Shown piece by piece: positions 1 to 64,000 of a DNA stretch of 64,000 bases. Within the stretch, counting starts at the first letter, position 1. Each line of letters starts with the position of its first letter. This stretch comes from Bacteroidales bacterium (lineage in GTDB: Bacteria; Bacteroidota; Bacteroidia; Bacteroidales; UBA10428): contig JAFGSZ010000080.1 in the NCBI GenBank assembly GCA_016934395.1, positions 1-64,000 on the forward strand, read 5' to 3'. The notes under the pieces are model-generated. The model made no database searches. It saw nothing but the letters and a program-made list of their open reading frames with translations, and was not told the origin of the DNA. A program made the position numbers and the translations under genes.

Positions 1-1079
1 TATCCATGGTCAGTTTTTAATATCCAGAAAGGGAAATCTATCTCCTGCAAAGACATAAGAAAACCATACAATTGATCCGATTCTATCATATAAGGAGTAC
101 AGTGGAAATCATAAATATCAAAGTTAAAGTTACCATTAACAAATATCCTTTTTTCTTGCATTGAGGAAGCATAAAAAAATCCCATTACAATCTCCTCCGG
201 ATGAGTAGTACATTTTATATTTCCAAAAATACTCATGGGCTGTTTTTCGTACAATCCTCCGGTTTCCTGCAATTGTTGCTGCATCTTATACCAATATTGA
301 AAAGCAGCATCACAAAGTGAATATTGTTTCACAAGTAGACTATAACCAAACTTTAAACGATTGGTCTGATTAGAAACAAACCGAATAGGAACAACTATAT
401 TTTTAGTTGAATAACGCTTTGTTGTCATGGTGAAAATTTCTTTAACAGACTCGGTTTTCCAGCAATAAAACATGGAATCCGATCTGAATTTCCACCTCTT
501 AATGGCCCCGTCAAAATAATATTCTAAAGGATATTTTGAATGATATTCCCATGTTTCAATATGATTCCAACGATAATTATCAGCATAATTACCTGTGACA
601 TTCGTTTCCACAAAAAACTGTATGCCATATTCCGGATTAATCGGATCATAAGTATCATGCTTTTGAACTTCATAATATATTTTATCTATTGGCGGACAAG
701 CCAACAATTCATCAAAATCAGATTCATATTCTCTGCCATCCTGGGTTTTAATATAAATTTTAAACCTTGTACCTATGGTTAGATATTCTTTTCCAATCAG
801 GCACCTATAATTACCAGAGGTATATTCTTCAAAATTAAATGAATTTCCTTTATCATCCCTGACATTTACCTGACATTGTTTTTCAGGAAAATATTTATTT
901 TCTTCACTCACAAAAGCCGAACGACCTATTTTGACACTTTGATACCCATTTTCATCTGATATAAACCCATCGATTACCAATACCTTTTGGTAATCATCAA
1001 TATTCAAGGTAAAAGGTTCAATACATCCAATTGTAACAAAAAATAGTAAGACAAATAATATTTTTTTAATCAGAATCAA
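1..1079 (-). CDS. DUF4249 family lipoprotein, copy 1 (3' end cut by window edge)
   Basis: This is the third DUF4249 copy of the operon, and about 25 C-terminal codons lie beyond the window. I place the start at a TTG (1077-1079). No ATG is available in frame, and this TTG puts the lipobox cysteine (VTIGC) at residue 19, exactly as in the two neighbouring copies. It shares with them the IEPFT sequence after the Cys, the DELLACPPID block and the VSNQTNRLK-type block. DUF4249 proteins are outer-membrane lipoproteins of unknown function, usually encoded next to TonB-dependent receptors, so a surface partner role is inferred. The start overlaps a 20-codon remnant of a receptor gene. An internal 86-bp tract is identical to copy 3. 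Confidence 0.85.
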   Translation of the reverse strand, partial: MILIKKILFVLLFFVTIGCIEPFTLNIDDYQKVLVIDGFISDENGYQSVKIGRSAFVSEENKYFPEKQCQVNVRDDKGNSFNFEEYTSGNYRCLIGKEYLTIGTRFKIYIKTQDGREYESDFDELLACPPIDKIYYEVQKHDTYDPINPEYGIQFFVETNVTGNYADNYRWNHIETWEYHSKYPLEYYFDGAIKRWKFRSDSMFYCWKTESVKEIFTMTTKRYSTKNIVVPIRFVSNQTNRLKFGYSLLVKQYSLCDAAFQYWYKMQQQLQETGGLYEKQPMSIFGNIKCTTHPEEIVMGFFYASSMQEKRIFVNGNFNFDIYDFHCTPYMIESDQLYGFLMSLQEIDFPFWILKTDHG

Positions 1080-1128
1080 AATCTCCAGTTTTAAAGATTC
1101 CGAAAAGCGTATTAATTAACTTTCCGAA
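1066..1128 (-). pseudogene. Remnant of the 3' end of a TonB-dependent receptor gene
   Basis: Twenty codons and a stop align without gaps to the last 20 codons of the intact receptor at 5332-8112. Shared features are FG at the start, TL in the middle, FK-x-G near the end, and a conservative tail (GDFDSD here, GNYESE there). Its stop codon overlaps the following DUF4249 start with the same 14-nt offset as in the intact pair. Nothing receptor-like remains upstream, because the previous gene ends only 23 bp away. I infer that a deletion removed all but the tail of a receptor gene from an ancestral receptor-DUF4249 unit. Confidence 0.6.
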
Positions 1129-1151
1129 TATAAAAAAATTTTGGTAGTATG

Positions 1152-2315
1152 TCACTTTTCCCAAAATTCCGGTTTTGTGAGTGTGCCACCACGTTTCCTA
1201 CAATCAACGCATTCCTGATCTATCAGGTCATAAAATGTAGGGGTTTTTAACAGCCAATACGGAAAATGCTCCTTCTTTAAAGAAAAAATAAAATTAAAGA
1301 ATACTTCTGCGTCTTCATCTGCTTCTTGAGGCATGCAGGGATAATCATAGATGTAAAAATCAAATTTACCGTCCACAAAAATTCTTTTTTCCTGAACGGC
1401 AGAAGCATAAAAAAATCCGAGTACCATTTCTTCAGGATTACTGATACATTTAATATTCCCAAGAATCCGTTCGGGCTGGGTTTCGTATAATCCTCCGCTT
1501 TCCTGCACCTGCTTCTTTACCTTATTCCAAAATTCATACGCTGCATCACTAAGTGAATATTGTTTCACAAGCAGGCTATAGCCAATTTTAAGGTGGTTGG
1601 TCTGATTGGAAACATATCGAACGGGTACAATCAATTTTTTTTCAGTGTACTGTTTAGCGGATATCGTGAAAATTTCATTTACAGTTTCGGTTTTCCAACA
1701 AAAAAACAGGGAATCTTTTTTACCGTTAAACTTCCTGTAATTTCCGTCATAATAATACTCTAAAAGATATTTTGAATGATACTCCCAGGTTTCATCGTGT
1801 TTCCAAAGATAATTATCGGCGTAATCTCCCGTAGCATCTGTTTTTACATAAAACTGAATGCCGTATTCCGGATTGTCTATATCATAAGTTCCTCTTTCCT
1901 GAATTTCATAATATAAGCTATCTATCGGGGGGCAGGCCAGCAACTCATCGAATTCAGATTCATACTCTTTGCCTTCCTGTGTTCTAAAATAAAGTCTATA
2001 TTTTCTACCCGGGGTAAGAAATTCCTGCCCTATCAGACCCTTGTAATTTCCCAGATGGTATTCTTCAAAATTGAATATATTTCCTTTATCATCCAGTACT
2101 GAGACCTGACATCGTAATTCAGGAACATATTTTTTTTCTTCACCAACACCTGAATAATATCCAATTGAGATATATTGATAACCATCCTTATTTGTAATGT
2201 TTCCATCCACAACAAGAGTCTTCTGGTAATCACCTAAATCAGGAGTAAAGGGTTCGATGCACCCTATTAAAAAGAGAAAGAATAAAGCCTGTAGTTTTTT
2301 TCTATTTCTATTCAA
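1152..2315 (-). CDS. DUF4249 family lipoprotein, copy 2
   Basis: This is a 387-residue putative outer-membrane lipoprotein. The signal peptide ends in a lipobox (FLIGC, Cys19) and is followed by IEPFTPD. The start codon is a TTG at 2315; an in-frame stop lies shortly upstream and no ATG intervenes. The body is predicted beta-rich and closely parallels copy 3, including DELLACPPID, the tyrosine-rich LLEYYYDG block, SNQTN and a C-terminal region with paired cysteines (ECVDC). It lies 115 bp after the plug-domain protein and upstream of copy 1. The family's function is unknown; a role alongside the operon's TonB-dependent receptor is inferred. Confidence 0.88.
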   Translation of the reverse strand: MNRNRKKLQALFFLFLIGCIEPFTPDLGDYQKTLVVDGNITNKDGYQYISIGYYSGVGEEKKYVPELRCQVSVLDDKGNIFNFEEYHLGNYKGLIGQEFLTPGRKYRLYFRTQEGKEYESEFDELLACPPIDSLYYEIQERGTYDIDNPEYGIQFYVKTDATGDYADNYLWKHDETWEYHSKYLLEYYYDGNYRKFNGKKDSLFFCWKTETVNEIFTISAKQYTEKKLIVPVRYVSNQTNHLKIGYSLLVKQYSLSDAAYEFWNKVKKQVQESGGLYETQPERILGNIKCISNPEEMVLGFFYASAVQEKRIFVDGKFDFYIYDYPCMPQEADEDAEVFFNFIFSLKKEHFPYWLLKTPTFYDLIDQECVDCRKRGGTLTKPEFWEK

Positions 2316-2352
2316 ATTTATTGGGATTAACTTTTACAGTAAAATCCTTCCA
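2308..2352 (-). pseudogene. Possible short coding remnant before DUF4249 copy 2
   Basis: The 115-bp gap between the plug protein and copy 2 contains a short open stretch ending WKDFTVKVNPNKFE and a stop. The stop overlaps the TTG start of copy 2. The FTVK string also ends the plug protein just upstream, so this could be the tail of a lost plug-type or receptor-type gene. The stretch is too short to exclude chance, and it is weaker than the remnant before copy 1. Confidence 0.25.
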
Positions 2353-2430
2353 GAGTATTATTATTAGAATATCAATAAATAAATTTATACAATTCTGCAA
2401 TAAATCAACTCTATTATAATAAATATGAAA

Positions 2431-4191
2431 TTATTTAACTGTAAATAAGCATTTCCCCTCCACAATTTTTCCATCTCTGGAAATTCCACGGATAATCACG
2501 ATATATTCACCCGTATTATCTGAAGTAAAAAAGCGTTCTTTTTTTTGTTCACTGTGGTTAAGACTGATATCCGTCTTCCAGTAAAGGCTATTACGATAAT
2601 CCGGAATATTTTTATCAGCATCATTTTTAATATATTCAGGAATGTTTAAAGGTTGCTGCGGGTATAATGCAGGATAATCAAAGAAAAAGGAATTTTCAGG
2701 AAGATCGATACCTGCAAGGTCTCCTTTTTTGGAAAAAATACTAACTATGCCCCCAAAAATGGAATTCCCTTTAATATAAATTTTATTATAAGTTTCAATA
2801 CGATCAATTTTATCCGGAGAAACTGCAAGAATTTTTTCATGGTCCAAAACCGGAATATTATCCATTAGCACAAGAGGCTCATAAATGGAGGTTTTCTGAT
2901 GGTTTTCATAAACCATAAGCCTGCTTTTCCCTTTCTTTTTTTCCAGAAAAACACCGGGCACAATTTCATAAAAAACCTCGCCCAAAGTTGGCAGCTTAAT
3001 ATAATTACTTATTATAACCGTATTTGTGGGTGGCCCAAATACTGAGAACTTTGTGCTGTCAGAAATTATTTTTAAAGTATCTTTTACTTTAGTATCTTTA
3101 AAGTGCCGGTTTACCTGCATGGAAAAAATTATATCCTGAGCAGCTGTTTCTTCCTGTGGGGAAAGCTTAAAATCCTGCCCGATAAGCTGAATCCGGTCAG
3201 TAGAAAATTCTTTATCAATACGTATTTCCATATCCCGATTATTGTCTGCTTCAGCAATTATAAACATATTACGTTCTTCGAAACCTGGTTGCACATTAAA
3301 AACAAATTCTCCGTTTTTCCCTGTTTGGTATTTCGAGTATCCGGCACCTTCACCCAAAATGGAAAGATGCACATGTGTATATTCTAAGGGCTTATTATCT
3401 GCCCTACTTATTATTTTACCGGATAGCGACATTCCCCGTAAATCGGGAAGAAATGTAAGTCGGGATTCTCCCCCATCATCATTCCCTGTATTTATAATGC
3501 CATAGGTATCCGTTTGAATCGCCCCACGTTCAACAACAGAAATCATACAATTTTCCAATCCATAACCTTCGTCGGGCAAGGAAAAAGTAACAACAACTTC
3601 CTCCCTGGAATGATAGGATTTTTTATCCGTATTACAAATTATCTCCCCTGAAATAAAATCAGGTTCAACCTGTGTATCCAATCGAAAAGTATTGGTTGAT
3701 GAACCATCAGCAGGTGAGGGTAATACATCATCTTTAAATGGATTGACAATTTTTAATGTTACATAAGCATACCCAAGAGCTGAGAAGTTTCTCATCCATT
3801 TTGTATAGGCCTTTATATAATAAACTCCGGAAATAAGGTTTTCCGGAATTTCGAGATAACCATCAATACCTGAGGGTGATAATGAATATTTTGCCTGTTT
3901 CACAGCAGTGCCATCGGGATAAATAAGCTCCATATAAAAAACGCGGCTCCAGTTTATTTTTTTTATCTCGGGATGACTGATGTTAAATGCTTTAAAGTAT
4001 ATTCTTTCACCAACTGCATATAAATTTCTGTCTGTAAATACAAGATATTTTTCATTAAAAGTATTGGGCAGCCATTGAACAGAATCACCAGACATGGGCA
4101 ATTTTTTTCCTTCAGCATCGAAAAGAGTTCCTGCCAACAATAGTACTAATAGTACAATATAGTGTTGAATCGGTTTTTGCATATTGATCAT
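2431..4191 (-). CDS. Exported plug-domain / MG2-like protein without a beta barrel
   Basis: This is a protein of about 586 residues with a signal peptide (residues 1-26). An N-terminal region resembles the MG2 domain of alpha-2-macroglobulins (YLVFTDRNLYAVGERIYFKA, about 45-70). A carboxypeptidase-regulatory-like beta sandwich follows (SGKIISRADNKPLEYTHVHL, about 255-310), and then a segment like a TonB-receptor plug (LVLMDNIPVLDHEKI through GGIVSIFSKKG, about 430-490). No barrel follows. I chose the ATG at 4191 because it overlaps the upstream TGA as ATGA; a TTG three codons earlier is less likely. Plug-only proteins of this kind occur in Bacteroidota surface operons, but their role is not settled. 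It may act in the periplasm or at the outer membrane with the neighbouring receptor. Confidence 0.75.
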   Translation of the reverse strand: MINMQKPIQHYIVLLVLLLAGTLFDAEGKKLPMSGDSVQWLPNTFNEKYLVFTDRNLYAVGERIYFKAFNISHPEIKKINWSRVFYMELIYPDGTAVKQAKYSLSPSGIDGYLEIPENLISGVYYIKAYTKWMRNFSALGYAYVTLKIVNPFKDDVLPSPADGSSTNTFRLDTQVEPDFISGEIICNTDKKSYHSREEVVVTFSLPDEGYGLENCMISVVERGAIQTDTYGIINTGNDDGGESRLTFLPDLRGMSLSGKIISRADNKPLEYTHVHLSILGEGAGYSKYQTGKNGEFVFNVQPGFEERNMFIIAEADNNRDMEIRIDKEFSTDRIQLIGQDFKLSPQEETAAQDIIFSMQVNRHFKDTKVKDTLKIISDSTKFSVFGPPTNTVIISNYIKLPTLGEVFYEIVPGVFLEKKKGKSRLMVYENHQKTSIYEPLVLMDNIPVLDHEKILAVSPDKIDRIETYNKIYIKGNSIFGGIVSIFSKKGDLAGIDLPENSFFFDYPALYPQQPLNIPEYIKNDADKNIPDYRNSLYWKTDISLNHSEQKKERFFTSDNTGEYIVIIRGISRDGKIVEGKCLFTVK

Positions 4192-5345
4192 TGTTGCCAA
4201 AATTCAGGTTTAATGTGTGTGCCACCACGCAGTGCACAATCAAAACAGGCCTTATCCGCAAGGTCATACCGAGTTGGTGTTTTTAATATCCAGTAAGGGA
4301 AATCTGCTCTTGTAAGGGTACGAAGGAAATCAAAGAATTCCATCGCATCAGTCTGTAATGGTGCACACAAATAATCGTTTATATAAAAATCGAAATCTTC
4401 GTTAACAAATATCCTTTTCTCCTGTAACGAAGTAGCATAAAAAAAACCAAGTGCAATTTCTTCAGGATGAGAGATGCATCTGATATTTCCAAAAATTCGC
4501 AATGGCTGCGTTTCATAAAGTCCACCTGTTTCCTGTACCTGTTTTTGTATTTTATCCCAGTATTCAAAAGCTGCATCACTAAGTGAATATTGCTTCACCA
4601 GCGCAGTATATCCATACTTTAGGCGGTTGGTCTGGTTGGAGACAAACCGGACAGGCACTTTCAAATTCTTGCTTGATAACTGTTTGGTTGATATTGTATA
4701 AATTTCATTTACCGGCTCAGTTTTCCAACAATAAAACAAGGAATCCTTAGGGCCAAAAAATTCTTTAAAATCCCCGTCATAATAATATTCAAGCAGATAT
4801 TCAGAGTGATACTCCCAGGTTTCGATAATTTTCCAGCGAAAATTATCGACAAAATTCCCGGTAGCATCGGTTTCCACATATAACTGTATGCCATATTCCG
4901 GAAATTGAGGATCATAAGTTGCCCTTTCCTGAACTTCATAATATATTTTATCTATTGGCGGACAAGCCAACAATTCATCAAAATCAGATTCATATTCTCT
5001 GCCATCCTGGGTTTTTACATTTACTTTATATTGTGTTCCGGCAGTAAGATATTCCTGGCCCATCCAGCATCTGTAATGCCCTCCGCTGTATTCATCACAA
5101 TTAAAACTATTCCCTTTATCATCAAGAATAATAACATCGCTAAGTCTTTCGGGGAAATAATGTTCTTCTTTGCCCACAATCGAAGAGCGGCTGATGGTAA
5201 TATATTGATATCCTTCCTCATTGGTAATATTTCCTTCGATTACCAGCACCGGCTGATGATCATCAATATCAGGTGTAAACGGTTCTATACACCCCATGGT
5301 TAAAAAAAAGAAAATAACCGGTACTAATTTACTATTCACTTTCAT
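4188..5345 (-). CDS. DUF4249 family lipoprotein, copy 3
   Basis: This is a 385-residue lipoprotein with lipobox LTMGC (Cys19). Its ATG lies inside the end of the receptor gene (14-nt overlap), and its stop overlaps the next gene as ATGA, so it is tightly translationally coupled. It carries the family blocks IEPFTPDIDD, DELLACPPID, LLEYYYDG, SNQTNRLKYGY and a Cys-containing C-terminus. It is the only copy with an ATG start and an intact receptor directly upstream, so it is probably the ancestral partner. The function of DUF4249 is unknown; an outer-membrane accessory to TonB-dependent uptake is inferred from context. Confidence 0.9.
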   Translation of the reverse strand: MKVNSKLVPVIFFFLTMGCIEPFTPDIDDHQPVLVIEGNITNEEGYQYITISRSSIVGKEEHYFPERLSDVIILDDKGNSFNCDEYSGGHYRCWMGQEYLTAGTQYKVNVKTQDGREYESDFDELLACPPIDKIYYEVQERATYDPQFPEYGIQLYVETDATGNFVDNFRWKIIETWEYHSEYLLEYYYDGDFKEFFGPKDSLFYCWKTEPVNEIYTISTKQLSSKNLKVPVRFVSNQTNRLKYGYTALVKQYSLSDAAFEYWDKIQKQVQETGGLYETQPLRIFGNIRCISHPEEIALGFFYATSLQEKRIFVNEDFDFYINDYLCAPLQTDAMEFFDFLRTLTRADFPYWILKTPTRYDLADKACFDCALRGGTHIKPEFWQQ

Positions 5346-8112
5346 AATTCCCCAGCTTAAAATTCCAGGAAAGCGTAACTATCGGCCTTCCGAAAATCGA
5401 CATTTTATATCCTTTCATTTCCCCGTCTTCGTTTTGAAAATAAACAGAATATGCATTTTTTCTTCCTGTAAGGTTATATATATTCAGCATCCAGTAACTA
5501 TGAGCCACCTTTCTGGCTTTTAAATTTCCTTCCAGATTAATTGAAATATCCATTCTGAAATAATCAGGAATCCTATACTGGTTGCGTGAGGAATATAAAA
5601 TATTCTCAATACCGTCGTACAAATAGGTGGTAATCGGATATGTTACAGGCCTGCCGGTATTGTAAACCAAATTTGACGACAGACTGATTCTTCTGTTAAT
5701 TTTGTAATTTATTACCGTATTTACGGCAAGCGGTCTGTCGTAATTCGAGGGATAGGATATTCCCTCATTTATTTTCTCCCATGGAAACTGTCCGTTTATC
5801 AGGATATTCGAATGGGAATAGCTGAATGACAACCACCCTGAGAGCCTTCCTTCATTTTTTTTAGCCATCAGTTCAAGTCCGTATGCAGTTTGTTCCCCTT
5901 GCAATAATTCAGTCTCAATATTCGGGGCGGATAAAAATTCCGCACCATCTTTATATTCTACAATGTTGTTCATTGACTTATAATATATTTCCGCTGAAAT
6001 ACTGACGTTTCTTCCTGCCAGATCTTTGTAAAAACCAAGTGCAACCTGGTCTGCTACCGGCGGCCTGATATGATAATCAACCAGCTTCCACTGGTCAGTT
6101 GGAGAAATAGCAATGGTATTGCTCAACATAAACAGGTACTGCCGGGTACGATTATAAGAAAGTTTTACTGAGCTTAATTGTCCTGTGCGAAGATTCAATG
6201 CCCCTCTTAACTCAGGTCCGGAATAAAATTTGACTATTTCGCCTCTGTTAAAATCAATCGAATCAATTATATTTTCGGCTATTATCGGAGCATTATTATC
6301 ATATTGATAGACTGTTGACGGCCCAAGGTAACCATAGTAGCTGTAGCGAATCCCCCCGTAAAGGGTTAACCATGAGGTTACCTGATATTCGTCAGACAAA
6401 TAGAAGGCCCCTTCGATCCCGTTTTCATGGCCTAAATAAACAGGGATACGAATTGATTCATCGCCGTCAGGCAAAATTTCTCCCCGGTTCAGACCATAAT
6501 AAATCAGATTGCCCCCGTATGTAAACATATGATTCTGCATGGGTACCCAGGTTATATCCGATTTTATCTCATAATGATCAATCTGATATGCATGCGTAAA
6601 TGCAGATTGTTCAGTAGAATGATCTGAAGTTTTGAAATAATAGCTTCCATAAATTGCAGCAAAATCAGAATACATCTTTGATGAATACTGATGTCTCCAG
6701 CTAATTGAAGCGCCCTGATTAGAATATTTATACTTATGAGTAGAAGCAAAAGAAAACTGGTCACTACTGTAATATGAAAATATTTTGTAAAGATTCTTAT
6801 TGTCAGGCTCTATATTAACATTTGCTGCAAGATCGTAAAAAAAGGCATCACTGTTTCTGATTTCGGGATTATTGATCCTGGATAATAGCCAGTCGGAATA
6901 GGTTGATCTGGCACTAATCACAAAAGAGCTTTTATCTTTTTTAATCGGACCTTCCACAGCTACATGACCGGTAACAGGGCTTATACCGCCGCGTGCCGTA
7001 AATTTCTTTTTATTACCCTGTCGCGATATAATATCAAAAATCGAGGCCAGCCTTCCTCCGTATTTTGCCGGAATATTGCTTTTATATAATGAAAAGCTTT
7101 TAACTATATCGGGACTAAAGGATGTGAAAAATCCAAACAGGTGAGAGGTATTGTATACAGGCACTTTATTGATATAAAACATATTCTGGTCGGCAGCGCT
7201 TCCACGCACATTAAAACCGGCAGAACCTTCGCCAACAGTCTGAACGCCCGGAAGCATCTGGGCTACTTTTAAAATATCCCTTTCGCCCATTACTACAGGA
7301 ATTTCTTTAATGCTGCGAATCGATAATTGTTCCAGTCCCATCTGAATACCACGCAGGTTATCGTAACGATTGGCCTTTATAGTAACTTCATCTATGGCAA
7401 TAAGTTTTTTCTTTAAATCTATATCCAACTGGCCGCTGGAGTATACATCAACTAAATAGCTGACTTCTTCCATACCCAGGCTGCTGAATTTTACATTATA
7501 TTTTCCGGGAAAAATTGAAATAATAAAATGCCCGTTAATATCCGATGCAGCCCCTTTTCCCAGTTCTTCAAAATAAACCGTTGCGCCAATCAGAGGTTCC
7601 CCGGTTTCAATATCCTGAATTTTGCCTTTAATTACTGCTGGCTTATTGGGATTCTTTAGATTTTTGTTGCCAATATTTAATATTTTAACAGAACCGGATT
7701 TTCTACCTTCCAGGTATAATTTTTCAGCTTCGGTTATTCCGTTTTCGCCATTTATTTCCTTCAGGCTGTCATTGTTTTCTTCCAATAATTTAAATTCGGG
7801 AAGGGAGGTAACCAGTGGGGCTTTTTGTGTAATAAATACTTTATTGTATTGAAATGTATAATGAAGTCCCTTCCCCGACAGGTTCTCATCAAGAAGATTC
7901 TTTAAAGACAAAGAATCTCCGGACGCAGTAATTGTAATTTCCGTGATCCATTCTTTTCGGTAAAAGAATTGAATATGATAATGATCTTCTATTTCCTGAA
8001 CAAATTTTTTAAAGGGGGTATTTTCAAATCTACCTGAAATAATCAGATCATCACTGGAATATGCACTCATAAACAAATTCACCAATACCAATATTACAAT
8101 TATCTTCTTCAT
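5332..8112 (-). CDS. TonB-dependent receptor with N-terminal STN domain
   Basis: This is a 926-residue outer-membrane receptor. The order is signal peptide (1-18), STN domain (about 22-96, as in secretins and FecA-type transducers), a linker, a carboxypeptidase-regulatory-like domain (about 159-235, GKIQDIETGEPLIGATVYF), a plug (about 245-375, with GSAGFNVRGSAADQNMFYINK) and a 22-strand-type barrel to the C-terminus. The start overlaps the upstream gene as ATGA and the end overlaps DUF4249 copy 3. An STN domain often signals to a FecR anti-sigma factor, but no fecR or ECF sigma gene lies in this window. The substrate cannot be read from the sequence. Confidence 0.93.
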   Translation of the reverse strand: MKKIIVILVLVNLFMSAYSSDDLIISGRFENTPFKKFVQEIEDHYHIQFFYRKEWITEITITASGDSLSLKNLLDENLSGKGLHYTFQYNKVFITQKAPLVTSLPEFKLLEENNDSLKEINGENGITEAEKLYLEGRKSGSVKILNIGNKNLKNPNKPAVIKGKIQDIETGEPLIGATVYFEELGKGAASDINGHFIISIFPGKYNVKFSSLGMEEVSYLVDVYSSGQLDIDLKKKLIAIDEVTIKANRYDNLRGIQMGLEQLSIRSIKEIPVVMGERDILKVAQMLPGVQTVGEGSAGFNVRGSAADQNMFYINKVPVYNTSHLFGFFTSFSPDIVKSFSLYKSNIPAKYGGRLASIFDIISRQGNKKKFTARGGISPVTGHVAVEGPIKKDKSSFVISARSTYSDWLLSRINNPEIRNSDAFFYDLAANVNIEPDNKNLYKIFSYYSSDQFSFASTHKYKYSNQGASISWRHQYSSKMYSDFAAIYGSYYFKTSDHSTEQSAFTHAYQIDHYEIKSDITWVPMQNHMFTYGGNLIYYGLNRGEILPDGDESIRIPVYLGHENGIEGAFYLSDEYQVTSWLTLYGGIRYSYYGYLGPSTVYQYDNNAPIIAENIIDSIDFNRGEIVKFYSGPELRGALNLRTGQLSSVKLSYNRTRQYLFMLSNTIAISPTDQWKLVDYHIRPPVADQVALGFYKDLAGRNVSISAEIYYKSMNNIVEYKDGAEFLSAPNIETELLQGEQTAYGLELMAKKNEGRLSGWLSFSYSHSNILINGQFPWEKINEGISYPSNYDRPLAVNTVINYKINRRISLSSNLVYNTGRPVTYPITTYLYDGIENILYSSRNQYRIPDYFRMDISINLEGNLKARKVAHSYWMLNIYNLTGRKNAYSVYFQNEDGEMKGYKMSIFGRPIVTLSWNFKLGNYESE

Positions 8113-8885
8113 TCGGCATCGATATCTTTGGATGGATACAATATTTCAGTGCACCGGGCAATCAGAGTGACCATGTTGTTATCCGAAGCTTTTTTTATTT
8201 TAATATTAAGGCCTTTCACTGCTCTCCTGATTTCCTGATGATTGGAAGGAAATAGATTTACAAATGAGCGTAATCCATTATATTCATATAAAACATCCTC
8301 AATAATAAGGAATGATCGTTTCCGTTGCTTTGAATAATTATAATATCCCCTGTTGGCAGAGCCTGAAATATTTAATTCTTTTTCCCACAAGTACAGACAT
8401 TGAATTTTTCCGTTGGTTATCTGCTGAAAATAATTCCTTCCGGTAACCGGAAATTCATACTGCCTAAACAATTTACCATTTAATTCAAATGCCGGAATTT
8501 TTTCAGTATTTAATTGAATTTGTTCTATACCATTCACAGAATTTTTATACTGCAAAATTATATCTTGTTCTACGATATCATATTTCAGTAAAAGGTTCCT
8601 GTATTCTTTGCCATTTATAATAACTTTTCCTTCTGAAAATTGATTAATTCCGAAAAAGGGATGACCGTCTGCATCCGGATACCGGTCACGATATCTGAAT
8701 CCGTTAATCAAATCCTGATCGAGTCCGTAAGCATATTCAAAATTGATTTTTAAATTTTGTAAACTCACGGGATCAATATATTGTGCATTTAGCTGTGGAT
8801 TAATTGTTATCAGAAAACCTAAAATTACAATACTCAAAAAAATATAGGAACCTTTACTATATTGTATTGATAATCTCCTTAACAT
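8109..8885 (-). CDS. Exported protein of unknown function, first gene of the receptor operon
   Basis: This is a 258-residue protein with an N-terminal hydrophobic export signal (about 12-34, ending LNAQ). I see no catalytic motif. The mature part is tyrosine-, asparagine- and lysine-rich and alternates short beta-type segments; a basic stretch (KQRKRS) lies near residue 190. It is the promoter-proximal gene, and its stop overlaps the receptor start by ATGA, so its product is probably made together with the receptor and acts in the periplasm or at the outer membrane. I do not recognise the family. Confidence 0.7.
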   Translation of the reverse strand: MLRRLSIQYSKGSYIFLSIVILGFLITINPQLNAQYIDPVSLQNLKINFEYAYGLDQDLINGFRYRDRYPDADGHPFFGINQFSEGKVIINGKEYRNLLLKYDIVEQDIILQYKNSVNGIEQIQLNTEKIPAFELNGKLFRQYEFPVTGRNYFQQITNGKIQCLYLWEKELNISGSANRGYYNYSKQRKRSFLIIEDVLYEYNGLRSFVNLFPSNHQEIRRAVKGLNIKIKKASDNNMVTLIARCTEILYPSKDIDAE

Positions 8886-8956
8886 AGATACCTGTAAATG
8901 AATTTAAAACCTGTTTACATTGATAAGTACTCAAATATCACAAACAAAAAATCACA

Positions 8957-8975
8957 GTATAAGTATGTACTATAC
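8957..8975. promoter_or_regulatory. Inverted repeat upstream of the receptor operon
   Basis: GTATA(A)GTA and TACTATAC form 8-bp arms with one bulged base around a 2-nt centre. The site lies about 75 bp upstream of the first gene of the minus-strand receptor operon and could be an operator. No clear -7 box could be assigned beside it. The rest of the gap (8886-9136) is AT-rich without a recognisable feature. Confidence 0.25.
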
Positions 8976-9136
8976 CTAAATGTAATTTTAACGTTGCCGA
9001 TATTCCAATAAAATAATTCTCAGGGAAATAGGTTAACACCTGATATAAATTAGGGCAAGTATAGCTAAAATGAATGGAAAATCAATTCAAATTATTGAAT
9101 TTATTCAGATGTATGATAAAAATCAGAAGCATCTAA

Positions 9137-9655
9137 TTACATAAATTGTACTATTTCATCCAACGATTTTCGATTTTTTAGATTTTTTTTCTGATAATTC
9201 TTTCCGGGATAACCCAATGGCGTAATGGCAAATATAACTTCATTTTTGCTAAGGCTTAAAGCATTGCGTAAAATTTCAGGATCAAATGCTGCTATCCAGC
9301 ATGTTCCTATTCCTTCGTTTGTTGCAGCCAGTATCATATGGTCCATTGCAATGGTAAGGTCGGTTTCTATTGAATTATAACTGTCGAACGAGCGTACCCA
9401 GGCATCATTTTTATTACCAACCACTACCAGAATATGCGGAGCATCTGCAAACCATTGTTTGGTATAACAGGCCCTTACCGATTTCAGCATTTCTTCTGAA
9501 CTGACAATTAAAAATTTCCAGGGTTGGCGGTTCGCTGCAGATGGCGCTAAACGTCCTGCCTCAGCAATACGGTTCAGAATATCTTTACTGATTTTCTGTT
9601 CAGTATCGTAACTTCTTACACTTTCACGATGGTGTATAAGCTCTAGGTATTCCAT
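9137..9655 (-). CDS. Nitroreductase family protein
   Basis: This is a 172-residue FMN-dependent nitroreductase-type oxidoreductase. Family hallmarks are the N-terminal HHRESVRSYD, the AGRLAPSAANRQPWKF segment that contacts FMN and the active site, the DMAHMILAA-like helix (AMDHMILAATNEGIGTCWI), and the C-terminal GYPGKNYQKK. It is probably cytoplasmic and dimeric, reducing nitro compounds, quinones or similar acceptors with NAD(P)H; the true substrate is unknown. A small membrane protein gene lies 19 bp upstream on the same strand, so the two may be co-transcribed. Confidence 0.9.
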   Translation of the reverse strand: MEYLELIHHRESVRSYDTEQKISKDILNRIAEAGRLAPSAANRQPWKFLIVSSEEMLKSVRACYTKQWFADAPHILVVVGNKNDAWVRSFDSYNSIETDLTIAMDHMILAATNEGIGTCWIAAFDPEILRNALSLSKNEVIFAITPLGYPGKNYQKKNLKNRKSLDEIVQFM

Positions 9656-9674
9656 TTTAAAATATTTTAGTTTG

Positions 9675-9881
9675 TTATGTATTATTCTTTTTTAGCGGGC
9701 TATAAACCTGTATAACAATAATTCCGGCGAGGAAAGGTATGAGCCAGATTAATGCAGTAAGCACAATTTTTTTTAGTCTGGTAAAATTTTTCATGTGCTG
9801 CAACATCTTCATAGCATGGATATTAAAAAGAAAATATAAAACCAGAAGTACGCCAAAGATCAAATAGTCGGATATGTTCAT
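9675..9881 (-). CDS. Small two-helix membrane protein
   Basis: This is a 68-residue protein with two predicted membrane helices (about 5-24 and 39-60) separated by a basic loop (MKNFTRLKK), and with a Lys-rich C-terminus. The arrangement recalls PLDc_N-type small membrane proteins, but the match is too weak to assign. It precedes the nitroreductase gene by 19 bp. The function is unknown. Confidence 0.5.
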   Translation of the reverse strand: MNISDYLIFGVLLVLYFLFNIHAMKMLQHMKNFTRLKKIVLTALIWLIPFLAGIIVIQVYSPLKKNNT

Positions 9882-10064
9882 AATAATTATTTAGTCTATG
9901 AATTAAACGATAAAATTAGAAAAGAAATGAATAAGGAAGTCATATTAAAAAAGATTCTTAAAAACCCGATAGAACAATACACGCTAATATAAACCGAATC
10001 AATGTAAATGTTAATGAAGTATTTATTCAGATAATTTGTTGCTTTTGAAATCCTCAGAAAATGT

Positions 10065-10110
10065 GTTAAAAAACAGAAAAGGGGGAAATGCCCCTCCCCC
10101 CAATTCTTAT
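10065..10110 (-). terminator. Likely intrinsic terminator after the barrel protein gene
   Basis: Read on the minus strand, AGGGG and CCCCT arms are separated by 6 nt and followed by a T-rich run (TTTTCTGTTTTTT). It lies just past the stop of the 10134-12611 gene. Confidence 0.5.
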
Positions 10111-10133
10111 CTATGAAAAACTACCTGATTAAT

Positions 10134-12611
10134 TTACATCTCTCCACCTTCAAAATCCATCTGTATATTCTCATTGCCGTTCTGGGCCTGCCTTTTCTGC
10201 TTGAAGTTATTAATTCTGTAAGTAAAACTCAGGGTAAAAACAGGAGCTTCGCGGCTTCTTTCAAAATGTTGTGTAAAATTTTCACCAGATGAATTAAATG
10301 CAAAATTAAATGACTGGAAAATATCCCTGACCTGAAAAGTAACATTGGCCTGGTTTTTCAACAAATCTTTTCTAACCGCTGCATTAACAAAATAAAAACC
10401 ATTGCGGTCGCCTTGTGCAGTCACTGTTGGTCCATTGTACATTCCGTTAAGCTGAATTCTGGCTCCGTATTTCTGTATATTGAAGGTTGTATTTATCCTG
10501 GTATTCCATGAAAATGTATTGTTTGACACATCCGAATCATAGAGATCACCTTCAATTTTATAATAAAATACATTAGCACTTCCGTTTAACAGCCACCATT
10601 TAAAAATATTTACGTTGCCCATTATTTCCATACCGGTGGAATAATCTTTATCTATATTTTCAAAGGTGTGATAGAAAATATTATTCTCTCCCAAAGATTG
10701 CACACGGGAAATTAAATTATTTGTCTGCCTGAAATATCCTTCAAATGAAATAAAGTTTTTCCCAAACCTTTTTTGATAATTCAGTTCATAAGAATCTGCA
10801 TATTCCGGTTCCAGTTCAGGATTTCCGATTCTGATATTGTATGAATCCATATAGCTGGGAAATGGATCAAGGTAATACGTACGTGGCCGGTTAATTCTTC
10901 GGGAATAGCTTAATTGCACCTGCTGATCGGCTGGCAATTCGCGTGAAATATGAACAGAAGGGAAATAATCAAACCTGTGCAACCTGAAAGACTGATTAAG
11001 CATTAGCTGGTCCATGCGCCGGTCTGTGTATTCAAAACGCAGGCCTACCTGATATTCAAAACCCAGAATTTTGTTTGAATAAATTCCATACAAACTTTGA
11101 ATATCCCGATATGTTTCGGTCCTGTTGGTGAGCGTATCAACTTTAAACCAGCTGTTCAAATCCGGATCAAATGTCTCAAATCCATAATTTTCATAACCTA
11201 TATCCAGTCGTAACTGGTATCCTGCTTCAAATTTTGAGTGCTCACTTAAAGGTTGTGTATAATCAACTTTTGCACGATATTCACCTTCCCTGCTATCTTC
11301 ACGGCTTCTCTGTTTTTCAGGGAATCCGTTTATTATATTCCAGTTTAAGTCTGTATTCCTTTCTATCCGGTCTTCCCCTTCTTTACCAATATCTCCCCCA
11401 TAGTTAAATGAAAATAACAATTCATGCCCCGATTGATCGAACATATGCCTGTAGCTTGCATCAAGACTATAATAATCCATAGCCCGTTCCGAATAATTAT
11501 CCAGAATATAATACTTTTCATAATCCGATGGATCGGCAAATTCATGGTAATTCGTAAAAGAATTTCTGCCAAACGACCGTTTACCCATTTCACCCGATAA
11601 TGTCAGTGTTCCTTTTTCCGAGAGATAATAATCTGCCCCGGCTTTAAATTCCCAACCTTTTCTTGCCATATTCTCCCGGGAGTTCTGATAAAGGTTAAGC
11701 GTTGAATCTACTCTATTTGTTATTTGTTGCGTAAATCCTGTCCCGCTGAAATTCATATCATTAAAATTTCCTCCTATAAAATAATTCACTTTTTTTGTTC
11801 TAAGGTTAAGCAGAAAATCGCCATTATATTTATCACCTGTTCCGATGGAGGCATTTACAATTCCATTAACTCCCTGCATCTGCCGTTTTTTCATAATAAT
11901 ATTAATGATCCCGGCCATGCCATCGGGTTCATATTTTGCCGATGGATTTGTGATAATTTCTATACGTTCTACCTGACTAGCCGGGGTTTGCTGCAATACA
12001 TCGTTACCATCAAGTACTGTTGGTTTACCATCGATAAGTACCCTGAAATTTGAACTTCCGCGCAGGGTAATATTTCCTTCGATATCAGCTTGAATTGATG
12101 GTACATTTTCCAATGCCATAGCAGCAGAGCCTCCTGTAGATGTAAGATCCTGGCTGATATTAACAACTTTTTTATCAATTTTATATTCTACATGATTTTT
12201 TTCTGCCACTACTTCAACCTCTTTAATTGCAGTTACTGATGCTTCAAAAATAATTTCACCGAGATCCACATTTTTTTCGGCAGGGATAATTCTAATCTTG
12301 TTTATCCTGATTGTTTTATATCCAACAAAACTTACTTCAATATAATACCCTCCATAAGGCAAATCGGATAATAAAAATTCGCCATTCACATCTGTAATAG
12401 TACCTGAAACCAGGGAAGAATCCTTTAAACGGTATAAGCCAATACTGGCATACTCAATCCCCAGCTTTTGAACCGAGTCTACAATTTTACCTTTCAGGCT
12501 TCCGTCTTTTGGCATATTTTCAGGTGTAAACCGACCCTGAGGTATTTGAGTTTTTCCATTAATAAATATAGAAACAATCATACCTGCAATAAAAATCCAC
12601 CTCTTCATCAT
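10134..12611 (-). CDS. TonB-receptor-like outer-membrane beta-barrel protein
   Basis: This is an 825-residue protein with a signal peptide (1-21), an N-terminal carboxypeptidase-regulatory-like domain (about 40-125, GKIVDSVQKLGIEYASIGLY through GEFLLSDLPYGGYYIEVSFVGY), a plug-like region (about 150-245, including VPSIQADIEGNITLRGSSNF and NPSAKYEPDGMAGIINIIMK), and a long Tyr/Asn-rich barrel of the outer-membrane beta-barrel type. No SusD-like partner is adjacent. Receptors of this subclass are common in Bacteroidota and have diverse or unknown ligands. The first two codons are both ATG, so the start is ambiguous by one residue. Confidence 0.88.
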   Translation of the reverse strand: MMKRWIFIAGMIVSIFINGKTQIPQGRFTPENMPKDGSLKGKIVDSVQKLGIEYASIGLYRLKDSSLVSGTITDVNGEFLLSDLPYGGYYIEVSFVGYKTIRINKIRIIPAEKNVDLGEIIFEASVTAIKEVEVVAEKNHVEYKIDKKVVNISQDLTSTGGSAAMALENVPSIQADIEGNITLRGSSNFRVLIDGKPTVLDGNDVLQQTPASQVERIEIITNPSAKYEPDGMAGIINIIMKKRQMQGVNGIVNASIGTGDKYNGDFLLNLRTKKVNYFIGGNFNDMNFSGTGFTQQITNRVDSTLNLYQNSRENMARKGWEFKAGADYYLSEKGTLTLSGEMGKRSFGRNSFTNYHEFADPSDYEKYYILDNYSERAMDYYSLDASYRHMFDQSGHELLFSFNYGGDIGKEGEDRIERNTDLNWNIINGFPEKQRSREDSREGEYRAKVDYTQPLSEHSKFEAGYQLRLDIGYENYGFETFDPDLNSWFKVDTLTNRTETYRDIQSLYGIYSNKILGFEYQVGLRFEYTDRRMDQLMLNQSFRLHRFDYFPSVHISRELPADQQVQLSYSRRINRPRTYYLDPFPSYMDSYNIRIGNPELEPEYADSYELNYQKRFGKNFISFEGYFRQTNNLISRVQSLGENNIFYHTFENIDKDYSTGMEIMGNVNIFKWWLLNGSANVFYYKIEGDLYDSDVSNNTFSWNTRINTTFNIQKYGARIQLNGMYNGPTVTAQGDRNGFYFVNAAVRKDLLKNQANVTFQVRDIFQSFNFAFNSSGENFTQHFERSREAPVFTLSFTYRINNFKQKRQAQNGNENIQMDFEGGEM

Positions 12612-12784
12612 AAATTTGAAAATTAACTTTTGTCCATTTTAAAACTAAGACACCGAAACGAAATAAAACTTGTGTTAGTTTGTAAATAGATGTAATTTTT
12701 TTTTAATATTTACTTTTTAATATTTCAGACTTCAGAAATTTATAATTTCATTAACCATTGAATATTTCTTAAATTTCCATAACA

Positions 12785-15415
12785 ATGAAAAAAAACCTTT
12801 CTGTTCTTCTGTTAGTTACATTGCTTCTCTTTACAGTAAGCCATCTTTCTTGTCAGGATAACGGCCTGATTCCAACACCTGAAAAATTTTTCGGATTTAA
12901 ACCCGGCAGTGATAGGAATGTCTTTAATTACCAACCCTTAATCGAATATTTAAAAACTATTGATGAAGTTTCTCCAAGGGTACAAATGATAGAGATCGGC
13001 AGCTCTCCACTAGGACGAAAAATGTATATCACCTTTATTTCGTCTGAAGAAAATATTAAAAACCTGCAACATCTTAAAGAAATTAATAAAAGCCTGGCCA
13101 TAGATCCAAATCTGGACGAAGGTTCAGTAAAAAAGCTGGTAAAAGATGGTAAAGTATTTATTCTGGCCACATTATCCATGCATTCTACCGAAGTTGGCCC
13201 GTCTCAGGCTGCCCCGCTAATCGTTTATGATCTGGCAACAACACAAGATCAAAAAATAAATGACTGGCTCAGCCAGGTAGTATATATGATCGTTCCGTCG
13301 CATAATCCTGACGGTATGGATATGGTGGTGGATTACTACAACAAAACCAAAGGCACAAAATACGAAGGAAGTTATCTTCCCCAAGTCTATCATAAATATG
13401 TAGGACATGACAACAATCGCGATTTTGTTACCCTTTCGCAGGAAGATACAAGGGTTATTGCTGAAATTTACAATAAAACATGGTTTCCACAGGTGATGGT
13501 TGAAAAACACCAGATGGGATCATACGGGCCAAGATATTATGTGCCTCCCTGCCACGATCCGATTTCAGAAAATGTTGATGAAGAACTCTGGAACTGGATG
13601 TGGATTTTTGGATCCAACATGAGCACTGATATGACAAAACAGGGATTGGCCGGGGTCTCTCAACATTATTTATTCGACGACTACTGGCCAGGGTCGACCG
13701 AAACCGCTATTTGGAAAAATGTTATCGGTTTGCTAACCGAGTGTGCCAGCGTTCAGGTGGCCACACCTATAAATATTGAACAAAACGAATTGTCGGCGGG
13801 AGGAAAAGGACTTGGTGAGTATAAAAAAAGTATTAACATGCCCCTTCTATGGGAAGGTGGCTGGTGGAGACTTGGTGATATAGTTGAATATGAAATAACT
13901 TCAACCTATTCACTTATTAAAACAGCCTATCTTCATAAAGAGGATATTCTTAAATTCAGAAATAACCTGTGTAAAAAAGAGGTAAAAAAAGGAAAAACTC
14001 AGGCACCTTATTATTTTGTAATATCCTCTGATCAACACGATCCTTCCGAAATGATCGGATTGCTTGAACTGTTAAACGAACAGGGAATCTCAGTGTATAA
14101 AAACAAAGAACAAATAATTCTTGAAGATAAAATTATTAATAAAGGAGATTATATTGTCCCATTGGCCCAACCCTTCCGTTCGTTTATAAAAGAAGTACTC
14201 GAAGCTCAGAAATTTCCGGAACGACATTATACTCCCAATGGTAAATTAATAGAACCCTATGATATCACAAGCTGGTCGTTACCGCTGCACCGGGCTGTGA
14301 AATCTTTTGAAATAAATACATCTTCAGAAACTTTAAACAGCAATCTGGACAAAGTAATTTTCCCTCTTGAAATAAGTAATTCACTCCCTGAAGATTATTC
14401 TGCGATACTATTAAGTGCAAATCTTAATGAAAGTTATGCAGCAGTATTTATGGCATTACAAAAAGGAATCGAAGTGAAAAGGATAATCCATGAAAAGATA
14501 ATTCAGGATACCAAACTACCTGCCGGAAGCTTTATTATTAGCAAAACAAAGAAAAATTCCGGTCAGATTGATGCAGTGCTTTCAGCCTTAAAAATTAAGC
14601 CGGTTTATACTAAAGAGACTATCACTGAAAGTTTAAAAATTATTTCATTGCCAAAAGTCGCTTTAGTTGAATCTAATTTTCATGATATGGATGCCGGCTG
14701 GACACGATATGTTTTTGATACGTACACAATTCCTTATAAAGTAATCAAGCCAGGTGATTTTAATACAACAACTTTAACGGATTTTGACATCATTGTTTTT
14801 CCCAATGAAGATAAATCGGTACTCTTAGAAGGAAAATACAAAGGAAAAGATGATACCTATAATATTCCCACTATGGACCCGAAATATACAAAGGGTATTG
14901 GAAAAGAAGGTTTACAAAAAATTATGAAGTTTGTGAATGAAGGAGGTATTATTCTATCATGGGGTGAATCTGCCGGTTTGTTTATGGGGCCGCTGAGCAT
15001 AACAACCGACGAAAAAACAAAAGAAGAATTTCAATTGCCCGTTAAAGACATTTCCAAAGACCTTGAAAAACAAAAATTAAACTGCCCCGGATCATTACTT
15101 CAGATTAACCTGGTCAGGGATCATCCGTTAACCTATGGAATGCCAGCCACTGCTGGTGTTTTTTCAAGAGGAAAGCCGGTGTTTACAACATCAATCCCCT
15201 ATTTTGATATGGACCGTAAGGTAATTGCAGCTTATCCGGAAGAACATATTCTTTTAAGCGGTTATGCCGACAAAGAAGAATTGCTCGCAAACAAATCAGC
15301 AATGGTATGGCTTAAAAAAGGAAAAGGACAAATTGTGTTGTATGGTTTTAATCCCCAGTTCAGGGCTTCAACCAGCGGAACATATAAATTAATGTTTAAT
15401 GCATTATTACTTTAA
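12785..15415 (+). CDS. Exported M14 family zinc carboxypeptidase-like metallopeptidase
   Basis: This is an 876-residue protein with a signal peptide whose end (VSHLSC) resembles a lipobox, so it may be a lipoprotein. The M14-like catalytic domain occupies roughly residues 30-400. It has the zinc-ligand motif H-x2-E in MHSTEVGPSQ, the substrate-binding SHNPDGMD segment, a DNNRDFVTL motif, and the third zinc ligand probably in VEKHQMG. The remaining 450 residues form a C-terminal extension with a Rossmann/glutamine-amidotransferase-like look (GGIILSWGESAGL). A role in periplasmic or surface peptide trimming is inferred. It is transcribed divergently from the barrel gene across a 173-bp gap. Confidence 0.85.
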   Translation: MKKNLSVLLLVTLLLFTVSHLSCQDNGLIPTPEKFFGFKPGSDRNVFNYQPLIEYLKTIDEVSPRVQMIEIGSSPLGRKMYITFISSEENIKNLQHLKEINKSLAIDPNLDEGSVKKLVKDGKVFILATLSMHSTEVGPSQAAPLIVYDLATTQDQKINDWLSQVVYMIVPSHNPDGMDMVVDYYNKTKGTKYEGSYLPQVYHKYVGHDNNRDFVTLSQEDTRVIAEIYNKTWFPQVMVEKHQMGSYGPRYYVPPCHDPISENVDEELWNWMWIFGSNMSTDMTKQGLAGVSQHYLFDDYWPGSTETAIWKNVIGLLTECASVQVATPINIEQNELSAGGKGLGEYKKSINMPLLWEGGWWRLGDIVEYEITSTYSLIKTAYLHKEDILKFRNNLCKKEVKKGKTQAPYYFVISSDQHDPSEMIGLLELLNEQGISVYKNKEQIILEDKIINKGDYIVPLAQPFRSFIKEVLEAQKFPERHYTPNGKLIEPYDITSWSLPLHRAVKSFEINTSSETLNSNLDKVIFPLEISNSLPEDYSAILLSANLNESYAAVFMALQKGIEVKRIIHEKIIQDTKLPAGSFIISKTKKNSGQIDAVLSALKIKPVYTKETITESLKIISLPKVALVESNFHDMDAGWTRYVFDTYTIPYKVIKPGDFNTTTLTDFDIIVFPNEDKSVLLEGKYKGKDDTYNIPTMDPKYTKGIGKEGLQKIMKFVNEGGIILSWGESAGLFMGPLSITTDEKTKEEFQLPVKDISKDLEKQKLNCPGSLLQINLVRDHPLTYGMPATAGVFSRGKPVFTTSIPYFDMDRKVIAAYPEEHILLSGYADKEELLANKSAMVWLKKGKGQIVLYGFNPQFRASTSGTYKLMFNALLL

Positions 15416-15419
15416 TATT

Positions 15420-15456
15420 ATACCCTGACGGGATTTTGACCACCCAGTCAGGGTAT
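15420..15456 (+). terminator. Strong hairpin after the metallopeptidase gene
   Basis: ATACCCTGAC and GTCAGGGTAT form a perfect 10-bp stem, extendable by GGG/CCC with one bulged A. It lies 5 bp after the peptidase stop and 9 bp before the next start. No U-tract follows, so it may be a processing or attenuation hairpin rather than a classical terminator. Confidence 0.5.
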
Positions 15457-15464
15457 ACTGTATA

Positions 15465-16244
15465 ATGGAAAATGATGGAATGAAAAGCAGATTTGTAAAA
15501 GCATTAAACAAATGGATAATATTTATTATCTCTTTATACTTTACTGGAATTTCATTCGCTCAATCAAATTTTAACCAGCAGATTTACAATGCCTACATTC
15601 AAAGTGATATGGCAGCCTGGGAAAAAATTCTGGGGCAGATGGAATCGGAGTACCGGCAAAAACCAAATACCTCCCGTCTGTTAGATATTTGTATTGCCCA
15701 ATATGGACTTATCGGGTACTTAATAGCTGATAAACAAAAGGACAAAGCATCCAGGTTTATCAGCGTTGCAGAAGAAAATTTGGGGTTATTGGAAAAACAG
15801 CTTCCTGCAAAAACAAATGTGTATGCCTTGAAGGCAGCTGTTATGGCATATAAAATTAATATTTCGCCTTATAAGGCACCCTACCTCGGACCTAAAAGTT
15901 TTGCAGCTGTAGAAAAAGCGTTGGAAATTGACAATACCAGTCCCTACGCCTGGGTAGAACATGGAAATTCGTATTTTTACCGCCCTGCGCTTTTTGGCGG
16001 ATCTAAAGAAACGGCAATAACATCATATTTAAAAGCAATCCGGTTGTTTGAAGAATCCGGAACTAACCGGGATAATTGGATATATCTTAATACATTGATG
16101 ATAATTGCCCGGTATTATGCAGACACCGGTAAAACAGAAAAGGCAGATGCTACCTATAAAAAGATTCTTAAATTTGAACCCGGATTTAAATATGTAAAAG
16201 AAGAATTATATCCTGAGTTTAAAAAGAATTTTTCAACCCCCTAA
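15465..16244 (+). CDS. Exported TPR-like repeat protein
   Basis: This is a protein of about 259 residues with a hydrophobic signal (WIIFIISLYFTGISFAQ) and alanine/tyrosine-patterned helices typical of tetratricopeptide-like repeats. The clearest is near the C-terminus (ARYYADTGKTEKADATYKKILKFEPG). The start is uncertain: an internal ATG at 15480 would give a more ordinary signal peptide. It is probably a periplasmic scaffold of unknown partner. It lies upstream of the hut regulator but is separated by a promoter, so functional linkage is not implied. Confidence 0.65.
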   Translation: MENDGMKSRFVKALNKWIIFIISLYFTGISFAQSNFNQQIYNAYIQSDMAAWEKILGQMESEYRQKPNTSRLLDICIAQYGLIGYLIADKQKDKASRFISVAEENLGLLEKQLPAKTNVYALKAAVMAYKINISPYKAPYLGPKSFAAVEKALEIDNTSPYAWVEHGNSYFYRPALFGGSKETAITSYLKAIRLFEESGTNRDNWIYLNTLMIIARYYADTGKTEKADATYKKILKFEPGFKYVKEELYPEFKKNFSTP

Positions 16245-16293
16245 TTTCTACTTATTCTGATTTTTTTCAAAGCTGAAAATTTCCTTTTATTTT

Positions 16294-16325
16294 TTTGCAA
16301 GACCTTATATAAGTTCTTATATTTA
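16294..16325 (+). promoter_or_regulatory. Bacteroidetes-type promoter of the hut operon
   Basis: TTTG at 16294-16297 is followed after 20 nt by TATATTTA at 16318-16325, close to the Bacteroidetes consensus (TTTG, about 20 nt, TAnnTTTG; the last base differs). The -7 box ends only 3 nt before the ATG, so the transcript would be essentially leaderless. Confidence 0.5.
16307..16322. promoter_or_regulatory. Candidate MarR operator overlapping the hut promoter
   Basis: ATATAAG and CTTATAT form a perfect 7-bp inverted repeat around TT, lying on the promoter spacer and -7 box directly upstream of the MarR-GNAT gene. MarR repressors bind such short palindromes, so autoregulation is inferred. The repeat is AT-rich, so chance is possible. 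Confidence 0.45.
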
Positions 16326-16328
16326 CAT

Positions 16329-17168
16329 ATGAGTTTTTACAGAGATACCGGCCTGTTAATACTGGGTACAAGGCTTCGGCGCATCAGCGAAAAGTTTCTT
16401 AACGATGTGGCAGTAGTATATAAAACCCAGGGGATAGATTTTGAAACGAGCTGGTTCCCTATTCTATACTTACTTTACAAAAAAGGTCCGCAAACGCTTA
16501 CCGATATTGCACGCGAACTGGAAATTACCCATTCAGCGGTTAGTCAGATGACCGGGGCCATTCAATCCAGGCAATTGGTGCTCATACAGTCTGATAACCT
16601 GGATGCCCGAAAAAAAGTAGTGCTGTTTTCGAAAAAAGGACATGTACTTATTGAACAGGCCAAACCTTTATGGCAGGCATTAGAGAAAAATCTACATTCA
16701 ATATTTCCCTCAAACGGTGAAGAACAACAATTTCTTCATCACCTTGATTTTCTCGAAAGCCGGTTTGAGAAAAAAAATATTTCTGAAAAAACCCTGGATT
16801 TAATAAAATCTACCTTTCCGGAAATCAAGATTAAAATTCCGAATTTTGCAAAAGATCCTAAGATCGAAGAATATATACGTTCCGGTTTTCCGGATTTTAA
16901 TAAAAATCAGAATGCAATAAACTTTATCGCCTTACAGAACGACCAATACGTTGGGTTTTTAAACTGTACACCAGAACCTGAAAATCTGACAATACATTAT
17001 TTATATACATCGCAAAAATCAAGAGGAAGAGGTATTGCCGGATTATTATTGAAAACGGCATGGAATAAATTTATTTCAGTCGAAAATTTTTTCATCCAGG
17101 TTTATAATACATCACCAGAAATAATAAACCTTCTTGTTAAATCTGGATATCCGTTTAAAGTTAATTAG
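16329..17168 (+). CDS. MarR-GNAT fusion protein, probable hut operon regulator
   Basis: This is a 279-residue protein with two domains. Residues 1-145 form a MarR-type winged helix, with the recognition region LTDIAREL-EITHSAVSQMTGA and the wing around DNLDARKKVVLFSKKG. Residues about 150-279 form a GNAT acetyltransferase domain whose acetyl-CoA loop is visible as SRGRGIAGLLL. It lies 9 bp upstream of hutH, so it is almost certainly in the histidine operon and may sense histidine or urocanate. MarR-GNAT fusions are known in several phyla, but the acetylated substrate is generally unknown. The role in hut control is inferred from position only. Confidence 0.82.
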   Translation: MSFYRDTGLLILGTRLRRISEKFLNDVAVVYKTQGIDFETSWFPILYLLYKKGPQTLTDIARELEITHSAVSQMTGAIQSRQLVLIQSDNLDARKKVVLFSKKGHVLIEQAKPLWQALEKNLHSIFPSNGEEQQFLHHLDFLESRFEKKNISEKTLDLIKSTFPEIKIKIPNFAKDPKIEEYIRSGFPDFNKNQNAINFIALQNDQYVGFLNCTPEPENLTIHYLYTSQKSRGRGIAGLLLKTAWNKFISVENFFIQVYNTSPEIINLLVKSGYPFKVN

Positions 17169-17177
17169 TTTAAAAAG

Positions 17178-18755
17178 ATGAAAACAGGTCAATATTTCTT
17201 ATACGGTGAACATACTTTAACTGTCGGAGTAGCACTGGATATTGCCAGAAGTAAAGTTAACGCTAAACTTTCGGAACGCTGTGTATCCAAAATAAAAAAA
17301 AGCAGAGAAGCCGTTGAAGATATTGTGAAAAACCATACTACGGTGTATGGGATAAATACCGGTTTTGGACCCTTATGTACTACCAGGATTTCTGATGATG
17401 AGCTAAAACATTTACAGCACAATTTATTAAGAAGTCATAGTGTAGGTGTGGGTGAATATATCGAAGATGAAATTTCAAGGCTTATGCTCATTCTGAAAAT
17501 TCATGCACTTGCACGGGGATATTCAGGTATTTCGCCTGAAACAATTTACAGGATGATATGGTTTGTAGAAAAGAACATTTCTCCCTGTGTACCTTCTCAG
17601 GGATCGGTTGGTGCATCGGGCGACCTGGCACCACTGGCCCATTTGTTTCTGCCTCTAATCGGATTGGGGAAAATTAAGTATCAAGGTAAAATTTACCATA
17701 CTTCCGATTTATATAAGCAGTTTAATTTACAGCCCCTGGAACTTGGCCCGAAAGAAGGATTGGCCCTTATTAACGGAACACAATTTATAGCAGCTCATGC
17801 CATTCAGGTAGTTGAACGTTTACAAAACTGCCTCGATCATGCAGATATTATTGCAGCGCTTAACCTTGAGGCTATGATGGGCTCTGTAAAACCCTTTGAT
17901 GCCAGGCTTCATAAACTAAGGCCTTACAGCGGCAGCCAATATGTAGCAGAAAGAATGCGTATTCTTACTGGTGATTCGGAAATTGTACAATCACACAAAA
18001 ACTGCAGCCGAGTGCAGGACCCATATTCTCTTCGCTGCATCCCGCAGGTTCACGGAGCTTCACGTGAAGCCTGGCTGCACCTGAAAAAAATGTTGCACAT
18101 CGAATTAAATTCAGTTACAGACAATCCGATAATATTTGAAGACAATACAGCCATAAGCGGAGGAAATTTTCATGGTCAGCCCCTGGCGCTTCCTTTGGAT
18201 TATGTTGCGGTGGCTGCTTCGGAGTTGGGAAACATTTCCGACAGGAGGATTTATTTATCCCTTGCCGATAAAATTGAAGGCCTTCCGAAATTATTAATGA
18301 AAAATACAGGACTGAATTCAGGCTTTATGATCCCTCAATATACAACAGCTGCCCTGGTGAGTGAAAATAAAAGTCTGTGTTTTCCTGCCAGTGCCGATAG
18401 TATCCCAACTTCTATGGGACAAGAAGACCATGTAAGCATGGGATCGATCAGTGCCAGAAAGACATTACGGATAATTGACAACCTGGAAAAAATCCTGGGA
18501 ATTGAATTGTTTTGTGCTGCCCAGGGCTATGATTTCAGGAAACCATTAAAATCGGGAATCCTGGTAGATGAATGCTATCGCTTTATTCGATCGAAAATTT
18601 CTTTTGCAGAAAATGACAGGATTTTTTCTGAAGATATGAATGTGGCCATATCTATATTAAAAAATAAAGAGCTTATAACACTTACAAACAAACTTGCTGC
18701 TGAATACAACTTAAAATTTAAAAACGAGAGCGATGAACTTTTCGGAATTTATTAA
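17178..18755 (+). CDS. hutH: Histidine ammonia-lyase
   Basis: This is a 525-residue cytoplasmic enzyme that converts L-histidine to trans-urocanate and ammonia, the first step of histidine degradation. The self-processing Ala-Ser-Gly triad that forms the MIO electrophile is residues 146-148 (in [15 protein letters not shown]). The family block [10 protein letters not shown] (57-66) and the NGTQ and Q-x-GNFHG-type segments ([15 protein letters not shown]) are also present. Length is normal. The 3' end overlaps hutU by 23 bp, indicating coupling. Confidence 0.96.
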
Positions 18756-20406
18756 AGAATATGCCAGTCATCCGAATTATAAAGCCCCGCAGGGAAATAA
18801 ACTCCATACAAAATCGTGGCAAACAGAGGCCCCGTTAAGAATGTTGTTAAACAATCTCGATCGGGAAGTAGCAGAAAATCCGGAGGATCTGGTTGTGTAC
18901 GGAGGAACCGGTCAGGCAGCGCGGAATCCGGAAGCGCTAAAAAATATTATAAAGCTATTGCTTGAACTCGATGAAGAGCATAGCCTGCTTATACAATCCG
19001 GAAAAGCGGTAGGAATTGTTCGCACGCATCCTGAAGCGCCCAGGGTACTCATTGCCAACAGCAACCTGGTACCGGCCTGGGCCAACTGGGAACATTTTGA
19101 AAAACTGAAACAGCAGAGACTGATGATGTACGGTCAGATGACCGCCGGAAGTTGGATTTATATCGGAACCCAGGGAATTTTGCAAGGCACTTACGAAACT
19201 TTTGCCGCCTGTGGCAAAAAATATTTTAGTGGTGACCTGTCGCATAAACTTCTTGTTTCGGGTGGACTTGGCGGAATGGGCGGCGCCCAGCCACTGGCAG
19301 CCACTATGGCAGGAGCCGCATTTCTGGGAGTGGATGTTGATCCCGATCGTATTAAAAAGCGTTTGAAAACCCGTTATATTGATTTAATGACCTTTGATTA
19401 CGAAGAAGCAAAAAATCGCGTTCTTGAAGCTAAAAAAAAGGGTGACGCTATTTCAATCGGACTAGTAGGCAATATTGGAGATGTAATTGAAAAATTATTA
19501 CACGATAATATTATTCCAGATATTGTTACAGATCAGACTTCGGCACACGATCCGGTTTACGGATATATTCCTCATGGATTATCTCTCAACGAGGCATTGA
19601 GTTTACGAAAAAACGATCCTGTTCTGTATAAAAAACAGTCCTTGAAAAGTATGGCCAGACATGTGGGGTTTATGCTTGAAATGAAAAAGAAGGGTAGTGT
19701 GGTTTTCGATTATGGCAATAATCTGCGTGAAATGGCTTTGCAGGGGGGTGAAAAAAATGCTTTTGATTTTAAAGGATTTGTACCGGAATTTATCCGCCCG
19801 CTTTTTTGTGAAGGCCAGGGGCCATTTCGCTGGGCTGCCCTGTCAGGAGATCCGCAAGATATTTACACAACTGACGAAGCACTGATTAAAGCTTTCCCGG
19901 AAAATCTACATATGATCCACTGGCTGAAAGAAGCTAAAGAAAAAGTAGCTTTCCAGGGCCTTCCCTGCCGGATATGCTGGTTGGGTATGGGCGACCGTGA
20001 AAAAGCAGGCCTTATATTTAATGGACTGGTAAAAACCGGGAAATTAAAAGCTCCTGTGGTTATTGGACGCGATCACCTTGATTGTGGATCCGTTGCTTCT
20101 CCAAACCGGGAAACCGAAGGGATGCTAGATGGCAGCGATGCCGTTTCTGACTGGCCCCTTTTAAACCTGATGTCAAATACCAGTGCCGGGGCTACCTGGG
20201 TTTCCTTTCATCATGGAGGCGGCGTAGGAATGGGATATTCACAGCATGCCGGTATGGTGGTTCTTGCTGATGGAACAGAGAGAGCTGAACGATGCATAAA
20301 ACGTGTATTGTATAACGATCCGGCAACAGGAATCTTTCGCCATGCTGATGCAGGATATGAAAGCGCCAATAAAAACAGGGACAAATTCAAGCTAAACTTT
20401 TTGTAA
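18733..20406 (+). CDS. hutU: Urocanate hydratase
   Basis: This is a 557-residue enzyme that adds water to urocanate to give 4-imidazolone-5-propionate, using NAD+ as an electrophile. Visible family features are the NAD-binding glycine cluster ([19 protein letters not shown]), the [13 protein letters not shown] block near the N-terminus, [16 protein letters not shown], and the C-terminal [13 protein letters not shown]. The ATG lies inside the end of hutH, so translation is coupled. hutI follows after 12 bp. Confidence 0.96.
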
Positions 20407-20418
20407 CTTAACAGGTGT

Positions 20419-21663
20419 ATGGATACAAAAACACTTATCGGCCCATTTAAACAACTGGTAACCATGCGTGGTCTTCCTCATAAAGGCCCGCTAACAGATC
20501 CGCAACTTGAAATAATTGAAGATGCAGGTATGGTTGTCCGGGAAGGTTATATTTTACAAATCGGAAAGTTTTCGGAATTATATCCCTTGATAAAAAATGG
20601 CCATTATTTATTGGATATTATCAATGAACCTGTCGTCGCATTTCCGGGATTTATTGATGCCCATACGCATATTTGCTGGGCTGGAAGCAGGGCAAACGAT
20701 TACGCTATGAGGGTATCGGGCAAATCGTACCTGGAAATTGCCAGCAGTGGCGGAGGGATTATCGATACAGTTAAAAAAACCCGTCAGGCGAGTCACGAAA
20801 ATCTTTTAGCTTCATTAAAAAAAAGAGCAGATCAACAATTTATATCCGGGATTACTACTTCGGAAGTAAAAAGCGGATATGGCTTAACTGTTGAGGACGA
20901 AATTAAAATGCTGGAGGTTATCAGGCTGGCAGATTCTTCACTTGCTATTGACCTTATACCCACCTGCCTTGCTGCCCACATCAAACCAAAAGATTTTTCA
21001 GGAACTAAAGCTGAATATCTGGAACACATTATAAATAATCTTTTCCCTATACTGAAAGAAAAAAAACTGACTAACCGTATCGACATTTTTGTTGAAGAAA
21101 GCGCTTTTAGTATTGAAGAGGCAAAAATTTATCTTAAAGAAGCCCGACAGCAAAATTTTGATATCGTTGTGCATGCCGATCAGTTTACCACCGGAGGAAG
21201 CAAACTTGCAGTAGATTATAAAGCCATTAGTGCCGATCACCTGGAAGCCTCTTCTGACAAAGAGATTCAAATGCTGGCAAAAAGTGACGTAATCCCCTTG
21301 GTACTTCCGGGTTCGTCAATAGGATTAGGATACCAGTTTGCACCGGCAAGAAAATTATTGAATGCAGGAGCAAGTCTTGCTATTGCCTCTGACTGGAATC
21401 CCGGATCGGCCCCTATGGGAGATTTACTTGTACAGGCTGCTATTTTGGGAATATATGAAAAACTTACCCTTGCGGAAACTTTTGCAGGGATAACATATAG
21501 GGCTGCTGCTGCTCTTGGACTAAATGACAGGGGGATAATCGAAACCGGATATTCGGCTGATATAGCAGCTTTCCCAATAGAAAATTACCAGGACATATTA
21601 TATTATCAGGGTAGGATAAAACCTTCAGCTATCTGGAAAAAAGGAATACGTACAACTATATAA
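20419..21663 (+). CDS. hutI: Imidazolonepropionase
   Basis: This is a 414-residue amidohydrolase-superfamily metalloenzyme that opens imidazolone-5-propionate to N-formimino-L-glutamate. The metal-binding HxH is in GFIDAHTHICWAGSR, further ligands are in VVHADQFTTGG, and the acidic ligand is in SDWNPGSAPMG. The SSGGGI and KSGYGL substrate loops are present. It is the third enzyme of the operon, with 20 bp to ftcD. Confidence 0.96.
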   Translation: MDTKTLIGPFKQLVTMRGLPHKGPLTDPQLEIIEDAGMVVREGYILQIGKFSELYPLIKNGHYLLDIINEPVVAFPGFIDAHTHICWAGSRANDYAMRVSGKSYLEIASSGGGIIDTVKKTRQASHENLLASLKKRADQQFISGITTSEVKSGYGLTVEDEIKMLEVIRLADSSLAIDLIPTCLAAHIKPKDFSGTKAEYLEHIINNLFPILKEKKLTNRIDIFVEESAFSIEEAKIYLKEARQQNFDIVVHADQFTTGGSKLAVDYKAISADHLEASSDKEIQMLAKSDVIPLVLPGSSIGLGYQFAPARKLLNAGASLAIASDWNPGSAPMGDLLVQAAILGIYEKLTLAETFAGITYRAAAALGLNDRGIIETGYSADIAAFPIENYQDILYYQGRIKPSAIWKKGIRTTI

Positions 21664-21683
21664 ATTATAGATTCAGACAAGCT

Positions 21684-23381
21684 ATGAAACAACTTATCGA
21701 ATGTGTTCCCAATTTTAGTGAGGGAAATGACTTAACAATAATTAACCAAATCACCCGGGAAATTGAATCTGTTGAAGGGGTAAAATTAATTCATGTTGAT
21801 CCGGGCAAAGCCACTAACCGCACCGTGGTAACTTTTGTGGGAGCCCCTGAACAGGTTTGTGAAGCAGCGTTCAGGGCCGTTAAAAAAGCCTCGTTGCTCA
21901 TTGACATGAAAAAACATAAAGGTGCCCATCCGCGTTTTGGCGCTACTGACGTATGTCCCTTGGTTCCGATTTCAGGAATCACCATGGATGAAACGGTAAA
22001 ATTTGCCCGCAGGCTTGGGGAACGCATTGGAAATGAACTGGGCATTCCGGTGTATTGTTATGAATCTGCTGCTTTTGAAGAAAAAAAACGTAATCTTGCC
22101 AGCTGCAGATCGGGAGAATATGAAGGTTTAAAAGAAAAGCTGGCGAATCCGGGATGGAAGCCGGATTATGGTCCTGCCGAATTTAATGCCAATGTTGCCC
22201 GTACCGGCGCTGTGGCAGTTGGTGCACGGAATTTTTTAATTGCCTACAATGTAAATCTGAATACCACCTCCACCCGGCGGGCAAATTCCATAGCATTCGA
22301 TATACGTGAAAAAGGACGGGTAAAGCGTGAAGGAGGTACTCTTACTGGAAAAATAATTAAAGACGAAAAAGGAAATCCTGTTTATGAACCCGGAATGTTA
22401 AAATGTGTAAAAGGCATTGGATGGTACATCGAAGAATATGGCATTGCTCAATTATCGTTTAACCTTACAGATATTACAATAACCTCAATGCATCAGGTTT
22501 TCGAAACAGCCTGCCAGCGAGCTGAAGCCAGGGGATTGCGGGTAACAGGATCGGAACTGGTAGGTGTTATCCCCTTGCAGGCTATGTTGGATGCCGGCAG
22601 GTATTTTTTAAAAAAACAACAGCGATCCACAGGTATTTCCGATGGTGAAATCATTAAAATAGCAATAAAATCACTTGGACTGGATGAACTTACCCCCTTT
22701 GATCCCGAAAAAAAAATAATAGAGTATATACTTGAAAGCGATTCACAAAAAAAACTGATCCGTATGAACCTGAAACAATTTGCAGAAGAAACCGCGTCTG
22801 AATCTCCCGCTCCGGGCGGCGGATCTGTTTCAGCTTACCTTGGGGCAATCGGAGCATCCCTGGGAACCATGGTGGCTAATTTATCATCGCATAAACGCGG
22901 ATGGGATAACCGCTGGGAAGAATTTTCCAATTGGGCTGAAGAAGGTAAAAAATACCAGGACCAGTTAATTCAAATGGTAGATGAAGATACGCGGGCATTT
23001 AACCTTTTGATGGATGCCTACGGATTACCCAAAAAATCTGAACAGGAAAAAATTCATCGCGAAAAAGCCATTCAGGAAGCTACACATTATGCTATTGAAG
23101 TGCCATTGAAAGTTATGGAACTCTGTTTCGGATCCATGACCATGATTAAAACCATGGCAGAAATTGGAAACCCGGCTTCTGTAAGTGATGCGGGAGTAGG
23201 TGCCCTGGCTGCCCGATCGGGTGTATTGGGAGCATTTCTTAATGTGAAAATTAATGCTGCCGGAATTTCAGATAAAAATTTTGCGGAAAAGGTAGTTTCC
23301 AAGGGAAAGGAAATAGAGAACAAAACAATTGTAATGGAACAGGAAATTCTTAAGATAGTGGAATCAAAAATCAGCAAATAA
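21684..23381 (+). CDS. ftcD: Bifunctional glutamate formimidoyltransferase / formimidoyl-THF cyclodeaminase
   Basis: This is a 565-residue two-domain enzyme. Residues 1 to about 330 form the formiminotransferase (LIECVPNFSEGND at the N-terminus, KAHKGAHPRFGATDVCPLVP-type folate and substrate loop). Residues about 350-565 form the cyclodeaminase (ETASESPAPGGGSVSAYLGA, then the helical NPASVSDAGVGALAAR). It moves the formimino group of formiminoglutamate to tetrahydrofolate and releases ammonia, giving glutamate and methenyl-THF. The fused form replaces hutG, which is absent. It is the last gene of the operon. Confidence 0.95.
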   Translation: MKQLIECVPNFSEGNDLTIINQITREIESVEGVKLIHVDPGKATNRTVVTFVGAPEQVCEAAFRAVKKASLLIDMKKHKGAHPRFGATDVCPLVPISGITMDETVKFARRLGERIGNELGIPVYCYESAAFEEKKRNLASCRSGEYEGLKEKLANPGWKPDYGPAEFNANVARTGAVAVGARNFLIAYNVNLNTTSTRRANSIAFDIREKGRVKREGGTLTGKIIKDEKGNPVYEPGMLKCVKGIGWYIEEYGIAQLSFNLTDITITSMHQVFETACQRAEARGLRVTGSELVGVIPLQAMLDAGRYFLKKQQRSTGISDGEIIKIAIKSLGLDELTPFDPEKKIIEYILESDSQKKLIRMNLKQFAEETASESPAPGGGSVSAYLGAIGASLGTMVANLSSHKRGWDNRWEEFSNWAEEGKKYQDQLIQMVDEDTRAFNLLMDAYGLPKKSEQEKIHREKAIQEATHYAIEVPLKVMELCFGSMTMIKTMAEIGNPASVSDAGVGALAARSGVLGAFLNVKINAAGISDKNFAEKVVSKGKEIENKTIVMEQEILKIVESKISK

Positions 23382-23411
23382 TCTCTTTGATTTTAATATT
23401 TGTTTGTTCTT

Positions 23412-25535
23412 CTAAATGTGAATTCTGATTTGAAATTTTATTTCTGTTTTATTACTTCCCTGAATTTCGGTTAATCCACTACCTATAAAATTACGGTTCG
23501 CATACCAGGTATGGGATATACGAAACCAGAAATCGAACCATGAGGTTAGTGAATATTTTATCAGAAAATATCCTTTCAGCCCCTTATAATAATATGCAGG
23601 CACAGAAAAATTATACAATACATCATTTTCATAGGCATAAATCCGGGTATCATAATTATCGGTATTAAACCAGGCCATTCGACTTCTGATGGAGAACGGA
23701 CGCTGAGATGGGTTAAAAACTAAATCATGATAAAATAAAAATCCCCGGGAAATATCCCCTTCAAAGTGAACCTGTTTCCACTCCAAACTATTTTTCATAG
23801 TTAAGCTGCTTAACAACGGATAGCTGATCAGGTATCTGAAACTCCATTGTTTTTTATCCACAGGCGTTTCAATAAGATACATTTCATTATCTGAATTCTG
23901 TTGTTTGTTTTTTAACTTGAACTTTGCATACATCATTACTTTTCGGGAGGGTGTATAATCAAGCCTTAAATAAGTATCATTTCCGGTTGAAGGGGAAGAT
24001 AAATTATACCTTAGCCAGGGAAATTCAAACAGGTCATAATAAGCAGTAAATTTGAGATTATTTACAAGTTTTAATTCTGTACCCAGATACAATCCTTTTT
24101 CATTGGTAATATCCGACGATTCTGAAAAAGCAGCACAATAGGGAGAGAAAAATCCCGGTTGATAATTCCGGTAAATTGCGCTGATCAGCACTCTGGAATC
24201 GGTATAAAACAAAGCTCCCTGTAATATCCCGAAACCTTTATAACTATAAGAAGATTCACCAAAGAGTTGTATTTTTTTGAATCCTACCTGGTAATTTACT
24301 CCTGCATTTGACAATTGGTTTCCTTGAAAATCATAAAGATTATAGGGACTGTCATCTTTAATTTTTTGCTTTGAATACCTGTAATTTGCGGCGGTAAGTC
24401 CGATTTTAAATACCGATCCGGTATACGTGAGATGTGCCCCAAAAGAAGTTTCACTAATGGTATTCTCATCTGCAATTTCACCCGGAGTACTGTGTAATCC
24501 GTTTTCCTGTAAAGAGGTAAATTGAATTTCACCATTTTCTGAGGTATCGGTAAGATTGGCATCCCTTTTTTTCCGGGAAATAAAAACAGTTGCATCAAAT
24601 TTACTAATATTCATTGTTGCAGCAACACCCCGAAAATATCCATTCTCTTCTGCAGATGTATTTCTGCGGATGATATCCGAGGATTTATTAACATCCGATA
24701 CCAGGCCTGATTTGCCGAAAGACAAACCATTCCATAAGGTCAGCCCCTGCCCTGCCCGCATATAAAAATCTCCCAGAATAAACTGCTTTAGTAAACGATT
24801 TGAATTTACCTGAATATATCCCGAATAAAAGTCAAATCCATATGGATTCGAACCGGTGAAAAATTCTTCACCTGCATCTTTCTCCATAATAAATCCCGCA
24901 TACACCCGGTTGAGATAATGGTAGGTATAGCGTGAATAAATTTTCAGAGGATTTCCCAGGTAACGGCTCTTCTCCGGGTTTACAACAAGCACCGAATCCG
25001 GAATTGGTATATAACCTTTCTGCTCCTGTAACACACTTTGAGACCGGAGAATAAATTCATGCCGGCCGAATTTATTTATATTTTTCAATTTTATTTTAGA
25101 ATCCTGAACAACCGGAGAAACAGTTACAAAAGGTTGAATTTTTTGCACCACTTCAGGAGTAAATCCAAAAACATAACTTAATTCATACAAGGAGAGCAAC
25201 TCACCATTTGTTTTTATATATTCAATTAAGGTGGCAATCTGAAAATCATTCAAAACATGCAGGCTTTGCAACTCTTCATGATTGGCAGCATTTATATTTA
25301 AAGGAAACTCCGAATAGTACAGCAGGTCATCAAATAACAGGCTATAGTCCAGTTCCTCATCAGAAGATTCAGAAAACTCTTCGATCAGATTTGTTATAAG
25401 CCGGTTGATTGTTGTTTCTGAGGATTGAGAATATAGTGCTGTTTTTGTGAAAATAAATAAAATGAAAATCCAAAGATTTAAAATCCGGATATAAAATATA
25501 AAATCTTTTATGCTCCTCTTTTTAAATGATTTCAA
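23412..25535 (-). CDS. Exported helix-hairpin-helix protein with predicted beta-barrel region
   Basis: This is a 707-residue protein with a long signal anchor (about 10-36, ending LYSQ). Residues 78-139 resemble paired ComEA-type helix-hairpin-helix motifs (LNINAANHEELQSLHVL and LSLYELSYVFGFTPEVVQKIQPFVTV), but the usual GIG hairpin glycines are replaced. The remaining 560 residues look like alternating amphipathic strands ending in an outer-membrane-type C-terminus (KTEIKFQIRIHI). The start is a TTG with an in-frame stop immediately upstream. Similar proteins are widespread and uncharacterised in Bacteroidota. A surface role, perhaps with DNA, is speculative. Confidence 0.75.
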   Translation of the reverse strand: MKSFKKRSIKDFIFYIRILNLWIFILFIFTKTALYSQSSETTINRLITNLIEEFSESSDEELDYSLLFDDLLYYSEFPLNINAANHEELQSLHVLNDFQIATLIEYIKTNGELLSLYELSYVFGFTPEVVQKIQPFVTVSPVVQDSKIKLKNINKFGRHEFILRSQSVLQEQKGYIPIPDSVLVVNPEKSRYLGNPLKIYSRYTYHYLNRVYAGFIMEKDAGEEFFTGSNPYGFDFYSGYIQVNSNRLLKQFILGDFYMRAGQGLTLWNGLSFGKSGLVSDVNKSSDIIRRNTSAEENGYFRGVAATMNISKFDATVFISRKKRDANLTDTSENGEIQFTSLQENGLHSTPGEIADENTISETSFGAHLTYTGSVFKIGLTAANYRYSKQKIKDDSPYNLYDFQGNQLSNAGVNYQVGFKKIQLFGESSYSYKGFGILQGALFYTDSRVLISAIYRNYQPGFFSPYCAAFSESSDITNEKGLYLGTELKLVNNLKFTAYYDLFEFPWLRYNLSSPSTGNDTYLRLDYTPSRKVMMYAKFKLKNKQQNSDNEMYLIETPVDKKQWSFRYLISYPLLSSLTMKNSLEWKQVHFEGDISRGFLFYHDLVFNPSQRPFSIRSRMAWFNTDNYDTRIYAYENDVLYNFSVPAYYYKGLKGYFLIKYSLTSWFDFWFRISHTWYANRNFIGSGLTEIQGSNKTEIKFQIRIHI

Positions 25536-25732
25536 CTAACAAAAATTAATTACCGGTATCGTGTTTAACAATATTTTTCCAAATTGCTGCTTAATCAAAT
25601 ACAAATTACACAAAACTAACGACTTATCAAAGTTTTTTAATTGAGTATTTATTTATAAAACAGACAGGTATGGTTGAATACTAAATTCAACATGAATCAG
25701 ACAATATTAAGAATTTGAAAATTACAAATATT

Positions 25733-26545
25733 CTAAAACTCATAAATCATGGACATATGCGGTGTAAAACCCATAATATTATGTTGCGAAAATGCAATAT
25801 CGGCTTTTAATCTTTTATATACTGCTCCAACACCAAATGAATAGCTCGATATTTTGAAAGAAGTAACTCCTGCCCGGAGGAAAATACTGTTTACAATCTG
25901 ATATTCTGCAGCAGTTTTAAAAACTATTTGTGTATCCATTTTTTTTTCAGTTTCCACACCCAAAAATAAATTTTCAGAAAATTGATATCCCATACCAACC
26001 TGAAGAATGACAGGAATTTTTACGTCTTCATATTGAGCAAAACCAGATCCGGTAGGATTGTAAATATGAGCGCCGATAAATAAATTATCAACCGGTTCTG
26101 CAAGAATACCGGCTTCAGCCGCTATTGCCCAGCTATTTCTATAGGAGTCGCCCACATGCACGTAAAACCCGTCTATCTGGATTCCGCCTGCAAACCGTTT
26201 TCCAAATGATTTACCAAAAGCAAGGCCTATTTTATTTTCGTTGTACCCTGAATACCCGAAAAAAGAATAATTGAATCCTATAGTACCGCCAAACGAGGGT
26301 ATAGCAATTGCAAAAGATTGTAACCCGTATTCCTCAACCGCGTAGCGGTTCTCATAATGAAACCCCAGTGTCAGGGCGTTCAGTCTTGCCAGGCCGGCCT
26401 GATTATGATAATTCGACCACACATCGAATACCATTACTCCGACATTTGCCATACCCGATTCGCGCGCACCGGAAGGATAATTATCGCTTACGGCGAATAA
26501 CTTCGGTACAAGACACAGAAATAGTATTAAAAGTAAAAAACGCAA
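25733..26545 (-). CDS. PorV/FadL-like outer-membrane protein of unknown function
   Basis: This is a 270-residue protein with a cleavable signal (ends LFAVS), an N-terminal GARESGMANVGVMVFDVWSN-type block followed by NQAGLA as in PorV/PorQ-like and FadL-like proteins, alternating beta strands, and a terminal aromatic (MIYEF), typical of outer-membrane barrels. The start is a TTG; upstream in frame there is only a stop. It lies upstream of the helix-hairpin-helix gene on the same strand, 197 bp apart. The specific function cannot be assigned. Confidence 0.7.
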   Translation of the reverse strand: MRFLLLILFLCLVPKLFAVSDNYPSGARESGMANVGVMVFDVWSNYHNQAGLARLNALTLGFHYENRYAVEEYGLQSFAIAIPSFGGTIGFNYSFFGYSGYNENKIGLAFGKSFGKRFAGGIQIDGFYVHVGDSYRNSWAIAAEAGILAEPVDNLFIGAHIYNPTGSGFAQYEDVKIPVILQVGMGYQFSENLFLGVETEKKMDTQIVFKTAAEYQIVNSIFLRAGVTSFKISSYSFGVGAVYKRLKADIAFSQHNIMGFTPHMSMIYEF

Positions 26546-26603
26546 ACTTCCGTTTATTTAACTTCCACTAAAAATATTTAATAAAAATGATAAAACTAGT
26601 TTT

Positions 26604-27110
26604 CTAATTTACCTTAAATTTAAATTTAACTTCTGCCAGGTCTTTATTGGCTTTAACAATTTTTTCCTTTAACGAATTCTTATACCCGGCTAATTTTTCA
26701 GCAATTATTTCATCACCGGTGGCCATTATCTGAGCAGCCAGAATCCCGGCGTTTTGCGCTGCATCAATTCCTACCGTAGCTACCGGGATTCCGGGAGGCA
26801 TTTGTACTATGGCCAAAAGAGCGTCCATTCCGTCGAGCGAGGCATTAATAGGTACCCCAATTACAGGCAGGGTAGTCATTGATGCAATAACACCGGGCAA
26901 ATGAGCGGCCATCCCGGCGGCGGCAATAATAACTTTTATACCCCTGCTTTTTGCATTTTTAGCAAACTTTTCAACCACATCGGGCGTACGGTGAGCAGAT
27001 AATGCATTCATTTCAAAAGGAATTTCAAACTCGTTAAGAATTTTTGCAGCTTTTTCCATAACCGGAAGATCAGAAGTGCTTCCCATAATTATACTTACGC
27101 TCGGAGTCAT
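26604..27110 (-). CDS. purE: N5-carboxyaminoimidazole ribonucleotide mutase, class I
   Basis: This is a 168-residue cytoplasmic enzyme of de novo purine synthesis that rearranges N5-CAIR to CAIR. Class I hallmarks are [12 protein letters not shown] at the N-terminus, the SAHRTPD substrate loop, and [12 protein letters not shown] with the catalytic histidine. Length is normal. It is divergent from hpt across a 91-bp shared promoter region, which fits joint control of purine synthesis and salvage. Confidence 0.95.
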
Positions 27111-27144
27111 AATTAATAATAATTAAGATTACGATTTATAAAAC

Positions 27145-27177
27145 CAAATTTAATTCAATAATTTGTACTTTCGCAAG
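27145..27177 (-). promoter_or_regulatory. Probable purE promoter
   Basis: Read on the minus strand, TAAATTTG (27145-27152) matches the Bacteroidetes -7 box, with CTTG (27174-27177) 21 nt upstream as a -33 element. It lies in the 91-bp gap shared with hpt. On the plus strand TACTTTCG (27166-27173) may serve hpt, but without a visible -33 partner. Confidence 0.35.
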
Positions 27178-27201
27178 ATACTTAAAATTTGATAATCATT
27201 A

Positions 27202-27735
27202 ATGAGGAAAATTAAGCTGTTGGATAAGGAATTTCAGGTATCGATTTATGCAAATGAAATTCAACAGGCTGTTAATATTATGGCGGAAAAAATGAATCAG
27301 GAACTTAAAGGTAAGGAAGTTATTTTTCTGGGGATTTTAAACGGGGCTTTTATGTTTGCTTCGGATCTGATCAGAAAAATTAATTTTCCCACTCAGATTT
27401 CATTTTTAAAATTAGCTTCATATTCAGGAACTTCAAGTTCAGGGGAAGTCAAACAATTGATCGGAGTTAATGAAAATATAGCAGGGAAAACTGTGGTGGT
27501 TCTTGAAGATATTGTAGATTCGGGAATTACCATTGAACAGATAATTGAACAGCTTCAAACATTTGAACCTTCTGAAATAAAAATAGCGGCCCTGCTTTTT
27601 AAACCGGATGCCTTTAAAAAAAAAATCAGACTGGATTATGTTGGAATAGAAATCCCCAATAATTTTATTGTGGGTTATGGACTGGATTATAATGGTTTTG
27701 GCAGAAACCTTAAAGATATTTATACTGTAATTTAA
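27202..27735 (+). CDS. hpt: Hypoxanthine phosphoribosyltransferase
   Basis: This is a 177-residue type I phosphoribosyltransferase that salvages hypoxanthine (and guanine) with PRPP. The PRPP-binding loop is VVVLEDIVDSGITIEQI. The LGILNGAFMFASDL and KLASYSGTSSSGE segments are typical of bacterial HPRT, and the C-terminal YVGIEIPNNFIVGYGLDY is the base-binding region. It is followed after 29 bp by adk, forming a nucleotide-metabolism operon. Confidence 0.95.
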   Translation: MRKIKLLDKEFQVSIYANEIQQAVNIMAEKMNQELKGKEVIFLGILNGAFMFASDLIRKINFPTQISFLKLASYSGTSSSGEVKQLIGVNENIAGKTVVVLEDIVDSGITIEQIIEQLQTFEPSEIKIAALLFKPDAFKKKIRLDYVGIEIPNNFIVGYGLDYNGFGRNLKDIYTVI

Positions 27736-27764
27736 TTTTTTTTAACACATAAAATTTTTCAAAT

Positions 27765-28340
27765 ATGCTTAACATAGTATTATTCGGCCCTCCTGGTGCC
27801 GGAAAAGGAACCCAGGCTGAAAAAATAATTAAAAAGTACCAGTTGGTTCATCTTTCTACCGGAGATATTTTAAGAGGAGAACTCACCAACCAGACAAAAC
27901 TGGGAGTGGAAGCTAAAAAGTACATGGATAAAGGGGAACTGGTTCCGGATGAAGTTGTAATCGGAATGATCGAATCAAAACTCGATAAGAATGCGGATGC
28001 CAGTGGATTTATTTTTGATGGTTTTCCAAGAACTACTGCACAGGCCGAAGCGCTGGGCAAGCTGTTACAGAAAAAAAGCACACCCATAACCATAATGCTG
28101 GCACTGGAAGTGGAAAAAGAAGAACTTTTAAAACGACTGCTTAACCGGGGGAAACTTTCCGGAAGAGCAGACGATCAGGATGTTTCTATTATTGAAAACC
28201 GAATAAAAGTTTATAATAACGATACAGCGCCTGTTATAGATTTTTACCAGAAACTGGGAAAATATAAAGCCATACAGGGTATGGGAAGTATCGATGATAT
28301 TTTCAATAGATTATGTATTGCTATTGATGCTGTAAAATAA
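27765..28340 (+). CDS. adk: Adenylate kinase
   Basis: This is a 191-residue enzyme that interconverts ATP + AMP with 2 ADP. The P-loop is [11 protein letters not shown] (residues 6-16), the AMP site contains LSTGDILR, and the DGFPRT motif is present. It is of the short form: the LID lacks the zinc-binding insertion of long bacterial adenylate kinases. It lies between hpt and obgE. Confidence 0.96.
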
Positions 28341-28356
28341 ATTTAAAAATTATCCG

Positions 28357-28387
28357 GGTGCTGCATTGTGCAGCACCTTGTTTTATA
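28357..28387 (+). terminator. Intrinsic terminator or attenuator between adk and obgE
   Basis: GGTGCTGCA and TGCAGCACC form a perfect 9-bp stem with a 3-nt loop, followed by TTGTTTTAT. It ends only 6 bp before the obgE ATG, so it separates nucleotide metabolism from obgE or allows partial read-through. Confidence 0.7.
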
Positions 28388-28392
28388 TTAAA

Positions 28393-29379
28393 ATGGCTGA
28401 ATCAAACTTTGTAGATTATATAAAAATCTTCTGCCGTTCGGGTAAAGGTGGTTCCGGATCGACTCATTTCCGTCGTGAAAAATTTATTCCGAAGGGGGGG
28501 CCTGATGGCGGGGATGGAGGACGTGGCGGCCATATTATTCTTAAAGGAAACAGCCATTTGTGGACGTTGCTGCATTTACGTTATAAGAAACATATTTTTG
28601 CAGAACATGGACAAAGCGGATCAGGCGCTATGAAAACCGGCTCTGATGGGAAAGATACTATAATTGAAGTCCCTCTTGGCACCATTGCAAAAGATGAAGA
28701 AGGAAATGTTCTCTTTGAAATTACAAAAGATGATGATTTAAAAATCCTTGTCCGCGGCGGCCGGGGAGGATTAGGGAACACTCATTTTAAATCTGCTACA
28801 AATCAAACACCCAGGTATGCCCAGCCCGGTGAATCAGAAATTGAAGGATATTTTTTCCTGGAACTTAAAATTCTGGCCGATGTAGGCCTTGTAGGATTTC
28901 CCAATGCCGGTAAATCAACATTATTATCAGCAATATCAGCTGCCAAGCCTAAAATTGCCAATTATCCCTTTACTACGCTCACACCAAATCTGGGTATTGT
29001 TCCTTACCGGAATGACCTGTCGTTTGTTATGGCCGATATCCCGGGAATAATCGAAGGAGCAAGTGAAGGAAAAGGCCTTGGAATAAGGTTCCTGCGTCAT
29101 ATAGAACGAAATTCAACCTTGTTGTTTATGGTAGCTGCCGATAGTAAAAATATACATGAAGAATATAAGATCCTTATTCAGGAACTTAAGCAATATAATC
29201 CGGAACTGATCGATAAAAAAAGGATTCTTGCCATCACAAAAACAGACCTGTTGGATGAAGAACTAATAGAAGAAATCCGGCTTGATTTACCTGCCATTCC
29301 CTGCATTTTTATTTCCTCGGTAACCCAATATAATCTTTCTCAGTTAAAAGACCTTTTATGGCAACAGCTAAACAGTTAA
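28393..29379 (+). CDS. obgE: Obg family GTPase
   Basis: This is a GTPase of about 328 residues involved in 50S subunit assembly and stress control. It has the glycine-rich OBG fold at the N-terminus ([26 protein letters not shown]). The G domain shows G1 [10 protein letters not shown]3 DIPGIIEGA with the Obg-specific switch, and G4 TKTD. There is no OCT domain. I chose the ATG at 28393: an upstream TTG at 28366 would start inside the terminator hairpin. The next gene follows after 3 bp. Confidence 0.95.
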
Positions 29380-29382
29380 CCT

Positions 29383-29958
29383 ATGCTGCAATTCCTTAAT
29401 GATATTGATACCCGGCTATTCCTATTTCTTAATGGTTTTCATTCACCGTTTTGGGATACTGTTATGTGGTGGATAAGCGGTAAAATTCAATGGTTGCCTT
29501 TATATCTGGTATTAATTGGATGGATGATCTACAGATATAAATGGAAGACACTATACATCCTTTTGTTTGTAATAGTGCTTATCACACTTAGCGATCAGGG
29601 ATCTGTAAAATTATTCAAAGATGTTTTTCAACGGCTACGGCCCTGCCATACTCCCGAAATACAGCAATTTGTGCATATTGTAAATAATAAATGCGGCGGA
29701 TCATATGGATTTATATCCAGTCATGCAGCCAATTCATTTGCCCTGGCAATGTTTACAACACAACTATTTAAAAATAAAATCTATACTTATTTTATTTTTA
29801 GCTGGGCTTTAATTGTTTCCTACAGCAGAATTTACCTGGGCGTTCATTATCCCGGTGATATTCTGGGAGGAGCAGCTTGGGGAATCTGTTGTGGTTTAGT
29901 GGTTTTTTACTTATATACTTATATTGTAAAAAAGACCGGGCAAAAAACCCGGAATTGA
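29383..29958 (+). CDS. PAP2 family membrane phosphatase
   Basis: This is a 191-residue protein with about five membrane helices. The three PAP2 motifs are visible as KDVFQRLRP (K-x6-RP), SSHAANSFALA (SGH variant) and SRIYLGVHYPGDILGG (S-R-x5-H-x3-D). Such enzymes dephosphorylate lipid phosphates such as undecaprenyl pyrophosphate, phosphatidylglycerol phosphate or lipid A; the substrate here is not determined. It follows obgE by 3 bp and is convergent with pepT, only 4 bp apart. Confidence 0.88.
   Translation: MLQFLNDIDTRLFLFLNGFHSPFWDTVMWWISGKIQWLPLYLVLIGWMIYRYKWKTLYILLFVIVLITLSDQGSVKLFKDVFQRLRPCHTPEIQQFVHIVNNKCGGSYGFISSHAANSFALAMFTTQLFKNKIYTYFIFSWALIVSYSRIYLGVHYPGDILGGAAWGICCGLVVFYLYTYIVKKTGQKTRN
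29936..29952 (-). terminator. Terminator of pepT embedded in the end of the PAP2 gene
   Basis: CCGGG and CCCGG arms flank a 7-nt loop. Read on the minus strand the hairpin is followed by TCTTTTTTAC, a good U-tract for the convergent pepT transcript. The hairpin uses the last codons of the PAP2 gene. Confidence 0.6.
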
Positions 29959-29962
29959 AATT

Positions 29963-31183
29963 TTATCTCGTATTCATTTCAGAAATTTTTACAATAACAT
30001 CCACTGCCCGTTCCATAGATTTTACAGGAATAAATTCGTACCGGGAATGAAAATTATGCCCTCCGGCAAAAATATTCGGACAGGGTAATCCCATATATGA
30101 AAGACGGGCGCCATCGGTACCTCCGCGAATAGGAATTATTTTAGGGGAAATTCCCAATTCTTTCATAGCTTTTATAGCCAGTTCCACAACATGATAAACC
30201 GGTTCAATTTTTTCACGCATATTATAATACTGGTCCACCATGGTAATTTTTACCGTTCCGGCGCCATATTTCATGTTTAGATGATCTACAATTTTTATCA
30301 TCATATCTTTTTTCTTCTCGAATTTACCCTTATCATGGTCTCTTATAATATAACTTACCGATGAAGAGTCTACGGTGCCTTTGATATCCGTAAGATGATA
30401 AAAACCTTCATAAGCTTCAGTATGCTCAGGGCTTTGATGGGGAGGCAACATACTGTTCAGTTCCATGGCAATTAAAATTGAATTTTTCATTTTGTCCTTT
30501 GCCGTTCCCGGATGAACATTTAATCCCTGAATTGAAATTTTTGCACGTGCTGCATTAAAGTTCTCATATTCCAGTTCACCTATACCACCGCCATCGAGGG
30601 TATATGCAAAATCTGCCCCGAATTTTTTTACATCAAATTTATCGGCCCCCCTGCCAATTTCTTCATCGGGGGTAAATCCTATTTTTATGGGCCCGTGTTT
30701 TACTTCCGGATGATTGACCAAAAATTCTACAGCAGCCATAATTTCGGCTACTCCTGCTTTATCGTCCGCTCCTAGAAGGGTTGATCCATCTGAAGTAATA
30801 ATGGTCTGCCCGATATAATTATTCAATGAAGGAAAATCTTTTGAAGAAAGTACAATATTTTTCTTTGAATTTAACACAACGTTTTTACCCACATATTTTA
30901 CTATCTGTGGATTCACATTTGTACTTGTAAAATCCGGGGAGGTATCTACATGGGCAATAAATCCGATAATCGGTACAACTTTATCTGTATTTGCCGGTAA
31001 TGTGGCCATCAGATACCCGTTATTGTCCAGCGATGTATCTTTTAGTCCCATATCTTTTAACTCCTTTTCCAACAGTTTTAGTAAATCCCATTGTTTTTCG
31101 GTACTGGGCATATTAGAAGAATTTTCATCCGATTGTGTATCAATTTTCACATATCTTAAAAACCTGTCAACAATTTTTTCCAT
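29963..31183 (-). CDS. pepT: Peptidase T (tripeptide aminopeptidase)
   Basis: This is an M20 family dizinc peptidase of about 406 residues that cleaves the N-terminal residue of tripeptides in the cytoplasm. Metal ligands and motifs are GFIAHVDTSPD, LLGADDKAG, FTPDEEIGRGADKFD and GGHNFHSRYEF. I chose the ATG at 31183, which gives MEKIVDRFLRY and the usual family length. An upstream TTG at 31207 would add eight atypical residues. Confidence 0.95.
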   Translation of the reverse strand: MEKIVDRFLRYVKIDTQSDENSSNMPSTEKQWDLLKLLEKELKDMGLKDTSLDNNGYLMATLPANTDKVVPIIGFIAHVDTSPDFTSTNVNPQIVKYVGKNVVLNSKKNIVLSSKDFPSLNNYIGQTIITSDGSTLLGADDKAGVAEIMAAVEFLVNHPEVKHGPIKIGFTPDEEIGRGADKFDVKKFGADFAYTLDGGGIGELEYENFNAARAKISIQGLNVHPGTAKDKMKNSILIAMELNSMLPPHQSPEHTEAYEGFYHLTDIKGTVDSSSVSYIIRDHDKGKFEKKKDMMIKIVDHLNMKYGAGTVKITMVDQYYNMREKIEPVYHVVELAIKAMKELGISPKIIPIRGGTDGARLSYMGLPCPNIFAGGHNFHSRYEFIPVKSMERAVDVIVKISEMNTR

Positions 31184-31351
31184 TTTAATTTCTCGTTTTA
31201 ATATCAAAATGTTAAAGTAATAATTTTTTGCAATTTCATTTTATGATTTTTTACACCATAAACTAATTAAGGATTAAATCTTAAAACTATAAAAATGTTT
31301 ATCTTAAGGGCAACTTTATGTATTTCCTGTCGACAATAATAATAGTGTAGC

Positions 31352-32332
31352 ATGCTTGGGATAATCAATAAAATTACTGATCCACATTTTAATCTTGCTC
31401 TTGAAGAATATTTTCTAAAGAATTCCGATGAAGAAATTTTTATTATCTGGCAAAGCGATCCTGTAATTGTAGTGGGCAAACATCAAAACACCTATGCGGA
31501 AATTAATTATCCCTTTGTAAAAAAGGGACAGATAAAAGTTGCCCGCAGACTTACAGGCGGAGGTACAGTTTTTCATGATGAGGGCAATATTAATTTTACA
31601 TTTATTAGAAACGGTGAGCCTGGCAAGCTTGTTGATTTCAAGAGGTTTGTTACACCTGTAACACAATTTCTTAATAAAATTGGAGTGCCTGCTATGTTAG
31701 GTGGTAAAAATGATATCCTGATAAATGGTGAAAAAATTTCGGGCAATGCGGAACATGTGTATAAAACCCGTGTTCTGCACCATGGTACCCTTTTATATAA
31801 CTCCGATTTACCGTATCTAAAAGAGGCCATAAAAATAACAGCGGGTAAGTATTTCGATAAATCAGTTCAATCCAACCGAAGCAAAGTAGTAAACATATCT
31901 TCTTACCTGGATAAAACCTGGAATATAATACGGTTTAAAGATGCGGTTTTTGACTATGTTCTTAATTCATTATCAGACACAGAAAAATATACCCTCTCAG
32001 ACAACGACATTAGTATTGCCGGGAACCTGGCAAAAAATAAATACGCTACCTGGGCATGGATATATGGTTATTCTCCGGCATATATTCTAAAAAATTATTT
32101 CACAATAAAAAATTTAAAGGTCCATTTTGAGCTTTCTGTAAGTAAAGGATTTATAAGGGAATTCCTTTTCAACGATGATGTGTTGCCTTTTGGCACAAGG
32201 AAATATTTAACCGGTATTCTTAATAATTTACAGCATAAGGAAGATATTATTCGCAATAAATTGCATACAAAAAAAGACAAATTACACTTGTCGGATAAAG
32301 AGATAGAAGCATTTTTAAGTTCATTATTTTAA
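31352..32332 (+). CDS. lplA: Lipoate-protein ligase A
   Basis: This is a 326-residue enzyme that activates free lipoate with ATP and attaches it to lipoyl domains of 2-oxoacid dehydrogenases and GcvH. Family motifs are RRLTGGGTVFHDEGNINFTF (RR-x-GGG-x2-H-D loop), KISGNAEHVYKTRVLHHGTLL, and the accessory C-terminal domain. The start gives MLGIINKITDPHFNLALEEYF, the canonical N-terminus. It is a monocistronic plus-strand gene. Confidence 0.93.
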   Translation: MLGIINKITDPHFNLALEEYFLKNSDEEIFIIWQSDPVIVVGKHQNTYAEINYPFVKKGQIKVARRLTGGGTVFHDEGNINFTFIRNGEPGKLVDFKRFVTPVTQFLNKIGVPAMLGGKNDILINGEKISGNAEHVYKTRVLHHGTLLYNSDLPYLKEAIKITAGKYFDKSVQSNRSKVVNISSYLDKTWNIIRFKDAVFDYVLNSLSDTEKYTLSDNDISIAGNLAKNKYATWAWIYGYSPAYILKNYFTIKNLKVHFELSVSKGFIREFLFNDDVLPFGTRKYLTGILNNLQHKEDIIRNKLHTKKDKLHLSDKEIEAFLSSLF

Positions 32333-32338
32333 TAAAAA

Positions 32339-32364
32339 AAGCACGGCATCAAAAATGCGTGCTT
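32339..32364 (-). terminator. Bidirectional-type terminator between lplA and a secreted protein gene
   Basis: AAGCACGGCAT and ATGCGTGCTT arms (one bulged G) flank a short A-rich loop. On the minus strand it is followed by TTTTTTTATT, a strong U-tract for the convergent gene at 32388. It may also stop lplA transcripts. Confidence 0.7.
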
Positions 32365-32387
32365 CATTAATAAATATAAATCAAAAA

Positions 32388-32987
32388 CTATAATACAACC
32401 CCGCCTTTTAACGGATTATCTTCAGTGTCTTCCATTTCAGCTTCTTCATCAATAGGTTCTAATCCGTATACAATTCCTTTAATAAAATATCCGGGATATT
32501 CGCCATATCCACCTGTAGATTCTTTATGGGTAATAAGAATTACCACACCCTTCATATTAGCAGCTTTTTTTTGCATACGAATAGTAGCGCTTTTTTTTGC
32601 AGCTTTAGGACTTCTGGAGCTGGCTGCCGATTTGGCCGATACTACTCCCCTCCGGTAAAGGTCAACCACATCTTTTTTATTTTCAGTTAACCACACGGCT
32701 TCCCACTGATAATCTTCCACCATTTCAAAAACTGGTTTATTATATTCCTCAATCCTCCCGTTTTTAAACACTATTTTTTGAATCTGTTTTCTCTCAATGG
32801 TAAACACTTCGGGTTCTCCCGGGTATACAAAGCTTACATATGATGATGTAACTTTTGTAACATCAACAGGTAAAATCTGTCCGCCAAGTTTAAAAATAGT
32901 ATCGCGAGGGGGCTCACTCGTATTTGTTTGACCAAAAACGAATGTTGCCATCAATAAAATTCCCGTGATTAATAATAATCTTTTCAT
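32388..32987 (-). CDS. Exported protein of unknown function
   Basis: This is a 199-residue protein with a clean signal peptide (MKRLLLITGILLMATFVFGQ). The mature N-terminal part has an alternating pattern (ILPVDVTKVTSSYVSFVYPG then FTIERKQIQKIVFKNGRIEEY) that resembles short conserved secreted Bacteroidota proteins. A Lys/Ala-rich central segment (SAASSRSPKAAKKSATIRMQKKAA) and an acidic C-terminus follow. There are no catalytic motifs. It has its own promoter and terminator. Confidence 0.65.
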   Translation of the reverse strand: MKRLLLITGILLMATFVFGQTNTSEPPRDTIFKLGGQILPVDVTKVTSSYVSFVYPGEPEVFTIERKQIQKIVFKNGRIEEYNKPVFEMVEDYQWEAVWLTENKKDVVDLYRRGVVSAKSAASSRSPKAAKKSATIRMQKKAANMKGVVILITHKESTGGYGEYPGYFIKGIVYGLEPIDEEAEMEDTEDNPLKGGVVL

Positions 32988-33023
32988 AACTCATCCTCTT
33001 ATAAAAATGTACTAACTTTTGTT

Positions 33024-33056
33024 CAAATATAGTACCAAAATTTGTTTTAGGGTAAA
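33024..33056 (-). promoter_or_regulatory. Promoter of the secreted-protein gene
   Basis: On the minus strand, TATATTTG (33024-33031) is a perfect TAnnTTTG -7 box, with TTTA (33053-33056) 21 nt upstream as an imperfect -33 element. The predicted start is about 30 nt before the ATG at 32987. Confidence 0.5.
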
Positions 33057-33104
33057 ACTTAAAAAATACGGGTATAGCGCCTGTATTTTTATTTATGTGC
33101 AAAT

Positions 33105-33449
33105 TTATGAACTTTTGTTTCCTGCTGATAAAAAATAGAATGCTAAAGAAACCGAAATAAATTCATCAATAAGATATTCACCAATACTGCCGTTAAAAAT
33201 TTTTATTAACTGGTAAACAGATAATATCAAAATAATAAGACTTGAGATTATAGTCAATGAAGGATCTTTAAGAAATCCTCCAACCAGGAGCAACAATCCG
33301 GACAATAAAAAAATAAGTGAAAAATAAAATCCAACAGACTTAATGTTAAAATTCAAAAAAATGGTGTAGTTTGCAAAAAATATCACGATAATCAGACTTA
33401 ATCTTAATATCCATCGCGCTAATCCTCTGGCTGATTTTAATGGCTTCAT
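33105..33449 (-). CDS. Small four-helix membrane protein of unknown function
   Basis: This is a 114-residue, mostly hydrophobic protein with an N-terminal basic segment (MKPLKSARGLARWILR) and about four predicted membrane helices (roughly 14-32, 37-58, 63-83, 93-108). I see no recognisable motif. It stands alone, between a secreted protein gene on the same strand and plsC on the other. Confidence 0.5.
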   Translation of the reverse strand: MKPLKSARGLARWILRLSLIIVIFFANYTIFLNFNIKSVGFYFSLIFLLSGLLLLVGGFLKDPSLTIISSLIILILSVYQLIKIFNGSIGEYLIDEFISVSLAFYFLSAGNKSS

Positions 33450-33512
33450 AACTTATAATATAAATAAAAACCAAGTTAGAAAATTTTCATTAGTGCATAA
33501 AAAAATTGAACG

Positions 33513-33520
33513 TAAATTTG
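33513..33520 (+). promoter_or_regulatory. -7 box upstream of plsC
   Basis: TAAATTTG matches TAnnTTTG and ends 23 bp before the plsC ATG. No convincing -33 element at the expected spacing was found. Confidence 0.35.
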
Positions 33521-33543
33521 TACACAATACTAATTAATTCTTA

Positions 33544-34290
33544 ATGAAATTTCTTATTATTTCAATTTATGTATGGCTGTTATTTCTACTTAGCAGTGTG
33601 GTTTTATTATTCCCTGCCTTTTTTGTTTGGCTGATAACATTTCCCTTTGACAGGAATCATAGAATTCTTCATCAGTTTACCTCATGGTGGGCCGGACTGT
33701 ATATATTAATCAATCCATTATGGAAAGTAGCTATTGAAAACCCGGAAAAACTTGACAAAAAGAAAACATATATTATTATCTCAAACCACCAGTCGATGCT
33801 GGATACAGTGGTATTGTTTCATATCCGTTCCCATTTTAAATGGGTATCTAAAATTGAAAATTTCAGATTGCCAATAATCGGATGGGTGATGAGAATGAAT
33901 GGCTATATACAGGTTATAAGAGGCGACAAAGAAAGCGCAATAAATATGGTAAATACATGTAAAAAGTATTTAAATTACGGCGTTTCGGTATTGATATTTC
34001 CGGAAGGAACAAGATCGATAAATGGAAATCTGGGTATGTTTAAAGAAGGTGCCTTTCGACTGGCGGTTGATGCACAATTCCCAATATTACCTCTTTTAAT
34101 TGACGGCACCGGAGAAAACCTGCCAAAAAAAGGACTGGTATTCAGAAACTCTAATCTGATGAAAATCTGTATTCTTGATGAAATACCGGTTGAATATTTC
34201 CAACATATGTCCCCGGAAGATCTTACAGTTGATATATATAATAAAATGAAAAATGAACTTAAGGTTTGGCGAAATTCTGCAGGTAAATGA
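33544..34290 (+). CDS. plsC: 1-acyl-sn-glycerol-3-phosphate acyltransferase
   Basis: This is a 248-residue membrane enzyme that acylates lysophosphatidic acid to phosphatidic acid. The N-terminal membrane helices are followed by SNHQSMLDT (H-x4-D catalytic motif), a central GYIQVIRGD block, and FPEGTRS for glycerol-phosphate binding. It is the first gene of a tight three-gene cluster, with gaps of 6 and 9 bp, shared with an unknown Rossmann-like protein and a membrane MutS-like ATPase. Confidence 0.93.
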   Translation: MKFLIISIYVWLLFLLSSVVLLFPAFFVWLITFPFDRNHRILHQFTSWWAGLYILINPLWKVAIENPEKLDKKKTYIIISNHQSMLDTVVLFHIRSHFKWVSKIENFRLPIIGWVMRMNGYIQVIRGDKESAINMVNTCKKYLNYGVSVLIFPEGTRSINGNLGMFKEGAFRLAVDAQFPILPLLIDGTGENLPKKGLVFRNSNLMKICILDEIPVEYFQHMSPEDLTVDIYNKMKNELKVWRNSAGK

Positions 34291-34296
34291 TAAAAT

Positions 34297-35073
34297 ATGG
34301 CGATTCTTTCAGATACACAGATATATAAAAAAATGGGGTATTACGCTGATCAGCGCGGAATTTATCGCCGGTTTATCCGTGAAAAAGAAAACTGGAAAAA
34401 TCATCTTGAACGATCAAAAGAATTTATGCTCAAATGTGTGAAAAACAAACCGGTAAAAAAAATTGCTATCCTGGGAAGCGGATGGTTGCTTGATGTTCCT
34501 GTTGAAAATTTCCGTGATTCACAATATACTATTCATCTTTACGACATTTATCATCCGAAACCCATTTTAAGAAAATTTTCTGCACATCCGAATATCAGAT
34601 TTTTTTATGCTGATATTACAGGCGGAGTTACAGTTCAGGTTTACAAACTTACCAGGAAAAATAAAAAAACCGGGATAAAAATTCCTTTATCTGAAATCAG
34701 GTGCCCGGAATTTACACCTGAAGAAAATGTTGATTTTACGGTTTCCCTGAATATATTAAATCAACTTGACATACTAATAATTGATTACCTGAATAACTTT
34801 AAGATATACACAAATAACGAACTTTCTGAATTCAGGGCACGCATTCAGGCTTCGCATATACATTCGCTAATTCCCGGAAAATCTTGCCTGATAACGGATT
34901 ATATTGAAAATACACTGAATAAAAAATCCCTGTCAACAGAAACAAGATCATTAATCCATACCCCACTGCCTAAAGGGAAAAACCGTGAAAACTGGAAATG
35001 GAATTTTGATACCCAAATGAATTATTATCCCAATAAAACCACTATATTCGATGTAGTGGGAATTGAATTATAA
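34297..35073 (+). CDS. Unknown cytoplasmic protein, possibly Rossmann-like
   Basis: This is a 258-residue protein with no signal or membrane segment. After a basic helical N-terminus, residues about 50-75 read KKIAILGSGWLLDVP followed by an acidic turn (HLYDIYHPK), which resembles the SAM-binding strand-loop-helix of methyltransferases. The rest lacks clear catalytic motifs. It lies 6 bp after plsC and 9 bp before the MutS-like gene, so it is co-expressed with them. I cannot name the family. Confidence 0.6.
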   Translation: MAILSDTQIYKKMGYYADQRGIYRRFIREKENWKNHLERSKEFMLKCVKNKPVKKIAILGSGWLLDVPVENFRDSQYTIHLYDIYHPKPILRKFSAHPNIRFFYADITGGVTVQVYKLTRKNKKTGIKIPLSEIRCPEFTPEENVDFTVSLNILNQLDILIIDYLNNFKIYTNNELSEFRARIQASHIHSLIPGKSCLITDYIENTLNKKSLSTETRSLIHTPLPKGKNRENWKWNFDTQMNYYPNKTTIFDVVGIEL

Positions 35074-35082
35074 CATATTAAC

Positions 35083-36879
35083 ATGTCTGAAGCCATAACT
35101 ATTTATAAAAAAAAGGTCCAAACGCTGGAAATAGAATCGAATAAATTAAAAAGCCTCCTAAAATTAATAGCCATCTGGCGGCTGGTATTTTTTACTGCCC
35201 CTATTTTTTTTCTTATCTATTCATCACAACTTGGCACATTTACGACTATTACGGGAATAGTGATTTCACTGGTATTTTTTGTTTTTCTAATAAAGCGTTA
35301 TCTTATTATAACTGATAAAAAGGATCATAAAGGCCATCTTATAGAAATTAACAAGCTCGAAATTGATGCTTTGGATAATAAAATTTCAGCTTTCCCCGAT
35401 GGTACAGAATATATCGATCCAAACCATCCATTTAGCCTCGATCTTGATATTTTTGGTGAAGGGTCCGTCTTTCAGTTCCTTAACCGGACTATTACCCGGC
35501 CAGGTAAAGAAAAGCTGGCTTATTTGCTTTCGGTTGTGAATCTTAATCCCCGGGATATTATTTCGAGACAACAATCTGTAAAAGAACTTTCAGCTATGCT
35601 CGACTTGAGGCAGGATTTTAATGCAACTGGCAAAATAGCCGCCGATAGTGATTCGGATCTGTCTAATCTGCATTTATGGCTTGCAGAACCGGGCATTTTT
35701 ATCCAAAATCGTATTTACAAATTCCTGGCATTTTTCTTACCTGCCCTTTCGCTTATATTTTTAACATTAACATTTATCGATTTCGGTTTTATTAATGTAC
35801 TTATAATGATTCTTCTGTTGCAGTTTTTTGTTGTAGGAATAAAATTTAAATACACCAACCGGATTCACGGCTTAATAGGTAAAAGGCTTTCGATGCTTAG
35901 AAAATATGGAAAACTCATTTCGTTTTTAGAAGATCAGAATTACAATTCTCCAGGATTAAATACACTTAAATCAAAACTAATATCACATTCCGAGTCTGCA
36001 TCTAAGATCATTCAAAAACTGGCCCGTATTGTTTCAGCCTTCGATAACCGGCTTAACCTGCTTGTTGGATTTTTTCTGAACGGCATATTATTATGGGATA
36101 TTCAATGTATGCTCCGCCTGGAGAAATGGAAACTCAGCCATAAAAATGATATCCCAAAATGGCTTGAGGTTCTTGGTGAATATGATGCTTTGTTAAGCCT
36201 ATCGAACTTTTATTTTAATAATCCCGAATTTGTATTCCCGGAATTTTCAGATGCTGTAATCTTTAAAGCTTCAGAAATCGGACATCCTTTAATCCCTATT
36301 TCTGAAAGGGTAAATAACTCCCTGGAAATTAAAAAAGAAGGAAATTTTATAATTATTACCGGAGCCAACATGGCTGGGAAAAGCACTTTCCTCAGAACCA
36401 TAGGTGCCAATATTATTTTGGGAATGGCCGGGGCGCCTGTTTGTGCTGCTAGTTTACAGTTTAAACCCATGCCATTATTTACCAGCATGCGAACAAACGA
36501 TTCGTTACAAAAACACGAATCCTACTTTTATGCAGAGCTCAAGCGTCTTAAAGAACTTATTGACGAGCTTAAAAAATCAAACCGTATATTTATAATCCTT
36601 GATGAAATACTGAAAGGCACAAATTCTAAGGATAAACAGCTTGGATCGCAAGCCGTGCTCAAACAGATCATCCATAGAAAAGGAACCGGATTAATTGCAA
36701 CCCACGATCTTGAACTTGCCAAAATGGAACAACAATTTCCTGATAAAATAAAAAATAAATGTTTTGAAATAGAAATTGAAGGGGCCAAAATTTATTTTGA
36801 TTATAAGCTGGTTGACGGTATTACAAAAAAAATGAATGCTTCATTGTTAATGCAACAAATGGGGATTATTGACAGCTAA
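35083..36879 (+). CDS. Membrane-anchored MutS-like ATPase
   Basis: This is a 598-residue protein. The N-terminal part has two membrane helices (about 28-70) and another hydrophobic pair near 213-250, with a MutS core-like helical region between and after. The C-terminal MutS domain V ATPase has Walker A in TGANMAGKSTFLRTIG (about 425-440), Walker B in IFIILDEILKGTNSKDK, and the switch histidine in ATHDLELAKMEQQ. It lacks the mismatch-recognition domain I. Membrane-embedded MutS-related proteins are known in Bacteroidota with no established function; a role in classical mismatch repair is unlikely. Confidence 0.85.
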   Translation: MSEAITIYKKKVQTLEIESNKLKSLLKLIAIWRLVFFTAPIFFLIYSSQLGTFTTITGIVISLVFFVFLIKRYLIITDKKDHKGHLIEINKLEIDALDNKISAFPDGTEYIDPNHPFSLDLDIFGEGSVFQFLNRTITRPGKEKLAYLLSVVNLNPRDIISRQQSVKELSAMLDLRQDFNATGKIAADSDSDLSNLHLWLAEPGIFIQNRIYKFLAFFLPALSLIFLTLTFIDFGFINVLIMILLLQFFVVGIKFKYTNRIHGLIGKRLSMLRKYGKLISFLEDQNYNSPGLNTLKSKLISHSESASKIIQKLARIVSAFDNRLNLLVGFFLNGILLWDIQCMLRLEKWKLSHKNDIPKWLEVLGEYDALLSLSNFYFNNPEFVFPEFSDAVIFKASEIGHPLIPISERVNNSLEIKKEGNFIIITGANMAGKSTFLRTIGANIILGMAGAPVCAASLQFKPMPLFTSMRTNDSLQKHESYFYAELKRLKELIDELKKSNRIFIILDEILKGTNSKDKQLGSQAVLKQIIHRKGTGLIATHDLELAKMEQQFPDKIKNKCFEIEIEGAKIYFDYKLVDGITKKMNASLLMQQMGIIDS

Positions 36880-36967
36880 GAAAAAATTTAATAAATTAGT
36901 ATACTTAAAATAAATAACGTTCTCTGTATTTTAATTATAAGTTAGTCGATATAAATGATCAAATGTT

Positions 36968-37327
36968 ATGGAAAAACGATGCCTTCAATGCGGCGACATG
37001 ATCATCGGCCGTGTTGACAAAAAATTTTGTACTGATCAATGCCGGAGTACTTACAACAACAACCTCAGGCAGGATATTAATAATTTGGTAAAAAAAATAA
37101 ACTACACGATCCGGAAAAACAGGAGAATACTTGCCGATTTTAATCCCAATGGAAAATCAAAAGTGCACCAATCGGATTTAATGGATAAAGGATTCAATTT
37201 TAATTATTATACAAATACATTTACCACTAAAAGAGGAAGTATTTATTATTTCTGTTACGACCAGGGATATCTGCCTATTGATAAAGGATACTATGCACTG
37301 GTGCACAAATTGGATTATGTTAATTAA
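36968..37327 (+). CDS. Small zinc-ribbon protein of unknown function
   Basis: This is a 119-residue protein. It starts with a CxxC...CxxxC-type zinc ribbon (CLQCGDMIIGRVDKKFC then DQCRS), followed by a basic helix (about 30-60) and an aromatic-rich C-terminus (RGSIYYFCYDQGYLP) of winged-helix-like size. It could bind nucleic acid. It lies 5 bp upstream of a methyltransferase gene, suggesting co-transcription. Confidence 0.7.
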   Translation: MEKRCLQCGDMIIGRVDKKFCTDQCRSTYNNNLRQDINNLVKKINYTIRKNRRILADFNPNGKSKVHQSDLMDKGFNFNYYTNTFTTKRGSIYYFCYDQGYLPIDKGYYALVHKLDYVN

Positions 37328-37332
37328 TAAGC

Positions 37333-38100
37333 ATGGAAAAAGATTTTGAATATCCCGATTATTTTGCCCGTTTTTACGATATTCTATATGCGCATATACG
37401 TGAAGGAAAAGATTGTGCCTTTTATCTCGATGAAATTGCAAAAGCAACCGGAAGAATACTGGAAATAGGTGTGGGGACAGGCAGATGTTTTAAAACCGCT
37501 TTAAATAAAGGTGCAGATATTTATGGTGTTGATATTAGTAAGCCCATGGTCGACCAATTAAAATCAACGCTTGACAAAAAATATCATCACCGCATTAAAC
37601 AGCTTGATGCAGTAAATATGAAACTCAACCAAACATTCGACTTAATTATTGCACCCTTCAGGGTGTTTTCACATGTGTTGAATGAAAAAGATCAAATCAG
37701 GTTTCTAAATACAGTATCCAGCCATCTTAATCCGGGTGGCCGGTTTATATTTGATTTATTTGTACCTAATCCAATAATTCTTGCATACGGAATTCAAAAT
37801 CAAACCGATTTTGAAGGGGAATACGAACCCGGAAAAAGACTTACCCGAACAGTAAATTCTGTTCCCGATATAGTTAACCAGCTTTTTAATATAACAATGA
37901 TATTCGCCTGGGATGAAAATAATACTTTGGTTAAAAAAAGCTGGGGTTTTAAAATGCGGTTTTTTTTTAAATATGAAATTGAATATCTTATTCGGTTATC
38001 TGAATTAAATCTTGTGGCTTTTTATGGTGATTTTGATAAGAATCCCCTGACAAAAGATTCCAGGGAATTTATAATGGTTTGTGAAAGAAAAAATGCCTGA
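37333..38100 (+). CDS. Class I SAM-dependent methyltransferase
   Basis: This is a 255-residue protein with the SAM-binding motif I ILEIGVGTGRCF (about 37-48), an acidic motif after the second strand (IYGVDISKPMVDQL), and FDLIIAPFRVFSHVLN as motif IV. The C-terminal part is less conserved, so the methyl acceptor is unknown. It follows the zinc-ribbon gene by 5 bp. Confidence 0.85.
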   Translation: MEKDFEYPDYFARFYDILYAHIREGKDCAFYLDEIAKATGRILEIGVGTGRCFKTALNKGADIYGVDISKPMVDQLKSTLDKKYHHRIKQLDAVNMKLNQTFDLIIAPFRVFSHVLNEKDQIRFLNTVSSHLNPGGRFIFDLFVPNPIILAYGIQNQTDFEGEYEPGKRLTRTVNSVPDIVNQLFNITMIFAWDENNTLVKKSWGFKMRFFFKYEIEYLIRLSELNLVAFYGDFDKNPLTKDSREFIMVCERKNA

Positions 38101-38117
38101 TTTTAAATGGATCCTAT

Positions 38118-38152
38118 CAGCAACAATTTATTTCGATACATGCTGTTTTTTT
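38118..38152 (+). terminator. Possible terminator after the methyltransferase gene
   Basis: CAGCA and TGCTG arms with an 18-nt loop are followed by seven T residues. The stem is short and the loop long, so confidence is limited. Confidence 0.4.
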
Positions 38153-38220
38153 CTCATTATTATATTTCCAATAAATTAACCTAAAAATAAACTATATATT
38201 TTAACTCCCGGTTTTTCTAA

Positions 38221-38252
38221 TTTCAATTATTAGTCAATAAATACTATTTTTG
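38221..38252 (+). promoter_or_regulatory. Promoter of gpsA-pgi
   Basis: TATTTTTG (38245-38252) matches TAnnTTTG, with TTTC (38221-38224) exactly 20 nt upstream as a near -33 element. The box ends 20 bp before the gpsA ATG. Confidence 0.45.
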
Positions 38253-38272
38253 AGGTTTTTTACAGCTATTCT

Positions 38273-39268
38273 ATGAATGCAAATACAAGAATTGCAGTTT
38301 TAGGCGGTGGAAGCTGGGCTACAGCCCTGGTGAAACTACTATTAAACAACTGCGATCAGCTTAACTGGTTTTTTAGAGGTGCCGATGATATTCAGTATAT
38401 AAAAAAATTTCATCATAATCCAAAATACCTCAGTTCGGTTCAATTGCCAATAGAAAAAATCAGATTTTACAATAATATGTCACAAATCATAGAAAATTCA
38501 GACATATTAGTTTTTGCCATTCCTGCCCCGTTCCTAAAAGAATCTTTACGTGAATTAAATACCCCCCTCCAGAAAAAATTTATTGTGTCGGCTATAAAAG
38601 GAATTGTTCCAAATGATAATCTTACCGTTGCCGAGTTTTTTAATAAGAACTACAGCATTCCATTTTCATCTATTGGAATTATATCAGGTCCCTGTCATGC
38701 CGAAGAGGTTGCTCTTGAACGCTTGTCTTATCTAACCATTTCGTGTAAGAGTAAAATTAAGGCAGAATTCATCGCTTCAAGATTACGTTGTAATTATCTT
38801 AAGGCTAATATTTCAAAAGATATTTACGGAACTGAATATGCTGCCGTACTAAAAAATATATATGCAATTTCCGCAGGTATCTGTCATGGTTTAGGATATG
38901 GCGATAATTTTATAGCTGTTTTAGTTTCAAATGCAACCCAGGAAATCAAACGGTTTTTAGATAGTACTTATAAAAACAAACGCCGGATAAACAGTTCCGC
39001 TTATTTAGGTGACCTTCTAGTTACTTCCTATTCCCAGTTCAGTCGAAACCGAACATTTGGCACTATGATCGGGAAAGGGTATTCTCCAAAAAACGCACAG
39101 CTTGAAATGAATATGATCGCCGAAGGTTATTTTGCCGTAAAATGTATTAATGAAATAAATAAAGAATACAACGTTAAAATGCCCATTTGTGATGCAGTGT
39201 ATAATGTTTTATACGATAAGATTGCCCCAGCTATTGAAATACAATTATTAACAGAAAAACTAAAATAA
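38273..39268 (+). CDS. gpsA: NAD(P)H-dependent glycerol-3-phosphate dehydrogenase
   Basis: This is a 331-residue enzyme that reduces dihydroxyacetone phosphate to sn-glycerol-3-phosphate for phospholipid synthesis. The Rossmann motif is IAVLGGGSWATALVKLL. Substrate and catalytic segments are SGPCHAEEVA, GTEYAAVLKNIYAISAGI (catalytic Lys) and GDLLVTSYSQFSRNRTFG. It lies 15 bp upstream of pgi, so the two form an operon linking glycolysis and lipid precursors. Confidence 0.95.
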   Translation: MNANTRIAVLGGGSWATALVKLLLNNCDQLNWFFRGADDIQYIKKFHHNPKYLSSVQLPIEKIRFYNNMSQIIENSDILVFAIPAPFLKESLRELNTPLQKKFIVSAIKGIVPNDNLTVAEFFNKNYSIPFSSIGIISGPCHAEEVALERLSYLTISCKSKIKAEFIASRLRCNYLKANISKDIYGTEYAAVLKNIYAISAGICHGLGYGDNFIAVLVSNATQEIKRFLDSTYKNKRRINSSAYLGDLLVTSYSQFSRNRTFGTMIGKGYSPKNAQLEMNMIAEGYFAVKCINEINKEYNVKMPICDAVYNVLYDKIAPAIEIQLLTEKLK

Positions 39269-39283
39269 ATTTAGAACGAGAAT

Positions 39284-40627
39284 ATGGAAAATTTGAAATT
39301 AAATATTGAACAGATTTATAATTTTGTAACAAAAGAATCCGTTCAGGCTTATAGCGAAGAAATAAAAACGCATATTCAGGCCCTTCATAATAAAACCGGA
39401 GAAGGAAAAGACTTTCTTGGCTGGGTAGACCTTCCTTCATCCATCAATAATACCAGGATTATTGAAATTGAAAAAATAGCACAAAATTTAAAAAATAAAA
39501 TAGACCTGCTTGTTGTAATTGGAATCGGGGGTTCTTTTCTAGGAGCAAAGTCAATATCTGAGGCTATGTCCCATTCATTCAGCCATCTCAAAGCCAATTC
39601 TGAATATCCGTTGATATTATTTGCCGGACAAAATATTGGCGAAGATTATCTTGCGGAAATGTTAGAGATTTTAGAAACAAAACGTTATGGACTAGTTGTA
39701 ATTTCAAAGTCCGGCACAACCACTGAGCCTGCCATCGCATTCAGAATACTAAAAAATCATTTAGAAGAAAAAGTAGGAAAAGACCGTGCAAAGGAACTTA
39801 TAATTGCCGTAACCGATGCAAAAAAAGGGGCCTTGAGAAAATTGGCAGAACAGGAAGGATATACCACTTTTATAATTCCTGATGATGTGGGTGGCAGATT
39901 TTCCGTACTTACTCCGGTAGGACTTGTTCCGCTTGCTATAGGAGGTGTAAACATCAGGCAACTGGTAAAAGGAGCATCGGATATGGAGAAACTTACCGCA
40001 GGTACCGTTAATATCTGGGATAATCCCTCATCGGTATATGCAGCAGCAAGAAATGCTTTATATGCTAAAGGTAAGAAAATAGAAATTCTTGTTAATTTTG
40101 AAAATAAACTGCATTATTTTGCAGAATGGTGGAAACAGTTGTATGGAGAAAGTGAAGGAAAAGAAAATAAAGGCATCTATCCTGCCAGTGTTGACTTTAC
40201 CGCCGATCTGCATTCCATGGGGCAATATATACAGGAAGGGGAACGATCTTTATTCGAGACTGTGATTTCCGTTAAAGAAACCGTGCAAAAACTTACTATC
40301 CCTAAGGATACAGAAAACCTGGATAGTCTGAATTTTCTTGCCGGCAAAAGAATTGATGAGGTAAATAAAATGGCCGAACTGGGAACCCGCATCGCGCATG
40401 TTGATGGAGGTGTTCCAAACATTCGTATTGAAATTCCGAAACTTAATGAGTATTACCTGGGCCAGTTAATGTATTTTTTTGAAAAAGCATGCGGGATCAG
40501 CGGTTATATTCTTAAAGTAAATCCGTTTAATCAGCCGGGAGTGGAAGCCTATAAAAACAATATGTTTGCCTTACTTGAAAAACCCGGTTATGAAGAACAA
40601 ACTAAAAAGATAAAAGCCAGACTATAA
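39284..40627 (+). CDS. pgi: Glucose-6-phosphate isomerase
   Basis: This is a 447-residue enzyme of the short bacterial type that interconverts glucose-6-phosphate and fructose-6-phosphate. Motifs are [25 protein letters not shown] for phosphate binding, [16 protein letters not shown], and the C-terminal [12 protein letters not shown] with the catalytic region. It is downstream of gpsA. Confidence 0.95.
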
Positions 40628-40688
40628 AACAAATCCGGCATTTTATTGTTATATTACTAACATACATACCCAATGAATTATTTACTAT

Positions 40689-40696
40689 TATTTTTG
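40689..40696 (+). promoter_or_regulatory. -7 box upstream of the ACP-phosphodiesterase-like gene
   Basis: TATTTTTG matches TAnnTTTG and ends 20 bp before the ATG at 40717. No -33 element at the expected spacing was seen. Confidence 0.3.
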
Positions 40697-40716
40697 ATGG
40701 AAATTAAAATATTTAA

Positions 40717-41337
40717 ATGAATTATTTAGCCCATGTATATTTGTCGGGAACAGATGAAGAAATAATCATTGGAAATTTTATTGGCGACTATGTTAAGGGT
40801 AATAATTACAATAAGTATCCCCCCAAGATAAAAAAGGGGATTATGCTTCACCGGCAAATTGATTATTTTACAGACCATAATCCAATTGTTCACCGGAGTA
40901 TGTCATTATTACTTGATGTCTATCATAAGTATTCAGGGATTATAATTGATATTTTTTACGATCATTTTTTAATCAATAAATGGGATCAGTATTCCAGAAT
41001 CCCCTTGGAAGAGTTTAAGACAAAACTTCACGAACTTTTGATGAGATATCAGGAAAACATTCCGACAAAAGTGTTAAAACTTATTCCCTCCTTTATTCAA
41101 AACGACTGGCTTCATGCGTATCAGACCATTGAGGGTATCGACCGGGTTTTACGAAATATGTCGATAAGGACCACACTTCCGGATAAAACAGAATATGCCA
41201 TAAATGTTCTCAGAAATCATTATGAATCACTGGAAAATGACTTTTCAGAATATTTTCCAAAACTTATCCGGTTTGTAGAAGAAAAATTCAATGTTCCTCT
41301 TGTTTTGCATCCAAACTATGAACAAAGGGAGGAATAG
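40717..41337 (+). CDS. Acyl carrier protein phosphodiesterase family protein
   Basis: This is a 206-residue protein of the AcpH/DUF479 family. Typical features are MNYLAHVYLSG at the N-terminus, GNFIGDYVKG, GIMLHRQIDYFTDHNP with conserved His/Asp as in HD-like phosphodiesterases, and DIFYDHFLINKW. AcpH removes 4'-phosphopantetheine from holo-ACP in Escherichia coli; the same activity here is plausible. Its last 22 bp overlap the convergent KamA-like gene. Confidence 0.82.
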   Translation: MNYLAHVYLSGTDEEIIIGNFIGDYVKGNNYNKYPPKIKKGIMLHRQIDYFTDHNPIVHRSMSLLLDVYHKYSGIIIDIFYDHFLINKWDQYSRIPLEEFKTKLHELLMRYQENIPTKVLKLIPSFIQNDWLHAYQTIEGIDRVLRNMSIRTTLPDKTEYAINVLRNHYESLENDFSEYFPKLIRFVEEKFNVPLVLHPNYEQREE

Positions 41338-42668
41338 TCAGCTCTATCCGCGATTTTAAATTTTGAATCCAATAATAGATTTCTGAATGATCTCTCGAAG
41401 AAAAATTCTTTTTCGCCAAAAGAAGGTTTTAAATCGCTCAGCCATAGTGCATTTTTATCGTATTTTGCAAAAAACGGTTTGTTAACCCAGGTAATATTTC
41501 TTCCCTGAATAAAATTCAGGGTAATTACTTTCTCATCAAATATTTTGCTTACTCCCATTATAGCTATTTTACCCGGATTTGCTGACATTACCGGACCTCT
41601 TACGGTGCGGCAAATACCACTAACATGCGAATAAGCTTCAGAAAAAATATCCCATGCTTTTACCAAAGGTACAGCAAAATATTTTTGTGCTCCGGTATCC
41701 CGAGGAATAAACATATAATAGGGGATCATTCCCAAATGTATTTGTTGTTTCCAGAGTTCGATCCATACATCAGGGTCAGCATTTACATGGTTTAATAACG
41801 GAGACTGCGTTCTAATAACGGCCCCTGTTTTTAGAATATTATGTATTGCTTTTTTTACTGCCTCAGTCTGCAATTCCCTGGGATGATTAAAATTAGCCAT
41901 TAACGCAAGGTGATAACCTTTTTTTACAATTTTTTTAAATATGGATAAAATCTTTGCGCTATCCGGATCTGAAATATACCGATATGGCCAATATGAAAGT
42001 GATTTTGTACCAATTCTTATTGTTTTAATTGATTGAAGGCGGGCATTGATAATAGCATTTATATATTGGGATAAATGACGTGCGGTCATAACCATCGGAT
42101 CGCCTCCGGTAATAAGAATATCTGTAACTTCGGGATGTTGTTTAAGATATTCTATCAGCAATTCAACATTTTTCATCCCTATTTTTAAAAACATATCACT
42201 GGTAAACTGTGGCCATCTGAAACAAAAAGTACAATAAGCATGACAGGTTTGCCCATGGATAGGAAAGAATAATACTGTTTCCTTATATTTATGTTGCATC
42301 CCCTTTAATTTTACACCGTTTAATTCTGGCAAATTATATTGAATTTGGCCTGATGGATGAGGATTTAATTCTTGCCTGATTTTATAAATAAGATTTGCCA
42401 GTTGTTCTTTACTATTTTCTTTATTTAAATAATAGGAAACCATATCATAATATTCCTCTTTCAACATTCCCTTATTATAAAAATTTATATTAAAAATCGG
42501 GTCTTCAGGAATATTATTCCAGTCAATTAATTTTTCGACAATATAGTTATTTGATTTAAAAGGCAATATGTGTGAAACCACTTCCATTTCTCTTAATAAT
42601 TTAGGATCCAGATTATTAAGTTGAGGAATGGATGAAAAATTATAAATATTATAGTTTTTCAGTCTCAT
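41316..42668 (-). CDS. KamA-type radical SAM protein (lysine 2,3-aminomutase-like)
   Basis: This is a 450-residue protein. The radical SAM cluster motif is C-x3-C-x2-C in CHAYCTFCFRW (about 137-147), followed by the GGDPMVMT motif and TIRIGTKSLSYWPYR, as in aminomutases. In the PLP-binding region the usual glycine-rich loop before the lysine is not present. The segment reads HVSGICRT through ANPGKIAIMG, keeping a Pro-Gly-Lys at a similar offset. It may be a lysine or other amino-acid aminomutase, or a derived relative such as a protein-modifying enzyme. It stands alone. Confidence 0.8.
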   Translation of the reverse strand: MRLKNYNIYNFSSIPQLNNLDPKLLREMEVVSHILPFKSNNYIVEKLIDWNNIPEDPIFNINFYNKGMLKEEYYDMVSYYLNKENSKEQLANLIYKIRQELNPHPSGQIQYNLPELNGVKLKGMQHKYKETVLFFPIHGQTCHAYCTFCFRWPQFTSDMFLKIGMKNVELLIEYLKQHPEVTDILITGGDPMVMTARHLSQYINAIINARLQSIKTIRIGTKSLSYWPYRYISDPDSAKILSIFKKIVKKGYHLALMANFNHPRELQTEAVKKAIHNILKTGAVIRTQSPLLNHVNADPDVWIELWKQQIHLGMIPYYMFIPRDTGAQKYFAVPLVKAWDIFSEAYSHVSGICRTVRGPVMSANPGKIAIMGVSKIFDEKVITLNFIQGRNITWVNKPFFAKYDKNALWLSDLKPSFGEKEFFFERSFRNLLLDSKFKIADRADYSSLCS

Positions 42669-42726
42669 ATGAGATTACAGATTTACGGGAATATAACAAG
42701 AATAATGCTAAATTGAAAGTAAACTC

Positions 42727-42748
42727 CTTTTAATTTAACAATTAAAAG
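42727..42748 (-). terminator. AT-rich hairpin after rodA
   Basis: CTTTTAATT and AATTAAAAG form a perfect 9-bp stem with a 4-nt loop, 31 bp past the rodA stop. It contains few G/C pairs and lacks a clear U-tract, so it is a weak terminator candidate for the mre operon. Confidence 0.3.
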
Positions 42749-42778
42749 CCGTAGTTGGTTGCAATTTTTAAGCATAAT

Positions 42779-44203
42779 TTATCTGAGGACAGATAACCTG
42801 GATGCATCCAGTTTTATGAAGATGAAAAGTAACAATGTAAATCCCAATAGAGAAGAACCACCATAACTAAAAAATGGTAAAGGGATTCCGATAACCGGCA
42901 ATAATCCAATGGTCATTCCTATATTAATTATAAAATGGAAAAATAAAATCGAAAAAACTCCATAACCATAAATCCTGCTAAAAGCAGAACGTTGTCTTTC
43001 TGCCAAATATATCAGCCTGACTAACAATCCTCCAAATAATAAAATAACCAGGCCTGCTCCCCAGAATCCCCATTCCTCACCTATTGTACAGAAAATAAAA
43101 TCGGTGCTTTGTTCGGGTACAAAATCAAATTTTGTCTGGGTTCCGTTTAAGAAACCTTTTCCTGTAAATCCCCCTGACCCGATGGCAATTTTTGATTGGT
43201 TTACATTATAGCCATATCCTAAAGGATCGGATTCTTTACCCAATAATATATTTACTCGGGTTTGCTGATGGGGTTGTAATACCTGGTGAAAAACATAATC
43301 CACCGAGAAAATAAATCCTATCAGAACAAAAAGAAACAGTAAAATAAGCAATACATGCTGAATACTTCTTCTTATTGCAAAAATCACATATACTGCGGAT
43401 GAAACCACCAATGTTAAAAGAATCCGGACAAGGGTGGTTGAATTAAAATAATTGTATTTATTAAGCAGAAAAAATCCAATATAAGCAATTAAAAAAATTA
43501 TTATTCCCCAAAAGAGATACTTTGCTTTTTTATTCAGAAAATAGAAAATAATTGCCGCTAAAATAATCAGGGTAATAATAATAAAAATTTTGGGGTACAT
43601 AAGGGTTGATAAAAACAGTATGGAGATGGCCGCAGCCAATAATAAAACCATACCTGGCAAACCCTCGCGAAAAAGAACAAGGATAAATGCAAAATATATC
43701 ATGGCAGAACCTACATCAGGCTGAAGTATTATCAAAACTGCAGGTAACATAATAAATCCAAATAAAACTAAAATAGATTTAAGTCTGCTGATTTTAACAT
43801 CGATTGTAGTCAAATATTTTGCTATAACCAATCCGGTTGTAAATTTAGCAAATTCCGAAGGCTGCAAATTAAATCCCCCTATTGATACCCAAGATCGGGC
43901 GCCATGAACTTCCCGTCCGACAAGTATAACAAAAATTAAAAATAGAATTGTAATTCCATAAAGTAAATTGGCAAAAAATGAATAAAACTTACTATCAATA
44001 ACAAACACAAAAACAGCAAGAACAAAAGATGCCAATATCCATATAAGCTGCATCCCATAGCGTTGATTCAGATCAAAAATATTTTTATATTGCTCGTTAT
44101 AATTTGCGGCAAAAATGTTCATCCACCCGAATAGTACAAATACCAGATAAATAATTATAGTTAGCCAGTCTGCGTTTAATAATATGTTTGTCCTTCTTGT
44201 CAC
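42779..44203 (-). CDS. rodA: Rod-shape SEDS glycosyltransferase RodA
   Basis: This is a 474-residue polytopic membrane protein that polymerises lipid II into glycan strands for side-wall growth, with PBP2 as partner. SEDS features are GARSWVSIGGFNLQPSEFAK, the catalytic-Asp region LQPDVGSAMIYF, and the C-terminal GIPLPFFSYGGSSLLG. The start is GTG, overlapping the PBP2 stop as GTGA. It is longer than E. coli RodA because of an extra hydrophobic stretch (about 200-290), as often seen in Bacteroidota. Confidence 0.94.
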   Translation of the reverse strand: MTRRTNILLNADWLTIIIYLVFVLFGWMNIFAANYNEQYKNIFDLNQRYGMQLIWILASFVLAVFVFVIDSKFYSFFANLLYGITILFLIFVILVGREVHGARSWVSIGGFNLQPSEFAKFTTGLVIAKYLTTIDVKISRLKSILVLFGFIMLPAVLIILQPDVGSAMIYFAFILVLFREGLPGMVLLLAAAISILFLSTLMYPKIFIIITLIILAAIIFYFLNKKAKYLFWGIIIFLIAYIGFFLLNKYNYFNSTTLVRILLTLVVSSAVYVIFAIRRSIQHVLLILLFLFVLIGFIFSVDYVFHQVLQPHQQTRVNILLGKESDPLGYGYNVNQSKIAIGSGGFTGKGFLNGTQTKFDFVPEQSTDFIFCTIGEEWGFWGAGLVILLFGGLLVRLIYLAERQRSAFSRIYGYGVFSILFFHFIINIGMTIGLLPVIGIPLPFFSYGGSSLLGFTLLLFIFIKLDASRLSVLR

Positions 44204-46026
44204 TTTTTATTCAGAAGATTATCGTTTAACATTCTGTTTTCTATCCATTTTCGGGAATTTGAAATTTCTCCTGTAAGATATTTTTCAATCATCAGGCTTG
44301 CAATAGGCGCTGCATATGAGGCTCCCCATTTCCCATGTTCAACATAAACCGAAAGGGCAATTTTAGGGTTGTCTTTTGGAGCGAAAGCAATAAATACGGA
44401 ATGGTCCTCTCCATGAGGATTTTCCGCAGTGCCGGTTTTTCCACAAACAATGATATCAGAAATACGGGCAATACGGGCTGTACTTCCAGCCCCACCATTA
44501 ACAGCAAGTTCCATACCTTCAATTACAGTGTTGAAAAATCCGGTATCAATCGATGTAAAGTGTTTTTCTAAAAATTTACTGTCAATGGTATCTAATTCCT
44601 GAATTTGTTTTACCGTATGGGGAATATAATAATATCCCCTGTTAGCCATTACGCAGGCCATATTAGCCATCTGAACGGGAGTAATTAACAACTCGCCCTG
44701 TCCTATTGCCATAGAAAGAATAGTAAGTGCATTCCAGTGGTTTTGCCCGTAATATCGGTCATAATAAGATGCCTGTGGAATAAATCCGTTCAATTCATTA
44801 GGCAAATCAGTGTTTAGCCGGTTTCCAAAGCCAAAAGTCAGTACATGATCTCTCCAATTATTAAACGCCTCAGCAACAGATTTAAAGTCACGATCTTCCA
44901 TAATGCTTCGGAAAACATTACAAAAATAGGCGTTACATGAATGTTGAATAGCCTGAGGCAGATTTAAAGGAGAATCATGATTATGACATGCCACTTTAAT
45001 ACCCCTGGCATAATATCCCATATCGCAATAGTATTGCGTGTTATATGTAACATCTTTTTCCTGGAGGGCCACCAAAGCATTTACCAGCTTAAAAATTGAT
45101 CCGGGCGGATACCTTGCCATAATGGCCCGGTTAAATAATGGTTCCAGGGTATCGTTTTTAAGCTTATTATAGTTTAGGGTTCTTGGTCTGCCAACCAGTA
45201 AGGAGGGATTATATGAAGGTGTGGAAATTAAAGTAAGAATTTCACCGGTGGAGGGCTCAATGGCTACAATGCTTCCACTATAATTTTTCATAAGTTTTTC
45301 CCCATATTCCTGCAAGTCTGCATCGATTGTGCAAACCACATTCTTACCAACCACAGCATCCTTATCAAACCGACCATTTTGATAGGGCCCTTTTATTTTA
45401 TTATGAACATCCACCAGAAAATAATTCATTCCCTTTTCACCCCTCAACTGAGTTTCATAAGCTTTTTCCAGGCCGCTAATCCCAATATAATCACCCATTT
45501 CATAATAGGGATTATTTCCAATCATTTCCTCACTCACTTCTCCAACATACCCAAGCAAATGTGAACCAATCTCCCTGTTGTATTTTCGAAGCGTTCTTGA
45601 GCGTAAATAAAATCCGGAATACTTGTATAATTTCTCTTTTAATAAGGCAAAGGTTTCGGGTGATATTTGTTTTAGAAATGGATCTCTCCTATGCTTGGGA
45701 TTATAAGCTTTTTTTATCCCGGTGATGAGTGATTCTTTATCAATATTTAGAATCTGGCACAGCTCAATGGTATCGAATTCTTTAAGTTCGTAAGGTGCAA
45801 TCATTAAATCATAGGCAGCCTGATTGTATACCAGCAATTGTCCTTTTCTATCGTACATTAACCCCCTGGAGGGATAAAGAATTTCAATTCTTTTTGAGTT
45901 ATTTTCGGCTGATAATTTGTAGGTAGAATCTATTACCTGCAGATAGAGTAATCTGATCAGATAAACCAACACCACTAATAAAACCAGCGCGGTAACTATA
46001 TATCTTCTTGCTGAATATTGGTCCAT
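44200..46026 (-). CDS. mrdA: Penicillin-binding protein 2 (elongation transpeptidase)
   Basis: This is a 608-residue class B PBP with an N-terminal membrane helix (about 9-27) and a pedestal domain (about 40-220). The transpeptidase domain has the nucleophile motif PPGSIFKLVNA (SxxK), HSCNAYF (SxN) and CGKTGTAENP (KTG). It crosslinks peptidoglycan with RodA in cell elongation. It overlaps rodA by 4 bp and follows mreD by 2 bp. Confidence 0.95.
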   Translation of the reverse strand: MDQYSARRYIVTALVLLVVLVYLIRLLYLQVIDSTYKLSAENNSKRIEILYPSRGLMYDRKGQLLVYNQAAYDLMIAPYELKEFDTIELCQILNIDKESLITGIKKAYNPKHRRDPFLKQISPETFALLKEKLYKYSGFYLRSRTLRKYNREIGSHLLGYVGEVSEEMIGNNPYYEMGDYIGISGLEKAYETQLRGEKGMNYFLVDVHNKIKGPYQNGRFDKDAVVGKNVVCTIDADLQEYGEKLMKNYSGSIVAIEPSTGEILTLISTPSYNPSLLVGRPRTLNYNKLKNDTLEPLFNRAIMARYPPGSIFKLVNALVALQEKDVTYNTQYYCDMGYYARGIKVACHNHDSPLNLPQAIQHSCNAYFCNVFRSIMEDRDFKSVAEAFNNWRDHVLTFGFGNRLNTDLPNELNGFIPQASYYDRYYGQNHWNALTILSMAIGQGELLITPVQMANMACVMANRGYYYIPHTVKQIQELDTIDSKFLEKHFTSIDTGFFNTVIEGMELAVNGGAGSTARIARISDIIVCGKTGTAENPHGEDHSVFIAFAPKDNPKIALSVYVEHGKWGASYAAPIASLMIEKYLTGEISNSRKWIENRMLNDNLLNKK

Positions 46027-46028
46027 TA

Positions 46029-46535
46029 TTATTTACGAAATACAATATATTGACTCATTACAATAAAAAAAACAGAAAAGGAAGAGCTTAAAATAACCCT
46101 CAGAAAAGTTCTGAAAAAATCTGAGAATCTAAAAATTTCAAGGTAGAATAATACAAAATGATGTGCCAAAATTAATATTACAGTATATTTCAGAAACCAT
46201 AGAAAACCATAATAATATATTCTGGGATAAGTTCCTGATTCATATCCATCACGGGGTGCCAAGATTTGAAGTACATAAGGCCGTATAAAAGCCATAAAAA
46301 CAGTAGCGATTGTATGCATTCCAAGTGTTTCTGAGAAAATATCAACAGTAAAGCCCAGTAAAAATGCTGAGAGCAGTAATAACCAGCCTGGTGTTTCAAA
46401 TGGAAGAAGAAGTATAAATAGTAAATATACATATGGATTAATATACCCGCTAAATTGTATATTGTTAAATATCAGTACCTGAATAAGCACCAATACTAAA
46501 AACCGCAATATGTTTCGGGGGAATACTTTAATCAT
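46029..46535 (-). CDS. mreD: Rod shape-determining protein MreD
   Basis: This is a 168-residue membrane protein with about five helices. The body is strongly hydrophobic, as in MreD, and its position between mreC (8-bp overlap) and PBP2 identifies it. It is part of the elongasome membrane complex. Sequence conservation in this family is low, so the call rests mainly on gene order, length and topology. Confidence 0.88.
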   Translation of the reverse strand: MIKVFPRNILRFLVLVLIQVLIFNNIQFSGYINPYVYLLFILLLPFETPGWLLLLSAFLLGFTVDIFSETLGMHTIATVFMAFIRPYVLQILAPRDGYESGTYPRIYYYGFLWFLKYTVILILAHHFVLFYLEIFRFSDFFRTFLRVILSSSFSVFFIVMSQYIVFRK

Positions 46536-47355
46536 TTGTTGAAGAGGTTTCTAAATCAATTTGTTCTTGTTTCATTAAATTTTTCACCACCTGAACATTG
46601 GTTAAATTCTTAAAATCAATAGTTAGTGTAACTGTTAACTGGTAAAAATTACCGCCCTGAAGTTCAAAATCTTTAACAGTTCCAATCATTATTCCTTCGG
46701 GATAGGTAGTAGAAAATCCACTGCTTATTATAGTATCCCCGATTTGAATATCAACATGATGCGGAATTTCACTAAGAATAACTTCCCGGTAACCTCTCCC
46801 ATCCCAGGTAACCGGACCAAAATAATTATTCTTTTTAATTTTGGCGCTTATTGCAAAATCACGGTTCAGTGCAGAAATTACGGATGAAAAATTAGGGCTT
46901 ACCTTCTTAACCACACCAACAATACTATTATTAGCCAAAACGGCCATTTCCGGTTCAATCCCATCATTACTGCCTTTATTCAGTGTAATATAATTCCGTT
47001 GTTTGTTTGTGGAATTATTAATAACCCTGGCATCAATATACACATAATGCTGCTTAAGCAAGGTATCTAATATTTCCGGAGAGTTATTAAATGCATTTCG
47101 AAATGCATTTTTTTGTAAATTATACAGGTTATTTATTTCTCTAACCAGCGCCCGGTTCTGATTTCGGAGGTCGAGATAATCTTTAGCGTTTAAAAATCTC
47201 TTTGCGAAATTCCCTTCAACAGCATGTTTAAAATTAATAAATCCGGATCTATGGAAATTGTTGTTTTGAATAAGGATTACAAATCCAAAAAATTCAAATA
47301 CAACAAACAACAAAATAAAATAGTATTTTAATATGAATCTAAGAAGATTCTTCAT
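46528..47355 (-). CDS. mreC: Rod shape-determining protein MreC
   Basis: This is a 275-residue protein with a single N-terminal membrane helix (about 9-30), a coiled-coil region (about 55-95), and the periplasmic beta domain (VYIDARVINNSTNKQRNYITLNKG, then GDTIISSGFSTTYPEGIMIGTV). It scaffolds PBP2 and RodA and links them to MreB. It overlaps mreD and follows mreB by 23 bp. Confidence 0.94.
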   Translation of the reverse strand: MKNLLRFILKYYFILLFVVFEFFGFVILIQNNNFHRSGFINFKHAVEGNFAKRFLNAKDYLDLRNQNRALVREINNLYNLQKNAFRNAFNNSPEILDTLLKQHYVYIDARVINNSTNKQRNYITLNKGSNDGIEPEMAVLANNSIVGVVKKVSPNFSSVISALNRDFAISAKIKKNNYFGPVTWDGRGYREVILSEIPHHVDIQIGDTIISSGFSTTYPEGIMIGTVKDFELQGGNFYQLTVTLTIDFKNLTNVQVVKNLMKQEQIDLETSSTND

Positions 47356-47378
47356 TTATTAAATCTTGGAAGTAAATG

Positions 47379-48401
47379 CTACCTGATTAAAAATGAAAAT
47401 TTATCTGAATTTTTTAATGCAATTCCGGTTCCCCGTGCAACAGCATGCAAAGGATCTTCAGCCACTCTGAAAGTAATATTAATTTTATCCGTTAGCCGTT
47501 TATCAAGACCCCTCAATAAAGCGCCACCACCTGCAAGATAAATACCTTTACTTACAATATCGGCATACAATTCGGGTGGTGTCTGTTCAAGCACGGCTAA
47601 AATAGCCGATTCAATTTTTGATATGGATTTATCGAGACAATGTGCAATTTCCTGGTATGAAATGGGCACCTCAATAGGCATAGCAGTCATAAGGTTTGGC
47701 CCCCTAACATTATAATCCGGGGGTGGCGTGTCAAGATCAGGTAACGCAGAACCTGCATTTATTTTAATATCTTCTGCAGTACGTTCACCAATTTTAATAT
47801 TATGCTGGTGTCTCATATAGGCCTGAATGTCTGCTGTTAATCCATCTCCGGCAATACGAATAGACTGGTTACAAACAATACCGCCCAAAGCAATTACTGC
47901 AATTTCGGTGGTACCCCCTCCAATATCCACAACCATACAACCTTCGGGTTCTTCAATATCCAGTCCGATGCCAATAGCCGCTGCCATGGGTTCATAGATC
48001 ATATATACATCGCGGCCTCCGGCATGTTCCGAGGAATCGCGAACGGCACGTATTTCAACTTCAGTACTTCCTGAAGGAATACACACCACCATTTTCAAGG
48101 ATGGGGTAAACAGTCTTTGCCTCTGGTCAATCATTTTAATCATTCCCCTGATCATAAGCTCTGCAGCATTAAAATCTGCAATAACACCATCACGAAGCGG
48201 ACGAATGGTTTTAATATTTTCATGGGTTTTACCGTGCATTTGCCGTGCCCTGTTTCCAATCGCTATTAATTTCCCGGTATTTTGATCTATTGCCACGATG
48301 GAGGGTTCATCCACAACTACTTTATCGTTATGGATGATAATTGTATTTGCAGTTCCGAGATCAATAGCAAGTTCCTGCGTCAAAAAGGAAAAAAGACCCA
48401 T
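47379..48401 (-). CDS. mreB: Actin-like cell-shape protein MreB
   Basis: This is a 340-residue actin-fold protein that polymerises under the membrane to orient side-wall synthesis. ATP-binding segments are AIDLGTANTIIIHNDKVV, VVDIGGGTTEIAVIALGG and YLAGGGALLRGLDKRL. The EPMAAAIGIGLD block is typical. It is the first gene of the elongation operon mreBCD-mrdA-rodA; purH lies 99 bp upstream on the same strand. Confidence 0.96.
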   Translation of the reverse strand: MGLFSFLTQELAIDLGTANTIIIHNDKVVVDEPSIVAIDQNTGKLIAIGNRARQMHGKTHENIKTIRPLRDGVIADFNAAELMIRGMIKMIDQRQRLFTPSLKMVVCIPSGSTEVEIRAVRDSSEHAGGRDVYMIYEPMAAAIGIGLDIEEPEGCMVVDIGGGTTEIAVIALGGIVCNQSIRIAGDGLTADIQAYMRHQHNIKIGERTAEDIKINAGSALPDLDTPPPDYNVRGPNLMTAMPIEVPISYQEIAHCLDKSISKIESAILAVLEQTPPELYADIVSKGIYLAGGGALLRGLDKRLTDKINITFRVAEDPLHAVARGTGIALKNSDKFSFLIR

Positions 48402-48500
48402 AAATTTTATATTAAATAATTTTGAATTTTAAACACCTTCAAAGTTTAACGATTATTCTTAGGTTTAGTTCTATGATACTCAATATTTTTTTAATTTTTT

Positions 48501-50024
48501 TTAATGTTTAAAATGGCGCACTCCGGTAGTAACCATAGCCATTTGATGTGCATCACAATAATCGATAGAATCTTTGTCACGAATTGATCCGCCGGGTTGC
48601 ACAACTACATTGACACCCACCTTATTAGCTATCTCAACACAATCGGGAAACGGGAAAAAAGCATCAGAAGCCATAACCCCTCCTTCAAGTACAAATCCAA
48701 AATTTCGCGCTTTTTCAATAGCCTGTTTTAATGCATCCACACGTGATGTTTGTCCGACACCACTAGCCATAAGCTGCTTATTTTTTACGAGTACTATAGT
48801 ATTTGATTTTGAATGTTTAACCAGTTTATTTGCAAACTCCAAATCTGAATATTCCTCTTTTGTAGGTTTTCTTTTGGTAACCGGGGTCATCTGATTTGAA
48901 AATTCCATGCTGATATCCCTGTCTTGCTCAATAATTCCATGGAGCATTGTTCGATGTTGAACAATGGGAAGATCAATGTTCTTACGAATTAAAATAATCC
49001 GGTTTTTTTTCTTTTTTAAAATTTCCAGGGCTCCATCTGCATAAGATGGGGCGATAATTACTTCAAAAAACAACTTGTCTATTTCACCGGCAGTTTCTGC
49101 ATCTACTTCTCTGTTGGTAATAAGGATACCTCCAAAAGCCGAAACCGGATCACCTGCCAGGGCATCTTTCCAGGTATCAATTAATTTTTCTCGAGAAGCT
49201 GTACCACAGGCATTATTGTGTTTTAAAACAGCAAATGTAGTTTCCGTAAAATCATCTATCAAATATACTGCTGCTTCAATATCCAACAGGTTGTTATAGG
49301 AAATTTCCTTACCATGAATCTGGTCGAATAACTTCGACAAATCTCCGTAAAATGTCCCTTTTTGATGTGGATTTTCACCATACCTTAATGTTTTTGCCCC
49401 CAAAACGCTTGTTTTAAAAGCTTTTATTTCCAGATTTTTATTGAAGTAATTAAAAATTGCCGTATCATAATCGGAAGAAATATTAAATGCTTGCGCAGCC
49501 AGACGCTTGCGGTCATCTAAACTGGTTTTTCCCTGGTTATTTAATATTGACAACAGATCGGCATATTGGGCCTGGGAAGGAATTATAACCACATCCTTAA
49601 AGTTTTTTGCAGCAGCCCGAATCAAGGATATACCCCCGATATCTATTTTCTCAATTATCAACTCTTCATTGGCACCCGAAGCTAAAGTTTCCTGAAATGG
49701 ATAAAGATCCACAACCACGAGGTCGATCTCTGGAATCTGGTATTTTTCAAGTTGCTCACCATCCGATTTGTTTTCACGCCGGGAGAGAATTCCCCCGAAA
49801 ACTTTTGGATGTAATGTTTTAACGCGGCCACCCAAAATGGAAGGATAACTTGTAATATCTTCAACAGCAATTACCTTTACACCCTGCTCTTCTATAAATT
49901 CTTTTGTTCCCCCTGTAGACAATATAGTTATATTTAATTCAGAAAGCTTTTTAATTATTTCTTCAAGATTGGTTTTGTGATATACTGAAATAAGGGCGGT
50001 TTTAATTTTTTTTTGGTCACTCAT
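48501..50024 (-). CDS. purH: Bifunctional AICAR transformylase / IMP cyclohydrolase
   Basis: This is a 507-residue enzyme that performs the last two steps of IMP synthesis. The N-terminal cyclohydrolase (about 1-200) shows ILSTGGTKEFIEEQG and ILGGRVKTLHPKVFGGIL. The C-terminal formyltransferase shows LRYGENPHQKGTFYG, KHNNACGTASREKLIDTW, DPVSAFGGILI and the final VQPGGSIRDKDSIDYCD. Length is normal for bacterial PurH. Confidence 0.96.
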   Translation of the reverse strand: MSDQKKIKTALISVYHKTNLEEIIKKLSELNITILSTGGTKEFIEEQGVKVIAVEDITSYPSILGGRVKTLHPKVFGGILSRRENKSDGEQLEKYQIPEIDLVVVDLYPFQETLASGANEELIIEKIDIGGISLIRAAAKNFKDVVIIPSQAQYADLLSILNNQGKTSLDDRKRLAAQAFNISSDYDTAIFNYFNKNLEIKAFKTSVLGAKTLRYGENPHQKGTFYGDLSKLFDQIHGKEISYNNLLDIEAAVYLIDDFTETTFAVLKHNNACGTASREKLIDTWKDALAGDPVSAFGGILITNREVDAETAGEIDKLFFEVIIAPSYADGALEILKKKKNRIILIRKNIDLPIVQHRTMLHGIIEQDRDISMEFSNQMTPVTKRKPTKEEYSDLEFANKLVKHSKSNTIVLVKNKQLMASGVGQTSRVDALKQAIEKARNFGFVLEGGVMASDAFFPFPDCVEIANKVGVNVVVQPGGSIRDKDSIDYCDAHQMAMVTTGVRHFKH

Positions 50025-50107
50025 TTAATAAATTTGTTTTAAGCGGTTAAAAATATTGTAAAGATTGTTAAAATTAATGTTTAGAATGGTATAAATGAAC
50101 TCTTTTG

Positions 50108-50115
50108 TATATTTG
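50108..50115 (+). promoter_or_regulatory. -7 box of the permease gene
   Basis: TATATTTG is a perfect TAnnTTTG and ends 41 bp before the ATG at 50157. The -33 element is not clear; the nearest candidate (TTTA, 50080-50083) is spaced slightly too far. Confidence 0.4.
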
Positions 50116-50156
50116 TTATCACAACATCAAAAATAATTGAAAATTTAAAAAATTAC

Positions 50157-51413
50157 ATGCAACTTCTCTATATATTAAAAGAAAGTTTTCGATTTGCTTT
50201 TAAAACCATTTCGACCAATAAACTGCGTACCTTATTGTCTTTATTAGGGATTACTATCGGAATTTTCGCCATAATTTCAGTTTTCACTATTATTGATTCC
50301 CTGGAATCGAATATTCGCACCAGTCTTTCTGCTTTTGGTGATGATATTATTTATGTTGAAAAATGGCCCTGGGCTCCGGAAGATGGTCAGGAATACGCGT
50401 GGTGGAAATACCTGAACAGGCCCTTTCCCACTGTTCGTGAGTATTCAGAATTAAAACGCAGGCTAAAGAGCGCACGTTCAATTAATTTTTTTGCTGCCAC
50501 ATCCAAAACCCTTAAATACAAAAATAATTCTGCAGAAAATGTTGAAATCTGGGGAGCCGGTGAAGATTTTGAGAAGAATCGTTCCTTAGACATTGAGAGG
50601 GGAAGATATTTTACTCCATATGAGGTAAGGCATGGAAAAAACCAGGCCATTATCGGAAGTGAAGTAGCTTCCGAACTTTTTCAGAATGAAGATCCTATGG
50701 GTAAGGTCATTAAAGTATATGGAAAGAAGCTAACCATAATCGGGGTCCTGGCAAAAGAGGGAAAATCTGTTTTCGGAGGAGGGAGCCTCGATAAAAATCT
50801 TCTTGTACCTCTGAATTTCTTAGCCACCATAGCAAATTTTCGGGATGAACGTGCAAGTCCGATGATTTGGGTACGCGCTGCAGAAGGTGTTAACCTCATT
50901 GAACTAAAAGAAGAAGTCCGCGGGGCGATGCGGGCTATACGAACACTCAGACCTTCAGAGGATGATAATTTCGCTTTAAATCAGACCAGTGTAATCTCAC
51001 AGGGAATTAACCAGATTTTTAAAGTAATTAATATTGCCGGCGGATTTATTGGTATTTTTTCTGTACTTGTTGGAGCTTTTGGCATAGCCAATATTATGTT
51101 TGTTTCCGTAAAGGAACGTACCAATATCATTGGAATACAAAAGGCCATCGGCGCAAAAAGAAATTATATTTTGTTCGAGGTGCTTTATGAGTCTGTTATA
51201 CTTTCGCTTTTAGGTGGAATACTGGGCTTGATGCTAATTTATATCGGGACTCTTATTGTGGGTGCTACTACTGATTTTACGATTTATCTTACAGCGGGAA
51301 ATATAATCCTGGGTATAATGATCTCTACTGTTGTAGGAATTATTTCAGGATTTGCACCGGCTTTTTATGCAGCACGCTTAGATCCGGTTGTTGCTATTCA
51401 TACTACGTTTTAG
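50157..51413 (+). CDS. MacB-like ABC transporter permease
   Basis: This is a 418-residue membrane protein. One N-terminal helix (KLRTLLSLLGITIGIFAIISVF, about 20-45) precedes a large periplasmic core domain (about 50-280), and three C-terminal helices follow in the FtsX-like domain (IFSVLVGAFGIANIMFVSVKERT and onwards). This is the type VII/MacB fold, usually driven by a separate ATPase. No ATPase gene lies nearby, so its partner must be encoded elsewhere. Substrate unknown. It is convergent with mgtE, only 7 bp apart. Confidence 0.9.
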   Translation: MQLLYILKESFRFAFKTISTNKLRTLLSLLGITIGIFAIISVFTIIDSLESNIRTSLSAFGDDIIYVEKWPWAPEDGQEYAWWKYLNRPFPTVREYSELKRRLKSARSINFFAATSKTLKYKNNSAENVEIWGAGEDFEKNRSLDIERGRYFTPYEVRHGKNQAIIGSEVASELFQNEDPMGKVIKVYGKKLTIIGVLAKEGKSVFGGGSLDKNLLVPLNFLATIANFRDERASPMIWVRAAEGVNLIELKEEVRGAMRAIRTLRPSEDDNFALNQTSVISQGINQIFKVINIAGGFIGIFSVLVGAFGIANIMFVSVKERTNIIGIQKAIGAKRNYILFEVLYESVILSLLGGILGLMLIYIGTLIVGATTDFTIYLTAGNIILGIMISTVVGIISGFAPAFYAARLDPVVAIHTTF

Positions 51414-51420
51414 TTGTTTT

Positions 51421-52779
51421 TTAAAATATTCCATAAAACATCCGGGCAATTCCGAGGTATATAAGTAATCCGGTAATATCATTTATTGTTGTAATAAATG
51501 GCCCCGTGGCCAGGGCCGGATCAATTTTAAACCGGTCTAACATCATTGGAATAAATGTTCCGAATACAGATGCAAAAATAATAACCGAAAATAAGGCCGC
51601 ACTAACGGAAACAGTCAATGCCAGAGAATCTGTAAACAGAAGATTATAAATCAACAATAAACCCGCAAGAATAAACCCGTTAATAAATGCAACAGATAAT
51701 TCTTTTACCAGCTTTTTCCAGGTGCTTTGCAAATCCAGCGCGTTGCTGGCAATACTCTGCACCACAATAGCTGAAGACTGAACACCCACATTTCCTGCCA
51801 TAGCAGCAATCAGCGGAATAAAAAAAGCCATATGCGGATCGATCATTATATCTTTTTCAAAAATGCTAATCACCCGGGCACCGAGAATACCACCGCATAA
51901 ACCGATAAACAACCAGGGAATGCGGGCTCTGGTGAGCAAAAAGATTTTATCAGAGGGTTCCACATCTTCTGTAATCCCGGAAATTAACTGATAATCCTTT
52001 TCCGCTTCTTCTTTCATAACGTCCACAACATCATCGATGGTAATTCTTCCCACAAGTCTTCCAATTTGATCAATAACCGGTAATACCACCAAATCGTATT
52101 TATTCATAATTACAGCCACTTCTTCTGAAGGGGTGTCGGTTCGGACTGAAATTACATTTTCGTTACAGATATTTTTAACTATAGAGTTCGGCCTGCTAAG
52201 CAGCATGCGTTTTAATGAAACTGTTCCTTTTAAAATATCATCATCTGTAACGGCATACACATAATAAATCTCATCTACCTCGGCGGCCTGTTTTCTCATT
52301 TCACGGATGCACTGCACCATATTCCAGTTTTCATTTACTTTTATCAGCTCTTTGGCCATTAGTCCGCCGGCAGAATCCTCATCATACCCTAATAAATCTA
52401 CAATATCCCCTGCCTGTTCAACATCAGCAATATTTGATAAAACTTCCTGCTGTTTCTTTTCGGATAAAACTCCGATAATATCTGCAGCATCATCAGAATC
52501 CATTTCATTTATAAACTGCCTGGCGATAGTTTTTCCCGATAGAACCTTTAGAAATTCCTCTCTTTCTGCCTCTTCCATTTCGATTAGAACATCCGCAGCA
52601 ACCACTTTATCAAGCATCAGATAAATAAATTTGGCTTCTTCGATATCCAACTCACCATATAATTCTGCAATATCGGCAGGATGCAGGTTCTGGATCATTT
52701 TATGAGCTGCCTGTTTATCTTTTTTTTCAATATTATCCCTGAGTTCGTCAAGGAATTCTCGGGTTAATTCAATATGCAT
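51421..52779 (-). CDS. mgtE: Magnesium transporter MgtE
   Basis: This is a 452-residue Mg2+ channel/transporter. The order is an N-terminal helical MgtE_N domain (about 1-130), paired CBS domains (about 130-260, with PSEEVAVIMNKYDLVVLPVID and VGRITIDDVVDVMKEEAEKD), and five C-terminal helices (RIPWLFIGLCGGILGARVISI, MAGNVGVQSSAI, PFITTINDITGLLIYLG). Mg2+ sensing by the cytosolic domains is known for the family. It follows rsmA by 19 bp on the same strand; no riboswitch is visible. Confidence 0.95.
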   Translation of the reverse strand: MHIELTREFLDELRDNIEKKDKQAAHKMIQNLHPADIAELYGELDIEEAKFIYLMLDKVVAADVLIEMEEAEREEFLKVLSGKTIARQFINEMDSDDAADIIGVLSEKKQQEVLSNIADVEQAGDIVDLLGYDEDSAGGLMAKELIKVNENWNMVQCIREMRKQAAEVDEIYYVYAVTDDDILKGTVSLKRMLLSRPNSIVKNICNENVISVRTDTPSEEVAVIMNKYDLVVLPVIDQIGRLVGRITIDDVVDVMKEEAEKDYQLISGITEDVEPSDKIFLLTRARIPWLFIGLCGGILGARVISIFEKDIMIDPHMAFFIPLIAAMAGNVGVQSSAIVVQSIASNALDLQSTWKKLVKELSVAFINGFILAGLLLIYNLLFTDSLALTVSVSAALFSVIIFASVFGTFIPMMLDRFKIDPALATGPFITTINDITGLLIYLGIARMFYGIF

Positions 52780-52798
52780 AGTGCTTTAATTGAGTTAA

Positions 52799-53581
52799 TT
52801 ATTGTTTTTGAATCAAATCTTCAACTAAATTAGTTAATTCGACAAATTCCGAAACAGAAAGTTGTTCCGGTCGTTTTTGAAAAATTGGATTTTCCGTTTC
52901 CGAATATATTAAAAATGATTTAAGGGAGTTCCTCAACATTTTTCTTCTTTGGTTAAATGCAAGCTTTACAACCTTAAAAAAAAGCTCTTCATTACATAAC
53001 AATTTTTCAACAGTATTCCGTTTAAGTTTAATCACTGCTGATATAACATTAGGCGGCGGAGTAAATACCTGCGGATTTACTGAAAAAAGGTATTCTACAT
53101 CAAAATAGGCTTTTAAGAATACACTTAAAATTCCATATGTTTTACTCCCCGGAGGCGCGGCAAGTCTTTCGGCCACTTCCTTCTGGATCATACATACCAC
53201 TTCAGTAACAGATGCTCTGTATTCCAGAATTTTAAAAAAAATCTGGCTGGAAATATTATATGGAAAATTACCTATAACACAAAATGGCATTGAAAATATT
53301 TCTATCAGGTTAAAATTTAAAAAATCTCCATGATGCAGACGATTATTTAAAGATGGAAATTTTTCGGCCAGGGTATCAATTGCTCTTTTGTCAATTTCAA
53401 TACAATGCAAATCAATATTACCATTGTTAAGCATTATCCCGGTAAGGATTCCGGTGCCGGGTCCTATTTCCAGAACATTTGTTTTTGAATATACCCCAAG
53501 GGCATTAACAATCTTATTCGCAATGTTACTGTCATGCAAAAAATGTTGGCCAAGACTCTTTTTGGGTTTAATTTCGCTCAT
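52799..53581 (-). CDS. rsmA: 16S rRNA dimethyladenosine transferase
   Basis: This is a 260-residue enzyme (KsgA) that dimethylates two adjacent adenosines near the 3' end of 16S rRNA. The N-terminal KKSLGQHFLHDSNIA, SAM motif NVLEIGPGTGILTGI and catalytic GNFPYNISSQI (the usual NLPY reads NFPY) identify it. The C-terminal RRKMLRNSLK helix is typical. It forms a two-gene unit with mgtE. Confidence 0.95.
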   Translation of the reverse strand: MSEIKPKKSLGQHFLHDSNIANKIVNALGVYSKTNVLEIGPGTGILTGIMLNNGNIDLHCIEIDKRAIDTLAEKFPSLNNRLHHGDFLNFNLIEIFSMPFCVIGNFPYNISSQIFFKILEYRASVTEVVCMIQKEVAERLAAPPGSKTYGILSVFLKAYFDVEYLFSVNPQVFTPPPNVISAVIKLKRNTVEKLLCNEELFFKVVKLAFNQRRKMLRNSLKSFLIYSETENPIFQKRPEQLSVSEFVELTNLVEDLIQKQ

Positions 53582-53595
53582 ATTAATACACTGAA

Positions 53596-53629
53596 TTTGG
53601 TAAAAATAAAAATTAATTTGTTATCCTTG
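53596..53629 (+). promoter_or_regulatory. Possible promoter of the PatB-like aminotransferase gene
   Basis: TTTG (53596-53599) and TATCCTTG (53622-53629, one mismatch to TAnnTTTG) are separated by 22 nt, 65 bp before the ATG at 53695. Confidence 0.35.
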
Positions 53630-53694
53630 CTTTATAGCTTTAATAATAACAAAATCAGAATAGTCTAATTGTTGATCTGTAACGAGACACTTAT

Positions 53695-54876
53695 ATGAAT
53701 TATAACTTTGATGAAATAATCAGCAGAGAGAATACCGCAAGTGTAAAATATGATTTAAGAAAGCAATATTTCGGTTATTCGGATGTTTTTCCGATGTGGG
53801 TTGCAGATATGGATTTTAAGACCCCAGACTTTATAATTAAAGCCATAAAAAAACGACTTGATCATGAAATTCTTGGGTATACCTACAGACCCGAATCATT
53901 TAACTCTTCTGTAGTAAATTGGATTAAAGACCGGCACAACTGGAAAATTAAAAAGGAATGGATCAGTTTTTCACCCGGAATAGTCCCTGCCATCAACCTG
54001 ATTATACTTGCCCTGACTGAACCCGGAGATAAAATAATTGTACAACAACCTGTATACTTCCCTTTTTTTTCTGCCATAAAAAATCATGGACGGGTAGTGG
54101 TGAATAATCCTCTCACTCTCCGGGATGACCGGTATATTATGGATTTTGAAGATTTAAAAAGCAAAATCGATAAAGATGTTAAAATGCTGATTTTATGCAA
54201 TCCGCATAATCCAACCGGAAATGTATGGAAAAAGGAAGAGCTCGAACAACTGGCTAAAATATGTATTGAAAACAATATTCTTATAGTATCAGATGAGATC
54301 CATTCTGATCTGGTTTATGAAAAATTCAGGCATACTCCCCTGGCATCACTTTCAGAAGAAATTTCACAACAGGTTATTTCATGTTATGCGCCAAGTAAAA
54401 CCTTTAATCTTGCCGGCCTATCCACCTCAGTAATTGTATGCGCTAATCCGGATATTTTAAAACGATATAATAAAACTCTAGATGATATTCATGTAGGATC
54501 GGGAAATATTTTTGGGATGGTTGCACTTGAAGCGGCATATAACGGAGGAAAGGAATGGCTTGAAGCTCTGCTGGCCTATCTGCAAAAAAATGTTGCCTTT
54601 ATTAAAAGTTATTTTGAAGAAAACATACCAAAAATAAAACTTATTCCTCCTGAATCTACGTATATGGTATGGCTGGATTGCAGACAACTTAATTTATATA
54701 AAGAAGAATTAAAGAATTTTATGTTAAAAGAAGCCAAAATCGGACTTAGTGACGGGCCAATATTTGGCGCTGAAGGTATTGGATTTCAGCGGATGAATAT
54801 TGCATGTCCCAAGATTTTACTTGAAGAAGCCATTACAAACTTGTATCTTGCACTAAAAAGAATACATAAAATTTAA
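53695..54876 (+). CDS. PatB/MalY-type PLP-dependent aminotransferase or C-S lyase
   Basis: This is a 393-residue fold-type I PLP enzyme. It starts YNFDEIISRENTASVKYD, then VFPMWVADMDFKTPD as in cystathionine beta-lyases of the PatB/MalY group. PLP contacts are CNPHNPTGN and SDEIHSDLVY, and the Schiff-base lysine is in CYAPSKTFNLAGLSTS. It likely cleaves cystathionine or cysteine conjugates; an aminotransferase role is also possible. Monocistronic. Confidence 0.9.
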   Translation: MNYNFDEIISRENTASVKYDLRKQYFGYSDVFPMWVADMDFKTPDFIIKAIKKRLDHEILGYTYRPESFNSSVVNWIKDRHNWKIKKEWISFSPGIVPAINLIILALTEPGDKIIVQQPVYFPFFSAIKNHGRVVVNNPLTLRDDRYIMDFEDLKSKIDKDVKMLILCNPHNPTGNVWKKEELEQLAKICIENNILIVSDEIHSDLVYEKFRHTPLASLSEEISQQVISCYAPSKTFNLAGLSTSVIVCANPDILKRYNKTLDDIHVGSGNIFGMVALEAAYNGGKEWLEALLAYLQKNVAFIKSYFEENIPKIKLIPPESTYMVWLDCRQLNLYKEELKNFMLKEAKIGLSDGPIFGAEGIGFQRMNIACPKILLEEAITNLYLALKRIHKI

Positions 54877-54975
54877 TAATTCATTAAATTATTTTTTAAA
54901 TTGCCCTGATATCATAATTATAAAAAAAGTTCTTAAATTAGAAATCCGGGCTAATCATTCAATTTTATATAGGAT

Positions 54976-56646
54976 ATGAAATTAAAAATTGCAGCTAAAA
55001 TAGGTATCGGTTACGGAATAATGACCTTGGCGCTAATTATTAATGCATTACTCACGAATAATGCATTAAGAAACAACCGAGAAGTAAATCAGAATATCAC
55101 GGATGTTTACACTCCTTCACTGGAATTTATTAATGATTTGTATTCCCGCATTAGCGATTCAAGAATGTTAATTAAATCCTGGGTATTTATAGATAAAATA
55201 TCAGATACTCCTGATAAACTTCGGCTTAAAAGCCTACATGAAATACAATATCCGGAATTGCACGATACGTTGCAATATTACAGCCAATTCTGGTCTGCAG
55301 AACAAAAGGAAACTCTGGGAAATATCGATGCTGCCATCAACGATACCCTGTTCCCTCTGCATAATTATGTGATGGAACAATTAAGTTCATTTGAAAGTTA
55401 TGATGATCCCTTTATAGTTTTCGAAGTTACACCAATGACTGAAGAAGGCGGAGATATTATGGTCTTAACCCAAAAAATACTTGACCAGATTTCGTCCTTT
55501 CAGCAAGAACTCGAAGAAATTACCAATAAGGCCAGAGCGGAGATGGTAAAATCTTTCGACAATTTCAGAACATTTATTTTCCTCATGGGTTTTGGAATGG
55601 TGTTAGCAGCTATAATCATTGGATATATTACTATTCAATCACTGGTAAATCCGATAAATAATACTAAAAATATCCTGCTGCAAATGAGTAAAGGAATTTT
55701 ACCAGAAGATAATCTTAAGGAAGGAAGTGATGAAACCGGACAAATGGCAAAAGCATTAAATATGCTCATCAGAAGCCTGAAAGAAATATCGAATTTTGCA
55801 ATTGAGATTGGTAAAGGTAATTTTAAGAGTGAATTCCAGCCTCTGAGCGAAGATGATGCTTTGGGAAATTCATTGCTTGAAATGCGCGAGGAATTGAATA
55901 AAGCCTCGAATGAAGAAGAAAAGCGTAAAGTTGAAGACAGTCATAGAAACTGGGCCTCCCAGGGAGTTGCACAGTTTAGTGATATCCTTAGAAAAAATGT
56001 GGACGATATTGAAGAATTATCCTATAATATTATCAGTAATCTTGTACAATATACAAATTCTAACCAGGGCGGAATATTTATTTTAAATGATAATGATCCT
56101 GGTAGTTTATTCCTTGAGATGACTGCATGTTATGCATTCGATCGAAGAAAATTTCTTGAGAAAAAAATTGAAATTGGTGAAGGGCTTGTCGGCAGATGTT
56201 ATCAGGAAAAAGAAAAAATATATCTTACAGACATCCCGAAAGATTATATAAAAATCACTTCAGGTTTAGGCGAGGATAATCCTAAAAGCTTATTGCTGGT
56301 ACCACTCATTTATAACGATCTTATTTATGGAATTATTGAAATAGCCTCTCTAAATCAGTATCAGGAATATGAAATTGAATTTATTGAACGTATTGCAGAA
56401 ATAATTGCCGCTACCATATCTACTGCAAAAAGTAATATACAAACAACTATCTTGTTGGAAAAATCTCAGCAACAGGCAGAAGAAATGGCAGCCCAGGAAG
56501 AAGAAATGCGGCAGAATATGGAAGAAATGCAGGCTACTCAGGAAGAATTACAACGAAAACAGGAAAGTATTATAAAAATTGCCGAAGAGGTATTTGAAGA
56601 AGAAGAAAAAATACGAGAATTTATTAAACGATACAAAGAGTTATAG
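54976..56646 (+). CDS. Membrane sensor with HAMP and GAF domains, no output domain
   Basis: This is a 556-residue protein. Membrane helix 1 (about 9-28) and helix 2 (about 197-222) flank a periplasmic all-helical domain of the four-helix-bundle type. A HAMP linker (about 223-275) and a helical connector lead to a GAF domain (about 345-490, TNSNQGGIFILND through GIIEIASLNQYQEYEIEFIERIAE). A C-terminal coiled coil rich in Glu, Gln and Met (about 490-556) ends the protein. No kinase, phosphatase, cyclase or methyl-accepting domain is present. The hydrogenase-like gene 73 bp downstream, also ending in a coiled coil, is the likely partner. Confidence 0.82.
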   Translation: MKLKIAAKIGIGYGIMTLALIINALLTNNALRNNREVNQNITDVYTPSLEFINDLYSRISDSRMLIKSWVFIDKISDTPDKLRLKSLHEIQYPELHDTLQYYSQFWSAEQKETLGNIDAAINDTLFPLHNYVMEQLSSFESYDDPFIVFEVTPMTEEGGDIMVLTQKILDQISSFQQELEEITNKARAEMVKSFDNFRTFIFLMGFGMVLAAIIIGYITIQSLVNPINNTKNILLQMSKGILPEDNLKEGSDETGQMAKALNMLIRSLKEISNFAIEIGKGNFKSEFQPLSEDDALGNSLLEMREELNKASNEEEKRKVEDSHRNWASQGVAQFSDILRKNVDDIEELSYNIISNLVQYTNSNQGGIFILNDNDPGSLFLEMTACYAFDRRKFLEKKIEIGEGLVGRCYQEKEKIYLTDIPKDYIKITSGLGEDNPKSLLLVPLIYNDLIYGIIEIASLNQYQEYEIEFIERIAEIIAATISTAKSNIQTTILLEKSQQQAEEMAAQEEEMRQNMEEMQATQEELQRKQESIIKIAEEVFEEEEKIREFIKRYKEL

Positions 56647-56719
56647 CTGTAAAAAATAAATTTATCATTAGTAGCCACATAAACGTTCTATTTTAGTTGT
56701 TTCATCTCTAATTTTATTT

Positions 56720-58165
56720 ATGGCCCTTCACCAGCTTATTTCAATTGATGAGGAAAAATGTGTAAACTGCCACCGTTGCATCTCTGCATGTCCAGTAAAA
56801 TTTCCTAACATCGGAACAAAAGATTTTATTGAATTAAACCACGATCTTTGTATCGGATGCGGAGCATGTATTAAAGTATGTACTCACGATGCACGATTTC
56901 CTGTAGATGATTTTACAGTTTCGATGGAAGCAATACAGAAAGGGGAAAAAGTAATCGCTATAATAGCGCCTGCGGTTGCTGCCAGTTTTCCGGATAATTA
57001 TTTAAACCTGAATGGCTGGCTAAAATCATTAGGTGTTGAAGCCTGTTTTGATGTTAGTTTTGGTGCCGAACTTACTGTAAAATCATATCTTGAATTTATT
57101 AAGACTAAAAAGCCAAATCTGGTAATTGCCCAGCCATGTCCGGCTATTGTAAACTATATACAGATTTATAAACCCGAATTAATACCCTATCTGGCTCCTG
57201 CAGACAGCCCCATGGTGCATGCAATGAAAATGATCCGAAAATACTATCCGGCTTATCAAAAGCACAAAATGATGGTGATTTCACCATGTATAGCGAAAAA
57301 AAGAGAATTTGAGGAAACCAAAACCGGGGATTTTAATGTTACAATTTATAGTCTGAAAAAGTTTTTTGAAAAAAATAATATCATCTTGCGCGATTACCCA
57401 CAAACCGATTACAACAATCATCCCGCAGAAAGAGCAGTTACATTTTCAAAACCCGGGGGACTGCTTGAAACAGTAGAAAGAGAAGTACCCGATATTAAAT
57501 ATAATTCCCGCAAAATTGAAGGAGTAGAAATAATCTACGAGTACCTCGATAAATTAGCTTCAAATCTTAAAGATCAGAAACATCCATTGCTAATCGATTG
57601 CCTGAATTGCGAACTTGGATGTAATGGAGGAACAGGTACTACTAACCAGGATAAATCACCGGATGAACTTGAATATTATATTAATAAACGAAGGGATGAA
57701 ATGAAAGCCCTTCATAAAACAGATGCTCAGAATCCCGGTTCGCTTGAAAAACTTAGAAAAAAAATTGACTCCTATTGGGAAAATAATTTATATACCAGGA
57801 CTTATAAAAATTTATCTGGTATTTTCTCTTCCGCTATAAACCAGCCCAAACAAAAAGATATCGATACCATTTTTAATTCGATGCATAAGTACGAAAAAGA
57901 AGACATAAAAAATTGTTCAAGCTGCGGATACAATGATTGCGAACTGATGTCTGTTGCAATTTTTAATAATCTGAATAAAAAAGAAAACTGTCACTTTTAT
58001 ATCCATCAGGAAAACGAAAGCCTTAAAGAAACTATGCAAGTTAAGCTTGCTGAACTCCAGGAGAAACAGCATGAAATGAAAAACCAAAAGACAGAAATGA
58101 TAGAAAAAGCTGAAGAGTTTTTGCAGGTACTTGAAAAATTACGTACTCTAAGTAAGAATATATAG
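56720..58165 (+). CDS. [FeFe]-hydrogenase-like iron-sulfur sensor protein
   Basis: This is a 481-residue protein. Two [4Fe-4S] ferredoxin motifs (C14-C17-C20-C24 and C44-C47-C50-C54) are followed by the large-subunit C-terminal domain of [FeFe] hydrogenases (about 77-330). H-cluster motifs are degenerate: PCP with C140 in place of the usual double-Cys TSCCP, SPCIAKKRE with C190, and NCELGCNGG with C297 and C301. A further Fe-S domain (NCSSCGYNDCELM...KKENC, about 395-425) and a C-terminal coiled coil end the protein. The layout resembles HydS-type H2 sensors, but there is no PAS or kinase domain. No maturation genes are in the window. Sensing of H2 or redox state is inferred. Confidence 0.85.
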   Translation: MALHQLISIDEEKCVNCHRCISACPVKFPNIGTKDFIELNHDLCIGCGACIKVCTHDARFPVDDFTVSMEAIQKGEKVIAIIAPAVAASFPDNYLNLNGWLKSLGVEACFDVSFGAELTVKSYLEFIKTKKPNLVIAQPCPAIVNYIQIYKPELIPYLAPADSPMVHAMKMIRKYYPAYQKHKMMVISPCIAKKREFEETKTGDFNVTIYSLKKFFEKNNIILRDYPQTDYNNHPAERAVTFSKPGGLLETVEREVPDIKYNSRKIEGVEIIYEYLDKLASNLKDQKHPLLIDCLNCELGCNGGTGTTNQDKSPDELEYYINKRRDEMKALHKTDAQNPGSLEKLRKKIDSYWENNLYTRTYKNLSGIFSSAINQPKQKDIDTIFNSMHKYEKEDIKNCSSCGYNDCELMSVAIFNNLNKKENCHFYIHQENESLKETMQVKLAELQEKQHEMKNQKTEMIEKAEEFLQVLEKLRTLSKNI

Positions 58166-58196
58166 TAAACACGTAAATTCCCAATAATTTTTTTTA

Positions 58197-58838
58197 TCAT
58201 TCATCACAATAATATTCGCATGCCTCACTTATAGGCATATCTCCATCCAGAATTTCAATAATCCTTTGAAATGTTTTTGGCATATTTAAACTTTCAGCAA
58301 TTACATATGCCAGGTTTCCGCGACTGGTTGTGCCGGGTTCTTCAAAATGCTTTGATACCTTTATTAATTGTGTGGCCGGATTATCATTTAACTTTCCGGG
58401 CCTGAAGATGGTAAAATCTAATCCCGAACTTATAAGATAATTGTCTGCTTTGGCTTTAGCCTTATAGTAATGCTGAATTTTGGAGGATTTATCCGGATCC
58501 CAGGCTCCCTGGGCACTTACCATAATATACCTGCTCACCTCATATTCCACAGCCATGCTAATACTTTTCATTGCACCATTCTGATCAACAGCAATTGTTT
58601 TATCCTGACCTGTTTTAGAACCACTTCCGGCAGTAAAAATAACCGTGTCAATATCTTCATATGCCCCGGCAAAATCTTTTTCAAGATCTGCCACAAAGGG
58701 TTTTCCCCCCAATCTGAAAATTTCATCAGACTGGTTTTCATCTCTTATCATCCCCCTCACATAGTTCCCTTGCTGAGCTAAAATCTGTACAACCAGTTTC
58801 CCAACTTTACCATGCGATCCAATTACTAAAATTTTCAT
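58197..58838 (-). CDS. NAD(P)-binding SDR/NmrA-like protein
   Basis: This is a 213-residue atypical short-chain dehydrogenase. The N-terminal nucleotide motif is ILVIGSHGKVGKLVVQIL. VIFTAGSGSK and SRYIMVSAQGAWDPD follow, and the usual catalytic Tyr-x3-Lys corresponds to YYKAKAKAD. IFRPGKLND is typical of the NmrA/YwnB group, which may act as oxidoreductases or redox sensors. It is monocistronic, convergent with the hydrogenase-like gene. Confidence 0.85.
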   Translation of the reverse strand: MKILVIGSHGKVGKLVVQILAQQGNYVRGMIRDENQSDEIFRLGGKPFVADLEKDFAGAYEDIDTVIFTAGSGSKTGQDKTIAVDQNGAMKSISMAVEYEVSRYIMVSAQGAWDPDKSSKIQHYYKAKAKADNYLISSGLDFTIFRPGKLNDNPATQLIKVSKHFEEPGTTSRGNLAYVIAESLNMPKTFQRIIEILDGDMPISEACEYYCDE

Positions 58839-58878
58839 CGCTCATCATTTTTAACTTCATCATCAAAATTCCCTAAAT

Positions 58879-58886
58879 CAAAGTTA
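58879..58886 (-). promoter_or_regulatory. -7 box of the SDR gene
   Basis: On the minus strand TAACTTTG matches TAnnTTTG, 40 bp before the ATG at 58838. No -33 element at proper spacing was seen. Confidence 0.3.
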
Positions 58887-58996
58887 TTTCATCTTCAACT
58901 AAAATCACTACTTTTTCTTATTGTTTTTAATTATTTAGTCAAGATTTAATCGAAAGCCTTATACAACGGGCAAAATATCAATAGTAGGATACAAAA

Positions 58997-59019
58997 AAAG
59001 GAGTGCAAAACACTCCTTT
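58997..59019 (-). terminator. Strong intrinsic terminator of the DUF1080/Gfo-Idh cluster
   Basis: AAAGGAGTG and CACTCCTTT form a 9-bp stem with a 5-nt loop; on the minus strand it is followed by a T run. Two further hairpins (CCAATA/TATTGG at 59020-59035 and GGAGTT/AACTCC at 59034-59049) lie just before it and overlap the gene's stop. Confidence 0.75.
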
Positions 59020-59039
59020 CCAATACTGATATTGGAGTT

Positions 59040-59783
59040 TTATAACTCCTTAATTTTAATATTTCTATACCAAACATCGTCGCCATGGTCCTGAAGCCCA
59101 ATAAGACCTTTTGAAGCCACATTAGCCCAATCAGGATTATAAGAAGGAAATTTACTTTTGGCAACCATGGCGTTCCATTCTGGTGTCCAGAGATGGTACT
59201 CTAGGACAACTTCGCCATTTTGATAATGCCATACACTTCCTTTATACACTTTAATTTCAGCCGTGTTCCATTCTCCGGCAGGTTTCGCATTTTGCGGATT
59301 TGCGGGTATCAGGTCATACAAAGATGCAGATTGTCTGTTTCCATCAATACCGGCTTGTGCATCCGGGTGGCGTTCATTATCAAGAATCTGATATTCCGGT
59401 GCTGTTTGCCAGATATTTTCTTGTGTTTCCTGAGCAAGATAAAAAACTCCTGAATTTCCGCCTTCTGAAATTTTCCATTCAAAGGTAAGTTCAAAATTCT
59501 GAAATTCTTTATTATAAACAATATCGCCACCGTCTACTGCTCCCGCTTCTCCACGACCTGAACCCTGGCACATCAATGCTCCTTCAACAATTTTCCATGC
59601 TGAAGGAAGGCTGTCTTTTTTATATCCTCTCCAACCTTCTGTTGATGTGCCGTCAAACAATGTTACCCAACCTTCTTCCTCACCGGCCACATCGGTTTTT
59701 TTAGTGGGGGAAGTTTTGCAGGCACTAACCAAGACCAGGGCGGAAATAAACAGGTATACAAAAAATAAATTATGTTTTTTCAT
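59040..59783 (-). CDS. DUF1080 (3-keto-disaccharide hydrolase-like) lipoprotein
   Basis: This is a 247-residue protein with lipobox LVSAC (Cys22), so it is likely anchored in a membrane. The concanavalin-like DUF1080 domain covers most of the mature chain: GWVTLFDGTSTEGWRGYK, FELTFEWKISEGGNSGVFYL, PEYQILDNERHPDA and LIGLQDHGDDVWYRNIKIKEL. Members of this family cleave 3-keto-glycosides produced by Gfo/Idh-type oxidoreductases. The two such genes upstream fit that pathway. It lies 33 bp after the nearer one. Confidence 0.9.
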   Translation of the reverse strand: MKKHNLFFVYLFISALVLVSACKTSPTKKTDVAGEEEGWVTLFDGTSTEGWRGYKKDSLPSAWKIVEGALMCQGSGRGEAGAVDGGDIVYNKEFQNFELTFEWKISEGGNSGVFYLAQETQENIWQTAPEYQILDNERHPDAQAGIDGNRQSASLYDLIPANPQNAKPAGEWNTAEIKVYKGSVWHYQNGEVVLEYHLWTPEWNAMVAKSKFPSYNPDWANVASKGLIGLQDHGDDVWYRNIKIKEL

Positions 59784-59816
59784 TTTTTCAATATTTTAAA
59801 ATTAATAATCAATCTG

Positions 59817-61304
59817 TTACACTTTTGGCATTTCAGGTAATGACCAGCCATCCCTGTATGTATGTTTGATAAGTTCAGCAGCAAAATCAGCAGCCGACAT
59901 TTCATCTGTCCATTTTTTATCGAATGTGGGATGACCGTCATGGATTTTAAAGCCGTCTTCAATAACTGTTTTTATTTTTTCAGTATCTGAAATGTTGGTG
60001 AAACGCATATTTTTACCATCCCATTCAAGTTCTTTATTTAAACCCTGCAACCTTACAGCAAGTACACCCATAACTACCATTTCATTAAATGGTCCGGCTT
60101 CTTTAAAAGCAGATGCAGACTCCACTCTGCTTCCGGCACTTTCTTTACATGCGCGCACCCAATCCATTTCATGAGTAGCTTCAACCCGTCTTACCGTTTT
60201 AGGAACATTTGGGGTCCTTCCCGAAAGCAGCCAGGGATCCATACCGTAACATCCGCAAACCAGGGTATCTTTAGTTCCATGGAATAACACTCCGCCTCCG
60301 CGATTATTCATGTCTTTTCCTGCCGGCCAGCCTTCAGGTTTCATAGGTTGTATGCCTCCATCGTACCAGGTAACATCCACCGCAGGCATATTTACTTTAG
60401 CCATAGCTTTACGTTCAGGGAAAGAAATTTTTACAGTTTGTGCATTTGGTGCACAATCGGTTAATAATAAAGTAGAACTTCCCTGGGCTTTAACCGGGTA
60501 TTGAAGATTCAAACCTACAAATACCGGATGCAGGATATGGCAGGCCATATCGCCCAATGCTCCTGTACCAAAATCCCACCATCCACGCCAGTTCCATGGT
60601 GTATAGATACTGTTATACGGACGTGTTGGAGCAGGCCCAATAAATAAATCCCAGTTCAGGGTTTCAGGAACATCCATTTTTTCAGTGGGCCGGTTTAATC
60701 CCTGTGGCCAAATCGGTCGATCGGTAAAAGCTTCAACTCTTGTTACCTCACCAATTTCTCCATTCCAAATCCATTCACGGATCAGGTTAACACCTTCACC
60801 TGAAGCACCCTGGTTTCCCATCTGGGTAGCTACTTTATATTTTGCAGCAAGATTAGTTAATAACCTCGACTCGTAAACTGTATGTGTAAGTGGTTTTTGA
60901 AGATATACATGTTTACCTAATGTAATTGCATTGGCAGCAGTAATTGCATGCGTGTGGTCAGCAGTAGCAATAACCACAGCATCTATTGAATCCTTCATTT
61001 CATCGAACATTTTTCGCCAGTCCCAAAATCTTTTTGCATTTGGAAAATCATTAAAACAACCGTCAGAATATTTCCAGTCCACATCGCATAGGGCCACAAT
61101 GTTTTCTGTTTTCATTTCATTCAGGTTTCTTCTACCCATTCCCCCAACACCTATCCCGGCTATATTAAGTTTGTCACTGGGAGGAGTATGACCAAGGCCG
61201 GCAATAACATTGCTGGGAACAATAGTAAATCCGGCTGTAGCAGCAGCTACATTGCCAATGAATTTTCTCCTTGTGATTTTTGAACTTTTTGAATTTAAAC
61301 TCAT
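59817..61304 (-). CDS. Gfo/Idh/MocA oxidoreductase with Tat signal
   Basis: This is a 495-residue protein with a twin-arginine signal (ITRRKFIGNVAAATAGF, about 9-25). The Rossmann domain starts at LNIAGIGVGGMGRRNL, and DAVVIATADHTHA and GKHVYLQKPLTHT follow (the usual EKP reads QKP). The C-terminal part is the long form of periplasmic bacterial members. It probably oxidises a sugar or glycoside, with NAD(P) bound before export. It lies between the second Gfo/Idh gene and the DUF1080 lipoprotein. Confidence 0.9.
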   Translation of the reverse strand: MSLNSKSSKITRRKFIGNVAAATAGFTIVPSNVIAGLGHTPPSDKLNIAGIGVGGMGRRNLNEMKTENIVALCDVDWKYSDGCFNDFPNAKRFWDWRKMFDEMKDSIDAVVIATADHTHAITAANAITLGKHVYLQKPLTHTVYESRLLTNLAAKYKVATQMGNQGASGEGVNLIREWIWNGEIGEVTRVEAFTDRPIWPQGLNRPTEKMDVPETLNWDLFIGPAPTRPYNSIYTPWNWRGWWDFGTGALGDMACHILHPVFVGLNLQYPVKAQGSSTLLLTDCAPNAQTVKISFPERKAMAKVNMPAVDVTWYDGGIQPMKPEGWPAGKDMNNRGGGVLFHGTKDTLVCGCYGMDPWLLSGRTPNVPKTVRRVEATHEMDWVRACKESAGSRVESASAFKEAGPFNEMVVMGVLAVRLQGLNKELEWDGKNMRFTNISDTEKIKTVIEDGFKIHDGHPTFDKKWTDEMSAADFAAELIKHTYRDGWSLPEMPKV

Positions 61305-61420
61305 GGTTAGTTATCTTTATGAAGGTTAATATTTTAAAAATTTGAAAATTAATATTACAAAAATTTCTATGAAATAGAAAGCGAATACCTTTAAAACTAA
61401 AAATCAATTACAGGGTACAT

Positions 61421-62956
61421 TCACGATACTATTTGTTCTTTTGCATAGTCCCAATATACTCTTTTCCCTTCACGAAGAGCTTTTGTAGCCATATGGGCTG
61501 ATATGGCCTCCTCAAATCCCTGGTCAATATCACAACTCGGCTGTTTATTAAGCCTTATAGATTGTATCCACTCTCTGATATGCAAATGAGTTGTATCTAC
61601 ACGTTTTCCATCCCGGTAGGAATAAAGCAATCCTCTGCCGGCAAAATATTTTTCAGTTGGGGAGGTAATAGCATCAAAATGCTTCTGACCCGGAAAATAG
61701 GAATATATGGGATTATTCGGATCGATCACTCCGTTTTCAATATACTCCTTAAAACGTGTGGAGGCAGAGTCTGCATAAATTACCAGTTGTTGACCTAATT
61801 CCATATTTCCGTCATGCCCCATGATTACTTTTCCCCTATTCCGGTTACTGGACAATGAAGCGCTATATAATAAGGTAAGGTCCTGATCAGGAAATTCCAT
61901 TATCGTATTTTGCACATCGGGAACTGTGCGCCCATCTTTATAAAAGTAAATACCCCCCGAAGCTACCACAGACTCAGGAATTCCTATACCCATAATCTGG
62001 TTTATAGCATCATATTCATGTGTAAGCAAATCACCGGTTAAACCTGTACTATAATCCCACCAGCAACGCCAGCGGAAAAATCGCTCCAGACTAAATTCAT
62101 GATAAGGCGCCTGGCCAATAAACTGTTTCCAGTCAATGGTTTCCGGGGAGGCCTTTTCATGAATGGGATATACCCATGCTCCATTGGGATCATTTCTGTT
62201 GGTGCAAACTTCAACAAGATTAATTTTGCCAAGAACTCCCTTTTTAATAGCTTCCTTTGCCTTAATATAACTTTCTGTTTGTCTGCCCTGGTGACCTAAT
62301 TGGAAGACTATATTGTTTTCTTTTACCACTTTTCTCAATTCGTAGGTTTTCTCAACGGTCCAGGTCATTGGTTTTTCACAATATACATGTTTACCATGTT
62401 TAGCAGCTTCGATTGCCATCGGAGCATGCCAATGATCGGGAGTAGCAATTATTACTGCATCAATGTCCGGCGCCTGAATCAACTCAATATATGTTTTATA
62501 GCGCTTTGGGAAGTTATCTTGTTTTACAGCTGATCCGCTTTTTGATTCATTTGCTGCGGCTTCCATGGCTTCGGTAGCATGTACATCAAAAATGTCGCAA
62601 ATCCCGGTTATTTCAATATTCAGATCTTCCTGATCTAAAAAATCCTGATATCGTGTATCTCTTGGATTTTCACGTGCAGCATTTATGTGTTCATCAATCC
62701 ATAAGGGATGAGCAAAACCTGCAGCACGCATAAGCTGGCGTCCGCGAATACCATACCCAAGTAATCCAATTCTAATTTTTTGATCCTTGTTTGCATCCGA
62801 ATATAATTCAGGAATGGCAGAATCCAGGTTAAGTTCATTTAATAAAATATACTGTTTGTTTTGGACCACTCGTCTTGTCTTAAAAACGCCATATGCAAAA
62901 GCGCCTAAAACAGGAATTGTAGCAAGACTTTTAATTAAATCCCTTCTGCTGATCAT
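61421..62956 (-). CDS. Gfo/Idh/MocA oxidoreductase with Tat-like signal
   Basis: This is a 511-residue protein. The N-terminus MISRRDLIKSLATIP followed by a hydrophobic stretch looks like a Tat signal or anchor. The Rossmann motif is RIGLLGYGIRGRQLM; DAVIIATPDHWHAPMA and GKHVYCEKPMTW carry the family EKP motif. The C-terminal half parallels the neighbouring gene but is clearly divergent, so this is an old duplication. It probably acts on a sugar in the periplasm. The start follows a short AT-rich gap after the DoxX gene. Confidence 0.9.
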   Translation of the reverse strand: MISRRDLIKSLATIPVLGAFAYGVFKTRRVVQNKQYILLNELNLDSAIPELYSDANKDQKIRIGLLGYGIRGRQLMRAAGFAHPLWIDEHINAARENPRDTRYQDFLDQEDLNIEITGICDIFDVHATEAMEAAANESKSGSAVKQDNFPKRYKTYIELIQAPDIDAVIIATPDHWHAPMAIEAAKHGKHVYCEKPMTWTVEKTYELRKVVKENNIVFQLGHQGRQTESYIKAKEAIKKGVLGKINLVEVCTNRNDPNGAWVYPIHEKASPETIDWKQFIGQAPYHEFSLERFFRWRCWWDYSTGLTGDLLTHEYDAINQIMGIGIPESVVASGGIYFYKDGRTVPDVQNTIMEFPDQDLTLLYSASLSSNRNRGKVIMGHDGNMELGQQLVIYADSASTRFKEYIENGVIDPNNPIYSYFPGQKHFDAITSPTEKYFAGRGLLYSYRDGKRVDTTHLHIREWIQSIRLNKQPSCDIDQGFEEAISAHMATKALREGKRVYWDYAKEQIVS

Positions 62957-63023
62957 GACAATTTTTATCTAATATATTATCCTTTTTTTTATGTACAATG
63001 GGTCTGAATCCCTGTCTATTACT

Positions 63024-63491
63024 TTATTTAAGTTTACTGATTAATCGATCGAGGCCTACTATTTTCCCTGTAGGAAAAACAAATAATACCAGAAGCGAGA
63101 AAATTTCGATCAAGGTTTTATTCACAATAAGATAGCTGCCTTCTTGGGGTAACATATATTCCAATGATGGTGATGCCGGATGCGATAAATAATATAAACT
63201 TAAAAGCAGAATACCACATAATGTGGAAAACCGTGTGAATGCTCCCAATATGAGCCCAAGGCCAATAAGTGTTAAGCCCCAGATATTAATAAAATCGATA
63301 GTCTGAAGTATTGTTGAATTATAAGTTAATGAAATAAAAAAATTAGCAAAAAGCCCCTTTGAATCCAGAAGATAGCCCAGTGAACTCCAGCCGGGGTTCA
63401 TTATTTTGACAATTCCTTCATACAAAAAATGCCATCCGATTAATATCCTTAAGGTTGTCAGAAAAAAAACCTGTGAATTTCTAAGGTTCAT
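63024..63491 (-). CDS. DoxX family membrane protein
   Basis: This is a 155-residue protein with four predicted membrane helices. Family features are RILIGWHFLYEGIVKIMNPGW at the N-terminus, INIWGLTLIGLGLILGAFTRFSTLCGILLL in the centre, and LIEIFSLLVLFVFPTGKIVGLD at the end. DoxX proteins occur as subunits of quinone-linked oxidoreductases, so it may pass electrons from the periplasmic Gfo/Idh enzymes to the quinone pool. This is inferred from its position 67 bp upstream. Confidence 0.85.
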   Translation of the reverse strand: MNLRNSQVFFLTTLRILIGWHFLYEGIVKIMNPGWSSLGYLLDSKGLFANFFISLTYNSTILQTIDFINIWGLTLIGLGLILGAFTRFSTLCGILLLSLYYLSHPASPSLEYMLPQEGSYLIVNKTLIEIFSLLVLFVFPTGKIVGLDRLISKLK

Positions 63492-63886
63492 TGATTGAAT
63501 GGTATTATATAAATATTAATGGTGTAACAATTATAATAAAATTCATACAATAAAAAAATGTTAAAGTCCCAAAGTATATAATTTTAGTAGCATATAATAA
63601 TTAATACATAAGATTATTACCATTTGGATAATAATCAAATTAAATTTTCATGAATGTGAACTTTTGAAATATTAAGAATATTTCAACACATTTTAAAAAG
63701 TAAAAAATTTATGTTTGAAAATTGTAAATCAGTATAAAAATTACCTGAACTAAAAGGAAAATCATAAACAATATTTAATTCATCTTGTTAAGAATAATTT
63801 ATGGTGTTTACAGATTCCAGATTGATTTCATTATATTTGTAAGACAGATTAGTTTTCTCGAATTGAATTCGATTACATAATAATTA
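63492..63886. other. 395-bp AT-rich intergenic region with two hairpins
   Basis: No gene is visible. The region contains GATTATTACC/GGATAATAATC arms (63612-63636, one bulge) and a perfect 10-bp inverted repeat TTGAAATATT/AATATTTCAA around AAG (63664-63686), and ends with the -7 box of the next gene. It lies between divergent promoters, so operators are more likely than terminators. Confidence 0.5.
63832..63839 (+). promoter_or_regulatory. -7 box of the bifunctional nuclease gene
   Basis: TATATTTG is a perfect TAnnTTTG and ends 47 bp before the ATG at 63887. A weak TTTA (63806-63809) upstream could serve as -33. Confidence 0.45.
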
Positions 63887-64000
63887 ATGAGTAAAATAAA
63901 ACTAAACGTATTAGGAATTTCATATTCTCAAACCCAAACAGGTGCATATGCATTGGTACTTGCCGAAGAAAACGGGAAACGCAGAATTCCTATTATAGTT
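63887..64000 (+). CDS. Bifunctional nuclease (DUF151) family protein, 5' part
   Basis: Only 38 codons lie in the window. The reading frame gives MSKIKLNVLGISYSQTQTGA followed by a strand and the KRRIPIIV segment, the recognisable N-terminus of the bifunctional nuclease (BFN) domain family, which Bacteroidota often carry with a C-terminal UvrB/C motif. It probably has DNase/RNase activity. The gene continues past the edge. Confidence 0.8.
   Translation, partial: MSKIKLNVLGISYSQTQTGAYALVLAEENGKRRIPIIV

What the first reader, a model, noticed from the sequence alone, without database searches (positions are those of the whole stretch)
54976..58165. Membrane HAMP-GAF sensor paired with a kinase-less [FeFe]-hydrogenase-like protein
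Two adjacent plus-strand genes encode a membrane sensor with no output domain and a degenerate [FeFe]-hydrogenase-like protein with no PAS, kinase or phosphatase. HydS-type H2 sensors normally carry such an output. Here sensing and signalling may be split between two proteins. The L1 motif has one Cys (C140) where catalytic enzymes have two, which fits a sensor rather than a hydrogenase. The pair could be an unrecognised H2 or redox sensing module whose partner protein is encoded elsewhere.
Basis: partly seen in the sequence, partly recalled or inferred. Interest (0 to 1): 0.7.

Follow-up and report, generated by a model that had tools for sequence, protein, structure and literature searches.

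The report
Split hydrogen sensor on membrane receptor
Two neighbouring genes encode a hydrogenase-like protein that keeps its metal-cluster-binding cysteines but has no signalling domain and a membrane receptor that has none either; in all eight places examined where this short hydrogenase-like form has DNA in front of it, a receptor gene of this type lies directly upstream, so the two likely work together as a hydrogen or redox sensor whose output is predicted to be encoded elsewhere.

Summary
P1 (54976-56646) is a membrane HAMP-GAF-coil protein, P2 (56720-58165) a 2x[4Fe-4S] + H-domain + C-terminal FeS + helix protein; neither has an output domain. P2 keeps the four H-cluster cysteines, invariant in 54 of 54 aligned short forms (window included), and group D-type sensory features. 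Longer relatives carry MCP, kinase or SpoIIE outputs. In 8 of 8 short-form loci with upstream DNA the next gene upstream is a P1-type GAF-coil gene; in 0 of 63 other loci. The short forms, one excepted, are one side of a weakly supported branch, yet their GAF partners reject one clade (AU p 1.1e-7): repeated acquisition, pointing to function. P1 orthologues were read without P2; P1 has an altered C-terminal tail. Three of eight pairs have a signalling gene directly downstream, each different: CheR-CheB, histidine kinase, cyclase. Output is likely in trans and variable; for the window a CheR-CheB-SpoIIE-SiaC operon is a candidate. H2 sensing, binding and output are untested. New variant of sensory [FeFe] systems.

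The parts
54976..56646 (+). P1: membrane (helical bundle)-HAMP-GAF-coiled-coil protein, 556 aa, no output domain
55633..55782 (+). HAMP region of P1 (residues 220-269), below Pfam cut-off
   Evidence: 22.9 bits, cut-off 25
56005..56418 (+). GAF domain of P1 (residues 344-481)
   Evidence: fold matches to GAF domains
56452..56544 (+). conserved post-GAF coil of P1 (residues 493-523) with EEMQAT, a possible CheR-type methylation site (consensus recalled)
56545..56643 (+). C-terminal tail of P1 (residues 524-556); of the 120 proteins listed only P1 and P0122 have this tail type, 118 have ATQEQ
56720..58165 (+). P2: short sensory-type [FeFe]-hydrogenase-like protein, 481 aa, no output domain
56741..56893 (+). 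two N-terminal [4Fe-4S] motifs of P2 (residues 8-58)
56945..57631 (+). H-domain (Fe_hyd_lg_C, residues 76-304) with C140, C190, K193, C297, C301
57914..57991 (+). C-terminal Cx2Cx4Cx16C iron-sulphur motif (C399, C402, C407, C424)
   Evidence: motif named in PMC8163306
57992..58159 (+). C-terminal helix of P2 (residues 425-480), proposed contact to the P1 coil
   Evidence: predicted; contact inferred

Best explanation
P2 (56720-58165) is an [FeFe]-hydrogenase-type protein with an intact set of H-cluster cysteines that likely senses H2 or redox state and is predicted to pass the signal, through the helix that follows its C-terminal iron-sulphur motif, to the coiled coil of its neighbour P1 (54976-56646), a membrane HAMP-GAF receptor that has no output domain. 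SHOWN: domain make-up, the conserved ligand set, the recurrent adjacency, the absence of output domains, the polyphyly of the GAF partners. INFERRED: that the H-cluster is built (HydG is in the genome), that H2 is the signal, that the two coils bind, and that the output is in trans. The output seems to differ between genomes: CheR-CheB, a propeller histidine kinase and a cyclase gene lie directly downstream of the pair in G182, G153 and G378. For the window the candidate I commit to is the CheR-(GAF-coil-PAS)-CheR-CheB-GAF-(GAF-coil-PAS-SpoIIE)-DUF6272-SiaC operon at G000:C79, whose SpoIIE protein carries the same kind of post-GAF coil; CheR/CheB would tune the coils by methylation and the SpoIIE phosphatase would act on SiaC. 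Step-wise odds: P1 and P2 act together 0.8; P2 binds an H-cluster and responds to H2 0.65; output in this genome through the CheR/CheB-SpoIIE-SiaC route 0.22 (lowered from 0.3 after searches showed a kinase and a cyclase beside two other pairs). The figure below is for the two-protein sensory unit with output in trans.
For: Adjacency: 8 of 8 short-form loci (gaps -1 to 297 bp, same strand) against 0 of 63 other loci, in which no P1-like ORF was found anywhere in the held DNA; no other gene family was shared by more than two of the nine short-form loci compared. The short P2 forms used, all but L033, are one side of a branch, though with weak support, while the seven GAF partners in the tree need 6 changes and reject one clade, AU p 1.1e-7: repeated acquisition of the same kind of partner. 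Fused relatives carry MCPsignal, kinase or SpoIIE domains after the C-terminal FeS motif, so the missing part is the output. Three of eight pairs have a signalling gene directly downstream on the same strand: CheR-CheB (L163), histidine kinase (L164, 107 bp), cyclase (L165, 235 bp), as expected of an input unit with output in trans. H-cluster ligands, S188 (group D-type, PMC8163306 passages) and the Cx2Cx4Cx16C motif are kept in 120 of 120 proteins aligned. P1's tail differs from that of 118 of 120 listed proteins. Operon: CheR, CheR, CheB, GAF and SpoIIE genes are together in the five genomes looked at, G000, G002, G118, G139, G153; the SpoIIE protein has a similar coil with EExxAT.
Against: No binding, H2 response or H-cluster is shown. 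P1-like orthologues occur alone: none of 16 contexts read has P2 beside it (one, L217, ends 60 bp past P1), and six share patB-P1 order with the window without P2, so P1 has a job without P2. Only eight loci have upstream DNA and two of them (L010, L011) are near kin. The branch that unites the short forms in the thinned tree has support 33 only; L033 is outside it, and in the FastTree L165 is too. In the window, L010, L012 and L113 the next gene downstream is no signalling gene (NAD(P)-binding, TPR, CarbopepD_reg-like, pseudouridine synthase). Output route: P1-like genes co-occur with MCP genes (28 of 30 genomes) about as strongly as with the CheB (30 of 30), so co-occurrence is not specific; CheR/CheB lie beside one of eight pairs only, and two other pairs have a kinase or a cyclase instead. 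EExxAT is missing in the L113 partner.
Confidence: 0.6

Rival explanations
1. P2 signals through the genome's chemotaxis-type array: it works with the MCP-domain proteins and a CheA-like protein (C133, C147), as the fused MCP forms do, and P1 is only a neighbour.
For: Many fused relatives carry MCPsignal; the genome has three MCPsignal proteins and a gene that reads as CheA by eye.
Against: BLAST with the genome's three MCP-domain proteins and the CheA-like protein finds no MCP or CheA gene in the held DNA of the eight short-form loci (the one hit, in L164, is to a propeller part), while adjacency to a GAF-coil gene is 8 of 8. P1 has no MCPsignal hit up to E = 1.
Confidence: 0.12
2. P2 is a slow catalytic hydrogenase or electron-transfer protein and the neighbouring receptor merely reports on metabolism.
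For: Complete FeS and H-cluster ligand set; group D TamHydS does interconvert H2 and protons (PMC8163306, abstract passages).
Against: BLAST with this genome's HydB- and HydC-type subunits finds no such gene in the held DNA of the eight loci (ferredoxin genes were not searched); P139 and S188 replace the catalytic-type residues in 120 of 120; relatives are fused to signalling domains.
Confidence: 0.1
3. Chance: P2 was inserted next to a widespread solitary GAF protein and the adjacency means nothing.
For: P1-like orthologues sit without P2 in conserved gene order in other genomes; L010 and L011 are near kin.
Against: 8 of 8 against 0 of 63; 9 P1-like places in a 4.5 Mb genome, so a random neighbour is one well under 1 time in 100 (my estimate; some genomes of the order have more candidates); polyphyletic partners; changed P1 tail.
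Confidence: 0.05
4. The pair senses redox state, CO or O2 rather than H2, with the FeS clusters as the sensing part.
For: FeS motifs plus GAF; H2 response is nowhere shown.
Against: H-cluster ligands and K193 are invariant, which a pure FeS redox sensor would not need; the same genome's other HydS-like protein has lost all four ligands, so such loss is possible.
Confidence: 0.13

Closest known systems
TamHydS-type group D (M2e) [FeFe]-hydrogenases
   Same: Two N-terminal [4Fe-4S] motifs, H-domain, C-terminal Cx2Cx4Cx16C, no PAS, no C299 equivalent, Ser in place of M353, kinase-like gene separate (PMC8163306 passages)
   Different: P2 has a 56-residue C-terminal helix (predicted; TamHydS not compared) and stands beside a membrane HAMP-GAF receptor, not beside an ATPase and AraC gene; group placement by tree not tested
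HydDB group C2 'chemotactic (putative)' [FeFe]-hydrogenases
   Same: Same H-domain family: fused relatives of P2 at about 48-60% identity carry MCPsignal (table passage of PMC5037454)
   Different: P2 has lost or never had the MCP part; partner in trans is a GAF-coil protein without MCPsignal
TmHydS-type group C with PAS
   Same: Sensor and output can be on different proteins; own genome has a HydS-like PAS-type gene next to a SpoIIE-like gene at C87 (domains read by eye)
   Different: No PAS in P2; not in a hydrogenase operon
SiaABC(D) phosphoprotein pathway
   Same: SpoIIE phosphatase, DUF6272 and SiaC genes in the candidate output operon of this genome
   Different: Known from Pseudomonas biofilm control (search listing only); here joined to CheR/CheB and GAF proteins, link to P1/P2 inferred

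Membership tests
Sensory [FeFe]-hydrogenases (groups C/D) | four cysteines that bind the H-cluster | tested here: met
   C140, C190, C297, C301 invariant in 54 of 54 short forms, window included, and 120 of 120 incl. fused; positions matched to CpI from memory of the L1-L3 motifs
Sensory [FeFe]-hydrogenases (groups C/D) | C299-type proton-transfer cysteine absent | tested here: met
   P139 in 120 of 120; feature from PMC8163306
Sensory [FeFe]-hydrogenases (groups C/D) | C-terminal Cx2Cx4Cx16C motif | tested here: met
   C399/C402/C407/C424
Group D (M2e) | Ser/Thr in place of M353 and no PAS domain | tested here: met
   S188 in 120 of 120; no PAS in P2
Group D (M2e) | placement with group D in a tree with named reference enzymes | not tested
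   no TmHydS or TamHydS reference sequence was fetched
Groups C/D | H2 response of a bound H-cluster | not testable with these tools
   needs protein; HydG gene present in genome
HydDB C2 (MCP-linked) | MCP signalling domain fused or adjacent | tested here: not met
   no MCPsignal in P1 or P2; the three in the genome are on C133 and C147; none near the eight pairs
HydDB C1 / C3 (kinase- / phosphatase-linked) | kinase or phosphatase fused or adjacent | tested here: not met
   none in P1, P2 nor in the two flanking genes; but in G153 (L164) a histidine kinase gene follows the pair, and in L011 a SpoIIE gene lies 2.1 kb on, behind two opposite-strand genes
Catalytic group A [FeFe]-hydrogenase | group A model above its cut-off | tested here: not met
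   TIGR02512 107.9 bits, cut-off 405.95
Chemoreceptor (MCP) | MCPsignal hairpin in P1 | tested here: not met
   up to E = 1
SiaABC pathway | SpoIIE phosphatase, DUF6272 and SiaC together | tested here: met
   at G000:C79 only, not in the window; functional link to P1/P2 not tested

The most novel reading that the evidence does not exclude
GAF-coil receptors without output (P1 and its Cache, 7TMR and propeller-headed kin) form a receptor class of this order that works like chemoreceptors: CheR/CheB methylate an EExxAT site in the shared post-GAF coil and a coil-bearing SpoIIE phosphatase, or in other genomes a kinase or cyclase, reads it out. P2 plugs into this network as a soluble H2 co-receptor, and has done so repeatedly with different receptors, giving a fourth output type for sensory [FeFe]-hydrogenases beside kinase, MCP and phosphatase fusions.
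Probability: 0.22. Interest if true: 0.82.

Novelty: new variant of a known kind. Interest (0 to 1): 0.62.

Why it matters
How sensory [FeFe]-hydrogenases pass on a signal is unsolved; a 2026 paper introduces the C-terminal FeS-cluster domain of groups C and D as unexplored before its own mutants (PMC13104023, passages). A sensor whose output is a separate, repeatedly acquired receptor gives a clean two-part system in which cluster state, helix and partner can be varied apart. No paper on such a GAF-receptor pairing was seen in the listings (open-licence papers only).

Tried and rejected
Rejected: 'degenerate hydrogenase' (ligands intact). Rejected: truncated gene or frameshift of an MCP-fused form (54 of the 120 proteins listed, the window's included, have the same short form; convergent gene 31 bp downstream). 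Weakened: specific link of P1 to CheR/CheB by co-occurrence (P1 with CheB 30 of 30 against 59 of 168; P1 with MCP 28 of 30 against 45 of 168; CheB with MCP 65 of 89), since all three kinds cluster in the same genomes; relatedness of genomes was not corrected for, and I took the three 198-genome samples to be the same draw. The strict coil pattern was near the CheB gene in 3 of 30 loci only, though a BLAST hit to the P1 HAMP-GAF-coil core was in 27 of 30. Weakened by a late check: one single output route for all pairs, since a kinase and a cyclase gene follow two pairs. Class- and phylum-wide searches gave no further short form: class sample of 395 genomes, matches at E <= 1e-90 in G000 and G051 only; phylum sample of 395, matches in G000 and five genomes with long open frames (755-1349 aa). 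L033 (496 aa, among MCP forms, 178 bp upstream) was left out of the adjacency count. L165's partner was not in the GAF tree (coverage filter). Output classes come from my own patterns, backed by Pfam only where say so. In one search I left out 16 rows (seven long branches, nine near-copies). One search used 63 of 176 rows, 22 of them short. The full tree is FastTree with a distant outgroup; its root is not trusted. A promoter scan and Rfam search were not run.
Full report
WHAT IS THERE. The window is a 64 kb piece of a 4.5 Mb assembly (G000:C118). Two plus-strand genes, 73 bp apart, encode P1 (54976-56646) and P2 (56720-58165). P1 has a GAF domain and a sub-threshold HAMP hit and nothing else among Pfam hits up to E = 1; P2 has two [4Fe-4S] motifs, the [FeFe]-hydrogenase H-domain and a weak C-terminal FeS hit. 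AlphaFold2 gives P2 at mean pLDDT 90 with an unbroken helix 425-480 straight after the last cysteine (C424) of the C-terminal motif, and Foldseek matches it to solved [FeFe]-hydrogenases. P1 folds (pLDDT 83, pTM 0.40) as a helical bundle framed by long helices, then HAMP, GAF and a 92-residue helix; its best PDB matches are GAF domains.

NOT DEGENERATE. In an alignment of 54 short forms, the window's included, C140, C190, K193, C297, C301 and C399, C402, C407, C424 are invariant. In 120 proteins, fused forms included, they are kept in 120 of 120, with P139 at the C299 place and S188 at the M353 place (place names follow the CpI motifs, recalled, and PMC8163306, passages). Those passages list the loss of C299, Ser/Thr at 353, no PAS and Cx2Cx4Cx16C for group D. 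The genome has HydG (500 bits), so an H-cluster can likely be made. By contrast the genome's own 620-aa HydS-like protein (C87) has D, D, G, W at the four ligand places.

THE MISSING OUTPUT. P2's close kin, at about 47-62% identity, are of two kinds. Long ones carry MCPsignal (L013, L015, L020, L028), SpoIIE after PAS domains (L118, L119) or kinase parts (precomputed Pfam) after the C-terminal FeS motif. Short ones end there in a single helix: 54 of the 120 proteins listed, the window's own included. In an order-wide sample of 393 genomes 28 have a match at E <= 1e-90 and five have the short form with an intact frame: G000, G005, G153, G182, G378. HydDB already lists kinase-, MCP- and phosphatase-linked subtypes C1-C3 (table passage of PMC5037454), so the fusions are known in kind; a short form with a receptor in trans is not in the table passage that I saw.

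THE PARTNER. I examined 75 loci. Four could not be used (L013, L033 and L153 without an upstream ORF; L045 without a usable hit). Of the other 71, all eight short-form loci have a P1-type GAF gene as the next gene upstream on the same strand, with gaps of -1, 2, 11, 15, 27, 28, 73 and 297 bp. None of the 63 others does, and none of them has a P1-like ORF anywhere in the DNA held; four of these are cut so that their form is unknown (L041, L042, L044, L154), some hold only about 1.5 kb upstream, and three seem to be the same organism met twice (L037/L152, L043/L141, L019/L146). No other family was shared by more than two short-form loci among the nine compared. L010 and L011 are near kin.

REPEATED RECRUITMENT. 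The short P2 forms, L033 apart, are one side of a branch, though weakly supported (support 33 in a 63-row tree with 22 short forms). A FastTree of 176 rows plus outgroup needs three changes; there 58 short forms are parted from the fused ones at support 91, with L165 and L033 on the other side. The GAF cores of their partners are scattered: six changes, at least four forced by well-supported branches, and holding the seven rows together is rejected, p-AU 1.1e-7 (49 rows after 16 were dropped). The heads differ too: Cache in L010, Tll0287-like in L012, no recognised head in L165. The same sort of gene has thus come to stand in front of P2 several times, which chance or common descent alone does not explain.

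AGAINST A STRICT PAIR. P1-like orthologues are common (30 of 198 order genomes at E <= 1e-120). In 16 contexts read, none has P2 beside it (L217 ends 60 bp past P1), and in six (G002, G003, G139, G189, G085, G028) P1 follows the same aminotransferase gene as in the window. So in this lineage P2 likely joined a resident receptor. In line with that, window P1 and its nearest relative P0122 end in a different tail (after ATQEE) from the other 118 of 120 listed proteins, which read ATQEQ. Whether P0122 has a P2 neighbour could not be seen.

WHERE THE SIGNAL MAY GO. Shown: directly downstream of the pair, same strand, stand CheR and CheB in G182 (L163), a propeller-YYY histidine kinase in G153 (L164, 107 bp) and a cyclase with an HNOBA hit in G378 (L165, 235 bp); L165 also has a kinase-regulator pair about 6.5 kb away; L011 has a SpoIIE gene 2.1 kb on, behind two opposite-strand genes; the next gene is not a signalling gene in the window, L010, L012 and L113. 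So the pair looks like an input unit that works with different outputs. Inferred, for this genome: all nine P1-like places were scanned with Pfam and one has a catalytic output, a GAF-coil-PAS-PAS-SpoIIE protein at C79. It lies in an operon with two CheR, a CheB without receiver, a GAF-coil-PAS receptor, DUF6272 and SiaC. The CheR, CheR, CheB, GAF and SpoIIE genes are also together in G002, G139, G118 and G153, the last two without the receptor between the CheR genes; DUF6272 and SiaC were named by Pfam in G000 only. The SpoIIE coil resembles that of the receptors, with EExxAT in both (EExxA[ST] as a CheR site is recalled). In G153 the pair and this operon lie about 15 kb apart on one contig. 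Against it: P1-like genes co-occur as much with MCP genes as with this CheB, and CheR/CheB are beside one of eight pairs.

VERDICT. A real, recurrent, two-protein unit; a new variant of sensory [FeFe]-hydrogenase systems. Function, signal and output are predictions.

Noticed in passing
L006:16569-18431 (-), G000:C87:87060-88424: The genome's PAS-type HydS-like protein (620 aa, beside a SpoIIE-like gene) has lost all four H-cluster cysteines (D, D, G, W), while relatives in G071 and G042 keep them: a sensor that seems to have given up its cofactor.
   Followed up: partly
L006:6023-9431, G000:C87: A 453-aa kinase-less [FeFe] protein with intact ligands lies between small HATPase-like and DRTGG-like genes (labels by eye) just before a hydABC-type operon.
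   Followed up: no
L167, G000:C79:42000-56000: Operon of two CheR, REC-less CheB, GAF, SpoIIE, DUF6272, SiaC and (L253, G002) a TerB-ABC transporter protein; a CheR/CheB-linked SiaC pathway. The CheB matches in 89 of 198 order genomes, 24 of them without an MCP match.
   Followed up: partly
L168:6205-9606 (-), L172:2663-6172, L173:2460-5804: Three propeller-YYY-GAF-coil proteins built like hybrid two-component sensors but with no kinase hit; same kind of coil as P1.
   Followed up: partly
L170:4817-8104, G000:C147: A 1095-aa protein with propeller-type repeats (by eye) and a C-terminal MCPsignal domain.
   Followed up: no
L165:7651-8814 (-): A class III-type cyclase with a heme-NO-associated (HNOBA) hit directly downstream of the short [FeFe] gene in G378: a possible cyclic-nucleotide output of an [FeFe] sensor.
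   Followed up: partly
window 52799-54876: The patB-type aminotransferase gene keeps its place next to P1-like orthologues in six related genomes, ksgA nearby in four of them.
   Followed up: yes
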